From an uncultured Bacteroidales bacterium (GTDB taxonomy: Bacteria; Bacteroidota; Bacteroidia; Bacteroidales; UBA932): a stretch of DNA of 45,720 bases. Below, in pieces: positions 1-45,720 of this stretch; position 1 is the stretch's first letter; every line of letters starts with the position of its first letter. The DNA is taken from assembly GCA_900320185.1 (NCBI GenBank), contig ONRD01000016.1:1-45720 (forward strand), written 5' to 3'. The notes below the pieces were generated by a model. The model saw only the letters and a program-made list of their open reading frames with translations. It was not told where the DNA came from and did no database searches. The position numbers and the translations under genes are program-made.

Positions 1-105
1 ATGGCAGCCTATGACCAGTATTTCTCCGGCGAGATGCAGAACTACCATGTCTCCGATGCGGACCTGGCGGAGTTCATCAAGTCGGCCGACGCGCTGAACC
101 GGTAG
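1..105 (+). CDS. 3' end of an unidentified gene (partial)
   Basis: Frame 1 is open from the window edge to TAG at 103-105 and gives 34 residues ending in DLAEFIKSADALNR. An ATG sits at base 1, but this is probably an internal Met of a gene that begins outside the window, because a strong rightward terminator follows 28 nt after the stop. The fragment is acidic and helical-looking and has no motif I recognise. No function is assigned. Confidence 0.5.
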   Translation: MAAYDQYFSGEMQNYHVSDADLAEFIKSADALNR

Positions 106-133
106 CCTTCGCGCTCCGCGCTCCATCCATGGA

Positions 134-162
134 GGTCGACTGGAAATGGTCGGCCTTTTTTT
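134..162 (+). terminator. Rho-independent terminator
   Basis: GGTCGAC at 134-140 pairs with GTCGGCC at 149-155 (7 bp with one G.U) around an 8-nt loop. Seven T residues follow at 156-162. It would end transcription of the partial gene at the left edge. It also lies about 50 nt beyond the true end of the leftward aminopeptidase gene. Confidence 0.8.
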
Positions 163-208
163 ATTGTGAGGGGTATGGGATCCCCGGGGATAGGACGGCG
201 CCGGTGAC

Positions 209-1985
209 TCAGATTGCCCGGGTCTTGTCGCGGAGCCATTGGGCTACCGGAGCGGGCAGGCGGGGAGACAGGGTCTGGAAGACCCTTTCGTTGTAGGCGT
301 TCAGCCAGGCCACCTCGGAAGCGTCGAGAAGGTCCTTTATGATGATGGAAGTGTCTATGTGACAGAGTGTAAGGGTCTCGAAACGAAGCCATTCCCCAAA
401 GGTGGCGGATCCCGTACTTCCCCTCGCGGTAGATTCCCGGTTCGTCGGAAGTGACCATCCCGGCAATCAAGGGCTGTTTGTTGAAGTTCTGCCGGATGTC
501 CTGCGGACCTTCATGGACTCCCAGGTAGAATCCGACGCCGTGGCCGGTTCCGTGGCCGAAATTGCGCATCGAACTCCAGAGCGGTTCCCTCGCGAGTGCG
601 TCGATCTGGCATCCTGCAGTGCCCTTCGGGAACACCGCCTTCGCAAGGTCTATGTGACCTTTTAGGACAAGCGTGTAGTCCTCCATCTCGAGAGGCGTGC
701 ATTTCCCAAGGGGAACGGTACGGGTGATGTCTGTGGTTCCGAACAGGTACTGACCTCCGGAGTCGCAAAGGTAAAGGCCTTCCCTGTGAAGTTCCGAAGA
801 TCCTTCTTCGGGTGTGGAATAGTGGGGGAGGGCGGCGTTTGGCCCGTAGGCGGAGATGGTCTCGAAACTCTCGCCCCTGAAGCCTTCTGCCTCGCAGCGG
901 AAGTCATGAAGTTTCAAGGCGGCGTCATGTTCGGTTATGGTCGAATCGGCCTCGAGCATCGTTTCCAGCCAGAACAGGAACCTTTCCATGGCGATACCGT
1001 CTTCCAGGTGGGCCTCCTTCATGCCTGCGACCTCCACATCGTTCTTGACCCCCTTGCGAAGGATTACCGGAGACTTTCCGCCAACTATCTCAAGTCTTCC
1101 CGCCTTAAGGGAAAGGAAGAGGTCGTAGTTGAGGGACGCCGGGTCCACGAACAGTTTCGCCGGAACGTCCCCGTCGGAGAGGGTCTCCAGCGCCATGGCC
1201 ACCCCGGAATAGTCCTGTATGTCCACTCCGTCGGCGCTCAGTTCGCTGAAACTGTCGGCGGTTTCCGTGTCTTCTTCGGGGATGGCCCCCTTGCGCACGA
1301 ACCACGTCTCGCTGTCTTGGGTGACGAGGAGGTAGGACATGACCACAGGGTTGTAGGCGACGTCCTGGCCCCGTACATTGAGCATCCAGGCAATCTCGTC
1401 CAGCGCGGTGAGGAGGATGGCGTCGCAGCCGTTGTTGCGCAGGAACTTCCGGATCCAGTTCCGCTTCTGGGACCTGGTCCATCCGACTTGTTCCACTCCG
1501 ACGGTAATTATCGGAGTCTGAGGTATTTCCGGTCGATCTGCCCATAGGGGAGAGAGCATGTCGGGGACATTCACCAGGGATGCCGTCCCAGGCAGCGCCT
1601 TCCCGATGAGGTCAGCCTCCAAGGCGGGCATCGCCATGCCGTCCACCGCTACGATGGCGTCGGGGTAATCCTTGAAGCGCATGGAGAGCCATTCCGGGAT
1701 GAGGACCTGCCCGGGGACCCTCGTCTTGTGAAGCTCGACTCCGGAGCCTTCGAACTCCCTGGCGGCCTGTATGAAATAGCGGCTGTCGGTCCAGAGTCCT
1801 GCATGGTCCGCTGTGACCACCATTCCTCCCTCTCCGGTGAAGCCGGAAAGCCATTCGACCTGATGCCAGCGCGGGGCTGAATATTCACTGTTGTGCGGGT
1901 CCGTGCCAGGGACGACGACGGCGTCCCATCCTCTTGAACGCATGAGCGTCCTGACCCTTTCCAATCTTTCGGCGGGGGAGTCCAT
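209..1985 (-). pseudogene. pepP: Xaa-Pro aminopeptidase (M24B), broken by a frame-shifting deletion
   Basis: This is a cytosolic aminopeptidase P of the long (three-domain) M24B type, which removes N-terminal residues that precede proline. From ATG 1983-1985 there are two creatinase-like N-terminal domains (about residues 1-310), then a pita-bread catalytic domain. The metal ligands Asp408 and Asp419 (LCDSGGQYLFGTTDITRT), His482 (GHGTGHGVG) and Glu515 (DEPGIY) are present. After KYGIRH (residue 528, bases 402-404) the frame is lost. The family C-terminus resumes in another frame as TFGEWLRFETLTLCHIDTS and runs to TGA at 209-211. Roughly a dozen residues are missing at the join, including the Glu of the GIR-x-E-N motif that supplies the fifth metal ligand. 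The original frame reads on to base 42 as non-homologous sequence. Last gene of a four-gene leftward operon. This is either an inactivated gene or a sequence or assembly error; the sequence cannot distinguish them. Confidence 0.85.
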
Positions 1986-2003
1986 GTCTTCGGGAAGAAA
2001 GTT

Positions 2004-2237
2004 TTACTTGAGCAGGAGGGAGCGGGTGCGCCTGACCAGGCTGAGGAGGATCCTGTCGAAGGGGAATACCGTCGAGGCGCTCCTCAGGCCTGAAACCAGC
2101 AAGTTTGAAGGGGAATATGCCTGGCGTATCCCCAGCAGGGAGTCCTTGACCAGCTTGTCTTCCTGCACGAGACGAGACTTGACATGGAGCCTGGCCTTGT
2201 CCAGCTCGTCCATAGTCTTAATATCACTGTACTTCAT
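2004..2237 (-). CDS. Small conserved-looking hypothetical protein (77 aa)
   Basis: This encodes 77 residues starting MKYSDIKTMDELDKARLHVK. It is charged and probably helical, with no signal peptide. It has a moderately hydrophobic middle (LLGIRQAYSPSNLLVSGL) and a very basic C-terminus (LVRRTRSLLLK). It lies 9 nt downstream of the holin-like gene and 18 nt upstream of the aminopeptidase gene. It is therefore very likely translated from the same leftward message and may act with the YtxH/holin-like pair at the envelope. The function is unknown. Confidence 0.65.
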   Translation of the reverse strand: MKYSDIKTMDELDKARLHVKSRLVQEDKLVKDSLLGIRQAYSPSNLLVSGLRSASTVFPFDRILLSLVRRTRSLLLK

Positions 2238-2246
2238 CTCTGAGGG

Positions 2247-2597
2247 CTATTTGTCGTCGTCGAAGAAGAGCTTGATGAACATCGGTACGAAAGTGTTGCG
2301 GAAGAGTTTCTTCCGGAGGAGTATCAGGATGGCCAGCACCAGGAGGAAGACTCCGCCCACGATGGCTGCGCCTCCAGCATAACTGCCGACCATCTCGCCG
2401 ATCCAGAGCACTCCGCCGATGGCCAGGGCGGTAAGGACCAGGGACACGACGAATAGGACAAGGAGCATGTACAGCAGCTTGCCCAGAGTCATCGACAGAC
2501 CCTTGACGGTGCGCAGCTTGAGGTCGTTGACCCGCAGGTCGACATATTCAGCGGCATCCTTGCCGAGGTCCTCCAATGGTCTTGTGAACTCGCTCAT
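2247..2597 (-). CDS. Holin-superfamily-like small membrane protein (116 aa)
   Basis: The protein has an N-terminal amphipathic helix (about residues 1-35), two hydrophobic segments (about 38-65 and 72-95), then a basic loop (LLRKKLF) and an acidic end (FFDDDK). This layout is that of the phage-holin-family/Actinobacterial holin-X-like proteins that Bacteroidetes encode beside YtxH proteins. These are housekeeping envelope proteins rather than lysis proteins. The start is one base after the ytxH-like stop, which indicates translational coupling. The role is inferred to be inner-membrane-associated; no biochemical activity can be assigned. Confidence 0.75.
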   Translation of the reverse strand: MSEFTRPLEDLGKDAAEYVDLRVNDLKLRTVKGLSMTLGKLLYMLLVLFVVSLVLTALAIGGVLWIGEMVGSYAGGAAIVGGVFLLVLAILILLRKKLFRNTFVPMFIKLFFDDDK

Positions 2598-2598
2598 G

Positions 2599-3012
2599 CT
2601 ATGCCTCTTCGAACTGGTCTTCCGGATCTTCCGTCTTCCTGTCCTTCGTGAGGGCGGCTTCGAGGTTGTCGAGTTGCTCGAGGATCTTTGCGCGTGCTTC
2701 TTCCTTGAGGCCGTCAGCCTGCTCCTGCAGGGTCGCCCTCAAGTCCTTGAGGTTCATCCTTGCAAGCCTTGCGCGTGCCTTGACGCGGCTTGCCGCGTCG
2801 GCTGCATCTTCCTTCAGGTCTGAGAATTTCTCCTTGGCCTCGTTCCAGCCGTCCTCGGCGTCGTACTTGAGGTCTTCCCATCCTTCTTCAGCCGCTTCCT
2901 TGATCCTGTGCCGGGTTATTTCGCCCTTCTCCGGGGCGAACAGAATTCCAAGGGTGAAACCTGCGGCGGCACCTGCCAGCAGTGCGAATAAAGAGTCACT
3001 TTTCATATTCAT
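2599..3012 (-). CDS. YtxH-like membrane-anchored helical protein (137 aa)
   Basis: The N-terminal hydrophobic, glycine-rich segment (SLFALLAGAAAGFTLGILFAP, about residues 6-26) is followed directly by EKGE. This is the pattern of YtxH-domain proteins, whose single transmembrane helix is followed by a long charged helix. Residues 35-130 are rich in Lys, Glu and Ala with heptad-like spacing, so a coiled coil or amphipathic helix is likely. It is first in a four-gene leftward operon. The alternative start two codons downstream (MKSDSLF) is equally possible. Homologues in other phyla are linked to envelope or general stress, but no function is proven for this one. Confidence 0.75.
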   Translation of the reverse strand: MNMKSDSLFALLAGAAAGFTLGILFAPEKGEITRHRIKEAAEEGWEDLKYDAEDGWNEAKEKFSDLKEDAADAASRVKARARLARMNLKDLRATLQEQADGLKEEARAKILEQLDNLEAALTKDRKTEDPEDQFEEA

Positions 3013-3025
3013 CTGAATTTAAACC

Positions 3026-3052
3026 TGTCCCGACGGGACAATTACAAATATA
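3026..3052 (-). promoter_or_regulatory. -7 box with an inverted repeat over the transcription start
   Basis: On the minus strand TATATTTG (3045-3052) matches the Bacteroidetes -7 consensus TAnnTTTG. No good -33 TTTG is seen at normal spacing. Four bases downstream is a perfect inverted repeat, TGTCCC-GTC-GGGACA on the minus strand (3026-3040), covering the expected start site of the ytxH operon. It could be an operator or a 5'-end RNA hairpin. Confidence 0.5.
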
Positions 3053-3111
3053 GTAAAAATATGCAAAGAGCATGCTGTTCCGAACGATGTGGCTGATTCG
3101 TCCGCGGACGT

Positions 3112-3169
3112 CTCCGGAAGGGAATTCGCCCGGACAGGGATGCGCGAAGCGCAAACTGACCTTCCGGAG
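3112..3169. repeat. Nested inverted repeat in the divergent intergenic region
   Basis: CTCCGGAAGG (3112-3121) is the exact reverse complement of CCTTCCGGAG (3160-3169). Inside it lies a smaller perfect hairpin, TGCGC-GAA-GCGCA. The block is GC-rich, whereas both flanking promoters are AT-rich. Function unknown. The right arm shares the 12-mer CCTTCCGGAGAA with the 85-bp repeats found elsewhere in the window. Confidence 0.5.
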
Positions 3170-3190
3170 AAGGCCGCGGGCGGCGCTGTT

Positions 3191-3220
3191 TTTGCATTTG
3201 AGTCAGAATTGTTATTTTTG
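3191..3220 (+). promoter_or_regulatory. Bacteroidetes-type promoter for the coiled-coil/hemW pair
   Basis: TTTG at 3191-3194 and TATTTTTG at 3213-3220 (consensus TAnnTTTG) are separated by 18 nt, which fits the Bacteroidetes housekeeping sigma factor. The predicted start is near 3226, about 25 nt before the ATG at 3251. Confidence 0.6.
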
Positions 3221-3250
3221 TATTTGCAAACTTTATAATCATCAAAGAAT

Positions 3251-4165
3251 ATGGCCGAGATAGATCCTATAGCCGAGCGCCGCGAGCGTGAAGAACAGGA
3301 AAGGAAGAACAAAAGCCTCAAGAACATCATGTACGCCCTTGCCGGAGTGGCTGCCCTGCTTGCGGCGGGACTTGTCTACATCTGGTCTTCCAAGTCAAGT
3401 CTGGTCAAGGACCTGGATGCCGAAAAGCAGGACCTTACCCAGCAGATTGAGGCCTTGAAAAGCGACTACGACAGCCTCACTTCCGACTACGAGTCCATAA
3501 ACTCCCAGCTCGATTCCTCCAGGGAGGAAGTCAACCAGCTGGTGGAGAGGATCAAGCAGACGGAAGCCACCGACCGTGCCCAGATCCGCAAGTACGAGAA
3601 GGAACTGGGGACCCTTCGTAGTATCATGAAGGGATACATAGTCCAGATCGATTCCCTCAATACTCTCAACCACAAGCTTACTGCCGATGCCGCCGCCGCA
3701 CGCCGCGAAGCTGCTGAAAGCAAGGCCGAGGCGCGAGAACTCAAAGGCCAGGTGGAAGACCTGACCGGCAAGGTTGCGACAGGATCGGTCATCAAGTCGA
3801 GGGGACTCAGCGTGGCCGCCTACAATGCCTCCGACAAGGTCACCGACAGGAGCAGCCGTGTCAAGAGGCTCCTGGCTTCGCTCAGCCTCGTTGAGAACGA
3901 GCTTGCACCCCGCGGCCCTGTGCGTGTCTACCTGAGGGTGAAGGACCCGGAGGGAGCGCTTCTGACCAACGGTTCCGGGACCAGCTTCTCCTACAATGGC
4001 CAGACCATGACGGCGACCGCTTCGCGCGAAGTGGATTACGAAGGCAAGGAAGTCGACCTCAGCATCTATGTCAACGACATTCCGTCCTTCCAGTCGGGAA
4101 TATACACGGTCGAGGCCTACACCAGCCAGGCATTCCTTGGGAAGACGGAGCTTCTGCTTCGCTAG
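3251..4165 (+). CDS. Membrane-anchored coiled-coil protein (304 aa), unknown function
   Basis: A charged cytosolic N-terminus (ERREREEQERKNK) precedes one transmembrane helix (about residues 25-45). A long coiled coil follows (about 50-175: DLTQQIEALKSDYDSLTSDY, then an Ala/Glu/Arg-rich stretch). The C-terminal region (about 180-304) is predicted beta-rich and includes GPVRVYLRVKDPEGALL and IYTVEAYTSQAFLGKTELLL. This resembles a recurrent Bacteroidales hypothetical protein, presumably periplasmic and anchored in the inner membrane. The stop TAG is immediately followed by the hemW ATG with no gap, so the two are translationally coupled. The function is unknown. Confidence 0.8.
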   Translation: MAEIDPIAERREREEQERKNKSLKNIMYALAGVAALLAAGLVYIWSSKSSLVKDLDAEKQDLTQQIEALKSDYDSLTSDYESINSQLDSSREEVNQLVERIKQTEATDRAQIRKYEKELGTLRSIMKGYIVQIDSLNTLNHKLTADAAAARREAAESKAEARELKGQVEDLTGKVATGSVIKSRGLSVAAYNASDKVTDRSSRVKRLLASLSLVENELAPRGPVRVYLRVKDPEGALLTNGSGTSFSYNGQTMTATASREVDYEGKEVDLSIYVNDIPSFQSGIYTVEAYTSQAFLGKTELLLR

Positions 4166-5320
4166 ATGATCTACCTCCACGTCCCGTTCTGCAGGAGTTT
4201 CTGCACCTACTGTGACTTCTATTCGGAGCTCTGCAAGGATGGGGGTGATCTTGCAAGGTACGCGGAAGGGATAGGGGAAGAGGTTTCTTCCCGTTCCGGC
4301 GAGATATTCCGGAATGTATCCGCCCCGGATGCCGTGAACACATTCTACATCGGAGGAGGCACCCCGTCGGTGCTTCCTCTTGCCATTCTGGAGCGCCTGG
4401 TCCGCCTGGTGGGGGATGCAGTCTCCGGCCAGGAGCCTCCATCGGGCGACGGGTCCGCTTCCGGAGGCCGGCCCGTCTCCGGGACAAGGTTCGAGGAGTT
4501 CACCATTGAAGTCAATCCGGAGGATATAGTGGAAAAAGGCCTGGACTATGTCAAGGGACTCCTCGGGCTGGGGGTCAACCGGGTGAGCATGGGCGTCCAG
4601 TCCTTCGATGACGGTATCCTCCGTTGGATGAACCGCCGTCACGACTCCGCAAGGGCAGTCGAGGCTTTCAGGATATTACGGACCGCAGGAGTGGGGAACA
4701 TCAGCCTCGACCTGATATTCGGCCTGGGCCAGCTGTCCGACAGGATGTGGGAAAAGACCCTGGACAAGGCTTTGGAACTGCGGCCCGAGCATATTTCCGC
4801 CTATCAGCTCTCCATAGAGGAGGGCAGCGCCCTTGGTGAGCTTGCCAGGAAAGGTCGTTACTCGGAAGCTTCCGAGCAGCAGTGCAGAAGGCAGTATGAC
4901 ACCCTTTGCAGGCGTCTTTCCGACGCGGGCTTCCATCACTATGAAGTTTCCAATTTCGCCCTTCCCGGGCGTGAGGCAAGGCACAATGCAGCCTACTGGC
5001 GCAGGGTTCCATATGTGGGGCTTGGCCCCGGTGCCCACTCCCTTTCCCCGGACGGGGTGCGCTCATGGAACAGCGACTCCCTCAGCGGTTGGACGCGTTC
5101 ATCCGAAACCCTTGGCCCTGAAGAGATACGCCTCGAACGGATAATGCTGCCGCTGCGAACTTCGGAGGGCCTTCCTTCGATGGAACTCCGCACGTTGGCG
5201 GATCCTTCCATTGTGGACAGGCTTATTGAAGAGGCAGCCCTGGCAGAGTCTGAAGGCAGGATACATATCCCGGAAAACCGCTTCTTCGTCTCCGATGAAA
5301 TAATAAGGGAGCTCGTTTGA
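4166..5320 (+). CDS. hemW: HemW-type radical SAM protein (coproporphyrinogen III oxidase-like)
   Basis: This 384-residue cytosolic radical SAM protein carries the CxxxCxxC cluster motif at Cys9, Cys13 and Cys16 (HVPFCRSFCTYCDFYS), followed by FYIGGGTPSVLP. The sequences EVNPEDI, GVNRVSMGVQSFDDGILRWMNRRHD and LIFGLGQ are typical of HemW. The family was long annotated as oxygen-independent coproporphyrinogen oxidase. HemW proteins carry Cys at only the three cluster positions and are now regarded as heme-binding chaperones that deliver heme to target proteins. The C-terminal HemN-like domain begins near residue 310. The length is normal for the family. The start is fixed by the abutting upstream stop and by the motif position close to the N-terminus. 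Confidence 0.93.
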   Translation: MIYLHVPFCRSFCTYCDFYSELCKDGGDLARYAEGIGEEVSSRSGEIFRNVSAPDAVNTFYIGGGTPSVLPLAILERLVRLVGDAVSGQEPPSGDGSASGGRPVSGTRFEEFTIEVNPEDIVEKGLDYVKGLLGLGVNRVSMGVQSFDDGILRWMNRRHDSARAVEAFRILRTAGVGNISLDLIFGLGQLSDRMWEKTLDKALELRPEHISAYQLSIEEGSALGELARKGRYSEASEQQCRRQYDTLCRRLSDAGFHHYEVSNFALPGREARHNAAYWRRVPYVGLGPGAHSLSPDGVRSWNSDSLSGWTRSSETLGPEEIRLERIMLPLRTSEGLPSMELRTLADPSIVDRLIEEAALAESEGRIHIPENRFFVSDEIIRELV

Positions 5321-5360
5321 AGAAGCGGTTTCCGGAGGAGGTATGCCGGAGGGAGCGGTC

Positions 5361-6803
5361 CTACCTGGCGTTCGTGTCTATCACTGCGAAGAATTCACCG
5401 CGCTTGACAAGCCGGTAAAGGTCCCCGTTCGGATATTCGAAGAGAAGGTACTGGAGAGTAGCCTCCTTGAAGGACTTTACATGCCAGCTGCCGTAGGTGT
5501 ACACCCTTCCCTGGTCGTCGGCGGCCATGGACATGATCATCCTCGCCGCCCGTCCTTCGCCGTCCACGACGGGTCCGTGGTCGGTAATCACGTTGTGGTC
5601 ATCCCCCTCCTTGAGGGATATGCTGCGAAGGTGGAGTTTCCTGTCCACATAGTCTGTCCCGTCGGGGTCGATCTCCCTCTCGTCCTCCGAGAAGAGGGTG
5701 CGGGCATCCTCGAGGTCCTCATACTGGATGAAATAGAACCTGTCTCCGCCTATTGCGGACTCGAAGTAGGTGGATCCGACGGATGCCACTTCCTCGAAGG
5801 CTTCTCCCGAAGCGATGTCTTTGGAAGGGTCGAACAGCCAGAGCCTTTCGTCACCGCCGCCGAGGCATCCCATCGTAAAGTAGCATTTGCTCCTGTCGGG
5901 AAGGGGAGACAGCCATGTCCAGCAGCGCTGTGAAAGGAGGGTCTCGTCGGAGACCGGGGTACCGTCGATCAGCTTTCCCTTCGGAAGGACATCGGTGAAG
6001 GTCTCGATGGTGTCCTTCTCCGCCCGGTAGACGTAGAGGTTGCCATGGTCGTTCTCGTAGTCATAGTGCTTTTTCCAGAGGGAGAACCAGACGTCGCCGC
6101 CCTTGTCGACGAAGAACCAGAAAGCCGCACCCTTGCGCCCGGGAACGACCAGTCCGAGGTCTTTCTTCTCGCAGGTGTCGATGTCTATGCTGTAGAGATG
6201 GCATCCGTCCTGCTCGAAGAGCTCGTCCAGGAAGGGGACGAGGAACACGTAAAGTTTCCTGCGGACAGGGTCGACCCCTATGGCTGAATATATCGAATAG
6301 CGCGGTTTGACTATGCCGAGGTCGCGGAACTCTCCGCTTTGCAGGTTGTATCCCATCACATGGGCTCCGGCGTAGTTCTCGATCCCTTCCTTCCAGTAGT
6401 TGGAAAGATGGGTGGTGAAATACAGCCAGCCGTCGCATTCCACTATGGGGCTGTGGATCTTTCCCTGCTGGGAAGGAGTGTCCTGCTCGCCGCAGACATA
6501 GGTCATGTCCTCGGCCAGCATGGTGTGCTGCCAGGAGGAAGGGTCGAAGCGGTGGAAGCCGGCCCCATGGCCCTTCGAATGGGTGGAGGATCCGAAATAG
6601 CAGGAGCCGTCGGAAGCTACCGTCATGCCTTGCCACTGGCCGTCCCATTCCTTGCAGATCTTGTTCATGGAGATGGTGTACACCCGGTCTCCCTTGCCCT
6701 CCGGGGTGCCCGGCGCAGAGGCGTTGTTACCGGTGTTTCCGCCGCAGGCGGCCAGGATGGCCGAGGCGAAGAAAAGGATGAAATGCTTGCGGGAAAAGTC
6801 CAT
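5361..6803 (-). CDS. Lipoprotein, probable beta-propeller, unknown substrate
   Basis: The chosen start is ATG at 6801-6803, giving MDFSRKHFILFFASAILAAC with a lipobox ending at Cys20. An in-frame TTG at 6819-6821 overlaps the previous stop and is less likely. The mature part (about 460 residues) consists of repeated beta-strand units of the kind DGxxYFGSST...FxRFDP, GWLYFTTHLSNYW, RRKLYVFLVP, DVWFSLW, CYFTMG and RVYTYGSW. This suggests a seven- or eight-bladed propeller, perhaps a sugar-binding protein or lyase of the oligogalacturonate-lyase-like fold. No catalytic motif is recognised. It is the second gene of a two-gene unit with the 878-residue lipoprotein upstream (14 nt gap) and converges on hemW with 40 nt between them. 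It would be exported and lipid-anchored. Confidence 0.75.
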   Translation of the reverse strand: MDFSRKHFILFFASAILAACGGNTGNNASAPGTPEGKGDRVYTISMNKICKEWDGQWQGMTVASDGSCYFGSSTHSKGHGAGFHRFDPSSWQHTMLAEDMTYVCGEQDTPSQQGKIHSPIVECDGWLYFTTHLSNYWKEGIENYAGAHVMGYNLQSGEFRDLGIVKPRYSIYSAIGVDPVRRKLYVFLVPFLDELFEQDGCHLYSIDIDTCEKKDLGLVVPGRKGAAFWFFVDKGGDVWFSLWKKHYDYENDHGNLYVYRAEKDTIETFTDVLPKGKLIDGTPVSDETLLSQRCWTWLSPLPDRSKCYFTMGCLGGGDERLWLFDPSKDIASGEAFEEVASVGSTYFESAIGGDRFYFIQYEDLEDARTLFSEDEREIDPDGTDYVDRKLHLRSISLKEGDDHNVITDHGPVVDGEGRAARMIMSMAADDQGRVYTYGSWHVKSFKEATLQYLLFEYPNGDLYRLVKRGEFFAVIDTNAR

Positions 6804-6817
6804 TTTGCTAGTTTTTT

Positions 6818-9454
6818 TCAATCAGTGATAAGGTTCCTGTCCCTGAGTTCCTCAAGGCTGTCTTCCCACCGGGAACCGTCTGCCCACATGTAGTAGGAGA
6901 AGTAGGTGGTGTTGTACATGTAGATCGGCAGCCATGGCTGCAGTTCGGTGTAGGAGTAGTGGGAATCCCGGTTCATCGGGAGGTTCATCCACATGTGGAG
7001 GTAGTAGGGCTGGCGGACGGGGAAAGCTCCGACGAAGGAGATGTTCTCTTTTGAGTCATAGGCAGCATTCCAGCCTTCCACCGGGTAGAGGACTTTCCCG
7101 TAGTAGCGGTCGGTGCGCATGACGTAGGTTTGGATCCCGTCGGACTCCGGGACCATGAACTGGTCCTCGAGCCCGTGCGACTTGCCTATTTCTATGATGG
7201 GCTGCGGCCCCAGGACGTTCATCTCCGGATGGACCATGTCCAGTGCGAAGCGGATCCCGAGCAGGGGAGTGTTTCCGTAGAGGGAGAAAGTCTTCTCGAT
7301 GACGCTTCCGTAGTAATCGGCCCTCATGCGGACTTCCGCATATTCACCACCGGCTTTTACTACTTCGGCGCTGTAGACCTTGTGCGTTTCGACGCTCGCC
7401 TGCCCGAGGAAGTCCTCGAAGCCGCCGTAGGGGTAGAATCCCCATTCGCGGTAGGCCCTGTCGTCGTCCACGGGCTTTTCCGGCCACAGCTTGAAGAACA
7501 CGTTGTCGTCCTTGGACTTGACGTAGTACTCGATGACCCTGGCTCCCGTGGTCAGCAGGGTGACCCGTACCCTGTCGTTCTCCATGATGTACTCATCGAC
7601 GCCGTCGCCGTCGATGTCCGTCGCCTTGAGCGTGACCTCGCCGGGTTCCGCTCCGATGCCGAGCTGCGTCGTGGCGCTTATACCCATGGCTTCCGCCGTG
7701 GCGGTGTACGCGCCCGGGGCGAGGGCAAGGTTGAAATCAAGGGTCCTGCTCCCTGCCTTCGGGACTTCGCAGGTCCTCGTCTCGGAATATGCTTCTTTTC
7801 CGGAAGCATCGGTGACCGTGACCTTTACGGGGACCGATGCCGCTCCGGTGATGTTGTGGACCGAGACTGGGAAGACGCAGCCTGACGCTGGTCCGTACAG
7901 CAGCTGGTGGGTGGAGACCGCCGGAGGCAGGTTCACCGAGGCTATCACCGACTTGGAGGAGGTCCCCCAGTCGAAGCAGGCCGCCACGGCGCTCAGCCGT
8001 CCCATCGATGCGGCGGAAGGGATCAGGTCGAAGGTCAGGTCAAGCCTCTTGCCGGCGCCGACTTCAATCTTCCTTGCCGCGTCTCCGGAAACCGAAAGGT
8101 GCTCCGGGAGCATGAGGCTGAATGTCCCTCCGACCTTGTCCGGACAGTGGTTTTCGATGGTGACGCGGAGGGTGTGGCCTTCCACCAGGGCGTGGATGTC
8201 CACTTTGTCGCCGAAGTAGTCTTCCAGGTACTCCCTGTCAAGAAGGAGCAGCTGCATTGCCTTGCGGAAGCGGTCCGGGCCGAGGATTACGCCTTGCGGC
8301 GCCACTCCGACTGCGCGCCTCGACATGATGGCGTCCCACATCGCGGCCTTGTCGAAAGGCTTTCCCTTCGGATGGAAGAGTACCATGCTGGACTGCAGCC
8401 CGCCAAGCACTCCGCCGGTCAGCATGACGAAAGGCTTGTCCCATGTCGCGAGCTGCCTTGAGTTGCCCTCGGAAGCTATATAGCCGTCGCAGGCTTCATT
8501 TTCGGGCTGTCCGGTTTCCGGGATGCCGCCGAATAGGTAGCCATGCTTCCGTTCCCTGAACTTGACCCAGTCTTCCGTGGTGAACATCTCCTGGACCTGG
8601 AGTCCTTCGTAGTCGTCGCAGCCGTAGATTGGATAGGTGCCGAGGTCGGTGACGACCGGCAATCCCGTCTCAGCGACCCACTTCGACAGGTTGTCTCCGA
8701 GAAGGAATTCGTAGAGTCCGCTGAACACGAACCATGAGTTGCCTTCGTTCATCCCGATCCCCATCACGTCCAGTGGGTTCCCGGGAGCGCAGGTGACGCT
8801 GCGGACGAGGGTTTCGGCGCCGAACCAGCCGCGTTTGAAATCATATTCACCGGTCACAGACTTGACATTCGCGACCAGCTCCTTGAAAACTTCCAGTTCC
8901 AGCCTGTCCCCGAGGGCGACGCAGAGAGTAGTGCGGCCCTTCTTCAGCACGAAAGCCTTCAGGGGGTCCTGTACTCCCCGGGTCAGGTAGCTTGAGGGTC
9001 CGTCGAATGAGGGTGCCTTACTTTCCAGCGCTCCGGCAAGCTCGGACGAAGTGTCTACGAAGGCCAGTACGGTTCCGGAAGACTTCAAGGCCGATTCGAG
9101 GTCGTCCCGGGAGGGATTGTCGAGGGTCTTGAAATCATCGCGGCACAGGACTTCCATGAACCCTTCCTGGAGCCGAAGGCCGGGGAGGCCGAGTTTTTCG
9201 GCCAGGGCGTATCTCGACATGGCTATGGTTTCCGCCACGTCGGGGGCGTTGATCCGGTAAAGGTTGCCGTAGCGGAAGTCCCTGCGGCTCAGGTCCTGCC
9301 AGTGGTCGGTGTAGCCGTTGAACACGGTGTGGCTCTCCACGGGGGCACGTCCCGGCCCTGTCTCGGCCAGGCGGAAGCCCTCAAACCCGGTGCGGCAGGC
9401 TGGCAGCAGCCCTGCCACGGAAAGGAGGATAAGGGGAAGAATGCGTTTCATCAT
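6818..9454 (-). CDS. Large lipoprotein (878 aa) with C-terminal mutarotase-like beta-sandwich, unknown function
   Basis: The signal peptide MMKRILPLILLSVAGLLPAC ends in a lipobox-like Cys20. The N-terminal half (about residues 40-440) is mixed alpha/beta and unfamiliar. Residues about 440-600 look like one or two Ig-like/Big domains (LRVTIENHCPDKVGGTFSL; VPVKVTVTDASGKEAYSETR). Around residue 620 is a calcium-loop-like DIDGDGVDEY. The last 270 residues (VRVTLLTTGARVIEYYVKSK, EWGFYPYGGFEDFLGQ, YGNTPLLGIRF) resemble the galactose-mutarotase-like beta-sandwich of glycoside-processing enzymes. No family is named. It is the first gene after a good promoter and is followed by the propeller lipoprotein. 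Its position at the end of the locus suggests carbohydrate capture or cleavage at the cell surface. Confidence 0.75.
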   Translation of the reverse strand: MMKRILPLILLSVAGLLPACRTGFEGFRLAETGPGRAPVESHTVFNGYTDHWQDLSRRDFRYGNLYRINAPDVAETIAMSRYALAEKLGLPGLRLQEGFMEVLCRDDFKTLDNPSRDDLESALKSSGTVLAFVDTSSELAGALESKAPSFDGPSSYLTRGVQDPLKAFVLKKGRTTLCVALGDRLELEVFKELVANVKSVTGEYDFKRGWFGAETLVRSVTCAPGNPLDVMGIGMNEGNSWFVFSGLYEFLLGDNLSKWVAETGLPVVTDLGTYPIYGCDDYEGLQVQEMFTTEDWVKFRERKHGYLFGGIPETGQPENEACDGYIASEGNSRQLATWDKPFVMLTGGVLGGLQSSMVLFHPKGKPFDKAAMWDAIMSRRAVGVAPQGVILGPDRFRKAMQLLLLDREYLEDYFGDKVDIHALVEGHTLRVTIENHCPDKVGGTFSLMLPEHLSVSGDAARKIEVGAGKRLDLTFDLIPSAASMGRLSAVAACFDWGTSSKSVIASVNLPPAVSTHQLLYGPASGCVFPVSVHNITGAASVPVKVTVTDASGKEAYSETRTCEVPKAGSRTLDFNLALAPGAYTATAEAMGISATTQLGIGAEPGEVTLKATDIDGDGVDEYIMENDRVRVTLLTTGARVIEYYVKSKDDNVFFKLWPEKPVDDDRAYREWGFYPYGGFEDFLGQASVETHKVYSAEVVKAGGEYAEVRMRADYYGSVIEKTFSLYGNTPLLGIRFALDMVHPEMNVLGPQPIIEIGKSHGLEDQFMVPESDGIQTYVMRTDRYYGKVLYPVEGWNAAYDSKENISFVGAFPVRQPYYLHMWMNLPMNRDSHYSYTELQPWLPIYMYNTTYFSYYMWADGSRWEDSLEELRDRNLITD

Positions 9455-9477
9455 GTGGTCGGTTTGTCTTCGGATGT

Positions 9478-9508
9478 TAAATATAGCAAAACATCCTGTA
9501 TTTGCGAA
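9478..9508 (-). promoter_or_regulatory. Bacteroidetes-type promoter for the two-lipoprotein unit
   Basis: On the minus strand TTCG (9505-9508), a 19-nt spacer and TATATTTA (9478-9485) approximate TTTG-N19-TAnnTTTG, with one mismatch in each box. The -7 box lies about 24 nt upstream of the ATG at 9454. It suggests that the last two genes of the locus can be transcribed separately from the enzyme genes upstream. Confidence 0.5.
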
Positions 9509-9586
9509 AGCCGTTCATCGATGCCGGATCCAGTGCTGTCAATGAAACCGTCCTGCCGCTGTCAGGTAGACCGTCCTTACGGCCCG

Positions 9587-11308
9587 TCAAGGCAACCGCT
9601 TCAGGAAATCTTCCGTGGCCTGTCCTTCGTTGATCCGGATGCCGGGGTTGTCGGCGATGATCCGGAGGAACTCGTCCTTGACTCCGTTGGTCTTGGATTC
9701 TTCGGGGTTGCGCATCTCTTTCAGGTAGAGGATCTGGAGGCGTACCCTGTCGTAGCGGCGGGCCAGTTCACGGTCGCCCTCGACCAGCGGCTTCCCTTTT
9801 TCGAGGATTGTCCAGGCTTTGTCGATGAAGTCGTCGGTGTAGATTGGGTGCTGGGCGTTGAAGCCGCAGGGCATGAAGGTGTCATCCTTGACCAGGGAGC
9901 GGCAGAGCTCGAAATATTCCTGGACCTGGGGAGCCGCGGCGCCGTAGAAGTCGGAGATGAACTCCCTGACGAGGGCGTCAGTGTCCTGATGCGGGTCCCA
10001 CAGCAAGCGTGCGAGCACCCAAGACTTCATCTCCGCGAACTCACCCCCGTCGGTCTGGTACTGCGCCTCTTCCTGGATGCCCAGGGCGTTGTGGTCGCGG
10101 AAAGTCTTGATGTTGTCCGCGAGTACCCCGAAGTTGGGGAACGGGGCCAGGTACTGGTGGAAGTTGACCACATAGTCCCAGATGTAGAGGTTCTTCGCGA
10201 TCCTGGACCACTCTTCCAGGTCGTTCATGAACGAGCGGTTGGACTCGTGCGTGGCGATAGGATGGGAGAAGTCGCATTCGATGTTGCACAGGCGGATCAG
10301 GACATTGTCCCTAGGGACGATGTGCTTGGGAGCCTGGCGGGTGTACCAGTAGGCGAAGGTGCCGATGTACTTGTCCGGGAACTGGTCGCGGACTGCGTCG
10401 GCGACCTGGTTGACGAACCACACGAAGATGCCGCTGTGTCCGCCGTATCTTTCTTCAAGGGCGTGGCATTCGGGACATTCGCAGAAGAATGGGTTGTCGT
10501 TCTGGCTCATGTCGTAGACCCAGTAGTCAGGATTTCCGGCCATCACCTTCTTCATCTTTTCGATGCAGATGCGCAGGACCTCGGGGTTCGACAGGCAGAG
10601 CTGTCCCGGGGTGCGCTTCCCGTCCCTCATGCAGAAATATTCAGGATGGGTGTTGAAATACTCCCCGGCATTGATGAAATAGTCGCTGGTGTGGATCCCC
10701 CAGTAACCGGAGATGCCGCCGTAGGGGTTGCGGGCGGTCTCCTGGGTCGTGTTGTTCTTGTTGTGGGCCATCCAGGCTTCGTCCCGCATCGCGTTGTGGT
10801 ACTGGACGAAGCGGAAGCGGACGGCAGGGGACTGGATGAAGTCCTCCTCCGGCAGGTCGAGCCTTTCCGTCGCAGGGACCTTCGTGAACTTCGGGGTGTA
10901 CCAGCGGATGCCGAGGTGCCTTTCCAGGAAGGTGTACACTGCGTAGATGGTACCGCGGACGCTGCCGCCGTAGAGGTACAGGTTGCCGTCCTTCGTCCTG
11001 CAGAACACAGTCTCGTCATCGGCTTCCGGAGCCGGGTCGCCGAAGGCGGCCTGAGCCAGGTTGTTGTAGCCGACGGAGATATAATGTCCTGAAGGACAAG
11101 TGTTGACGATAGGGAGCGTTACCCCTCCGGCTTCCTCGATGTAGTGCTGGAGTTCCTTCGCCGCCGTCAGTTCGGAGACGGAGGCCTCGGCTGCCACGGC
11201 GATGACGTAGCGGCTCTTCCCGTTCTTGAATATGGCCGGGGACGCAGAAGCTGCAACCGTGGCCGCGAGGGCGAGCATCGTCGCAATCAAGAGTTTCAGT
11301 GTCTTCAT
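9587..11308 (-). CDS. DUF4838-type secreted glycoside-hydrolase-like protein (573 aa)
   Basis: The start is taken at ATG 11306-11308, because only there does a normal signal peptide begin (MKTLKLLIATMLALAATVAA, cleavage after ASA). The open frame extends 24 codons further without export features. Residues about 30-135 resemble the small alpha/beta domain that precedes catalytic domains in GH20 and GH67 enzymes (AAKELQHYIEEAGGVTLPIV; YAVYTFLERHLGIRWYTP). The rest is a TIM-barrel-like domain with the family CxCxxC cluster (FFCECPECHALEERYGG) and conserved NIECDFSHPI and LYIWDYVVNFHQYLAPFPN. DUF4838 proteins are common in polysaccharide loci and are regarded as probable glycosidases with unassigned substrates. 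It is separated from the SGNH gene by 40 nt and is probably last in that transcript. Confidence 0.82.
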   Translation of the reverse strand: MKTLKLLIATMLALAATVAASASPAIFKNGKSRYVIAVAAEASVSELTAAKELQHYIEEAGGVTLPIVNTCPSGHYISVGYNNLAQAAFGDPAPEADDETVFCRTKDGNLYLYGGSVRGTIYAVYTFLERHLGIRWYTPKFTKVPATERLDLPEEDFIQSPAVRFRFVQYHNAMRDEAWMAHNKNNTTQETARNPYGGISGYWGIHTSDYFINAGEYFNTHPEYFCMRDGKRTPGQLCLSNPEVLRICIEKMKKVMAGNPDYWVYDMSQNDNPFFCECPECHALEERYGGHSGIFVWFVNQVADAVRDQFPDKYIGTFAYWYTRQAPKHIVPRDNVLIRLCNIECDFSHPIATHESNRSFMNDLEEWSRIAKNLYIWDYVVNFHQYLAPFPNFGVLADNIKTFRDHNALGIQEEAQYQTDGGEFAEMKSWVLARLLWDPHQDTDALVREFISDFYGAAAPQVQEYFELCRSLVKDDTFMPCGFNAQHPIYTDDFIDKAWTILEKGKPLVEGDRELARRYDRVRLQILYLKEMRNPEESKTNGVKDEFLRIIADNPGIRINEGQATEDFLKRLP

Positions 11309-11348
11309 GTCGATATGGTTTTTATGATTGTTCCTGTCGATCCATTCG

Positions 11349-12863
11349 TTACTCTCCGCTTTCGAACACCTCCGGGACATCGACCAGGGCGCGTTCGAAC
11401 ATGGCTTTGCTGCCCTTCTCGTTCGGATGGTGCCAGACCTGCCAGCCGTTGAAGATTTCGGGAGGATAGTTCTCCCAGAACATCATGGTCCTGTCCACAT
11501 CCTTCCCGTCTCCGGCAAGGGAGGTCGCAAGGTCGAATCTGACCCCGTTGAGGTCCATGTTGCGGCGGACCCTCTCGATCACGGCGTTGACGTCGACCTG
11601 GGTGCCGCTCTCGTTGCTCGGGATGTTGTTGAGGATGGGTATCGACCCGTTCCTCTTTATGTAGCTGACCAGGTCCGTCAGGTTCTGTTCGGTGTTGCCT
11701 CCGTTCGTCCCGATGGTGACCATCACGTACTTGGCCTTGATGAAAGGCAGTTCGTTGGCAATGTAGTTCCTCACTTCGTTTATCGTGCAGCCGCCCCGGC
11801 CGCTGGAGATCGCGTCGCCTCCGAGCCTGTCGATGATCAGCTGTGTCCATGCCGAACTGAACAGGCTGGTGGGGTAATATGTCTCCGGCTGCGTGATCGA
11901 ATCGCCGTAGATCAGAAGGCGGACCGACCGTTTCGGGGCTTCTACCGTTATGCGCTTGACCAGCATTGAGCTGCCGCTCTCGAGTCCGAAGCAGTAGTAG
12001 TCCCATCCGGGACCGACCGTGAAGGGATTGGAGTTGACCACTCCCTTCCCGACTCCGCCGGCACCGTCGTTGACCAGGGTCACTTCGACGCTGTCGGTCC
12101 TTTCGGCGTCAAGGATACGCACGGTAGCTTTCTGGTACTCATGGATGATCTCGATGTCGAAATCCTTGAGCGAGGACAGGAAAGGAACGTCGACGGAGGT
12201 GACCGGAGAAGTAAGGATCTCCATCTTCTTCCTGGCCACCGCCACCTTCAGGGTGAAATCTTTTTCGCTGGACTGGAAAAGCCCAACGGCATTTCCGGAG
12301 AAGCGGACGCGGTAGCGTACAAGCCGCGTCCCCAGGGCGTAGAAACGATTGAGCCTGACGAGGGTGGCGGCGCTGTTGACGAGCAGGCCGTCCTCCCGGT
12401 ACTCGGCCACTCCGTTTGTCGCCAGTTCACTGAGCAAGAGTCCGGCCCGTGGCTGGCAGTCGAAAAGGACGGCCGGTCCAGTCCCTTCTTCTTCCGGACC
12501 TGAGGGTTCTGGCCCGGTTCCCTCCTTTTTCCTGACCTTCACGGTTATTTCGGCGGAGGCGTCCCTGCACGAGGCGACGATCCTGGTCTCTCCTTCCCCG
12601 ACGGCCGTGATGGTACCGTCTGAAACGGTGGCGACCGAAGGGTTCCTGGTCATCCAGGAGATGGCCGGGAGGTCGTCCGAAGCCGGTTCAACCTTTGCCC
12701 GTACACTGACCCGGTCTCCTTCGGTGAGGGAGAAATAGTCGTTGTCCACCTTTATCGTCAGGGGCTTTTGCTCAGGCTGTTCCTTCCCCCCGCCGCAGGA
12801 GGATGAACCGGCTACAGCCATCACCATGGCTGCAATCCCGGCCCATAGAAGTATCTTTTTCAT
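11349..12863 (-). CDS. Lipoprotein with Big2 domain and SGNH/GDSL esterase-like domain
   Basis: The chosen start is ATG at 12861-12863 (MKKILLWAG); an in-frame ATG five codons upstream is possible. The lipobox is near Cys23 (GSSSCGGG). Residues about 33-112 are a bacterial Ig-like Big2 domain (ISWMTRNPSVATVSDGTITA). Residues about 130-310 form a beta-sandwich. The SGNH hydrolase domain starts at LLIYGDSITQ (Ser322), continues with GGCTINEVRN and GTNGGN (Asn387), and ends with the His block WHHPNEKG (His479). The usual Asp three residues before the catalytic His is Val here, so a Ser-His dyad or altered chemistry is likely. SGNH enzymes in polysaccharide loci usually remove acetyl or other ester groups from glycans. 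It is predicted to be surface or periplasmic and to support the neighbouring GH92 enzyme. Confidence 0.85.
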   Translation of the reverse strand: MKKILLWAGIAAMVMAVAGSSSCGGGKEQPEQKPLTIKVDNDYFSLTEGDRVSVRAKVEPASDDLPAISWMTRNPSVATVSDGTITAVGEGETRIVASCRDASAEITVKVRKKEGTGPEPSGPEEEGTGPAVLFDCQPRAGLLLSELATNGVAEYREDGLLVNSAATLVRLNRFYALGTRLVRYRVRFSGNAVGLFQSSEKDFTLKVAVARKKMEILTSPVTSVDVPFLSSLKDFDIEIIHEYQKATVRILDAERTDSVEVTLVNDGAGGVGKGVVNSNPFTVGPGWDYYCFGLESGSSMLVKRITVEAPKRSVRLLIYGDSITQPETYYPTSLFSSAWTQLIIDRLGGDAISSGRGGCTINEVRNYIANELPFIKAKYVMVTIGTNGGNTEQNLTDLVSYIKRNGSIPILNNIPSNESGTQVDVNAVIERVRRNMDLNGVRFDLATSLAGDGKDVDRTMMFWENYPPEIFNGWQVWHHPNEKGSKAMFERALVDVPEVFESGE

Positions 12864-12950
12864 GTAAATGTCTTTCATTTAAGGTCTTTGAATATTCCGG
12901 CCCCTTGCTGCCCTTTTGGTGTCAGGGTGAGGGAATCTTCCATCGATGTT

Positions 12951-15900
12951 TCAGAATTCCAGCGTTCCTCCTTCCATTATGTCTTCGTAGGTGATGAAAG
13001 GGGAATCGAGTTTCTTTCCGTTGAGGCGTACCGGGACGGGCTTCCTGCCGGGTTTGCCGTTAGGGTCCGAGAGCACCGTGAAAGTTTTTCCGTTCTCAAG
13101 GTGAAGGACGGCTTTCCTGTAGAGGGGGTACCCGAGGGCGAACTGTCCCGAGGCTGGGTCTATGGGATGGAACCCGAGGCTGCTGAGGAGGAACCACGAT
13201 GACATCTGGCCGCAGTCTTCGTTGCCCGAATAGCCTGCGGGAGTGTCAAGGTACTGTGTCCTCATCACCTCATGGGCATATTTCCTTACCTTCTCGGGAT
13301 GGTCGGTGCAGGCGTACAGGTAGATGTAGTTGTGCACCGGCTCGTTGCCATGGGCATATTGCCCGATCCTTCCGGAAGACTGCATGCTGGCTACCGCCGC
13401 AGGGTCCGACTTCCACTCGAAAAGGGAGTCGAGTCGCTCCTCGAAGGCCTTCTTCCCGCCCATCAGGCCGATCAGCCCTTCCATGTCGTGCGGGACGAAG
13501 AAGCGGTACTGCCATGCGTTCCCTTCCATGTAAGGGTCGCCGTTGGGACCGTAGGCAAGAGGGTCGAAGGGCTCGCGCCAGGCTCCGGAGGCATCCTTGG
13601 CCCTGAAGAAGCAGGTGCCGGGGTCGAAGAGGTTGCGGTAGTTCTGCGCACGCTTGCGGAAGAAGGCTGCATCCTCCGTCTTTCCGAGGGCTTCGGCGAG
13701 GGCGGCCACACAGGCATCGTTGTAGCAGATTTCCAGGGTGCTGGCGACCGAGAAGGCCTGGGTCTCGTAGGGGATGTAGCCGAGGCGGTCGATCTCTTCG
13801 AAGGGAGAGCTTTCATGTTCGCGCACCGAAGTGGCCTTGACGGCCTCGAAAGCCTTCTCGCGGTCCACTCCCGGGAGGTTCTTCAGAGCTGCATCGACCA
13901 CCACCGGGATGGAGTGGTTGCCGATCATGCAGTAGATCTCGGTCCCCCAGTAGGAGATCATCGGGAGGGTCCCGTAGGAATCGTAATATGCAAGGAGGCT
14001 TGCGATGAATGCCCCGTCCCTCGTGGGCTGGATGATGGAGTAGAAGGGATGGGCGCTGCGGAAAGTGTCCCACAGGGAGAAGGTGGTGTAGTAGTCCTTG
14101 CCCTGGGGCATCTTCCTGATGGTGTGGTCGGGAGCGGTGTACGACCCGTCCACGTCAGAGAAGGTGTTGGGTTGGATGAAGGCATGGTACATCCTTGTGT
14201 AGAAGATGCGCTTCTGCACTTCGTCTCCTTCGATCTCCACCCTGGAGAGTTCTTTCTCCCAAGCTTCGTCGGCGGCACTCCGTACGGCGTCGAAGTCCCA
14301 TCCCGGGTTCTCGGCGTCCAGGGCGGCGGCCGCTCCCTCGCAGCTCACGGTGGAAAGGCCGACCTTGGCGATGACCGGCTCCCCGGTCCCTTCGAACTGA
14401 AGGAAGGCCTTCACTTTCTTTCCCTGGATGACAGGGTCCTTGTGGTAGACGTTCTTCGAACGCATCCACCATGATCCGGGCACATATTCCCTCCACATGT
14501 ACCAGTCCTTGACCGGCCTGGAGAAGCGGATGCAGAAATAGACCTTGCGGAGTCGCTCCCACCCGGTGCTTATCTTGTAGCCGACTAGCGTGCAGGGATC
14601 CTCGAACCTGATGCCGGCGTCAAGCAGGGCGGTGTTCAGGCCGGGCTGCCAGTAGCCGTGGATCACCCCGCCGTGGACCAGGTCCAGCAGGATGTTGTTC
14701 TCTTTCCCGGGAGCGAAGGTGTAGCGGTGCATGCCGGTGCGGCAGGTAGCCGTAAGCTCGGCGTCGATCCCATGGTCTTCAAGCCGGACCCGATAGTAGC
14801 CGGGGGCGGCCTCCTCCTGCGAGTGGGAGAATGCGGAACTCTGGTCCGGAGCTTCCGGCATGCTGGCAAGCGGCCGTGATGAAGGCATCAGGAGGATGTC
14901 CTGCAGGTCGGCGGCCCCTGTGCCGCTCTGGTGGGTGTGGCTGAAACCGAATATGCGGTCGCGGCCGTATTCGTACCCCTCGTGGGTGACGGAGAAATCC
15001 TCGACGTCCGGACTCAGCTGTACCATCCCGAAGGGGAAGGTCGCACCCGGGAAGGTGTTTCCGGCAAGGCTGCCGCTGTCAACAGCCCCGGTCCCGACGA
15101 AGGGATTGACATAGCGGGTCAGTCCCTCCGGCTTGCCCTTCACGACTTCGAACCTGTACAGGAACACGTCCCTCCCTTCTCCCGGATAGGAGACGTAGAC
15201 GCCTCCGTCCCAGCCGCAGACTCCTTCCGGCTCATAGGGACACACCGTGCCGTCTGTCCGGAAACTCCATGTCCTTCCGGTGGAGGTCTCGTTGACTGTC
15301 ATGTAGGTGGGCTCTCCGGCGAATCCGCAAGGGAAGAACTGGTAGCCCTGCCAGGCGCAGGCACCCTGGTGGACGACCGGGTTGTTCATCAGCCCCGACG
15401 GCTCCTTCCCTTCAACCGAGAGGCGTACGGTCTTGCGGCCCTTGGGCGGGACCGGGAAATCCCACACCTTCCCGTTCCAGTGCATGCACAGCCTGCCGGT
15501 TTCTTCATCCACGAACCAGCCGGTCCCGCATTGGACGGGTACAGGCGTGTCGGTGAGGAATATCCTCTGTACTTCGACGGCATGGTCGGTGTACAGGTCG
15601 TACACATAGCACGACCCGTCGTAGGTGCAGTCCGAGACGTAGGCCATAGGGAACTGCGACTTCTTCGAGTACTTCATAGTCCCGAAGGAGGCGTTGTTGC
15701 AGTGGGACTTGTTGCCTGGCAGGTAATAGGAAGAAACGAACCGTTCCGTGTCCAGGTCGTAGACGAGGACCTGCCCGCCGTGGTGGAACACGAAGGCATA
15801 GCCGTCGCGCACGAGCAGGCCCTGGACATGTCCGTCCACTTGGACTTCGGCCGGAGTGATGTCTCCGAGGTTCAGGACCAGGGAATGGTTCAGTTTCAGC

Positions 15901-15968
15901 CCGTCGGCCCGGGCGTCCCATGACAGGAAGACTGCAATCAGTGCGAGAGTGAGATGTAAATACTTCAT
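12951..15968 (-). CDS. GH92 alpha-mannosidase with N-terminal propeller-like module (1005 aa)
   Basis: The start is set at ATG 15966-15968, which gives the signal peptide MKYLHLTLALIAVFLSWDARA; the open frame continues upstream without sense. Residues about 285-1005 are a complete GH92 enzyme: RYVNPFVGTG, GNTFPGATFPFGMVQLSPD, FGFSHTHQSGTG, SLWDTFRSAHP, and the active-site block SGNEDCGQMSSWFLLSSLGF. GH92 enzymes are calcium-dependent exo-alpha-mannosidases of the Bacteroidetes periplasm and cell surface. Residues about 24-284 are an added domain of short beta repeats (GYAFVFHHGGQVLVYDLDTE, AYVSDCTYDGSCYVYDLYTD) that looks like part of a beta-propeller; this is not a standard GH92 accessory. 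The gene begins 20 nt after the six-hairpin gene. It is the clearest clue that the locus handles mannose-containing glycans. Confidence 0.92.
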   Translation of the reverse strand: MKYLHLTLALIAVFLSWDARADGLKLNHSLVLNLGDITPAEVQVDGHVQGLLVRDGYAFVFHHGGQVLVYDLDTERFVSSYYLPGNKSHCNNASFGTMKYSKKSQFPMAYVSDCTYDGSCYVYDLYTDHAVEVQRIFLTDTPVPVQCGTGWFVDEETGRLCMHWNGKVWDFPVPPKGRKTVRLSVEGKEPSGLMNNPVVHQGACAWQGYQFFPCGFAGEPTYMTVNETSTGRTWSFRTDGTVCPYEPEGVCGWDGGVYVSYPGEGRDVFLYRFEVVKGKPEGLTRYVNPFVGTGAVDSGSLAGNTFPGATFPFGMVQLSPDVEDFSVTHEGYEYGRDRIFGFSHTHQSGTGAADLQDILLMPSSRPLASMPEAPDQSSAFSHSQEEAAPGYYRVRLEDHGIDAELTATCRTGMHRYTFAPGKENNILLDLVHGGVIHGYWQPGLNTALLDAGIRFEDPCTLVGYKISTGWERLRKVYFCIRFSRPVKDWYMWREYVPGSWWMRSKNVYHKDPVIQGKKVKAFLQFEGTGEPVIAKVGLSTVSCEGAAAALDAENPGWDFDAVRSAADEAWEKELSRVEIEGDEVQKRIFYTRMYHAFIQPNTFSDVDGSYTAPDHTIRKMPQGKDYYTTFSLWDTFRSAHPFYSIIQPTRDGAFIASLLAYYDSYGTLPMISYWGTEIYCMIGNHSIPVVVDAALKNLPGVDREKAFEAVKATSVREHESSPFEEIDRLGYIPYETQAFSVASTLEICYNDACVAALAEALGKTEDAAFFRKRAQNYRNLFDPGTCFFRAKDASGAWREPFDPLAYGPNGDPYMEGNAWQYRFFVPHDMEGLIGLMGGKKAFEERLDSLFEWKSDPAAVASMQSSGRIGQYAHGNEPVHNYIYLYACTDHPEKVRKYAHEVMRTQYLDTPAGYSGNEDCGQMSSWFLLSSLGFHPIDPASGQFALGYPLYRKAVLHLENGKTFTVLSDPNGKPGRKPVPVRLNGKKLDSPFITYEDIMEGGTLEF

Positions 15969-15988
15969 GGTTAGTCGTTTCCGGTTGA

Positions 15989-17248
15989 TTAATAGACATA
16001 TTCCCTGCCTTGCAGCATCCGCAGGCAGGCCATGACGGCCCCACACGACTGGACGTAGTGCACGGCCTTGTGGTAGGTGTTGTCGCGGCTGCGGCACTCT
16101 TCCATCAGTCCGCCGGAGTCGAAGACGTACTGGAGCATGTCACGGATGATGGGGTCGGCCGCTTCGTGGCCCTTGACTTTCAGGATGGCGCCGATGATGT
16201 GCGGGCTGCCGACCGTCCAGAACGCCCCCCACTGGTAGATGCCCGTGGGATAGACGCAGTTCCCGCTCTCCCAGACCTGCTCGGGTTTGTAGTAGTATTT
16301 TTCCGGGACGTACTTGTAGAATCCGTGGGACTGCAGTTCATCGTTGTACCGGTAAAAACTCTCGACGACCTTCTTTGCCGTCTTGCCGGTGATGAGGCCG
16401 CAGGAGACGGCGTAGCCGGCGGCCATCACGTCGTACTGCCCGCTGCAAAGGCCGTCCGACGCTTTGAGGTACTCCCCGGTCCAGAAGGTTCGGACGAAGT
16501 TGTCCTTGACCCCCTTGGCGACCTCGTCGAAAGCCTTCGGGCTCGCACCCACCGCCTTGCAGAGCCTGGAGGCGCGCACGGCCGCATCATAGAAAAGCAC
16601 GGAGCAGTAGGCCAGGTGGCCGGTCATGTGGATGGAGTCGTGGAAGCCGAAGCCCACCCGGTTGAAGTCTTCCGCGCACCAGGCCAGGCCGTCCCGCCGG
16701 TCGGTATTCACCACCAGTTTTTCAAGGTAGGGAAGCTCTTCCCTGACGAACGCCTTGTCACCGGACAGGTCGTAGATCAGCGAGGCGATGAAGACCATGA
16801 ATGCGTTGCCGTCCAGGGCGGGCCGGTCGGTCCCTTCCATCCAGGCGGGCGAGCCGTCCTCGTTGAGCAGGTCGGGGACCTGCCAGGCCGCCCTTCCCTC
16901 CGTGGCGATGTGCGCCTTGTAGAAGTAATACACCTGTTTGATGTCCTCGACGGGAATCTGGCCCGTCAGGCATCCGTAGTAGTAATCGCGCGTATAGACG
17001 CCCAGGTACCATCCCCCGTCGGGGCGCACGTATTTCATTCCCTTGAAGGGGCCCTCCTCGGTCACCGTGGCCGTGGCCTCGTCGATGCAGGTCTTGGACA
17101 GGGCTTCCATGTATTCCTGCGCGGCGTCCAGGGAGGCGCGGTAGGCTTCCCAGGCGGCCTTCTGATCCTGGCCAGCTGCCCGGGAGGGGAGGATGGCAGC
17201 CACGACCGCAATCGCCATTCCCAGGATGTATGCGTGGCGTATCTTCAT
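15989..17248 (-). CDS. Secreted six-hairpin (alpha/alpha) glycosidase-like protein (419 aa)
   Basis: The signal peptide MKIRHAYILGMAIAVVAAIL ends near SRAAGQ. The mature protein consists of helix pairs with the aromatic and acidic loops of an (alpha/alpha)6 barrel: RPDGGWYLGVYTRDYYYGCL, AWMEGTDRPALDGNAFMVF, DGLAWCAEDFNRVGFGFHDS, and ENGNCVYPTGIY-like WESGNCVYPTGIYQWGAFW near the C-terminus. This fold is shared by GH families such as GH15, GH37, GH63, GH88 and GH125. None of their signatures matches well enough to name a family. TRD and CAED are candidate acidic catalytic residues. It lies between the TIM-barrel lipoprotein (9 nt) and GH92 (20 nt), so co-expression is nearly certain. Confidence 0.75.
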   Translation of the reverse strand: MKIRHAYILGMAIAVVAAILPSRAAGQDQKAAWEAYRASLDAAQEYMEALSKTCIDEATATVTEEGPFKGMKYVRPDGGWYLGVYTRDYYYGCLTGQIPVEDIKQVYYFYKAHIATEGRAAWQVPDLLNEDGSPAWMEGTDRPALDGNAFMVFIASLIYDLSGDKAFVREELPYLEKLVVNTDRRDGLAWCAEDFNRVGFGFHDSIHMTGHLAYCSVLFYDAAVRASRLCKAVGASPKAFDEVAKGVKDNFVRTFWTGEYLKASDGLCSGQYDVMAAGYAVSCGLITGKTAKKVVESFYRYNDELQSHGFYKYVPEKYYYKPEQVWESGNCVYPTGIYQWGAFWTVGSPHIIGAILKVKGHEAADPIIRDMLQYVFDSGGLMEECRSRDNTYHKAVHYVQSCGAVMACLRMLQGREYVY

Positions 17249-17257
17249 GTCAATCAG

Positions 17258-18757
17258 TTATTTCAAGCGGAAGATCGCGCAGTCGCCCTTGCCGAGCACG
17301 TAGGAATGCAGCTTGTCGTCTTCCAGGGAGACCAGCTCCCCGTCGCTCTCGATGCGTTTGACTCCGGAGACCGAGAACTTTATCTTGTAGGTGAAGACGG
17401 AACTTATGCTGTGGTTGACCAGCATCAGGTACCTGTGGCTTCCGTTCTCGATGAGGGAAACCACCGCACCGTTGTTTCCTGTGTCCAGCATGGAGACTCC
17501 TTCCGGGAGTTTCGTCATCGGGGTCGTTCCCTTCGGGACGGAACCCGATTTCCCAGCCTGGACGACGCTCAGGACCTTTCCTCCTACCCAGACGTCGGCA
17601 CGCTTCTGGAGTTCTTCGTTCATCAGCTTGACAAGGTTGTAGACTTCGGTCTTGTTGCCGTTGAGGTTGATCGGAGCGTCATGGAAGTTCCAGCCGATCT
17701 GGGGTGGGTTCCAGTAGGTGAAATACTGGAGCACCTGCGCCCCGTAGGCCAGGTCCGTGTAGAGCTGGAAGCGGAGCGAAGCCATCGTGGGAATGGGATA
17801 GGGGTCGTGGGAAGTGGAAAGGGTGAATGCCCAGAACGGGAGTCCTGCTTCGGCCGAAACTTTCGAAATGATCTCAAGGTTCTGCCAGAAGTCGGGCCTG
17901 ATGCCGCCGGACATCACCGGATAGTGGTCGAAAGAGACCATCGGCAAGCGTACCTGGCGGATGAATTCCCGGACATATTCCTCATAGGTTCCCCCAAGGT
18001 GGGCCTCTCCGGCATAGGTAGGATTGAGGTTGAGGTACATCGGGTGCTCGGAGTCCACGGCCCTGATCCTGTCGGCCCAGGCGGCCAGGGCGGGGAAGTC
18101 GGCGATGACAGGCTCGTCCCTGAGGAAGTAGCCGTAGAGGGCCGGCTCATCCTTCACGGCTTTCACGACACCTTCCGGGTCGGAAGAAAGCTCTCCGCAC
18201 ATCAGTATGTTCTTGATGCCGGCCTGGTCGGCGGCCTTCAGTGCCGCCTGTGCCTGGGCAAGGGTGGAGGTGTGCGTGAAACTTATGTGGAAACCGGCTT
18301 CCTTGAGTTCCCTGTACCTGGCGACCGAAGTGTAGTCCGCCGGGATGCTGTACCATGCCAGGATCGGGATCTCATTCTTGCAGACCAGATAATCCTTCTG
18401 TGCCTTGACCTTCACCTTGATGTCCTTGGAAGCGTTCAGGCAGGAGACGGTTACGACGGTTTCGCCGACACCTGTCCCGGTTATCTCTCCCTTGGCGACG
18501 GTGGCTACCTTCGTATCGGCCGACTTCCACTCGAGCGGCGGCAGGTCCGGGGAGTCCGGCACGGCCCCGGCCTTAACGGTCGTCTTTTCTCCTACGACGA
18601 GTTCAACGCTGCCTTTGTCCACCTTGATGGATGACACGACGAGTTCGGCACGCGTCTCCTCTTTCCCGCTGCATCCTGCAGAGGCGGAGGCGAGGGCTGA
18701 AAGGGACAGAATGGCCGCAATGCAGGCCAGTTTTCTTAAGAAATGGTCAGGAATCAT
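17258..18757 (-). CDS. Lipoprotein with Big2 domain and TIM-barrel glycoside-hydrolase-like domain (499 aa)
   Basis: The start is placed at ATG 18755-18757 (MIPDHFLRKLACIAAILSLS; lipid Cys29). The open frame reaches back to 18889, but that extension would cross the terminator and the repeat. Residues about 38-118 are a Big2 domain closely similar to the one in the SGNH lipoprotein. Residues about 128-420 look like a TIM barrel: PILAWYSIPADY, GYFLRDEP (Glu215), MYLNLNPTYAGE, VSFDHYPV and QVLQYFTYWNPPQIGWNFHD. The x-DEP strand end is typical of retaining clan-A glycosidases, where Glu is the acid/base. The final 80 residues form a beta-sandwich. I cannot name a GH family. It is the first gene after the bidirectional terminator and heads the enzyme operon. 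Confidence 0.78.
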   Translation of the reverse strand: MIPDHFLRKLACIAAILSLSALASASAGCSGKEETRAELVVSSIKVDKGSVELVVGEKTTVKAGAVPDSPDLPPLEWKSADTKVATVAKGEITGTGVGETVVTVSCLNASKDIKVKVKAQKDYLVCKNEIPILAWYSIPADYTSVARYRELKEAGFHISFTHTSTLAQAQAALKAADQAGIKNILMCGELSSDPEGVVKAVKDEPALYGYFLRDEPVIADFPALAAWADRIRAVDSEHPMYLNLNPTYAGEAHLGGTYEEYVREFIRQVRLPMVSFDHYPVMSGGIRPDFWQNLEIISKVSAEAGLPFWAFTLSTSHDPYPIPTMASLRFQLYTDLAYGAQVLQYFTYWNPPQIGWNFHDAPINLNGNKTEVYNLVKLMNEELQKRADVWVGGKVLSVVQAGKSGSVPKGTTPMTKLPEGVSMLDTGNNGAVVSLIENGSHRYLMLVNHSISSVFTYKIKFSVSGVKRIESDGELVSLEDDKLHSYVLGKGDCAIFRLK

Positions 18758-18817
18758 TGTTTCCGAGTCTGGTTTAACGGATTTGGTATCGTAGGATAAA
18801 GTTATGAATAATCTTTC

Positions 18818-18856
18818 AAAAAGGGAAGCCCAAGACAGGCATGGGCTTCCTTTTTT
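18818..18856. terminator. Bidirectional Rho-independent terminator
   Basis: GGAAGCCCA (18824-18832) pairs perfectly with TGGGCTTCC (18842-18850) around a 9-nt loop. It is bounded by AAAAA (18818-18822) on one side and TTTTTT (18851-18856) on the other. It would end leftward transcription coming from the SusCD-lipoprotein operon. The enzyme genes to the left therefore need readthrough or their own promoter; no convincing one is visible at 18758-18817. Confidence 0.8.
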
Positions 18857-18874
18857 CAGGATGAAATCTCCAGG

Positions 18875-18959
18875 AAGGCCTGGTTGCATTTCCTGTATGA
18901 ATCAGCCTGTTTACTATGGCAGGCCTTCCGGAGAAATCGTTCTATGGTCAATGTACGAA
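18875..18959. repeat. 85-bp dispersed repeat, copy A
   Basis: This shares 81 of 85 bases with 28893-28977. It contains the inverted repeat GGAAGGCCTG (18873-18882, starting just outside the repeat) and CAGGCCTTCC (18920-18929). The flanking TCTCC and GGAGA extend the stem with one bulge. It lies between the stop of the DUF4998 lipoprotein gene, whose last four codons it overlaps, and the bidirectional terminator. Confidence 0.9.
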
Positions 18960-20240
18960 CTTGTTCCGTTCTTCCAGCGAGGTGAATGTGCCTCTCAGGG
19001 TAATCTCGGCAAGGACGAAGACCTGGTTGAAAGACTCTTCCTCGGTCTTTCCGTAGGTGCTGAACATCTCCTGCAGGACCATGCGGAAATAGCGGACCGG
19101 GATCTTGGGGTCTGTAACCTTGTCGTTAGGAACGAACTTGTAGACGTTGTGGTTGATCCAGTAATCGTTGTCTTCGGCAGTTACAGGACCCGGAGTTCCG
19201 TCCGGCAGGTATCCGGAGGGCTTGGGTGCCTGGAACTCGCCTATGAGGGTCCAGCCGTCGAAGCTTCCGTCAACGTTGGGAGTTGTCCCTCCCCACACCT
19301 GGAAGTTGCGCAGGCCGCTTCCGTCATAAGTCTCATAGGGTACGCGGTGCCAGATCTGCATCTCCGAGAGAGTGACCGTGTAGCCCAGGTCGATGCTGAA
19401 CCGGGTGTTCCTTGGATAGACCCACTGGGGCGATGCCCAGATGTCTCCGGTGTTGTTGTTCCAGAGGGCATAGAGATCGAGGCTCCATCCGCCGTAGCGG
19501 GGTGTATCTCCGGGAAGTCCGCAGTACTGCCATGTGTTCTTGGGCAGGTCGATCACTTCAATCTCGAGGGGGGCAGTATACTCTACCCACTCGCCCGGGA
19601 TCTCGTCGACTCCCCGGTCCGGTTTGTAGACGCAGCGGATCCTGTAGGGTTCGCCGTTCTTGAAATCCATGATCTGGACGGACTTCGCACCGGGTTCCAC
19701 TATCACGGTCTTCTCCTCCCCGGAGGTGGAGGTGTAGGAGATCTCGCAGTACTGGAGGTCGGCGACCGTGGAAGAAAGGTTGAAGTTGGCGCAGGTAGTC
19801 GTCAGCATCGCGGCGGAGGTTATCTCCTTCAGGCTCTTGGAGGTCAGGTATTTGTCGCCATAGGGAATGCCTGTCTGTTCCGTGACGACCGACCTGTTCC
19901 CGTGGGCGTCGTAGGTGTAGATCTGGAATGAATATGCGGTTTCCTCCAGGTTGTCCAGGATTACCCTTGCGGTGTCCTCGACGCTGGTCATGTCGACATC
20001 GAGGGAGTCAAGTCCGCCGTTCCAGAACAGGCGGGCCTTCACCACGCTGGGGTCTATGGTCTTCGGCCAGCAGAGCTCCAGTTTGTTGTAGCCTCTGCGC
20101 ACGATCAGGGTGTCCACTTTCTGCGGATACTTAAGGCCGCCGGGCACTACAAAATCCTTGTAGATGTCGTCCTGCTTCATGCAGGAGAAGAGGCAGGCGG
20201 CGAGAATTCCGGCAAATACAATGTATAATGCTTTTTTCAT
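18948..20240 (-). CDS. Discoidin-type SusE-position lipoprotein (DUF4998/DUF5000-like, 430 aa)
   Basis: A lipoprotein signal (MKKALYIVFAGILAAC, or Cys20 of LFSC) precedes a DUF4998-like region (about residues 30-220: GGLKYPQKVDTLIVRRGYNK, ARLFWNGGLDSLDVDM, YSFQIYTYDAHGNRSV). A C-terminal F5/8-type (discoidin) beta-sandwich follows (about 235-420: RFSIDLGYTVTLSEMQIWHR, RNFQVWGGTTPNVDGSFDGW). Such proteins take the place of SusE/SusF surface glycan-binding lipoproteins in many Bacteroidetes loci. The start is 7 nt after the preceding stop. The last codons coincide with copy A of the dispersed repeat. It is predicted to sit on the outer membrane surface and bind the target glycan. Confidence 0.85.
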   Translation of the reverse strand: MKKALYIVFAGILAACLFSCMKQDDIYKDFVVPGGLKYPQKVDTLIVRRGYNKLELCWPKTIDPSVVKARLFWNGGLDSLDVDMTSVEDTARVILDNLEETAYSFQIYTYDAHGNRSVVTEQTGIPYGDKYLTSKSLKEITSAAMLTTTCANFNLSSTVADLQYCEISYTSTSGEEKTVIVEPGAKSVQIMDFKNGEPYRIRCVYKPDRGVDEIPGEWVEYTAPLEIEVIDLPKNTWQYCGLPGDTPRYGGWSLDLYALWNNNTGDIWASPQWVYPRNTRFSIDLGYTVTLSEMQIWHRVPYETYDGSGLRNFQVWGGTTPNVDGSFDGWTLIGEFQAPKPSGYLPDGTPGPVTAEDNDYWINHNVYKFVPNDKVTDPKIPVRYFRMVLQEMFSTYGKTEEESFNQVFVLAEITLRGTFTSLEERNKFVH

Positions 20241-20247
20241 GGCTCAG

Positions 20248-21579
20248 CTATTGTTTGTTTGGATCTTGGTAGTATTGGTCCCTCTCGTCCTTGTTGGGCA
20301 TCTGGCCGTGGAGGACAAGTTCCCCGATCACGTACTGGGCTTTGGGCTCGAAATCGGGATCGGCACCCAGCCGCTGTGCATAGGAGCCGTAAGTGTCCAG
20401 CAGTTTCAAGCGTATGAAACGTGCCGGCTTGTTGGGATCGGGAATCTCTTCAGTCTGGACGAATTCGAATTCATTGGTGTTCCACCAGTATTCGTGGTCT
20501 TCGTTGGTCACCGTTCCCGGTAGGCCGTCCTCGTCGTAGCCTGAAGGCTTGAAAGGAACGAAGTCGCCTAGCAGGTACCAGCTGTCGTCCCATGAGCCGT
20601 CTCCGTTGGGTTCCATGCTGCCCCAGATCTGGAAGTGGCGGACTCCGGCGCCTGAGTATTCCTCATAGACGCGGTGGAACATCTGGGCACGGGAGAATAT
20701 TGCCGTATAACCAAGGTCGATGGTGATCCAGATTATCCTGGGACCGTTAGGGGTCGCCCAGGTATTCATGTCGCCATGGTAGTTGCCGTCCCACATGTGG
20801 GAGGGGTCATACCAGTTCCAGAGGCCTTCTGCCGGCTGGTTGGTGTCGCCGGGAAGCGGCAGGACCTTCCATGTGCTGGTAGGGAGCTTGATTTCCTCGA
20901 AGGGTTCAAGCTGGCGGTAGAGGGTGTCTGAAATGTTCCCCCAGCGGTCGCGGAGGTAGACTCCGTACAGCATGGGCTTGGATTCCAGGCCTCTTCGTGC
21001 CAGTACGATCTCCTCAGCCGATGTGTGGAAGGTGTAGAGGTCTTCCCATTCAATTTCAGCCGCGGGCTTCCCGTCATCGGTGACGAGGGAGTCCTGGATC
21101 AGGACCACGGCAAGGGCAGCGTTGGAAGGATTACCGTCAAGCGTGACCTTGACTCCGCCGAAAGTGGCCTCGATGTCGAAATTGACTGCCTGGACGGGAG
21201 GGGTCATCGGAGTGAACGAGACCGTCGAACCGCCGGACAGTTTCCCGTTCTTTCCGACGCTGTATAGCGTGGCCTTCCTTTCGGCCGTGTCGCCGAAACC
21301 TTCGACCACAAGGGAATCCACGAAGCGGGAAGCCATGCTTTCGCAGGTTTCTCCGTTCCGTTCGAAGACTGCCTTCACACCCATCAGGTTGTCATCGTTG
21401 GGGATGGTGAAGCGAATTATCGCGCCGCCCGGCTTGCTTTCCACGCTCGTGACCGTGGCGGCCTTCGGGGCAGGTGCGCTTTCGTCGATCTGGTCGATCC
21501 TGCCTAGTTCCTCACAGGAAGCGAGGAAGGCAAGGACGGACAGGCAGGTCGAAGCAAAGGTTATGATGTTCTTGTGCAT
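20248..21579 (-). CDS. Discoidin-type surface lipoprotein (DUF4959/DUF5126/DUF5000-like, 443 aa)
   Basis: A signal peptide with lipobox at Cys22 (FLASC) leads into a DUF4959-like Ig domain (about residues 35-125: PKAATVTSVESKPGGAIIRF). A DUF5126-like domain follows (about 130-225), then a C-terminal discoidin/DUF5000-like domain (about 240-430: IIWITIDLGYTAIFSRAQMF, VRHFQIWGSMEPNGDGSWDD). Its C-terminal domain matches that of the following gene in layout (LGYT, W-G-x-x-PN-x-DGS, KPSGY-DG-PG-VT-ED), so the two are probably an old duplication. The gene lies 20 nt after susD. It is inferred to be a cell-surface glycan-binding partner of SusD. Confidence 0.87.
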   Translation of the reverse strand: MHKNIITFASTCLSVLAFLASCEELGRIDQIDESAPAPKAATVTSVESKPGGAIIRFTIPNDDNLMGVKAVFERNGETCESMASRFVDSLVVEGFGDTAERKATLYSVGKNGKLSGGSTVSFTPMTPPVQAVNFDIEATFGGVKVTLDGNPSNAALAVVLIQDSLVTDDGKPAAEIEWEDLYTFHTSAEEIVLARRGLESKPMLYGVYLRDRWGNISDTLYRQLEPFEEIKLPTSTWKVLPLPGDTNQPAEGLWNWYDPSHMWDGNYHGDMNTWATPNGPRIIWITIDLGYTAIFSRAQMFHRVYEEYSGAGVRHFQIWGSMEPNGDGSWDDSWYLLGDFVPFKPSGYDEDGLPGTVTNEDHEYWWNTNEFEFVQTEEIPDPNKPARFIRLKLLDTYGSYAQRLGADPDFEPKAQYVIGELVLHGQMPNKDERDQYYQDPNKQ

Positions 21580-21599
21580 AGTGCTTTTCTTTTATATGG

Positions 21600-23525
21600 T
21601 TACCATCCCAGGTTCTGGACCAGGTTGGGATTGACGTCGATGTCGCTGGTGGCAATAGGCCAGAAGTAGTCCCTGACGCGGAAAGGAGGGACATCGTAGA
21701 TTTCCACCTTCTTGTAGTACAACGCCCTGTTGCTCATCTTGGCGGAGTTCCACCCATAGATGCCCTTGGCATACTCCGCCGGAGCTGTCTTCCACCTGCG
21801 GAGGTCCCAGAAGCGCTGTCCTTCGAAGGCGAGTTCATTGAGGCGCTCCCTCTGGATGATCTCCCTCATCCCGAGCTGGCTCTTGTAGAAACCGGGCGCA
21901 TTGGAGTACTCGTCCCAGCTCTCCTGTACGGAAGGGATGCCCGCACGCTCGCGGACGAGGTTGATGTACTTGAACATCTCCGCCGAATTGGGACCGTTGG
22001 GGCCTTCCGCCTCGTTGATTGCCTCGGCATAAAGCAGATAGAGGTCGGCCAGGCGGAGGATGGGCCACTGGTAAGCGGGAGAAGACCATGAGTTCTGCGA
22101 GACAATGCGCATCTCCCAGCTTGAATACTTCTTGCAGTGGTATCCCGAGAGCGCCGTAAGGTTGCGTCCCCTGGAGACATAGGGAATCTCCCCGGGAGCG
22201 GGGTTGTTCCTGTTGGGGCCGAACCAGAGGCTGCCGTCGAAACCGAGGTCTGCGTAGAAGCGAGGCTCGCGGTCGAAATTGAATTCCGCGGTCTGGTAGT
22301 CTTCCTTCATCTTCCAGACTTCATCCCCGGAGACCCTGCGGATCGCCGTCGGGTCGACACCGGAGCGTTCGCGGTCGTTTTCGACTGGAAGTCCGTGCTT
22401 GGTGTAGAACTGGTCCGCAATCTTCATCGGGACATAGACATAGTCACCGCGAATGACGATGTCGGGGAACTGTTCCGGATTCAGTTTGATCGAAGTACGG
22501 TCCTGACGGCTGGACCAGTAACCGTAGCTGCCGCTCTGGGTGTTCATCCAGATGTCTTCGTTGTTCCAGTCGTCCGTGAGCAGTTCGCGCAGGTCGAGTT
22601 CCTTGATGATGATAGGGTTGGCGCGGAGTGATCCGCGGTAGTAGTAGAGTTCCTTGCTGGCTTCGTGGCAGAGGTCGATCGCCTCCTTGCAGGCCTGCAC
22701 GGCGTAGGTCCACCTTTCTGCAATCTGCTGCTCGGTCTTGTCCGGGAACAGGCGGACTCCACGGTTGTCGACGAGGGTCTGCATGTCCTTGTTGCCGTTG
22801 AACAGCGGACTTGCTGCGTAGACGGCTATCTTGGCCTTGATCGTCGCGGCGATAGGCTTGGTGATCCTGCCCCATTCTTCGCGGGACTGTTCCTTGGCCG
22901 GAAGACCCGGCAGGGCTTCGTCGATCAGGTCGAGGCAGAAGTCGAAGCATTCGTCGATCGGGTCGCGGTAGACCTTCACTTCATCCACGTCCGCACTTAC
23001 GGGGAGACTTTCATGGATAAGCACCACGGGCCCGAAACGGCGGATGAGCTGGAAGGTGTAGTAGGCTTTCAGCACCTTTGCCTCGGCGACCCATTGTTCC
23101 TTCTCCCAGCGGGGGATGTCAGGGACTTCGTCTATCCGCTCGATAAGCGTGTTGCAGTAGCGGAAAGCCTGGTACATGCTGCCCCAGATATAACTTATGG
23201 GGGCGTTGGCGCTCTGCTGCCCGAAGGCGATGCGCTGCATCTCAGGATGCCAGATCGTGGTTTCCCACATGCTGCTCCAGAGCTCGTCGCCGCCCAGCAT
23301 GGCCGGGTCTGCGTCGAAGTTGCCGTCGGCGGGCATGAAGGAATAGCAGGAATACAGCCATTTGATGGCTGTGGAACGCATGTTGAACGACATGTCCACG
23401 GTGGCGATGCCATCGTCCGGGACGATGTCCAGGTACTTGTTGCAGGAGACCGTAGCCACGGATGCCCCGATGAGGACCAGAGTTCCGGCCACAAGCGTCG
23501 TTATCTTGTTTTTCAGTGTTTTCAT
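21600..23525 (-). CDS. SusD/RagB-family nutrient-binding lipoprotein (641 aa)
   Basis: This is an outer-membrane lipoprotein that caps the SusC channel and binds the oligosaccharide. The start is taken at ATG 23523-23525 because GGAGGAG stands about 8 nt upstream, which is unusual for a phylum that rarely uses Shine-Dalgarno sites. The in-frame ATG at 23540 overlaps the SusC stop. The lipobox is at Cys28 (ATVSC) and is followed by NKYLDIVPDDG, a typical SusD opening. Helical TPR-like units follow (WLYSCYSFMPADG; YIWGSMYQAFRYCNTLIERI; VAEAKVLKAYYTFQLIRRFG). The conserved C-terminal block is LADLYLLYAEAINEAEGPNG, then IIQRERLNELAFEGQRFWDL. Confidence 0.95.
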   Translation of the reverse strand: MKTLKNKITTLVAGTLVLIGASVATVSCNKYLDIVPDDGIATVDMSFNMRSTAIKWLYSCYSFMPADGNFDADPAMLGGDELWSSMWETTIWHPEMQRIAFGQQSANAPISYIWGSMYQAFRYCNTLIERIDEVPDIPRWEKEQWVAEAKVLKAYYTFQLIRRFGPVVLIHESLPVSADVDEVKVYRDPIDECFDFCLDLIDEALPGLPAKEQSREEWGRITKPIAATIKAKIAVYAASPLFNGNKDMQTLVDNRGVRLFPDKTEQQIAERWTYAVQACKEAIDLCHEASKELYYYRGSLRANPIIIKELDLRELLTDDWNNEDIWMNTQSGSYGYWSSRQDRTSIKLNPEQFPDIVIRGDYVYVPMKIADQFYTKHGLPVENDRERSGVDPTAIRRVSGDEVWKMKEDYQTAEFNFDREPRFYADLGFDGSLWFGPNRNNPAPGEIPYVSRGRNLTALSGYHCKKYSSWEMRIVSQNSWSSPAYQWPILRLADLYLLYAEAINEAEGPNGPNSAEMFKYINLVRERAGIPSVQESWDEYSNAPGFYKSQLGMREIIQRERLNELAFEGQRFWDLRRWKTAPAEYAKGIYGWNSAKMSNRALYYKKVEIYDVPPFRVRDYFWPIATSDIDVNPNLVQNLGW

Positions 23526-23539
23526 TTCCGTCTCCTCCA

Positions 23540-26500
23540 TTACTTAAAGGTGATGTTAAGACCTATGTTCATGATCCTTTGGATCGGGTATCCGAGACCG
23601 TTTCCGGCCATCTCGACGTCCCAGAGGCGGAACCGGCTCCAGGTCCACAGGTTGGAGCCGCTGAGGTACAGTCTCAGGTTGTCGATATGGGCGCGGTCTG
23701 TGAGCTTGCGGGGAAGGGTGTAGCCAAATTCGACCTGCTTGAGGCGGAGGAAGGAACCATCCCGCATGAACCAGGTGCTGGACTGCACGTTGTTGCTGTT
23801 CACATAGTTGGAAAGACGAGGCCACAGGGCGTAGACGTCCCGGTTGTCCTCGGACCAGTGGCTGTCGGCATAGACCTTCAGGAGCTGTGTCTGTCCCTGG
23901 AACGGGCTGGTTGCCGAAGCATTGATCCAGAAGCTCTCGTTGGCGAGGCCCTGGAAGAAGACGGAAGCGTCGAAGCCCTTCCAGCCGGCGGAGAAACCGA
24001 AGCCGTAGATGATTTCAGGAGAGGTCGGGTTGCCGATGGGCACCATGTCCTTCTGGTCGATCTTCCCGTCGCGGTTCACGTCGGTGTACTTGATGTCACC
24101 GCCACCGTAAAGGCTTCCGAAGTCCTGCGAAGGAGAGTTGGCCGCTTCTGCGTCGTCCACGAACAGCCGCTCGGCGATGTAGCCCCAGTTCTGTGCAAGT
24201 GAATATCCGATGCGGGAGCGCCAGCGTTCAGGATAGTTGGGCTCTTCGTACACGTCGAACTTGCTCCTGGCCCAGGTGAAGTTGGCGCGGGCGGAAGTCC
24301 AGAAATCGTTGCTCCAGACCTGCTGGTAGTCCGCCTGGATGTCGACTCCCCGTGCGCGGGCTTCTCCGACATTGGCCCTGACGGCCGCCGTCAGACCCAT
24401 TGTGGAAGGGATGAATGCGCGGTCCATCAGGATGTTCGTACGGTGCTCGGTGAAGTACTCGGCGATGATGTTCAGCTTGCCAAACAGGCCGATCTCGGCG
24501 GCGTAGTTGTGCTTGTAGGAAGTCTCCCAGGAGATGTTTTCGTTTGCGTAGCGCGTCACGTTGATTCCTCCTCCTCCGATGTTCGAATATTCACCGAACT
24601 GGGCGGAGCGGCCGCCGGAGTTCATGTCCACGTTGGACAGGTAGAAGAAGCGGTCGTAGGCGGAACCGATCTGGTCGTTACCCACGAGACCGTAGCTGTA
24701 GCGCAGCTTGAGGTTGTTGACCACCGGCTTTATGTCCTTCCAGAAGGGCTCGTTGGAGATGAGCCATGCAGCTCCGGCGGAGGGGAAGAAGCCCCAGCGG
24801 TGGTTCTTGGAGAAGCGTTCCGAGCCATTGTAACCGAAATTGAACTCCAGGAAGTAACGGCTCAGGAAGTTGTAGGTGAAACGTCCGGCGAGTCCGGCGT
24901 TGCGGCTGGGCAGCGATAGCTGCAGCGAACCGGCGTTGGCGTTGAGAGCCTCCCTGGTGGTGAACACGAGAAGGCCGCTGACGGAGTGCTTGCCGAATTC
25001 GCGGTTGTAGTTGAGGCGGCTCTCGGTGTAGAGGGTGCTCTGGACGTTCTTCCCGCTTTCGGAGTAGCCGAGATATTCGGTGCCTCCGTTCTCGTTCAGC
25101 TCCTTGAGCGTGTAGTCTCCCGTGAAGGAGTCATACTGGCTCATCGTGTAGTAGAACGGGTTGTAGGCACGGTAGACGCTGAACTCTGCCAGTCGCGAGA
25201 TGTTGAACATGGCGCTCAGGCTCAGGCCGGGGGTTATGAAGGAGAGGTCCTGGACCGCGTCGATGACCGAGAGCATCTGGCTGCGGTTGCGGTCCTTGTA
25301 GCCGCGGACCATCTGCGCGTAAGGGTTGGTGTACTGGCCGGCGTCGTAGTTTCCGAAGAGGATGTGCTTCGTGTAGGCGTGTGCCGGATCCGGCTCATAG
25401 TACGGAGGGAAGAGCACCGGGTTGGAGTGGACGACCATGCTGTACATTTCGTCACCCGAATTGATGGGGCCGGTGTAGTCGTCGAAGTTTCCGGTCATCC
25501 TGACACCGAGCTTGGTGGTAGGCGTGACATTGATGTCGACGTTGGCGCGGATGGTGTAGTTGCGGAAGTCGATGTTGTTGTTGAAGCTGTTGCGCTTGTC
25601 GACCTTGAGGATACCGTTGTCCTTCGTTGCGGAACCGGACACATAGTACTGCGCCACCTTGCCGCCTCCGGAGATGCTGAGGTTGGCCCTTTGGCTGGCT
25701 GCCCGCTTTGCGAAAAGCATGTTGTACCAGTCGTTGGACGGGTAGATGTAAGGATTGGAACCAGGCTTGCCGGTGTTCTCGATCTTGTCCTGGCTGTATA
25801 GGATGTTGCCTTCGGGGTTGCGGGTGAGGACAGCCTCGTTGGCCAGTTTCATGAAGGTGACGGGATCGGCGAGCTCAACCACCTGTGTCGGCTGCGAGAT
25901 GCTTGTCTCCAGACGGGCGAAGACCTTGGCCGATCCTTCGGTACCGCGCTTGGTGGTGACGAGGATGACGCCGTTCGCGCCGCGGGCGCCGTAGAGGGCC
26001 GTCGCCGTCGCGTCCTTCATGATCGAGAAGGAGGCGATGTCATCCGGCTGCAGGCGGGCCAGGTCGGTGGTCGTCAGCTCGATGTTGTCGATGAGGATGA
26101 GCGGGTGCGTGTTGGCGCCGAAGGTGGTGATACCGCGGACGAAGAAGTCGGCGTTGTCCTGACCGGGCTCACCGGTACGCTGGTAGGCGATGATGCCCGC
26201 CATGTTGCCGGCCAGGGCGGTGGTCAGGTTGCTGGAAGGGATCTTCAGCTTGCCGGGGTCCACGGTGGTGATGGCGCCGATGACGCTCTCCTTCTTCTGG
26301 GTTCCGAAAGCGACCACAACGGCGTCGTCAAGGGCTTCGGACTTGTCCCGAAGGGTGATGGTGATGCCGTCCTGGCCGGTGAAGGTGAACTCCAGGTCTT
26401 CCATGCTTATCATGCTGGCGACCAGGACAGTCCCTACCTTGATTCCGTCGAGGACGAAGGAACCGTCTTCATTGGTGATGGCACCTCCCTTGCCTCCCTT

Positions 26501-26935
26501 GATCATGATTGTGGCTCCGGGAAGCGGTTCGCCTTTGGCGTCAACGACCTGTCCGGTCAGCCTGGTGGGATTCCCGGAAGCAGGCTTGGCCGCAGCCTTC
26601 GCCTTGGGGATAATGTACACCTGGCGTCCGTCGATCTTGAAGGTGTTGTCCTGTCCTTCGAACAACTTCTGCAGGACAGTCTGGATGTCGGCGTCCTTGA
26701 ACTGCAAGGAGACCTTGCGCGCTTTGTTCACGTCTGCCGTGTTGTAGAAGAAGACGTAGTCCGTCGAGGACTCGAGCATGCCGAGTACGTCAGCGACGGA
26801 TTTCTGCTCCACGTTCAGAGTCACAAGGTTCTTCCTCGTGTCCTGGGCACGGAGCGGGTAAGGTCCGGCAAGTGCCAGCGTCACCAGCAATGCGGCCAGG
26901 ACAAGGATTAACCTTTTAGGTTGTTTTTGGATCAT
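23540..26935 (-). CDS. SusC/RagA-family TonB-dependent outer-membrane transporter with STN signalling domain (1131 aa)
   Basis: This TonB-dependent channel imports oligosaccharides across the outer membrane. Domains in order: signal peptide (ending PLRAQ, about residue 31); STN domain (about 35-110: LVTLNVEQKSVADVLGMLES); carboxypeptidase-regulatory-like domain (about 125-205: LTGQVVDAKGEPLPGATIMI); TonB plug with the SusC signature (ITTFGANTHPLILIDNIELT; ATALYGARGANGVILVTTKR); and a 22-strand barrel ending near NIGLNITFK. The STN domain is what FecR-type anti-sigma factors contact. This fits the fecR and sigma genes directly upstream and implies that substrate occupancy controls expression of the locus. 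Confidence 0.96.
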   Translation of the reverse strand: MIQKQPKRLILVLAALLVTLALAGPYPLRAQDTRKNLVTLNVEQKSVADVLGMLESSTDYVFFYNTADVNKARKVSLQFKDADIQTVLQKLFEGQDNTFKIDGRQVYIIPKAKAAAKPASGNPTRLTGQVVDAKGEPLPGATIMIKGGKGGAITNEDGSFVLDGIKVGTVLVASMISMEDLEFTFTGQDGITITLRDKSEALDDAVVVAFGTQKKESVIGAITTVDPGKLKIPSSNLTTALAGNMAGIIAYQRTGEPGQDNADFFVRGITTFGANTHPLILIDNIELTTTDLARLQPDDIASFSIMKDATATALYGARGANGVILVTTKRGTEGSAKVFARLETSISQPTQVVELADPVTFMKLANEAVLTRNPEGNILYSQDKIENTGKPGSNPYIYPSNDWYNMLFAKRAASQRANLSISGGGKVAQYYVSGSATKDNGILKVDKRNSFNNNIDFRNYTIRANVDINVTPTTKLGVRMTGNFDDYTGPINSGDEMYSMVVHSNPVLFPPYYEPDPAHAYTKHILFGNYDAGQYTNPYAQMVRGYKDRNRSQMLSVIDAVQDLSFITPGLSLSAMFNISRLAEFSVYRAYNPFYYTMSQYDSFTGDYTLKELNENGGTEYLGYSESGKNVQSTLYTESRLNYNREFGKHSVSGLLVFTTREALNANAGSLQLSLPSRNAGLAGRFTYNFLSRYFLEFNFGYNGSERFSKNHRWGFFPSAGAAWLISNEPFWKDIKPVVNNLKLRYSYGLVGNDQIGSAYDRFFYLSNVDMNSGGRSAQFGEYSNIGGGGINVTRYANENISWETSYKHNYAAEIGLFGKLNIIAEYFTEHRTNILMDRAFIPSTMGLTAAVRANVGEARARGVDIQADYQQVWSNDFWTSARANFTWARSKFDVYEEPNYPERWRSRIGYSLAQNWGYIAERLFVDDAEAANSPSQDFGSLYGGGDIKYTDVNRDGKIDQKDMVPIGNPTSPEIIYGFGFSAGWKGFDASVFFQGLANESFWINASATSPFQGQTQLLKVYADSHWSEDNRDVYALWPRLSNYVNSNNVQSSTWFMRDGSFLRLKQVEFGYTLPRKLTDRAHIDNLRLYLSGSNLWTWSRFRLWDVEMAGNGLGYPIQRIMNIGLNITFK

Positions 26936-27020
26936 AAGGTTGAAAGTTTATAGTGTAGTTTTGAAATTAATCGCCTTTGGCGCGACAGGGTTCAGCTTAT
27001 GTGGCGGAGGATCCCGAGAG

Positions 27021-28250
27021 TCATTGCCTGCGGACCCACCGGATGGTGTAGGTGCCGTCCTTGATGGTGAAGTTGAAGGAAGCGATCTGCATCAGGCCGG
27101 AGAGGATTGACTTCAGGTCGTCCTTCAGTTCCAGGGAGCCGTAGCAGATGACGCCCGATGGATCTTTCGGCAGGACCAGGGAGACATTGTAGAACCTGGA
27201 CAGCTTGACTAGCACGTTTTCGACCGGTTCATTCTCGAACTTGTACACTCCGTCCGTCCAGGATGTGTAAAGGTCCGTGCTGACCATCTGGACAAAAGTC
27301 TTTCCGTTGGATTTCATGAAGGCCTGCCTGGGGGCAAGCGACACATTGCCTCCGCCGGAGGCGACATCCACGGCTCCTTCCACCAGCACTACATGGGAGA
27401 AGTCGTCGCTGCCGTAGGCGGAAAGGTCGAAGCGTGTTCCCTTTACCAGGACCTCCATTCCGTTTGCATGGACCTTGAAAGGCCTCCCGTCATGGACGAC
27501 GTCGGCGAAGACCTCTCCGTCGACATGGATTTCACGCGTGTCGCCCGAAAAGGCCGAAGGATAGGTGACCGTGGTGCCAGCGTTGATCTTCAGGGTACTT
27601 CCGTCGGAAAGCCGGAGCGAAGCCATCTTCCCGTACGGCACGACGATCCGGTTCCATTCGACCTGCTGCGCGTCCCGGGACTTGTCCAGGGAATCGGGGG
27701 CGATCACCTTTTCGGAATATTCATCATTCACGTTCACAAGACCCTGGCGGTCGTAGTTGATGTCCGGGTTGCTGCCGTGGATCTCCATTTCCGAACGCTC
27801 CGAAAGGATCACGACATTGCCGGATTCCTGGGCCACGGTTTTCAGTACGAAGCCGGGTTCCACGTAGACATCCCCTTCCTGCGTGTCCTTCGGACCCCGC
27901 GGTAGGAAGACGGCCAGCGCCGCCGCAGCGGCAGCCACTGCGACAGCAGGAATGAATATGCGGCGGAGTGTCCTTCCCTTTGCCTTGCGTGACGCGGATC
28001 CCTCGCTGCGTATCTCTTCTTCGATCCGGAGCCAGAGATCCTGCAGGTCTCCGCCGTTCGCTTTCGGAAGGTCGTCCTTCCAGCCCTTGAGAAGCAGTAC
28101 CGCCTCGGTGTAGGAATAGATGTCCAGGGCCCCTTCGTCGATCAGCGAATTCCAGTAGCGCTGCGACTCTTCCGTAGGGGCGAGGACGGAACGTATGAAA
28201 GTTTCGTCGTTGAGGAATTGTTCTACAGTATAGTCCTTGTAGTTCTTCAT
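27021..28250 (-). CDS. FecR-family anti-sigma factor (409 aa)
   Basis: The cytosolic N-terminal part (about residues 1-90) would hold the sigma factor. One transmembrane helix (about 95-114: IFIPAVAVAAAAAALAVFL) follows. The periplasmic FecR domain comes next (about 205-300: VPYGKMASLRLSDGSTLKIN, SGDTREIHVDGEVFADVVHD, FKVHANGMEVLVKGTRFDLS). The C-terminal DUF4974-like domain (about 335-405: VYKFENEPVENVLVKLSRFY) contacts the transporter STN domain. An insertion of about 60 residues between the membrane helix and the FecR domain makes it slightly longer than usual. It lies between the sigma gene (16 nt) and susC (85 nt), the standard order. Confidence 0.94.
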   Translation of the reverse strand: MKNYKDYTVEQFLNDETFIRSVLAPTEESQRYWNSLIDEGALDIYSYTEAVLLLKGWKDDLPKANGGDLQDLWLRIEEEIRSEGSASRKAKGRTLRRIFIPAVAVAAAAAALAVFLPRGPKDTQEGDVYVEPGFVLKTVAQESGNVVILSERSEMEIHGSNPDINYDRQGLVNVNDEYSEKVIAPDSLDKSRDAQQVEWNRIVVPYGKMASLRLSDGSTLKINAGTTVTYPSAFSGDTREIHVDGEVFADVVHDGRPFKVHANGMEVLVKGTRFDLSAYGSDDFSHVVLVEGAVDVASGGGNVSLAPRQAFMKSNGKTFVQMVSTDLYTSWTDGVYKFENEPVENVLVKLSRFYNVSLVLPKDPSGVICYGSLELKDDLKSILSGLMQIASFNFTIKDGTYTIRWVRRQ

Positions 28251-28266
28251 TCAGTCATGGTTATAG

Positions 28267-28800
28267 TTACAAATGGTACTTCTCGGTCGTTTCTTCCAGA
28301 TAGATCTTGCGGAGCCTGGCCAGGGCGCGGCCGAACAGGTTCTGCGCGGACTGCGGCTCTATTGAAAGGTAGTCCGCAATCTCCTTGAAACTCATTCTCT
28401 CGGAAAAGCGGAGGAACAGCACTTCACGGTGCCGCGGGGTCAGTTCGGAGTACATTTCCTGGAGCCTCGATTCGTGGAGGCGCCGCTGTTCCTCTCCAAT
28501 GAAGGTCTCCTCGATCGTGCCTTCCTGGGGCAGGTCGAGCCCGTCCGGGCCGTCGATGCTTGAATATTCAGGATGTTCCTTCTTCATCCTGAGCAGCTTG
28601 TAGCGGAAGGAAGCGAAAAGGTACCCGCGTTTGTCCCTTGCCTGCGAGAAAGCCCGGGCGTGCCTGCCCAGGTCCAGGAAGGTTTCCTGCAATGCATCCT
28701 CTACCAGTCTCTTGTCGGGGCATAGCTGCATGCCATACGAAAAGAGCCGGCCGGCATATTCACTGTATATGCCATTAAGGACGGTGATGACGTCTTCCAC
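28267..28800 (-). CDS. ECF RNA polymerase sigma factor (FecI-like, 177 aa)
   Basis: Region 2 (about residues 8-75: LVEDALQETFLDLGRHARAF) and region 4 (about 115-170: LTPRHREVLFLRFSERMSFK, IADYLSIEPQSAQNLFGRAL) are joined by a short linker. This is the ECF layout of Bacteroidetes polysaccharide loci. It is released by the adjacent FecR when the SusC transporter is occupied and then directs transcription of susC and downstream genes. The start at 28800 gives a normal-length region 2. It is first in the leftward operon. Confidence 0.95.
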   Translation of the reverse strand: MEDVITVLNGIYSEYAGRLFSYGMQLCPDKRLVEDALQETFLDLGRHARAFSQARDKRGYLFASFRYKLLRMKKEHPEYSSIDGPDGLDLPQEGTIEETFIGEEQRRLHESRLQEMYSELTPRHREVLFLRFSERMSFKEIADYLSIEPQSAQNLFGRALARLRKIYLEETTEKYHL

Positions 28801-28839
28801 GTTTATTCCTCGAGTTATAATAAAGAGTCAATAATTGCG

Positions 28840-28847
28840 GAAATATA
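28840..28847 (-). promoter_or_regulatory. Possible -7 box of the sigma-factor operon
   Basis: TATATTTC on the minus strand matches TAnnTTTG except for the last base and lies 40 nt upstream of the sigma-factor ATG in an AT-rich stretch. No convincing -33 TTTG is seen at 18-21 nt, so this is tentative. Confidence 0.3.
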
Positions 28848-28892
28848 CTCACCTTTCCTCAAGAAAAGATGAAAATTTTAATAATTATAACA

Positions 28893-28977
28893 AAGGCCTG
28901 GTTGCATTTCCTGTATGGATCGGCGTGTTTACTATGGCAGGCCTTCCGGAGAAACCGTTCTATGGTCAATGTACGAA
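28893..28977. repeat. 85-bp dispersed repeat, copy B
   Basis: This is the second copy of the element at 18875-18959, in the same orientation, with four substitutions and no gaps. The core inverted repeat AAGGCCTG/CAGGCCTT is intact, although the longer stem of copy A is not. It lies between the sigma-factor promoter region and the putative promoter of the glutamine operon. The surrounding sequence is AT-rich while the repeat is about 50% GC. Confidence 0.9.
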
Positions 28978-28997
28978 TCTGAAAAACGGCATCAAAA

Positions 28998-29028
28998 TTT
29001 GGATTCCCGAAAAATGTTTGTAAATTGC
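28998..29028 (+). promoter_or_regulatory. Putative promoter of the glnN leader
   Basis: TTTG (28998-29001), a 19-nt spacer and TAAATTGC (29021-29028; two mismatches to TAnnTTTG) give the expected geometry. The predicted start is near 29034, inside the palindrome CGCAAA-TT-TTTGCG (29031-29044) and about 15 nt before the leader ATG. The transcript would carry a leader of about 207 nt before glnN. Confidence 0.4.
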
Positions 29029-29048
29029 ATCGCAAATTTTTGCGAAGA

Positions 29049-29129
29049 ATGGCAGTCAAGGTATACAATCAGCAGCAGAGCCAGCAGTCCCAGGGCCAGC
29101 AGGTCCCGAGGGTTTCTGTGTGCGTATAA
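29049..29129 (+). CDS. Candidate Gln-rich leader peptide of glnN (26 aa)
   Basis: ATG at 29049 opens a 26-codon frame ending in TAA at 29127-29129. Residues 7-18 read NQQQSQQSQGQQ: eight Gln codons, all CAG, within eleven codons (29070-29102). It precedes the gene for glutamine synthetase and is followed by a strong hairpin at 29172-29197. Established attenuators of amino-acid operons use the same logic: a short peptide rich in the pathway product, then mutually exclusive hairpins. I infer a regulatory leader that senses charged tRNA-Gln. Translation is unproven, and the CAG run could be chance low-complexity sequence. There is only a weak purine tract (GCGAAGA) before the ATG, which is usual in this phylum. 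Confidence 0.5.
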   Translation: MAVKVYNQQQSQQSQGQQVPRVSVCV

Positions 29130-29171
29130 CCGGCCGCGCGCCATGGGAATCGTAAACAATATTGAAATATC

Positions 29172-29197
29172 GAGGCTGGTCCGAGGGGATCAGCCTC
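29172..29197 (+). terminator. Candidate attenuator hairpin upstream of glnN
   Basis: An 11-bp stem (29172-29182 with 29187-29197; ten Watson-Crick pairs and one G.U) closes a GAGG tetraloop and is followed by TTTCGTTG, a weak T tract. The 5' arm can instead pair with ACCGGCC at 29129-29135, which overlaps the leader-peptide stop (7 bp, one G.U). It can also pair with GGGCCAGC at 29093-29100 inside the Gln codons (8 bp, one G.U). These are candidate antiterminators. Termination efficiency cannot be judged from sequence. Confidence 0.5.
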
Positions 29198-29240
29198 TTT
29201 CGTTGAGAACGGTTAGTTAAACTTTATAAAAAGTACAGGT

Positions 29241-31415
29241 ATGGACAGATTTGATCTGGTGAAGGAATCCTTCGAGCGGAAGGTAGTCCCCGCAGAGGTC
29301 CCGGCAGGCAAGACCTCCGAGTATTTCGGCGAACTGGTGTTCGACCGGAAGAAGATGTGCAAGTATCTTGACGCGGAGAGTCTCCAGGCCCTGCTCGCCT
29401 GCATCGAAGGCGGCAAGGCGTTGGACCGCAAGACGGCTGACGGTGTGGCCCGCGGCATGAAGGAATGGGCCATGGAGCATGGCGTGACCCATGTCACGCA
29501 CTGGTTCCAGCCGCTGACCGAAGGCACGGCCGAAAAGCACGACTCCCTGATCGACTACGACGGCAAGGGCGGCGTCATCGAGACCTTCGACGGCAAGATG
29601 CTCGCCCAGCAGGAGCCGGACGCTTCGTCCTTCCCCAGCGGAGGGATCCGCGCCACTTTCGAGGCGCGCGGCTACACCGCCTGGGACCCGACCTCGCCGG
29701 TCTTCATCCTCGACGACACACTCTGCATCCCGACGATTTTCATTTCCTATACGGGCGAGGCGCTGGACTACAAGACGCCGCTCAAGCGCGCCCTCAAGGC
29801 CGTCAGCGATGCGGCCGTGCCCATCTGCAAGCTCTTCGACCCCGGTGTGACCAAGGTCTATTCCTATCTGGGTTGGGAGCAGGAGTATTTCCTCGTGGAC
29901 GAGGCGCTCTATGCCGCCCGTACGGACCTGATGATCACCGGACGGACCCTCTTCGGCCACAATTCCTCGAAGAACCAGCAGCTGGACGACCACTATTTCG
30001 GGTCCATCCCGCCTCGCGTGGCCGCCTTCATGCGGGACCTCGAAGTGGCCGGTCACAGGCTCGGCATTCCCATCAAGACCCGCCACAACGAGGTGGCGCC
30101 GAACCAGTTCGAGCTGGCGCCGATCTACGGCGAGGCCAACCTCGCCAACGACCAGAACCAGATCGTGATGAACCTGATGAACCGGATAGCGCGCAAGCAC
30201 GGTTTCGTGGTGCTCCTGCACGAGAAGCCCTTCGACGGGGTCAACGGCTCGGGCAAGCACAACAACTGGTCGCTCGGCACGGACCGGGGCACGCCGCTGC
30301 TCGCCCCGGGCAAGGATGCCAATGGCAACCTCCAGTTCGTCACCTTCTTCGTCAATGTGCTGGCGGCCGTGCAGAAGCACAATGCCTTGCTGAAGGCCTC
30401 GATCGCCAGCGCGACCAACGCCCACCGTCTGGGCGCCAACGAGGCCCCGCCCGCGATCGTGTCCGCATTCCTCGGCCGCACGATGACCGAGGTCCTGCAC
30501 AAGCTTCTCGAGGTCCCGTCCGATACTCCGATCGAGATCGCCGGCAAGAAGGGCAAGAGCCTTGGCCTCGTGGAGATTCCGGAGATCTTCGTGGACAACA
30601 CCGACCGCAACCGCACCTCGCCTTTCGCCTTCACCGGCAACCGCTTCGAGTTCCGCGCCGTAGGATCCTGCGCCAACTGTGCCGGGGCGATGACGACGCT
30701 CAATGCGGCCGTGGCCGAGCAGTTGATCGATTTCAAGGCTGCCGTGGACAAGGAGCTCGCCGCCGGCAAGAAGACTGCCGTGGCAGTGATGGATGCCCTC
30801 AAGCCCATCATCAAGTCCGTGCTGGACGTCGTCTGCTTCGACGGCAACGGCTACACCGAAGAGTGGAAACAGGAGGCGGCGCGCCGTGGCCTCGATGTCG
30901 AGACCAACGTGCCGAAGATGTTCTGTGAGTTCACCAAACCTGCTTCCGTGGAGATGTTCACCAAGACAGGGGTCTATACCGAGAAGGAACTGGAAGCCCG
31001 CAATGAGGTGAAGTGGGAGACTTATGTCAAAAAAGTCCAGATCGAGTCGCGCGTGATAGTGCGGATGGCTATCAACCATATCATCCCCGCCGCGCTTGAG
31101 TACAAGGCCAAGCTCCTGAAGGAGGTGGCTCTCTCCAAGGAAGTCTACGGCAATCTGGAAGGCTGCTCCACGGAACTCCTGATCCTGGATGATATCAACA
31201 AGTACGTGGAGGATATACGTTTGAAGGCCCTGGCTATGAAAGAGGCCCGCAAGGCGGCCAACAACATCGCGGACGACTACGGACGCGCCCTCGCGTACCA
31301 TGACATCGCCGAGAGTTTCCCGGCCCTCCGCCGCCCGATCGACAAGCTCGAGGAGGTCGTGGACAACAGGATGTGGCCGCTGCCGAAGTACCGCGAACTG
31401 CTTTTCATCAACTAG
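29241..31415 (+). CDS. glnN: Glutamine synthetase type III
   Basis: This enzyme makes glutamine from glutamate, ammonia and ATP in the cytosol as a large oligomer. At 724 residues it has the length of the GSIII family found in Bacteroidetes and cyanobacteria, not of the 440-470-residue type I enzyme. Family sequences include SGGIRATFEARGYTAWDPTS, the catalytic-region GVNGSGKHNNWSLGTDRGTP, TNAHRLGANEAPPAI and RTSPFAFTGNRFEFRAVGS. The C-terminal part is helical and specific to GSIII. The start at 29241 follows an AT-rich stretch without a Shine-Dalgarno site. The upstream leader suggests control by glutamine supply. The stop is 18 nt before pyrG. Confidence 0.96.
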   Translation: MDRFDLVKESFERKVVPAEVPAGKTSEYFGELVFDRKKMCKYLDAESLQALLACIEGGKALDRKTADGVARGMKEWAMEHGVTHVTHWFQPLTEGTAEKHDSLIDYDGKGGVIETFDGKMLAQQEPDASSFPSGGIRATFEARGYTAWDPTSPVFILDDTLCIPTIFISYTGEALDYKTPLKRALKAVSDAAVPICKLFDPGVTKVYSYLGWEQEYFLVDEALYAARTDLMITGRTLFGHNSSKNQQLDDHYFGSIPPRVAAFMRDLEVAGHRLGIPIKTRHNEVAPNQFELAPIYGEANLANDQNQIVMNLMNRIARKHGFVVLLHEKPFDGVNGSGKHNNWSLGTDRGTPLLAPGKDANGNLQFVTFFVNVLAAVQKHNALLKASIASATNAHRLGANEAPPAIVSAFLGRTMTEVLHKLLEVPSDTPIEIAGKKGKSLGLVEIPEIFVDNTDRNRTSPFAFTGNRFEFRAVGSCANCAGAMTTLNAAVAEQLIDFKAAVDKELAAGKKTAVAVMDALKPIIKSVLDVVCFDGNGYTEEWKQEAARRGLDVETNVPKMFCEFTKPASVEMFTKTGVYTEKELEARNEVKWETYVKKVQIESRVIVRMAINHIIPAALEYKAKLLKEVALSKEVYGNLEGCSTELLILDDINKYVEDIRLKALAMKEARKAANNIADDYGRALAYHDIAESFPALRRPIDKLEEVVDNRMWPLPKYRELLFIN

Positions 31416-31433
31416 TGTCTTGCAAATACCTGA

Positions 31434-33056
31434 ATGACGATGGGGACAAAATATATCTTCATTACCGGAGGCGTTGTGTCATCGCTCGGCAAAGGGATCA
31501 TCTCCGCCAGCATCGGTCTTCTCCTGCAGGCGCGTGGCTACAGGATCACGATCCAGAAATTCGACCCTTATATCAACATCGACCCGGGGACGCTCAATCC
31601 CTACGAGCATGGCGAGTGCTATGTGACGGAGGACGGCTTCGAGACGGACCTCGACCTGGGGCACTACGAGCGCTTCACCGGGATCCGCACGACGCGCGAC
31701 AACTCCGTCACGACGGGCAGGATCTACAAGACCGTCATCGACCGCGAGCGGCGCGGGGACTATCTGGGCAAGACCATCCAGGTGGTGCCGCACATCACCG
31801 ATGAGATCAAGCGGCGGATGCTGCGCACGGATGTGACCGGCGAAACGCCCGATTTCGTGATCACTGAGGTCGGCGGCACGATCGGCGACATCGAGAGCGC
31901 TCCCTTCATGGAGGCTATCCGCCAGCTGCGCTGGCAGTTGGGCCGGGACGCCGTGTGCGTGCACCTGACCTATGTGCCTTACCTGAAAGCCGCCGAGGAG
32001 TTGAAGACCAAGCCAACGCAGCACTCCGTCAAGGAACTGCAGGGAATGGGAATCCAGCCCGACATAATCGTCCTGCGCACGGAGCGCCATTTGGACGATG
32101 CGATGCGCATGAAGGTAGCGTCGTTCTGCAATGTCGACCTGGAGTGCGTGGTGCAGAGCGAGGACCTGCCGAGCATCTATGAGGTGCCTGTGAATATGCA
32201 GCGTCAGGGACTTGACGCAGCGATTCTGCGCAAGATCGGCATCCCCGTGGGGGAGACGCCGGCGATGAAGCCCTGGCAGGATTTCCTGGAGAAGCAGCGC
32301 CATGCCCGGCGCGAGGTGCATGTGGCCCTCGTTGGCAAATATGACCTCCAGGATGCCTACAAGAGCATTCGCGAGAGCCTGAACCTGGCCGGCATCTACG
32401 AAGGGGCGAAGGTGAAGGTCCATTTTGTCAGCAGCCAGGCACTGACGCGGGACAACGTGGCCGGGAAACTCTCCGGGATGGCCGGGATCGTAATCTGTCC
32501 AGGTTTCGGCCAGCGGGGAATCCCCGGCAAGATCCTCGCGGCGGAGTACGCCCGCACGCAGGATATCCCTTGCTTCGGCATCTGCCTGGGCATGCAGATG
32601 ATGGTCATCGAATTCGCCCGCCATGTGCTGGGCTATGCGGATGCCGACAGCAGCGAGATGCGTCCGGATTCGCCGCACAATGTCATCGATTTGATGGAGG
32701 AGCAGAAAAGCATCACCCAGATGGGCGGGACGATGCGCCTCGGGGCATATGCCTGCACCATCCGGCCGGGCAGCCATACCAGTGCCGCGTACGGCGGGCA
32801 GGAAGAAGTCCGCGAGCGTCACCGCCACCGCTACGAATTCAATAACGCCTATCGGGAGGAGTTTGAAGCCAAAGGCATGCTCTGCGCAGGCACCAATCCG
32901 GACGCCGCCCTGGTGGAAATCGTGGAGATTCCCACGCTGCGCTGGTACATCGGCACCCAGTTCCACCCGGAGTACAGCTCGACGGTGCTGCATCCCCATC
33001 CGCTGTTTGTCAGTTTCATCCAAGCCTGTGTCGAATATGGAGACGTTGAAGCATGA
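31434..33056 (+). CDS. pyrG: CTP synthase
   Basis: This enzyme converts UTP to CTP with ATP and glutamine-derived ammonia in the cytosol. The N-terminal amidoligase domain (about residues 1-270) opens with KYIFITGGVVSSLGKGIISA and contains FDPYINIDPGTLNPYEHGEC and ITEVGGTIGDIES. The C-terminal class I glutamine amidotransferase domain (about 295-540) has the nucleophile elbow FGICLGMQMM and the His/Glu pair QFHPEYSS. The length of 540 is normal. An ATG two codons downstream (MGTKYIF) is the more usual family start. It follows glnN by 18 nt, and its last 20 nt overlap purF, indicating an operon. Confidence 0.97.
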   Translation: MTMGTKYIFITGGVVSSLGKGIISASIGLLLQARGYRITIQKFDPYINIDPGTLNPYEHGECYVTEDGFETDLDLGHYERFTGIRTTRDNSVTTGRIYKTVIDRERRGDYLGKTIQVVPHITDEIKRRMLRTDVTGETPDFVITEVGGTIGDIESAPFMEAIRQLRWQLGRDAVCVHLTYVPYLKAAEELKTKPTQHSVKELQGMGIQPDIIVLRTERHLDDAMRMKVASFCNVDLECVVQSEDLPSIYEVPVNMQRQGLDAAILRKIGIPVGETPAMKPWQDFLEKQRHARREVHVALVGKYDLQDAYKSIRESLNLAGIYEGAKVKVHFVSSQALTRDNVAGKLSGMAGIVICPGFGQRGIPGKILAAEYARTQDIPCFGICLGMQMMVIEFARHVLGYADADSSEMRPDSPHNVIDLMEEQKSITQMGGTMRLGAYACTIRPGSHTSAAYGGQEEVRERHRHRYEFNNAYREEFEAKGMLCAGTNPDAALVEIVEIPTLRWYIGTQFHPEYSSTVLHPHPLFVSFIQACVEYGDVEA

Positions 33057-34782
33057 GTGCGGGGTGGCGATGATCCGCCTGCTCAAGCCGCTTGATTATT
33101 ACAAGAACAAGTACGGCACCTCCCGCTACGGCCTGGACAAATTGTACCTGCTGATGGAGAAGCAGCACAACCGGGGACAGGAAGGGGCCGGCCTGGCCTA
33201 CGTCGACCTGGATGCGCCCGCCGGTACGGAGTACATGTTCCGCGAGCGGGCCGAAGGGTCGGATGCCATCACCGAGATATTCAGGAAGGTGGATGCTTCC
33301 ACGGCCGGCCAGCTGTACATGGGGCACCTGCGCTATTCGACGACCGGCAAGAGCGGCCTGAGCTACGTCCATCCGTTCCTGCGCCGCAACAACTGGCGCG
33401 CAAAGAATCTCTGCCTGTGCGGCAATTTCAACATGACCAACATCGAGGAAGTCTTCGGCTTCCTGACCGCCCAGGGTCAGTCTCCCAGATTGTACGGCGA
33501 TGCCTACATCACGCTGGAGCTGATGGGACACCGCCTGGACCGCGAGGCAGAGCGCCTGTTCGCCGAGGCCCGGGAGCAGGGTCTGGAAGGGCTTGCCGTC
33601 ACGCATTACATCGAAGATCACGTGTGCATGGCGAATGTCCTCCGTTCGACGATGGTCCACTTCGACGGCGGCTATGTGATGTGCGGCCTGACGGGAAGCG
33701 GCGAGATGTTCACCGTGCGCGATCCCTGGGGGATCCGCCCGGCTTTCTATTACCGCGACGACGAACTCATCGCCATCGCGAGCGAGCGTCCCGTCCTGCA
33801 GACGACCTTCGACCTGGAGAGCTGCGATGTCTGCGAGCTCATGCCCGGGCAGGCGCTGATCGTCCGACGGGACGGCAGGAGCAGCCTTGAGCAGATCCTG
33901 CCGGCGCAGAAACTCTCCGCCTGCTCGTTCGAGCGGATCTATTTCAGCCGCGGATCGGACTGCGACATCTACCAGGAGCGCAAGCGCCTGGGCGAGCAGC
34001 TGGTCCAGCCCGTCCTGAAGGCCGTCTCGGAAGACCTGGACAACACGGTGTTCTCCTATATTCCGAATACGGCCGAGGTGGCCTACTACGGCATGGTCGG
34101 CGGCTTCCGCAAGCTTCATGACGAGATACGTACGGAGAAGGTGGTTGTCAAGGACATCAAGCTGCGCACCTTCATCACGGACAATGCGGGCCGCAACGAC
34201 TTGGCCGCCCACGTCTACGACATCAGCTACGGCAGCCTGCGGCCCTACGAGGACAACCTGGTCGTCATCGACGACAGCATCGTGCGGGGGACGACCCTCC
34301 GGGAAAGCATCTTCAAGATCCTGGACCGCCTGCATCCAAGGAAGATCGTCATGGTGTCGAGCGCTCCGCAGATCCGGTATCCCGACTACTACGGCATCGA
34401 CATGTCGCACCTGGAGGAGTTGTGCGCCTTCCGGGCCGCCATCGAGCTGCTCCGCGACCGGGGAATGCAGCAGCTGGTCGAGGACGTCTACCGGAAATGC
34501 AAGGAGGATCCGCTGTCGGAGAACCACGTCAGGGAGATCTACGCTCCTTTCAGCGTGGAGGAAATCAACGCAAAGATCGTGGAAATGCTCCGGCCGGAAG
34601 GCATGCGGGCCCCGGTCGAACTGGTCTTCCAGAGCATCGCCGGGCTCCACCTGGCCTGCCCGGACCATCCCGGCGACTGGTACTTCACAGGGCATTATCC
34701 CACGCCAGGCGGCACGCGCCTGTGCAACAAGGCCTTCGTCGACTACGTCGAGCAGGTCCTGAAGTTACGGCTGCCGCTGTAG
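33037..34782 (+). CDS. purF: Amidophosphoribosyltransferase (PurF family, long Bacteroidetes form, 581 aa)
   Basis: This enzyme transfers glutamine amide nitrogen to PRPP in the first step of purine synthesis. ATG 33037 is chosen because METLKHECGVAMIRLL places the class II amidotransferase Cys8 after a short propeptide, as in PurF. The open frame extends upstream to 32749 only as the shadow of pyrG. Other features are MEKQHNRGQEGAGLAY, the glutaminase loop GHLRYSTTGKSGLSY, RDPWGIRPAFYY, and the PRPP-binding motif NLVVIDDSIVRGTT in the phosphoribosyltransferase domain. The protein is about 80-100 residues longer than E. coli PurF, as in other Bacteroidetes. The start lies inside pyrG (20-nt overlap). 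The stop overlaps the convergent symporter gene by 18 nt. Confidence 0.9.
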   Translation: METLKHECGVAMIRLLKPLDYYKNKYGTSRYGLDKLYLLMEKQHNRGQEGAGLAYVDLDAPAGTEYMFRERAEGSDAITEIFRKVDASTAGQLYMGHLRYSTTGKSGLSYVHPFLRRNNWRAKNLCLCGNFNMTNIEEVFGFLTAQGQSPRLYGDAYITLELMGHRLDREAERLFAEAREQGLEGLAVTHYIEDHVCMANVLRSTMVHFDGGYVMCGLTGSGEMFTVRDPWGIRPAFYYRDDELIAIASERPVLQTTFDLESCDVCELMPGQALIVRRDGRSSLEQILPAQKLSACSFERIYFSRGSDCDIYQERKRLGEQLVQPVLKAVSEDLDNTVFSYIPNTAEVAYYGMVGGFRKLHDEIRTEKVVVKDIKLRTFITDNAGRNDLAAHVYDISYGSLRPYEDNLVVIDDSIVRGTTLRESIFKILDRLHPRKIVMVSSAPQIRYPDYYGIDMSHLEELCAFRAAIELLRDRGMQQLVEDVYRKCKEDPLSENHVREIYAPFSVEEINAKIVEMLRPEGMRAPVELVFQSIAGLHLACPDHPGDWYFTGHYPTPGGTRLCNKAFVDYVEQVLKLRLPL

Positions 34783-36027
34783 ACAGTGGCCGGCGCCCCC
34801 CTCTCCCTGAGTGCGGGAGCCGTTGCACAGCCGGTCGACGAGAAGGGCTGAGGAAATGTTCCCCGTTGTGTTGAGGAGGGTCGCCGGGATGTCCACTATG
34901 GTGCTGATAACCACGAGGGTGGCTGCGAACTCGGGGTCGATGCCCAGGATGGAGCAGATGAGGATTTCCCCTGTCATCCCGCCGACCGGGATAGCCCCGA
35001 CGGCAAGGCTGGTGACCAAGGCGATGCCTACGACTTCGACTCCGGAATAATCGCTCAGTCCCAGGAAGGCGGTTGCGAAGACGATTTTAAGCACGGCGCT
35101 GACGACAGAACCGTCCTTGTGGAGGTTGACGCCGAACGGAATTACGGATTCTGCGATTTCCTTCCTGACTCCCATGGCGAGGGTGGCCTCGATGGCCGAG
35201 GGGATGGAGGCGGCGCTCGAGCAGGTCGAGACGGACATCAGGGAAGGTGGAAGGATGTTTTTCCAGAACCTTCCGACTGCCTTCGGCCCGCCCGCAGCCA
35301 TGGCGTACAGGGTGCTGAATCCAAAGTAGATGACGGCGGTGACGCCAAGGCAGAGGAGCAGGGCCTTCAGGTATCCTCCGATGACCTGTCCTCCGAGGTT
35401 CCCGACGAGGTCTGCGAAATAACAGCCCAGGCACAGGGGCGCGGCGTACATCAGGATCTTTACGAATCGGATCGAGACTTCCATCCCGGAAGCCAGGAAG
35501 GCGGCGAACGGCTTTCCCTTGTCCATGCAAAGGGAAGTCGAGACTCCGACCATCGCAGCGAACACGATCAAAGGCAGCAGGCTGCCCTTGCTGAACAGTT
35601 TCGGGAAGTCGTCCACGGTGAACAGGCTCACCGCGATGTCGGCGGCGGATGCCCCGGCGGCGGCCAGGCCCGTCGGCTCGAGCCTTCCGGGAGGGATCCT
35701 GGTGGCGAACTGTCCGAGAGGATTGAAGGTCCTGCAGGCTATCCAGGTGAGGGTTCCCGCGATGACGGAAAGGCACAGGAAGACTACGAGGGACCAGCAG
35801 ATGACTTTCCCGACAGTCTTCTCCGAGGTCATCCGGCACATGGACGTGGCTATGCTGAAGAACACCAGCGGGACCACGATGACGAACATGAGGTTCAGGA
35901 AGAGCTCTCCCGCAGGCTTGACCACGGAGGCGGCCGGTCCGAAGAAGGAGCCGCACAGCGCACCGCAGAGCACTCCGAGAAGGAGCAGCAGTGTCATTCC
36001 GTAATTGCCAGGGAACCGTCTTTCCAT
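34765..36027 (-). CDS. Dicarboxylate/amino acid:cation symporter (DAACS family, 420 aa)
   Basis: This is an inner-membrane, Na+- or H+-driven transporter of the GltP/SstT fold, with eight transmembrane helices and two re-entrant hairpins. Hairpin 1 carries the Ser-rich motif (SVSTCSSAASIPSAIEA). TM7 has PFGVNLHKDGS. Hairpin 2 has SLAVGAIPVGGMTGEIL. TM8 reads IVDIPATLLNTTGN. Relative to the archaeal homologue GltPh, the substrate-side-chain Arg in TM8 is Ala, and the terminal Asp of the NxTGD sodium site is Asn. An acidic amino acid is therefore a less likely substrate than a neutral one. This leftward gene is monocistronic. Its end overlaps purF by 18 nt on the opposite strand, and it has a good promoter upstream. 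Confidence 0.9.
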   Translation of the reverse strand: MERRFPGNYGMTLLLLLGVLCGALCGSFFGPAASVVKPAGELFLNLMFVIVVPLVFFSIATSMCRMTSEKTVGKVICWSLVVFLCLSVIAGTLTWIACRTFNPLGQFATRIPPGRLEPTGLAAAGASAADIAVSLFTVDDFPKLFSKGSLLPLIVFAAMVGVSTSLCMDKGKPFAAFLASGMEVSIRFVKILMYAAPLCLGCYFADLVGNLGGQVIGGYLKALLLCLGVTAVIYFGFSTLYAMAAGGPKAVGRFWKNILPPSLMSVSTCSSAASIPSAIEATLAMGVRKEIAESVIPFGVNLHKDGSVVSAVLKIVFATAFLGLSDYSGVEVVGIALVTSLAVGAIPVGGMTGEILICSILGIDPEFAATLVVISTIVDIPATLLNTTGNISSALLVDRLCNGSRTQGEGGAGHCLQRQP

Positions 36028-36050
36028 AATGCGCTTTGTTTTGGGCCTTC

Positions 36051-36081
36051 CAAATATAGCAAATACTCTCGGAAACTCAAG
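36051..36081 (-). promoter_or_regulatory. Bacteroidetes-type promoter for the symporter gene
   Basis: On the minus strand CTTG (36078-36081), a 19-nt spacer and a perfect -7 box TATATTTG (36051-36058) stand about 24 nt upstream of the symporter ATG at 36027. This is one of the best promoter matches in the window. Confidence 0.6.
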
Positions 36082-36131
36082 CCGGAGGAACTATCTGTCC
36101 GGGGGCTGTCCCTCCTCCTGGAATCGATTTG

Positions 36132-36165
36132 CTTGCGGAAGTTGGGAAAATAATCCTTATCTTGT
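36132..36165 (+). promoter_or_regulatory. Weak putative promoter for the GH9-deacetylase gene
   Basis: CTTG (36132-36135), a 22-nt spacer and TATCTTGT (36158-36165; two mismatches to TAnnTTTG) lie about 20 nt before the ATG at 36186. The position is right but the match is poor. Confidence 0.3.
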
Positions 36166-36185
36166 AGTTCCAAATCAGAAACATC

Positions 36186-38705
36186 ATGCGGAAAATCCTG
36201 TCCATCCTTGCCCTGACCGTCGCCTGCGCGGCTCCTGCCTTAGCTGGCTCATGGGTGAGAATCAACCAGTTGGGTTACCTGCCGAACTCTACGAAGGTGG
36301 CCGTCTATGTCAGCAACGACCCCGAAAGCGTACTTTCCTTCGATGTCGTGGAAGTGTTTACCGGGGAGAAGGTCCTTTCCGGGATGCCGGTGAGGAATAC
36401 CGGGGAACTCGGGATGCTCAAGACCACCTGCCGGCTTGATTTCACCTCCCTCGGGCAGGAAGGCGCCTACCGGATAGTCGTCCACAGCCGGCCTCTCGGC
36501 GGGAAGAAAGCCTCCGGGAAGGTGCGCAGGACCGAATCGGAGATATTCCCGGTGAATCCCCATGTCTACGACGGGACGGCCGATTTCGTCCTGAACTACA
36601 TGCGCCAGCAGCGCTGCGGATGGAATCCATTCATCCGGGACAGCTGCCACACCAGGGATGGGATGATCGTGGGCCATCCGGACCCGGCGAAGGACAGCAC
36701 CTTCCTCGATGTCACCGGGGGCTGGCACGATGCCTCCGACTGCCTGCAGTACACCACGACTTCAGCCAATGCGGTCTACCAGATGATGTTCGCCTACCAG
36801 CAGAACCCCGGGGCCTTCCCCGACAATTACAAGGCGGACGGCACTCCCGGCAGGAACGGGATCCCCGACATAGTGGACGAGATCTACTGGGGGCTTCTGT
36901 GGCTTGACAAGATGAATCCCGAACCGGGCGAGATGTACAACCAGATTGCCGACGACCGCGACCATGTCGGCATGAGGCGCCCAAGTGAGGACATAGCGGA
37001 CTATGGCTGGGGCAAAGGCGGACACAGGCCTGTCTGGTACTGCTCAGGGGAGCCTCAGCAAAGAGGCAGGACCGGACTGAAGAACAAGACCATGGGGATC
37101 GCTTCCACTGCGGGCAAGTTCGCCTCGGATTTCGCCATGGGCTCCAGGATCCTCGCCCCGTTCTATCCCGAATTCGCGGAAAAGATCGGCCGGAAGGCCG
37201 AGTCGTGCTACGAAGCCGGGGTGGCCAAGCCGGGCAACTGCCAGACCGCTTCCGTGCTTTCTCCGTACATCTACGAGGAGGACAACTGGGTGGACGACAT
37301 GGAACTGGCGGCCTGCGAGCTGTTTTTCAAGACGAAGGATCCGAAGTACAGGACCGACGCCCTGGAGTGGGGCAGGAAGGAACCGGTGACTCCATGGATG
37401 GGGGCCGACACCGCCCGTCACTACCAGTGGTATCCTTTCATGAACATGGGCCACTACAGGATCGCAGACGAGTTCGGCGGTAAGGCTTCAGCCGAATTCG
37501 TAAGGAACATGAAGACCGGCATCGAACGGGTTTACCAGCGGGGCAAGGACCATCCTTTCATGTTCGGAATCCCGGGAATATGGTGTTCCAACAACCTCAC
37601 CACCGCGATGCTCACCCAGTGCATCCTCTACCGCCAGATTACCGGAGACCTTACCTACCGGGAAATGGAGGGTTCGCTGCGCGACTGGCTCCTGGGCTGC
37701 AATCCCTGGGGAGTGAGCATGATCGTGGAGCTTCCGCGGGGAGGGACGTATCCCCTGCAGCCGCATTCCTACATCCCCAGATTCAACATGGGCAACACGA
37801 CCGGAGGCCTTGTGGACGGCCCCATATATTCAACTATCGGAGCCCTTATCGGAGTGAGCCTTGAAGGAGGCATCAACTACGAGGACTGCCAGCCGGGAGA
37901 CCTGGTGTTCCATGACTGCACTCACGACTATTCCACCGACGAGCCCACCATGGACGGGACCGCCTGCCTGACTTTCCCCCTGTCTGCCTACGAGGCCGAA
38001 GGCCACGCCCTGGCGGACGACAGGAACGTTTACAGCCAGGGAGGGATCATCAGGACCAATCCTTCTTCCAGGCACGTGGATTTCGTGTTCACCGCGGCGG
38101 ACAAGTGTGACGGCGCTGAACCTATCATGGCGACTCTGAGGAAATACAACATCCGCGGCGGTTTCTTCTTCACCGGGCAGTTCTACGAGATGTTCCCCGG
38201 AGTCGTCAGGAAACTGGTGAAGGAAGGTCACTATGTCGGGAGCCACTCGTACGGCCACCTGCTGTACTTCCCCTGGGGGCAGCCGGACTCGATGACCGTG
38301 TCCAAGGAAGAGTTCCAGCAGGACATCATAAAGAGCTATGCCCTGATGCGCAAGGCCGGCATCACCGGGGCGAGGTATTTCATCCCCCCGTACGAGCATT
38401 ACAACTCGACCGTCTCTTCCTGGGCGCGCCAGATGGGGCTCCAGGTCGTCAACTACACGCCCGGCACGGCCACCAACGGGGATTACACCCTGCCTTCGAT
38501 GAAGAACTACTACAGCTGCGAAACCATATTCAACAAGATCTGGGAGTGCGAGAAGAACGACCCTGACGGCCTTGGAGGGCACATAATGCTGATCCACCTC
38601 GGGACCGAGGACGGACGTACCGACAAGTTCTACAACCACCTCCCGGAGCTTATCGAGCAACTTAAAGCAAAGGGGTACACTTTCACGCCCCTGAGACCTG
38701 AATGA
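36186..38705 (+). CDS. GH9 glycoside hydrolase fused to a NodB-like polysaccharide deacetylase domain (839 aa)
   Basis: The signal peptide MRKILSILALTVACAAPALA is cleaved near residue 21. Residues about 22-120 are the Ig-like domain that precedes GH9 modules (WVRINQLGYLPNSTKVAVYV). Residues about 130-615 are GH9: the catalytic Asp pair is in GGWHDASDC (Asp182, Asp185) and the acid Glu586 in DYSTDEPTMDG, as in inverting endo/exo-beta-glucanases. Residues about 629-839 are a CE4/NodB-like fold with GSHSYGHLLY (two His ligands), FIPPYEHYN and IMLIHLGTEDG. The usual TFDDG motif is replaced by FTAADKCDG, so deacetylase activity is uncertain. Predicted substrate: acetylated beta-1,4-glucan-type chains such as cellulose-like or xyloglucan fragments. 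The stop overlaps the next start (ATGA). Confidence 0.9.
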   Translation: MRKILSILALTVACAAPALAGSWVRINQLGYLPNSTKVAVYVSNDPESVLSFDVVEVFTGEKVLSGMPVRNTGELGMLKTTCRLDFTSLGQEGAYRIVVHSRPLGGKKASGKVRRTESEIFPVNPHVYDGTADFVLNYMRQQRCGWNPFIRDSCHTRDGMIVGHPDPAKDSTFLDVTGGWHDASDCLQYTTTSANAVYQMMFAYQQNPGAFPDNYKADGTPGRNGIPDIVDEIYWGLLWLDKMNPEPGEMYNQIADDRDHVGMRRPSEDIADYGWGKGGHRPVWYCSGEPQQRGRTGLKNKTMGIASTAGKFASDFAMGSRILAPFYPEFAEKIGRKAESCYEAGVAKPGNCQTASVLSPYIYEEDNWVDDMELAACELFFKTKDPKYRTDALEWGRKEPVTPWMGADTARHYQWYPFMNMGHYRIADEFGGKASAEFVRNMKTGIERVYQRGKDHPFMFGIPGIWCSNNLTTAMLTQCILYRQITGDLTYREMEGSLRDWLLGCNPWGVSMIVELPRGGTYPLQPHSYIPRFNMGNTTGGLVDGPIYSTIGALIGVSLEGGINYEDCQPGDLVFHDCTHDYSTDEPTMDGTACLTFPLSAYEAEGHALADDRNVYSQGGIIRTNPSSRHVDFVFTAADKCDGAEPIMATLRKYNIRGGFFFTGQFYEMFPGVVRKLVKEGHYVGSHSYGHLLYFPWGQPDSMTVSKEEFQQDIIKSYALMRKAGITGARYFIPPYEHYNSTVSSWARQMGLQVVNYTPGTATNGDYTLPSMKNYYSCETIFNKIWECEKNDPDGLGGHIMLIHLGTEDGRTDKFYNHLPELIEQLKAKGYTFTPLRPE

Positions 38706-39739
38706 TGATAAGACACAAGTACTGCCACGAAGGAACGTTCACGTTCGAAGCCGGGGGGAGCATCGACAACCTCGAAGTGGTCTACCACACCTCGCCTTCG
38801 GGTTATTCGAAGGACAAGAAAGTAATATGGCTGCTCCACGCCCTGACGGCGTCTTCCGATGCGGAAGGGGAGTGGTGGCCGGCCCTGGTAGGACCCGGGA
38901 AACTGCTCGACACCGAAAAGTTCTTCGTCATCTGCGCCAACGTGCTGGGCTCCGCCTGCGGATCTTCCGGCCCGGCCCAGACCAATCCAAGGACCCGCAA
39001 GCCGTATTACCTGGATTTCCCGAGGGTCACCGTCCATGACACAGTGGTTGCCTTCGACCTGCTGAGGGAGCACCTCGGGATCGAGAAGATCGACATGATG
39101 ATCAGCACTTCCATGGGCGGATTCATGGCTTTCGACTGGGTGGCATGGAAACCCTCCCTCTTCAGGAGCATCTATTTCATCGCGACGGGAGCCAGGGTCA
39201 CCCCATGGCTGACAGGATTCAATTCCGCCATGAAGATGGCCCTTCAGGCCGACCCTACATTCAAGGAGTGCCGCAGCCTCAAGGGCGGAATGTACGGACT
39301 GAAGGCGGCCCGTACGATAGCTCTCCTGACCTATCGCTGCGAGGAGGGCCTTTTCAAGCAGGAGGAGGACTCTCCGGACGTGATGTTCGCCGACAAGGCC
39401 GGGTCCTACTACCGGCACCAGAGCTCCAAGTTCGTCAGTACGTGGGACGCATATTCCTACCTCTATGTCTGTGACGAGGTGGACAGCAACAATGTCGGCC
39501 GCGGCCGCGGCGGGGTGGAGAAGGTCCTCGGGCAGATCAAGGCGGACTGCACCTTCGTCTGCATGTCCTCGGACGAACTTTTCCCGCCGGAAGACATGAA
39601 GCCATGGTCGGAAATGGTCCCTGGGGCGAAGTTCCATCTTGTACGGACCCCTTACGGCCACGACGGCTTCCTGATCGAGACCGACGCCATCGGCGACATC
39701 CTCCGTCCCGGAGTCGAAAGCCTGCTCTGTGGGGACTGA
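38702..39739 (+). CDS. MetX-family alpha/beta-hydrolase acyltransferase (homoserine O-acetyltransferase-like, 345 aa)
   Basis: The whole protein follows the MetX pattern: WLLHALTASSDAEGEWWPAL, then VGPGKLLDTEKFFVICANVL, GSACGSSGPAQTNPRTRKPY, DFPRVTVHDTV, and the nucleophile elbow STSMGGFMAF. Asp is in SSDELFPPEDM and His in YGHDGFLIE, so the catalytic triad is complete. MetX acylates homoserine from acetyl- or succinyl-CoA in methionine synthesis. No other methionine gene is nearby. The ATG overlaps the stop of the GH9-deacetylase gene by four bases, so an acyltransferase or esterase role in glycan metabolism is also possible. No signal peptide is seen, so it acts in the cytosol. Confidence 0.85.
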   Translation: MMIRHKYCHEGTFTFEAGGSIDNLEVVYHTSPSGYSKDKKVIWLLHALTASSDAEGEWWPALVGPGKLLDTEKFFVICANVLGSACGSSGPAQTNPRTRKPYYLDFPRVTVHDTVVAFDLLREHLGIEKIDMMISTSMGGFMAFDWVAWKPSLFRSIYFIATGARVTPWLTGFNSAMKMALQADPTFKECRSLKGGMYGLKAARTIALLTYRCEEGLFKQEEDSPDVMFADKAGSYYRHQSSKFVSTWDAYSYLYVCDEVDSNNVGRGRGGVEKVLGQIKADCTFVCMSSDELFPPEDMKPWSEMVPGAKFHLVRTPYGHDGFLIETDAIGDILRPGVESLLCGD

Positions 39740-39782
39740 CGTCTCCCGGCCCCGGCACCTTCGTTCCAAGGCCGCAGACGTC
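39738..39782. terminator. Possible hairpin between convergent genes
   Basis: GACGTCT (39738-39744) and AGACGTC (39776-39782) are perfect inverted copies, with GGCC/GGCC as a further internal pairing. They fill most of the 68-nt gap between the MetX-like gene and the convergent TolC-like gene. There is no T tract, so termination is plausible but not strongly supported. Confidence 0.35.
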
Positions 39783-39807
39783 CCCTGGCCAAGTCTTTCC
39801 CTATGGA

Positions 39808-41127
39808 TCAGAAATCCAGTTCCCTGCCCTGGTAGAAGTCCAGGAGTTTCGTTGCGTAGAGGAACTCGTAGCGAGCCCTGGAAAGGTCGGATTCGCTCCG
39901 CAGGAAGGCGTCCCGCGCTTCGTTGAATTCCGTGATGTTCGCCTTGCCGTTCTCGTACTTGGCGGTGACAAGGTCGTAGGACTCCTTGGCGGAGGCTTCC
40001 GCCTCCTTGCTCGACAGGAGCTTCTCCCTTGCCGCCACCGCATTGTAGTATGCTTGCTGGATTTCCTTGTACAGGGTCTTCCTGGTGTTCTCCAGCTGGA
40101 GCATCTGGTTCTTCCTGGACAGTTCGGCGGCGCGTACCTGGTTGCGGGTCTGGAAACCGTTGAATATGGGGACGGACAGGGTCAGTCCGAGGTACTGGCT
40201 GAAATTGTTCTTCATCTGGTCTGCGAACGAATTGGAAGGAGCGCTGCTCATCGTGTAGTAGTTGGAGCCGAATCCTCCGCTTGCGCTGATGCTGGGAAGG
40301 TAGGCTCCTTTCGCGATCTTGATCGCATATTCCGAAGCGTCCAGACGGAACTCTTCCGCCTTGACGGCAGGCTTTTCAAGCAGGGCATCCTCATAGATCC
40401 GCTCCGGGTCCGGAAGGATCGTGCCTTCCAGGTCGGTGACCGGCCTTATTATCGTAAATCCCTCAGGAGAAGGAAGTTCCAGAAGCTGGGTAAGGTCCAG
40501 GACGGCCAATTTGAGGCTGTTGAGGGCTTCCGTGGCGGTCAGGCGGCTCTGGCCCAGCGCAGCCCTCTGCTGGGCTACCTGCGCGGGAGACGCCTTCCCG
40601 TTTTCCAGCATCCCGGTCAGCCTCTCCACCTGCAAGGAGTCGATGGCGACCTGGTTGCGGGCCACGTCCAGCAACTCCATGTTGTAGAGTATCTGTACGT
40701 ACGCCTGCGCCACCGCCATGCTCACGTTCTCCTTCGCCCTTTCAAAATCGGCGGAGACTGCCTTCAGGTTGAGTTCGTCCTGCCGGATGGAGTTGCTTAT
40801 CCGCGACCCCTGGTAGACCGGCACCGAGGCGCCGAGGCTGAAACCTGTGGAAGTGGTGTTGGTGTTGGAATATGTGTTGTCCGCCGTCAGTCCGCGCCCG
40901 AAGGAGAAATTCTCGCTTGCGTTGGCGCTGACGGAAGGAAGCCTGCTGCCTTTCGAGGTGCTCAGCTGCAGTTCCTGCTGCTGCACCTGCAGCCCTTGCT
41001 GCTGAAGGGAGATGTTGTGCTCCAGGGCATAGCCTATGCAGTCGCGGAGCGACCACGGACCGTGTTCCTGGGCGGTGGCAACGGAGGCCGCCAGGAGCAG
41101 GAGGAGCAGTGGAAGAGTCTTTCTCAT
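39808..41127 (-). CDS. TolC-family outer-membrane efflux protein (439 aa)
   Basis: The signal peptide MRKTLPLLLLLLAASVATA precedes WSLRDCIGYALEHNISLQQQ, the typical start of the first outer-membrane-efflux repeat. Two long alpha-helical hairpin repeats (about residues 30-215 and 235-435) are separated by barrel strands (SFGRGLTADNTYSNTNTTST). The pattern RAKENVSMAVAQAYVQILYN and TRKTLYKEIQQAYYNAVAAR in the helices is characteristic. It forms the trimeric exit duct for the adaptor and ABC permeases encoded just upstream, and is last in the five-gene operon, 2 nt after the adaptor gene. Confidence 0.93.
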   Translation of the reverse strand: MRKTLPLLLLLLAASVATAQEHGPWSLRDCIGYALEHNISLQQQGLQVQQQELQLSTSKGSRLPSVSANASENFSFGRGLTADNTYSNTNTTSTGFSLGASVPVYQGSRISNSIRQDELNLKAVSADFERAKENVSMAVAQAYVQILYNMELLDVARNQVAIDSLQVERLTGMLENGKASPAQVAQQRAALGQSRLTATEALNSLKLAVLDLTQLLELPSPEGFTIIRPVTDLEGTILPDPERIYEDALLEKPAVKAEEFRLDASEYAIKIAKGAYLPSISASGGFGSNYYTMSSAPSNSFADQMKNNFSQYLGLTLSVPIFNGFQTRNQVRAAELSRKNQMLQLENTRKTLYKEIQQAYYNAVAAREKLLSSKEAEASAKESYDLVTAKYENGKANITEFNEARDAFLRSESDLSRARYEFLYATKLLDFYQGRELDF

Positions 41128-41129
41128 GG

Positions 41130-42230
41130 CTATTTCTTTTCGATTATCTGGTTGCCCCTGACCTTGTCGCCGGCTTTCAGCCCGGACTTGACCTCGATGT
41201 TGATGCCGTCGGACAGTCCCGTGGTGACCGGGGTCCGTACGTAGTCCTTGTCTCCCTTGGCGAGGTAGACGAAGGTGGAGTCTCCCTGGAACTCGAGGGC
41301 GCTCTCGGGGACGGAGACGACGCCTTCGACTCCTTCCAGCTGTATTTCGGCGTTCGCGCTGTAGCCCGACCTCACGGTCACGGAGTCTGGCACGATCACG
41401 GCTGCCTTGATCTCGAATTCGTTGGTCCCGTTCTTCTCCTGGGCTTTCGGGGAGATGAATTCCATCACGGCGTCGAACTTGAGGTCGTCGATGGCTCCCA
41501 CCGAAATCGTCATCGGACAGCCTTCCCTGACCCTTCCCACTTCGGTCTCGTCGATGTACCCGTCGAAGATCAGGTCGTTCATGTTCGCGACGGTGGCTAT
41601 CGTGGTTCCGTCATTGAAGGTGTTGCTGAGGATCACCGAGTTCCCGACCTTCACGGGGATGTCCAGGATAAGTCCGGTGATGGTCGAACGGACCAGCGTG
41701 GAGCTTGACTTGGCGTTGCTCCGGGACACTCCGTCCCTGACTACCTCGAGGGTCTCCACGGCGGCATTCTTCTCCTCCTTTGCCTGCTGGAGGGCCTGGC
41801 TGACCTGGTCGAACTCCTCGGCGCTGACGAGCTGCTTGTCGTACAAGGCCTTTTCGCGGTCGTAGTTGACCTGCGCCTGCTTGAGGTTTATCTCGGCAAG
41901 GCGCACCCTGCTCTGCGCGGAACTCAGGGAGCTCATCTCCGGGATTACCTTCACTTTGGCGATGACTTCTCCCTCGGAGACCATCTGGCCTGCCTCCTTG
42001 TACAGTTCGGAGATGATGCCGCTGATCTGGGGCTTTATGTTGACCTCGTTGCGCGGAATGATCTTGCCGGTCATCACGGAAGTCTTGTGGATGTCCTTGA
42101 TGGTGGCCTCGAGCTGCTCGTACTTGATCTCCTTCGGCCTGGAATTCTTCCAGAGCGCGACGAAGGTCCCGATGAACACCAGGGCGGCAAGCGCCAGGAT
42201 GATGTACTTGAAATTCTTCTTCATATCCAT
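41130..42230 (-). CDS. Periplasmic adaptor of an ABC efflux pump (HlyD/MacA family, 366 aa)
   Basis: An N-terminal anchor (about residues 8-27: YIILALAALVFIGTFVALW) is followed by the first lipoyl half (VMTGKIIPRNEVNIKPQISG). A helical hairpin comes next (about 95-165: LSSAQSRVRLAEINLKQAQV), then the second lipoyl half (STLVRSTITGLILDIPVKVG). Beta-barrel and membrane-proximal domains complete the protein (VPESALEFQGDSTFVYLAKG). It bridges the inner-membrane permeases and the TolC-like duct. The operon partners are the ABC ATPase and two permeases upstream and TolC downstream. The start may be two codons later (MKKNFKY). Confidence 0.93.
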   Translation of the reverse strand: MDMKKNFKYIILALAALVFIGTFVALWKNSRPKEIKYEQLEATIKDIHKTSVMTGKIIPRNEVNIKPQISGIISELYKEAGQMVSEGEVIAKVKVIPEMSSLSSAQSRVRLAEINLKQAQVNYDREKALYDKQLVSAEEFDQVSQALQQAKEEKNAAVETLEVVRDGVSRSNAKSSSTLVRSTITGLILDIPVKVGNSVILSNTFNDGTTIATVANMNDLIFDGYIDETEVGRVREGCPMTISVGAIDDLKFDAVMEFISPKAQEKNGTNEFEIKAAVIVPDSVTVRSGYSANAEIQLEGVEGVVSVPESALEFQGDSTFVYLAKGDKDYVRTPVTTGLSDGINIEVKSGLKAGDKVRGNQIIEKK

Positions 42231-42243
42231 TGTTGTTTCATTG

Positions 42244-43491
42244 TCATTCTTCTCTCATGGCATCCACGGGTTTGATCTCCATGGCCCTCATCGCAGGTGC
42301 GAGTCCGGCGAGGATGCCCAGTACCGCCAGCAGGAGCAGGACTCCGATGGCCGTCCAGAATCCGATCTGGAACGAGACCGGACCGTTCTCGGGGTTGGCC
42401 GAGACGATTTTCCCGACAAGGGAGAGCACCCCGGTCGAGACCAGGATCCCGAGCATGCCGGCGATTACCGTGAGTCCCACGCTTTCGGTGATGATCTGCG
42501 AGAGGATCATCTTCGGGGTTGCGCCGATAGCCCTGCGGATGCCTATTTCCGTGGTCCTCTCCTTGACGGTGACCATCATGATGTTGGAGACTCCTATCGC
42601 TCCGGCCAGCAGGGTGCCCAGGCCGACGAGGAGCACGAGGATGTTCACTCCCTTGAAGAGGTTGTCCACTATCGAGAATATTTTCTTGGTGTCCAGCATC
42701 ATTATGGCGCTCTTGTCCGTAGGGTCGAGGGAATGGCGCCTTGCCATCAGGTTGCGTATCTTTTCCTGCATTACCTGGGAGTCGGCTCCGTCCCTGACCG
42801 TGAAGCACATGATGTCGAACTTGCCGCCCCTGCGGTCCAGCTTGTCCATCAGGGTTGAGGGAATCACCACCGCCTGGTCGGAGTTGCCGTTGATGCTGAT
42901 GGCCGAGCGCCGACAGTCCACGCCGATGATCCGGTACTGCATATCCTTGATCTTGAGGTATTTCCCGCATGGGTCAGAGCCGTCGGGGAAGATGTTCTCC
43001 CAGACCCTCTTGCCGATCACGCAGACTTTCCTCTCCTGCGAGCAGTCCACCTGGTTGAGCCATCTTCCGAATAGCATCTCGGGAGTCTCGACTCCTGAAT
43101 ATTCATAGTCGAGTCCCTTGAGGTTCGCGGCGAAGTTCCTACCTCCGTAGGAAACGTCGCTGCCCCATGAACTCAGCATCGGGGTGACTATGCCGGCCTC
43201 GGGCACGAGGCTCTTGATTGCCTGGATGTCGCTCATGTCCATCGTCCACTGCCGGTCTCTCTTGAAGCCTCCGTAGGGCTTCGAGGTCGGCGCTGCGCCC
43301 ATAATCACCGCATTCGAGGTGAAGCCTTCGAAGTTCTTGCTGAGCATTGCCTTGAGTCCGTTGCCGGCACCCAGCATGACGAGCAGCATGAAGATCCCCC
43401 AGAATATCCCGAATCCGGTGAGGAAAGTCCTGCTGCGGTTCCTGGCGAGGGTGTCCACTATTTCCTTCAACCTGTCTATGTCGAATCGCAT
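42244..43491 (-). CDS. MacB/FtsX-family ABC permease, second copy (415 aa)
   Basis: This has the MacB-type layout: one N-terminal transmembrane helix (about residues 18-40: RTFLTGFGIFWGIFMLLVML), a large periplasmic domain (about 45-280), and three C-terminal helices (about 285-405) with the FtsX signature GAIGVSNIMMVTVKERTTEI and IRRAIGATPKMILSQIITES. The ATPase is a separate gene, unlike in fused E. coli MacB. It differs from the neighbouring permease, so the pair probably forms a heterodimer. The gene starts 2 nt after the first permease stop. Confidence 0.93.
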   Translation of the reverse strand: MRFDIDRLKEIVDTLARNRSRTFLTGFGIFWGIFMLLVMLGAGNGLKAMLSKNFEGFTSNAVIMGAAPTSKPYGGFKRDRQWTMDMSDIQAIKSLVPEAGIVTPMLSSWGSDVSYGGRNFAANLKGLDYEYSGVETPEMLFGRWLNQVDCSQERKVCVIGKRVWENIFPDGSDPCGKYLKIKDMQYRIIGVDCRRSAISINGNSDQAVVIPSTLMDKLDRRGGKFDIMCFTVRDGADSQVMQEKIRNLMARRHSLDPTDKSAIMMLDTKKIFSIVDNLFKGVNILVLLVGLGTLLAGAIGVSNIMMVTVKERTTEIGIRRAIGATPKMILSQIITESVGLTVIAGMLGILVSTGVLSLVGKIVSANPENGPVSFQIGFWTAIGVLLLLAVLGILAGLAPAMRAMEIKPVDAMREE

Positions 43492-43493
43492 GG

Positions 43494-44759
43494 CTACTTA
43501 CCCTCCCTCAAAGCTTCGATGGGGCGGACCCTGGCGCCCTTCCAGGCCGGGATGATCCCGGCTATCGTACCTGCGACGATCAGCAGCAGCGTGGCTTCGA
43601 CGGCTACGTCCAGGCCCACTCCGATGTCCTTGAAAATGTAGAGCTGCGTGAAGCCTACGTCCATGGGGTGCGACCCCAGGCTCTTGTCCATAGCCTCGTT
43701 GGCAAGCATCCCGAGTACCATTCCGATGTAGCCGAAGGAGGCCGTGATCACGATGCTTTCGGCGACGATCAGTTTCAGGATGGAAGCCGGCCTGGCGCCC
43801 AGGGCCTTCCTGATCCCGAATTCGTGGGTGCGTTCCTTCACCGTGATCAGCATGATGTTGGAAACCCCGACAATGCCGCTCAGCAGGGTCAGCATCCCCA
43901 GGATCCACAGGGCGGTTCGGATGATCCGCATTGCCTTGTCCATCTCCTGGTTCTGCATGTACATGTTCCACAGGTAGGTGGTCCTGGTGTCCTCGGGAGA
44001 GGCGTTGTGGAGGGTGCTCATGGCCCTTTTGTAGGCAGCTTCGAACTGTTCGTTCTCTTCCTTGGTCTCGAGACCGTGGAACTTGATGTCGAGGTTGTTC
44101 AGCCACGTCCCTTCTGTCTTCATCTTCCGGACCGTGGAGAATGGGGCATAGGAACTGTGTCCCCAGTCGCCTTCCTCGGCTTCGACGATTCCTACCACCT
44201 TGAAGGTGTTCGGCCCGAGGTTGATGTCCCTGCCGATTATCTTCGAGTAGTCCCGGTCGTCTCCGAGGAGCTGTGAGGCGGCTGAATTGTCGATGACTAT
44301 GCTCCTGCGGAACTGGTCCATGTCCAGTTTGTTGATGAACCTTCCGCCGATCAGTTTCAGCCAGTTGGAGGAGGCGAGGTATTCGGGGGAGACTCCGAAG
44401 ACCGTCGAGGAAAGGGCTTCCCGTCCGAAGGAGAGCGTGTCCGAGAAGGACACCGTTCCGTAGACTTCGTCGATCAGCGGGCTGAATTCCTTGCTGAAGG
44501 CCATGTCCCTGTCCGAGAATCGTATCCTGGTGTTCTCGCGCATTCCCTGGTAGGGGATGCTCGTGGAACCGGGATAGACCCTTATGATGCGGCGGATTTC
44601 GTCTCCGGCGTTGTTCATCAGGGCGTTCATCAGCCCGTTTCCGGACCCGATGAGGACGACGATGATGAATATTCCCCAGCTTACGGCGAACCCTGTCAGG
44701 GTCGTCCGCAGCTTGTTCTGCCGGAGAGTGCTCCATATTTCATGAATAAGTTCCAGCAT
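43494..44759 (-). CDS. MacB/FtsX-family ABC permease, first copy (421 aa)
   Basis: Same layout as the following gene: an N-terminal helix (LRTTLTGFAVSWGIFIIVVL), a periplasmic domain (about residues 45-285), and a C-terminal FtsX domain with GIVGVSNIMLITVKERTHEF and IRKALGARPASILKLIVAES. It is inferred to couple ATP hydrolysis by the adjacent ATPase to periplasmic export of a small molecule, peptide or lipid through the adaptor/TolC. The ATPase stop is 1 nt upstream, which suggests fixed stoichiometry by coupled translation. Confidence 0.93.
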   Translation of the reverse strand: MLELIHEIWSTLRQNKLRTTLTGFAVSWGIFIIVVLIGSGNGLMNALMNNAGDEIRRIIRVYPGSTSIPYQGMRENTRIRFSDRDMAFSKEFSPLIDEVYGTVSFSDTLSFGREALSSTVFGVSPEYLASSNWLKLIGGRFINKLDMDQFRRSIVIDNSAASQLLGDDRDYSKIIGRDINLGPNTFKVVGIVEAEEGDWGHSSYAPFSTVRKMKTEGTWLNNLDIKFHGLETKEENEQFEAAYKRAMSTLHNASPEDTRTTYLWNMYMQNQEMDKAMRIIRTALWILGMLTLLSGIVGVSNIMLITVKERTHEFGIRKALGARPASILKLIVAESIVITASFGYIGMVLGMLANEAMDKSLGSHPMDVGFTQLYIFKDIGVGLDVAVEATLLLIVAGTIAGIIPAWKGARVRPIEALREGK

Positions 44760-44760
44760 G

Positions 44761-45486
44761 TCACTTCAGCATTCCTGATTCCGATCCGAAGACGGTGGCG
44801 TCGTGCCTGCTGTTCTCCTCTATCTGTCCGATGACTCCGTCCTTGATGTGGATTATCTTGTTCGTGTAGTTTGCAACTCCGCTCTCGTGGGTGACCACTA
44901 TTATGGTCATTTTCTCCTGCTCGTTCAGTTCCTTGAGGAGTTCCATGATCTCGACGGAGGTCTTGGAATCGAGGGCGCCGGTAGGCTCGTCCGCCAGGAT
45001 GATGTCGGGCCTGGTAATCAGGGCGCGGGCGATCGCGACCCTTTGTTTCTGGCCTCCCGACATCTCGTTCGGGTAGTGCCCGGCCCAGTCGGTGAGGCCC
45101 AGCCTGCCAAGGTACTCCATGGCCCTGGAGTGGCGCTCGTGCCTGGACACTCCCTGGTAGAAGAGCGGGAGCTCCACGTTCTCTACGGCGGTCTTGAAAC
45201 CGATCAGGTTGTAGCTCTGGAATATGAACCCGATCATCTTGTTGCGGTACTCCGCAGCCTTCCTCTCGGAGAGGTCCTTGATGAGTTTCCCGTCGATGGA
45301 GTACTCCCCGGAATCGTAGTTGTCCAGGATGCCGAGGATGTTCAGGAGGGTGGACTTCCCTGACCCCGAGGCCCCCATTATGGAGACGAACTCGCCTCTC
45401 TCTATTCCCAGGTTGATCCCTTTCAGCACGTGCAGCGGCTGTGCCCCCTGATAGGTCTTGTTGACGTCTTTGAGCTCGATAAGCAT
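44761..45486 (-). CDS. ABC transporter ATPase (MacB/LolD-type, 241 aa)
   Basis: This is a complete nucleotide-binding domain: Walker A GASGSGKST (about residue 39), Q-loop FQSYNLIGF, signature MSGGQKQRVAIARAL, Walker B DIILADEPTGALD and the switch His in VVTHESG. The sequence NKTYQGAQPLHVLKGINLGI at the N-terminus is typical of MacB/LolD-like exporters. It powers the two FtsX-type permeases encoded next. First gene of the efflux operon, under a promoter with an overlapping operator-like palindrome. Confidence 0.95.
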   Translation of the reverse strand: MLIELKDVNKTYQGAQPLHVLKGINLGIERGEFVSIMGASGSGKSTLLNILGILDNYDSGEYSIDGKLIKDLSERKAAEYRNKMIGFIFQSYNLIGFKTAVENVELPLFYQGVSRHERHSRAMEYLGRLGLTDWAGHYPNEMSGGQKQRVAIARALITRPDIILADEPTGALDSKTSVEIMELLKELNEQEKMTIIVVTHESGVANYTNKIIHIKDGVIGQIEENSRHDATVFGSESGMLK

Positions 45487-45504
45487 GTTGCCCTTTATTA
45501 AATA

Positions 45505-45560
45505 AGTGTACTACATTATTAGTACACTACAAAGATACGCAGGTTTTTTTTATTTGCAAC
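45505..45560 (-). promoter_or_regulatory. Promoter of the efflux operon with overlapping palindromic operator
   Basis: On the minus strand GTTG (45557-45560), a 19-nt spacer and a perfect -7 box TATCTTTG (45530-45537) form the promoter. Directly downstream, covering the predicted start, AGTGTACTA (45505-45513) and TAGTACACT (45520-45528) form a perfect 9-bp inverted repeat with a 6-bp spacer. This is the size and position expected for a dimeric repressor site. No regulator gene is present in the window. Confidence 0.65.
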
Positions 45561-45720
45561 AACTTTCCGCAAATATTTAGCCATAAGTTTCGAAATCCTT
45601 CGCCTGTCCTGGCCGCTGCGCCTGTCTTTAAGGCAACGAATGGATTTCCGGGAATTTTTTTTCCGCTTACGGTTTCAAGGAATACTGCCCCTCGAAGTTT
45701 GAATATGAAACCTGTTTTTT
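45561..45720. other. Non-coding right edge
   Basis: This stretch has no open frame with coding character and several stops in all frames. It includes an AT-rich part next to the efflux promoter. T runs at about 45655-45662 and at the window edge (45715-45720) could belong to terminators of a gene outside the window, but no clear stem is visible. Confidence 0.4.

Follow-up and report, generated by a model that had tools for sequence, protein, structure and literature searches.

Ribosome-mediated attenuators are known for amino-acid operons such as his, trp, thr and leu, in which a leader ORF with regulatory codons and a terminator are combined with a competing pairing set by the position of the ribosome (PMC1183508). 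The locus described here has the same components. It differs from these attenuators, as far as the cited account describes them, in the amino acid, which would be glutamine (or asparagine), in the genes, which belong to nitrogen assimilation, and in the competing element, which most leaders place in the loop of a hairpin, with no protector hairpin seen. The LEU element of Actinobacteria also combines a pseudoknot with a leader peptide; it responds to leucine, however, and pairs with the Shine-Dalgarno box, and the available text of that report describes no pairing with a terminator arm (PMC1262725). Within the same phylum as our locus, leader-peptide attenuation upstream of amino-acid biosynthesis operons has been mentioned for Flavobacterium psychrophilum in an account whose accessible part does not name the amino acids (PMC9723704). 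For Bacteroides thetaiotaomicron, there is mention of short ORFs that resemble leader peptides (PMC7366714). The glnA RNA and Downstream-peptide motifs resemble the present case in being tied to nitrogen genes including glutamine synthetase; they differ in that they are presented as candidates for metabolite binding (PMC2864571), and no match to their Rfam families was obtained here. Glutamine and asparagine are not mentioned in the main text, as available, of a survey of premature terminators (PMC2965389). Among the matches listed in our literature search, from whose coverage bioRxiv and most subscription journals were missing, there was no Gln or Asn leader-peptide attenuator.

Glutamine is a usual signal of nitrogen status. 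To our knowledge, nitrogen sensing in Bacteroidales is poorly known, and we know of no inclusion of Gln or Asn among the amino acids for which attenuation has been established. The novelty of the system proposed below probably lies in its amino-acid specificity, its regulon and the probable form of its antiterminator, the mechanism itself being known. If the proposal is true, the ribosome would read the nitrogen signal as the charging of Gln-tRNA, widened to Asn where asparagine synthetase lies behind. Attenuation would gain two more amino acids and an example of a compact loop-to-terminator switch, and there would be a direct test case for leader codons that track the product of the operon.

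Architecture of the glnN locus and proposed mechanism

The window (the whole analyzed stretch of DNA, 45,720 nucleotides) comes from a genome whose genus is taken to be Candidatus Cryptobacteroides. This genus comprises gut and rumen Bacteroidales, and its genome records used here are almost all metagenome assemblies. In the window, a Gln-rich leader, a hairpin (P1) and a predicted terminator precede glnN, pyrG and a purF-like gene (Table 1). A first-pass annotation of this DNA had reported the leader frame at 29049-29129 with its eight CAG codons, the hairpin at 29172-29197 and glnN at 29241, and all of these coordinates were confirmed in the window sequence. The pairing that it had drawn between the segment at the leader stop codon and the 5' arm of the hairpin (29129-29135 with 29174-29180) was recovered as well and amounts to 7 bp, one of them G-U. 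The terminator stem-loop reads GAGGCTGGTCC-GAGG-GGATCAGCCTC; its T tract, TTTCGTTG, which had been singled out as the main doubt, is weak. Judging from the window sequence alone, 29093-29100 is also complementary on paper to 29175-29182. Folded as one piece, the region 29034-29245 was not unusually stable (z = −1.32). The TTTG-19 nt-TAAATTGC pair upstream is taken by us to fit the Bacteroidetes promoter consensus. The start of the purF-like gene was picked by eye inside a listed ORF (32749-34782), and a Pfam search with this gene gave no match at 1e-10.

Table 1 Coordinates of the features at the glnN locus, numbered from the first nucleotide of the window.
Feature	Positions	Strand	Details or basis
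Candidate Bacteroidetes-type promoter	28998..29028	+	TTTG 28998-29001, 19 nt spacer, TAAATTGC 29021-29028
Leader peptide ORF MAVKVYNQQQSQQSQGQQVPRVSVCV, 26 codons	29049..29129	+	ATG at 29049, stop TAA 29127-29129
Putative regulatory Gln codons: eight CAG, codons 8-18	29070..29102	+	Window sequence
Hairpin P1	29111..29151	+	5' strand 29111-29125, loop 29126-29135, 3' strand 29136-29151
Candidate antiterminator element ACCGGCC	29129..29135	+	Overlaps leader stop codon, in P1 loop
GGCTGGT segment of terminator 5' arm, pairing partner of the element	29174..29180	+	Sequence complementarity
Predicted intrinsic terminator	29172..29200	+	11-bp stem 29172-29197, GAGG loop, short T tract
glnN, type III glutamine synthetase	29241..31415	+	Pfam GSIII_N (4.9e-74), Gln-synt_C
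pyrG, glutamine-hydrolysing CTP synthase	31434..33056	+	TIGR00337
purF-like amidophosphoribosyltransferase homologue	33037..34782	+	TIGR01134 at 138 bits, under cut-off 350

The sequence comparisons make it likely that this region acts as a ribosome-mediated transcription attenuator, which would read charged tRNA-Gln and, in leaders with the asparagine synthetase gene asnB behind them, tRNA-Asn in addition. When Gln-tRNA is plentiful, the ribosome would get to the leader stop codon, melt P1 and cover the element, and the terminator would form. When Gln-tRNA is scarce, the ribosome would wait on the CAG codons and P1 would fold; its loop would capture the emerging 5' arm of the terminator in an H-type pseudoknot, the terminator would be blocked, and the polymerase would read through into glnN, pyrG and the purF-like gene. 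In the genus, comparable switches would run a set of nitrogen genes. One point against the model is that no feature was found to impose termination on an untranslated leader. The core of this model, namely that a ribosome on the Gln codons would choose between the terminator and a blocking pairing and that low charged tRNA-Gln would raise expression, had been proposed in the first-pass annotation and gains support from the relatives' sequences. The enclosure of the element, in most leaders, by the loop of a hairpin that is conserved, the putative switches before other nitrogen genes and the Asn codons accompanying asnB go beyond that annotation.

Gln-rich leaders upstream of glnN

The glnN gene was sought in the genomes of 41 relatives, in 250 genomes of the genus and in additional named genomes. 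The 217 loci read gave 185 distinct upstream regions after three with less than 150 nt of upstream DNA had been dropped and duplicates removed, and 184 were scored, one region with runs of N being left out. A short frame with a start codon, a stop codon and at least five Gln in 11 codons was present in 38/184 regions on the sense strand, in 0/184 on the antisense strand and in 1/1840 dinucleotide shuffles, the regions being distinct but not independent. The persistence of such a frame in relatives, which had been suggested as a check, was found, the Gln-rich frames differing in sequence and length. Ten leaders whose frame is longer or has four Gln were added by eye, giving a set of 48 glnN leaders. 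All 48 have an ATG or GTG start, and a TAnnTT(T)G motif lies at most 75 nt 5' of the leader start in 39/48, compared to 19% of shuffles. A terminator-like hairpin follows the leader in 48/48 by a permissive criterion; by one fixed, stricter score it was found in 47/48 leader-positive regions vs 24/136 other upstream regions.

Counted leaders were absent from 136/184 glnN upstream regions, including L049 and L159 with weaker Gln-rich frames. A Gln-rich leader is present in 26 of the 28 close glnN matches (start at residue 1, end at 723-724, at least 85% identity); the remaining two are L050, with just 49 nt of upstream DNA, and L042, which has no leader. None is present either in L010, a partial glnN match at 95%. 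Relatives that keep glnN and lack the leader had been named as evidence against attenuation, and the 136 regions, with the close L042 and L010 among them, count in part on that side. In the four inspected regions that have neither leader nor terminator (L010, L042, L056 and L066), the entire attenuator is missing. L145 has kept a terminator and lacks the leader frame. Gln-rich leaders are also found before glnN in L192 and L195, whose record titles name other families, whereas at ten glnN loci from other families (L012-L021) five Gln in 11 codons were never reached, L019 having four.

A special role of one Gln codon was considered and rejected: the CAG:CAA ratio over 24 loci is 155:7 in the leaders and 330:19 in glnN itself, CAG being the usual Gln codon in glnN too.

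Predicted pairing of the leader end with the terminator and the possible role of P1

The search for the best partner of the terminator 5' arm covered +12 to +58 from the last Gln codon. In the 48 glnN leaders this partner begins between +17 and +48. It lies inside the ORF in 14 and starts at most 12 nt from the stop codon in 34, together 48/48. The downstream reach of the ribosome was set at 12 nt, a value taken from the available part of a published account (PMC4833913). With this reach, a ribosome on a Gln codon would leave the element free and one that has arrived at the stop codon would mask it, judging by the position of the element in 48/48 leaders.

The candidate element at the leader end covaries with the terminator 5' arm. 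For each leader, the pairing of the element with its own terminator arm was ranked against pairings with arms drawn from other sequence classes, kinship among the leaders not being removed. The own arm came out in the best tenth for 58/78 leaders, and for 39/78 it was in the best twentieth. In this comparison his_L393 gave no terminator, four of 18 hisG loci were left out and glnB_L322 was misplaced. The exchanges include the element/arm combinations CCAGCC/GGCTGG, CCGGCC/GGCCGG, GACCGG/CCGGTC and ACGGCCT/AGGCCGT, further pairs being CCGGTC/GACCGG and GTCGGC/GCCGGC. The element of the window itself ranked 5th of 29 against foreign arms, outside the best, and shuffles of single leaders gave p < 0.05 for the element in just 22/55. 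In the 20 core leaders the helices are near-invariant, with one pair changed on both sides, not above shuffles. The compensatory change that the first-pass annotation had proposed to look for is seen between element and arm.

In the window, P1 comprises 15 bp including G-U pairs, with its 5' strand within the leader ORF and one bulge in its 3' strand; it ranks above all 35 other windows compared and has a flank-shuffle p of 0.01. In 48/65 Gln/Asn leaders (31/48 in the non-redundant set, near-copies removed), the strongest local stem is the one whose loop contains the element, and flank shuffles gave p ≤ 0.05 in 40/65 and 23/48 of these sets, respectively. The stems themselves are very different in sequence among leaders, including those of L192 and L195 and those before other genes. 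The leaders of the his operon served for comparison. His-rich leaders precede hisG at 15/18 loci of the genus (antisense 0/18) and resemble the Gln/Asn leaders in having regulatory codons, a terminator and, in several cases, an end element complementary to the terminator 5' arm. They differ in lacking a stem around the element that outranks other windows, and in 0/13 is the element located in the loop of the strongest stem. Because of this difference, 48/65 vs 0/13, the antiterminator may be an H-type pseudoknot between the P1 loop and the terminator arm. The 5' strand of P1 is formed by the end of the leader ORF, which would account for the fact that many leaders end in -Cys-Val-stop. The predicted pseudoknot helix of the window (−11.1 kcal/mol) is weaker than the terminator stem (−20.8 kcal/mol), and the switch would therefore have to be kinetic, decided by timing.

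The pseudoknot is less certain than the attenuator as such, since the element is outside the strongest stem in 17/65 Gln/Asn leaders. Hardly any stem was seen in some leaders (L043, L045, L161 and gltB_L250). The 17 leaders speak for a classical attenuator without a pseudoknot, in which the element-arm pairing forms the antiterminator and P1 serves as a spacer or as a pause hairpin for RNA polymerase. Such pairing accounts for switching by itself, and the His leaders of the genus have an element of this kind without P1. We regard this explanation as possible but unlikely, as it leaves the retention of P1 with the element in its loop in 48/65 leaders, despite very different stems and extending to L192, L195 and the leaders of other genes, to be explained.

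Leaders before other nitrogen genes and the Asn-asnB link

A covariance model of the core leaders, consisting of the hairpins and the terminator with the pseudoknot excluded, was run on the 250 genomes of the genus. Gln/Asn leaders were present at nine of 20 fetched places beyond the known glnN leaders, and two of the nine precede glnN; the other 11 places looked like plain terminators. An alignment of 101 model matches was kept out of all counts due to antisense hits and misplaced loops. The newly found leaders precede asnB (L248, L254), the PII gene glnB followed by an ammonium transporter (L249, L251 and L256; AmtB named by eye) and the glutamate synthase gene gltB (L250), and a purF-like gene elsewhere has a Gln/Asn-rich leader of its own (L266). 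The gene families behind L249, L250, L254 and L266 were assigned by family-model matches.

In a direct search of the genus, leaders with at least six Gln+Asn in 11 codons were found at 9/30 glnB loci (L321 being misplaced) and leaders with at least five at 5/21 asnB loci; the antisense strands of both genes never exceeded four. No leader was found directly upstream of gltB (0/21, with L370 misplaced and L358 having 25 nt of upstream DNA), which makes L250 the sole gltB leader found, and gltB is situated right behind glnN in 16/23 genomes. L330 and L333, two of the asnB leaders, are rich in Asn and contain no more than one Gln. In some genomes glnN is placed behind asnB (L254/L327, L328), and the leaders L254 and L328 are mixed Gln/Asn.

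Among the glnN leaders, those with asnB downstream contain three to eight Asn codons in 15/15 cases, compared to zero to two in 15/17 cases without asnB (Mann-Whitney p = 1.2e-5, with kinship ignored). The exceptions without asnB are L045 (four Asn) and L049 (three Asn). These rows comprise 31 of the 48 leaders plus L049, hand-labelled from place lists, and the other 17 leaders, whose label was unclear, were left out. The label "with asnB" refers to asnB on the same contig and strand at most 12 kb downstream, co-transcription over such a distance being assumed; "without asnB" refers to its absence from a genome with a completeness of at least 90% or from at least 13 kb of downstream contig. 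As an exception, L051, with 11 kb downstream and asnB on other contigs, was labelled "without". On a quick tree of 25 rows, 22 of them labelled (L040 and L047 left out because of a wrong reading start), the asnB label changes seven times, but only three independent contrasts fall on well-supported branches (p = 0.25), which is too weak to carry the link. The window's leader has one Asn codon, which matches the pattern without asnB, and its genome gave no match to PII, AsnB or GltB queries. By the counts with kinship ignored, the putative regulatory codons would follow the product of the operon, with Gln for glnN and Asn added where asnB lies behind.

A glutamine-binding riboswitch or protein-binding leader would leave the Gln frame as a by-product of CAG-repeat RNA and not a codon sensor. 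CAG repeats do prevail in the leaders, the structured RNA is conserved, and glutamine-responsive glnA RNAs occur in cyanobacteria. Direct sensing is nevertheless very improbable, as Asn and Gln codons swap in step with asnB (up to the nearly Gln-free L330 and L333), all 48 glnN leaders have their ATG or GTG, and the hisG leaders of the genus are His-rich. Moreover, an Rfam search of the leader revealed no T-box, glutamine riboswitch or leader family at gathering score, and at E values up to 10 it yielded four chance-level matches, all to unrelated families. Slightly less probable still is a small functional protein unrelated to regulation, with the hairpin ending a separate transcript: a start codon is present and a promoter-like motif precedes 39/48 leaders, but the peptide is variable outside the Gln/Asn run, its end coincides with the P1 stem, and the terminator, separated from glnN by a few tens of nt, has an arm that pairs with the leader end.

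For the ribosome-mediated attenuators, it appears rather likely that Candidatus Cryptobacteroides possesses a set with Gln and/or Asn codons and loop-to-terminator pseudoknots. This set would coordinate PII and ammonium uptake, glutamine synthetase III, glutamate synthase, asparagine synthetase and purF-like genes. It would amount to a nitrogen regulon based on translation, in which the sensor codons change in evolution along with the genes that each operon contains.

At the level of the order, 60 glnB and asnB loci were fetched and four left out; one of the remaining 56, which include two loci from the genus, has at least six Gln+Asn in 11 codons (L431, Asn-rich; antisense 0/56). The covariance model matched in 133/393 genomes of the order at an E value of 5e-4, with G000 and G585 of the genus included. 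At the matches of 29 order loci that were read, no Gln/Asn-rich frame was present. One of these loci, L288, has a Gln-rich stretch on the right strand approximately 250 nt upstream of the match.

Histidine-rich frames upstream of hisG

The hisG gene was preceded by a His-rich frame (four or more His within an 11-codon stretch) in 15 of the 18 hisG loci (L376–L393) from the genus, taken as Candidatus Cryptobacteroides, while the antisense strand of the hisG upstream regions reached a maximum of 3 His in 11 codons. A terminator was present in 13 of the 14 hisG leaders examined further. These loci represent probable His attenuation in uncultured Bacteroidales, apparently without the loop hairpin (P1), whose loop in most Gln/Asn leaders carries the element able to pair with the terminator 5' arm. 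For the window genome itself (93% complete), queries with HisG, PII, AsnB and GltB yielded no match, an outcome that differs from many of its relatives.

Asparagine-rich leaders and their codon choice

At a locus from another family of the order (L431), an Asn-rich short frame, MFILNNFNLLINNNPFER, is located ~150–210 nt upstream of asnB and is followed, ahead of this gene, by a terminator-like hairpin. The frame and hairpin are possibly an independent Asn attenuator. An Asn-rich frame, a CCAGCC element and a terminator-like hairpin also occur within the final 230 nt upstream of glnN at L210. Since this frame escaped the criterion applied to glnN upstream regions (at least 5 Gln in 11 codons), the glnN leader counts may be low. 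Asn codon preference was opposite in leaders and glnN genes from the same 24 loci: the leaders mostly used AAT (56 versus 36 AAC), whereas the glnN genes used AAC (616 versus 100 AAT).

Other glnN upstream regions

Upstream of glnN at L145, the terminator is retained together with a portion of the hairpin region, but there is no leader frame. Strong terminator-like hairpins precede glnN at L078, L083, L169 and L182, and these four upstream regions contain no obvious Gln- or Asn-rich frame. L019 comes from another family of the order. Its glnN is preceded, at a distance of 214–295 nt, by a short frame that contains 4 Gln codons within an 11-codon stretch.
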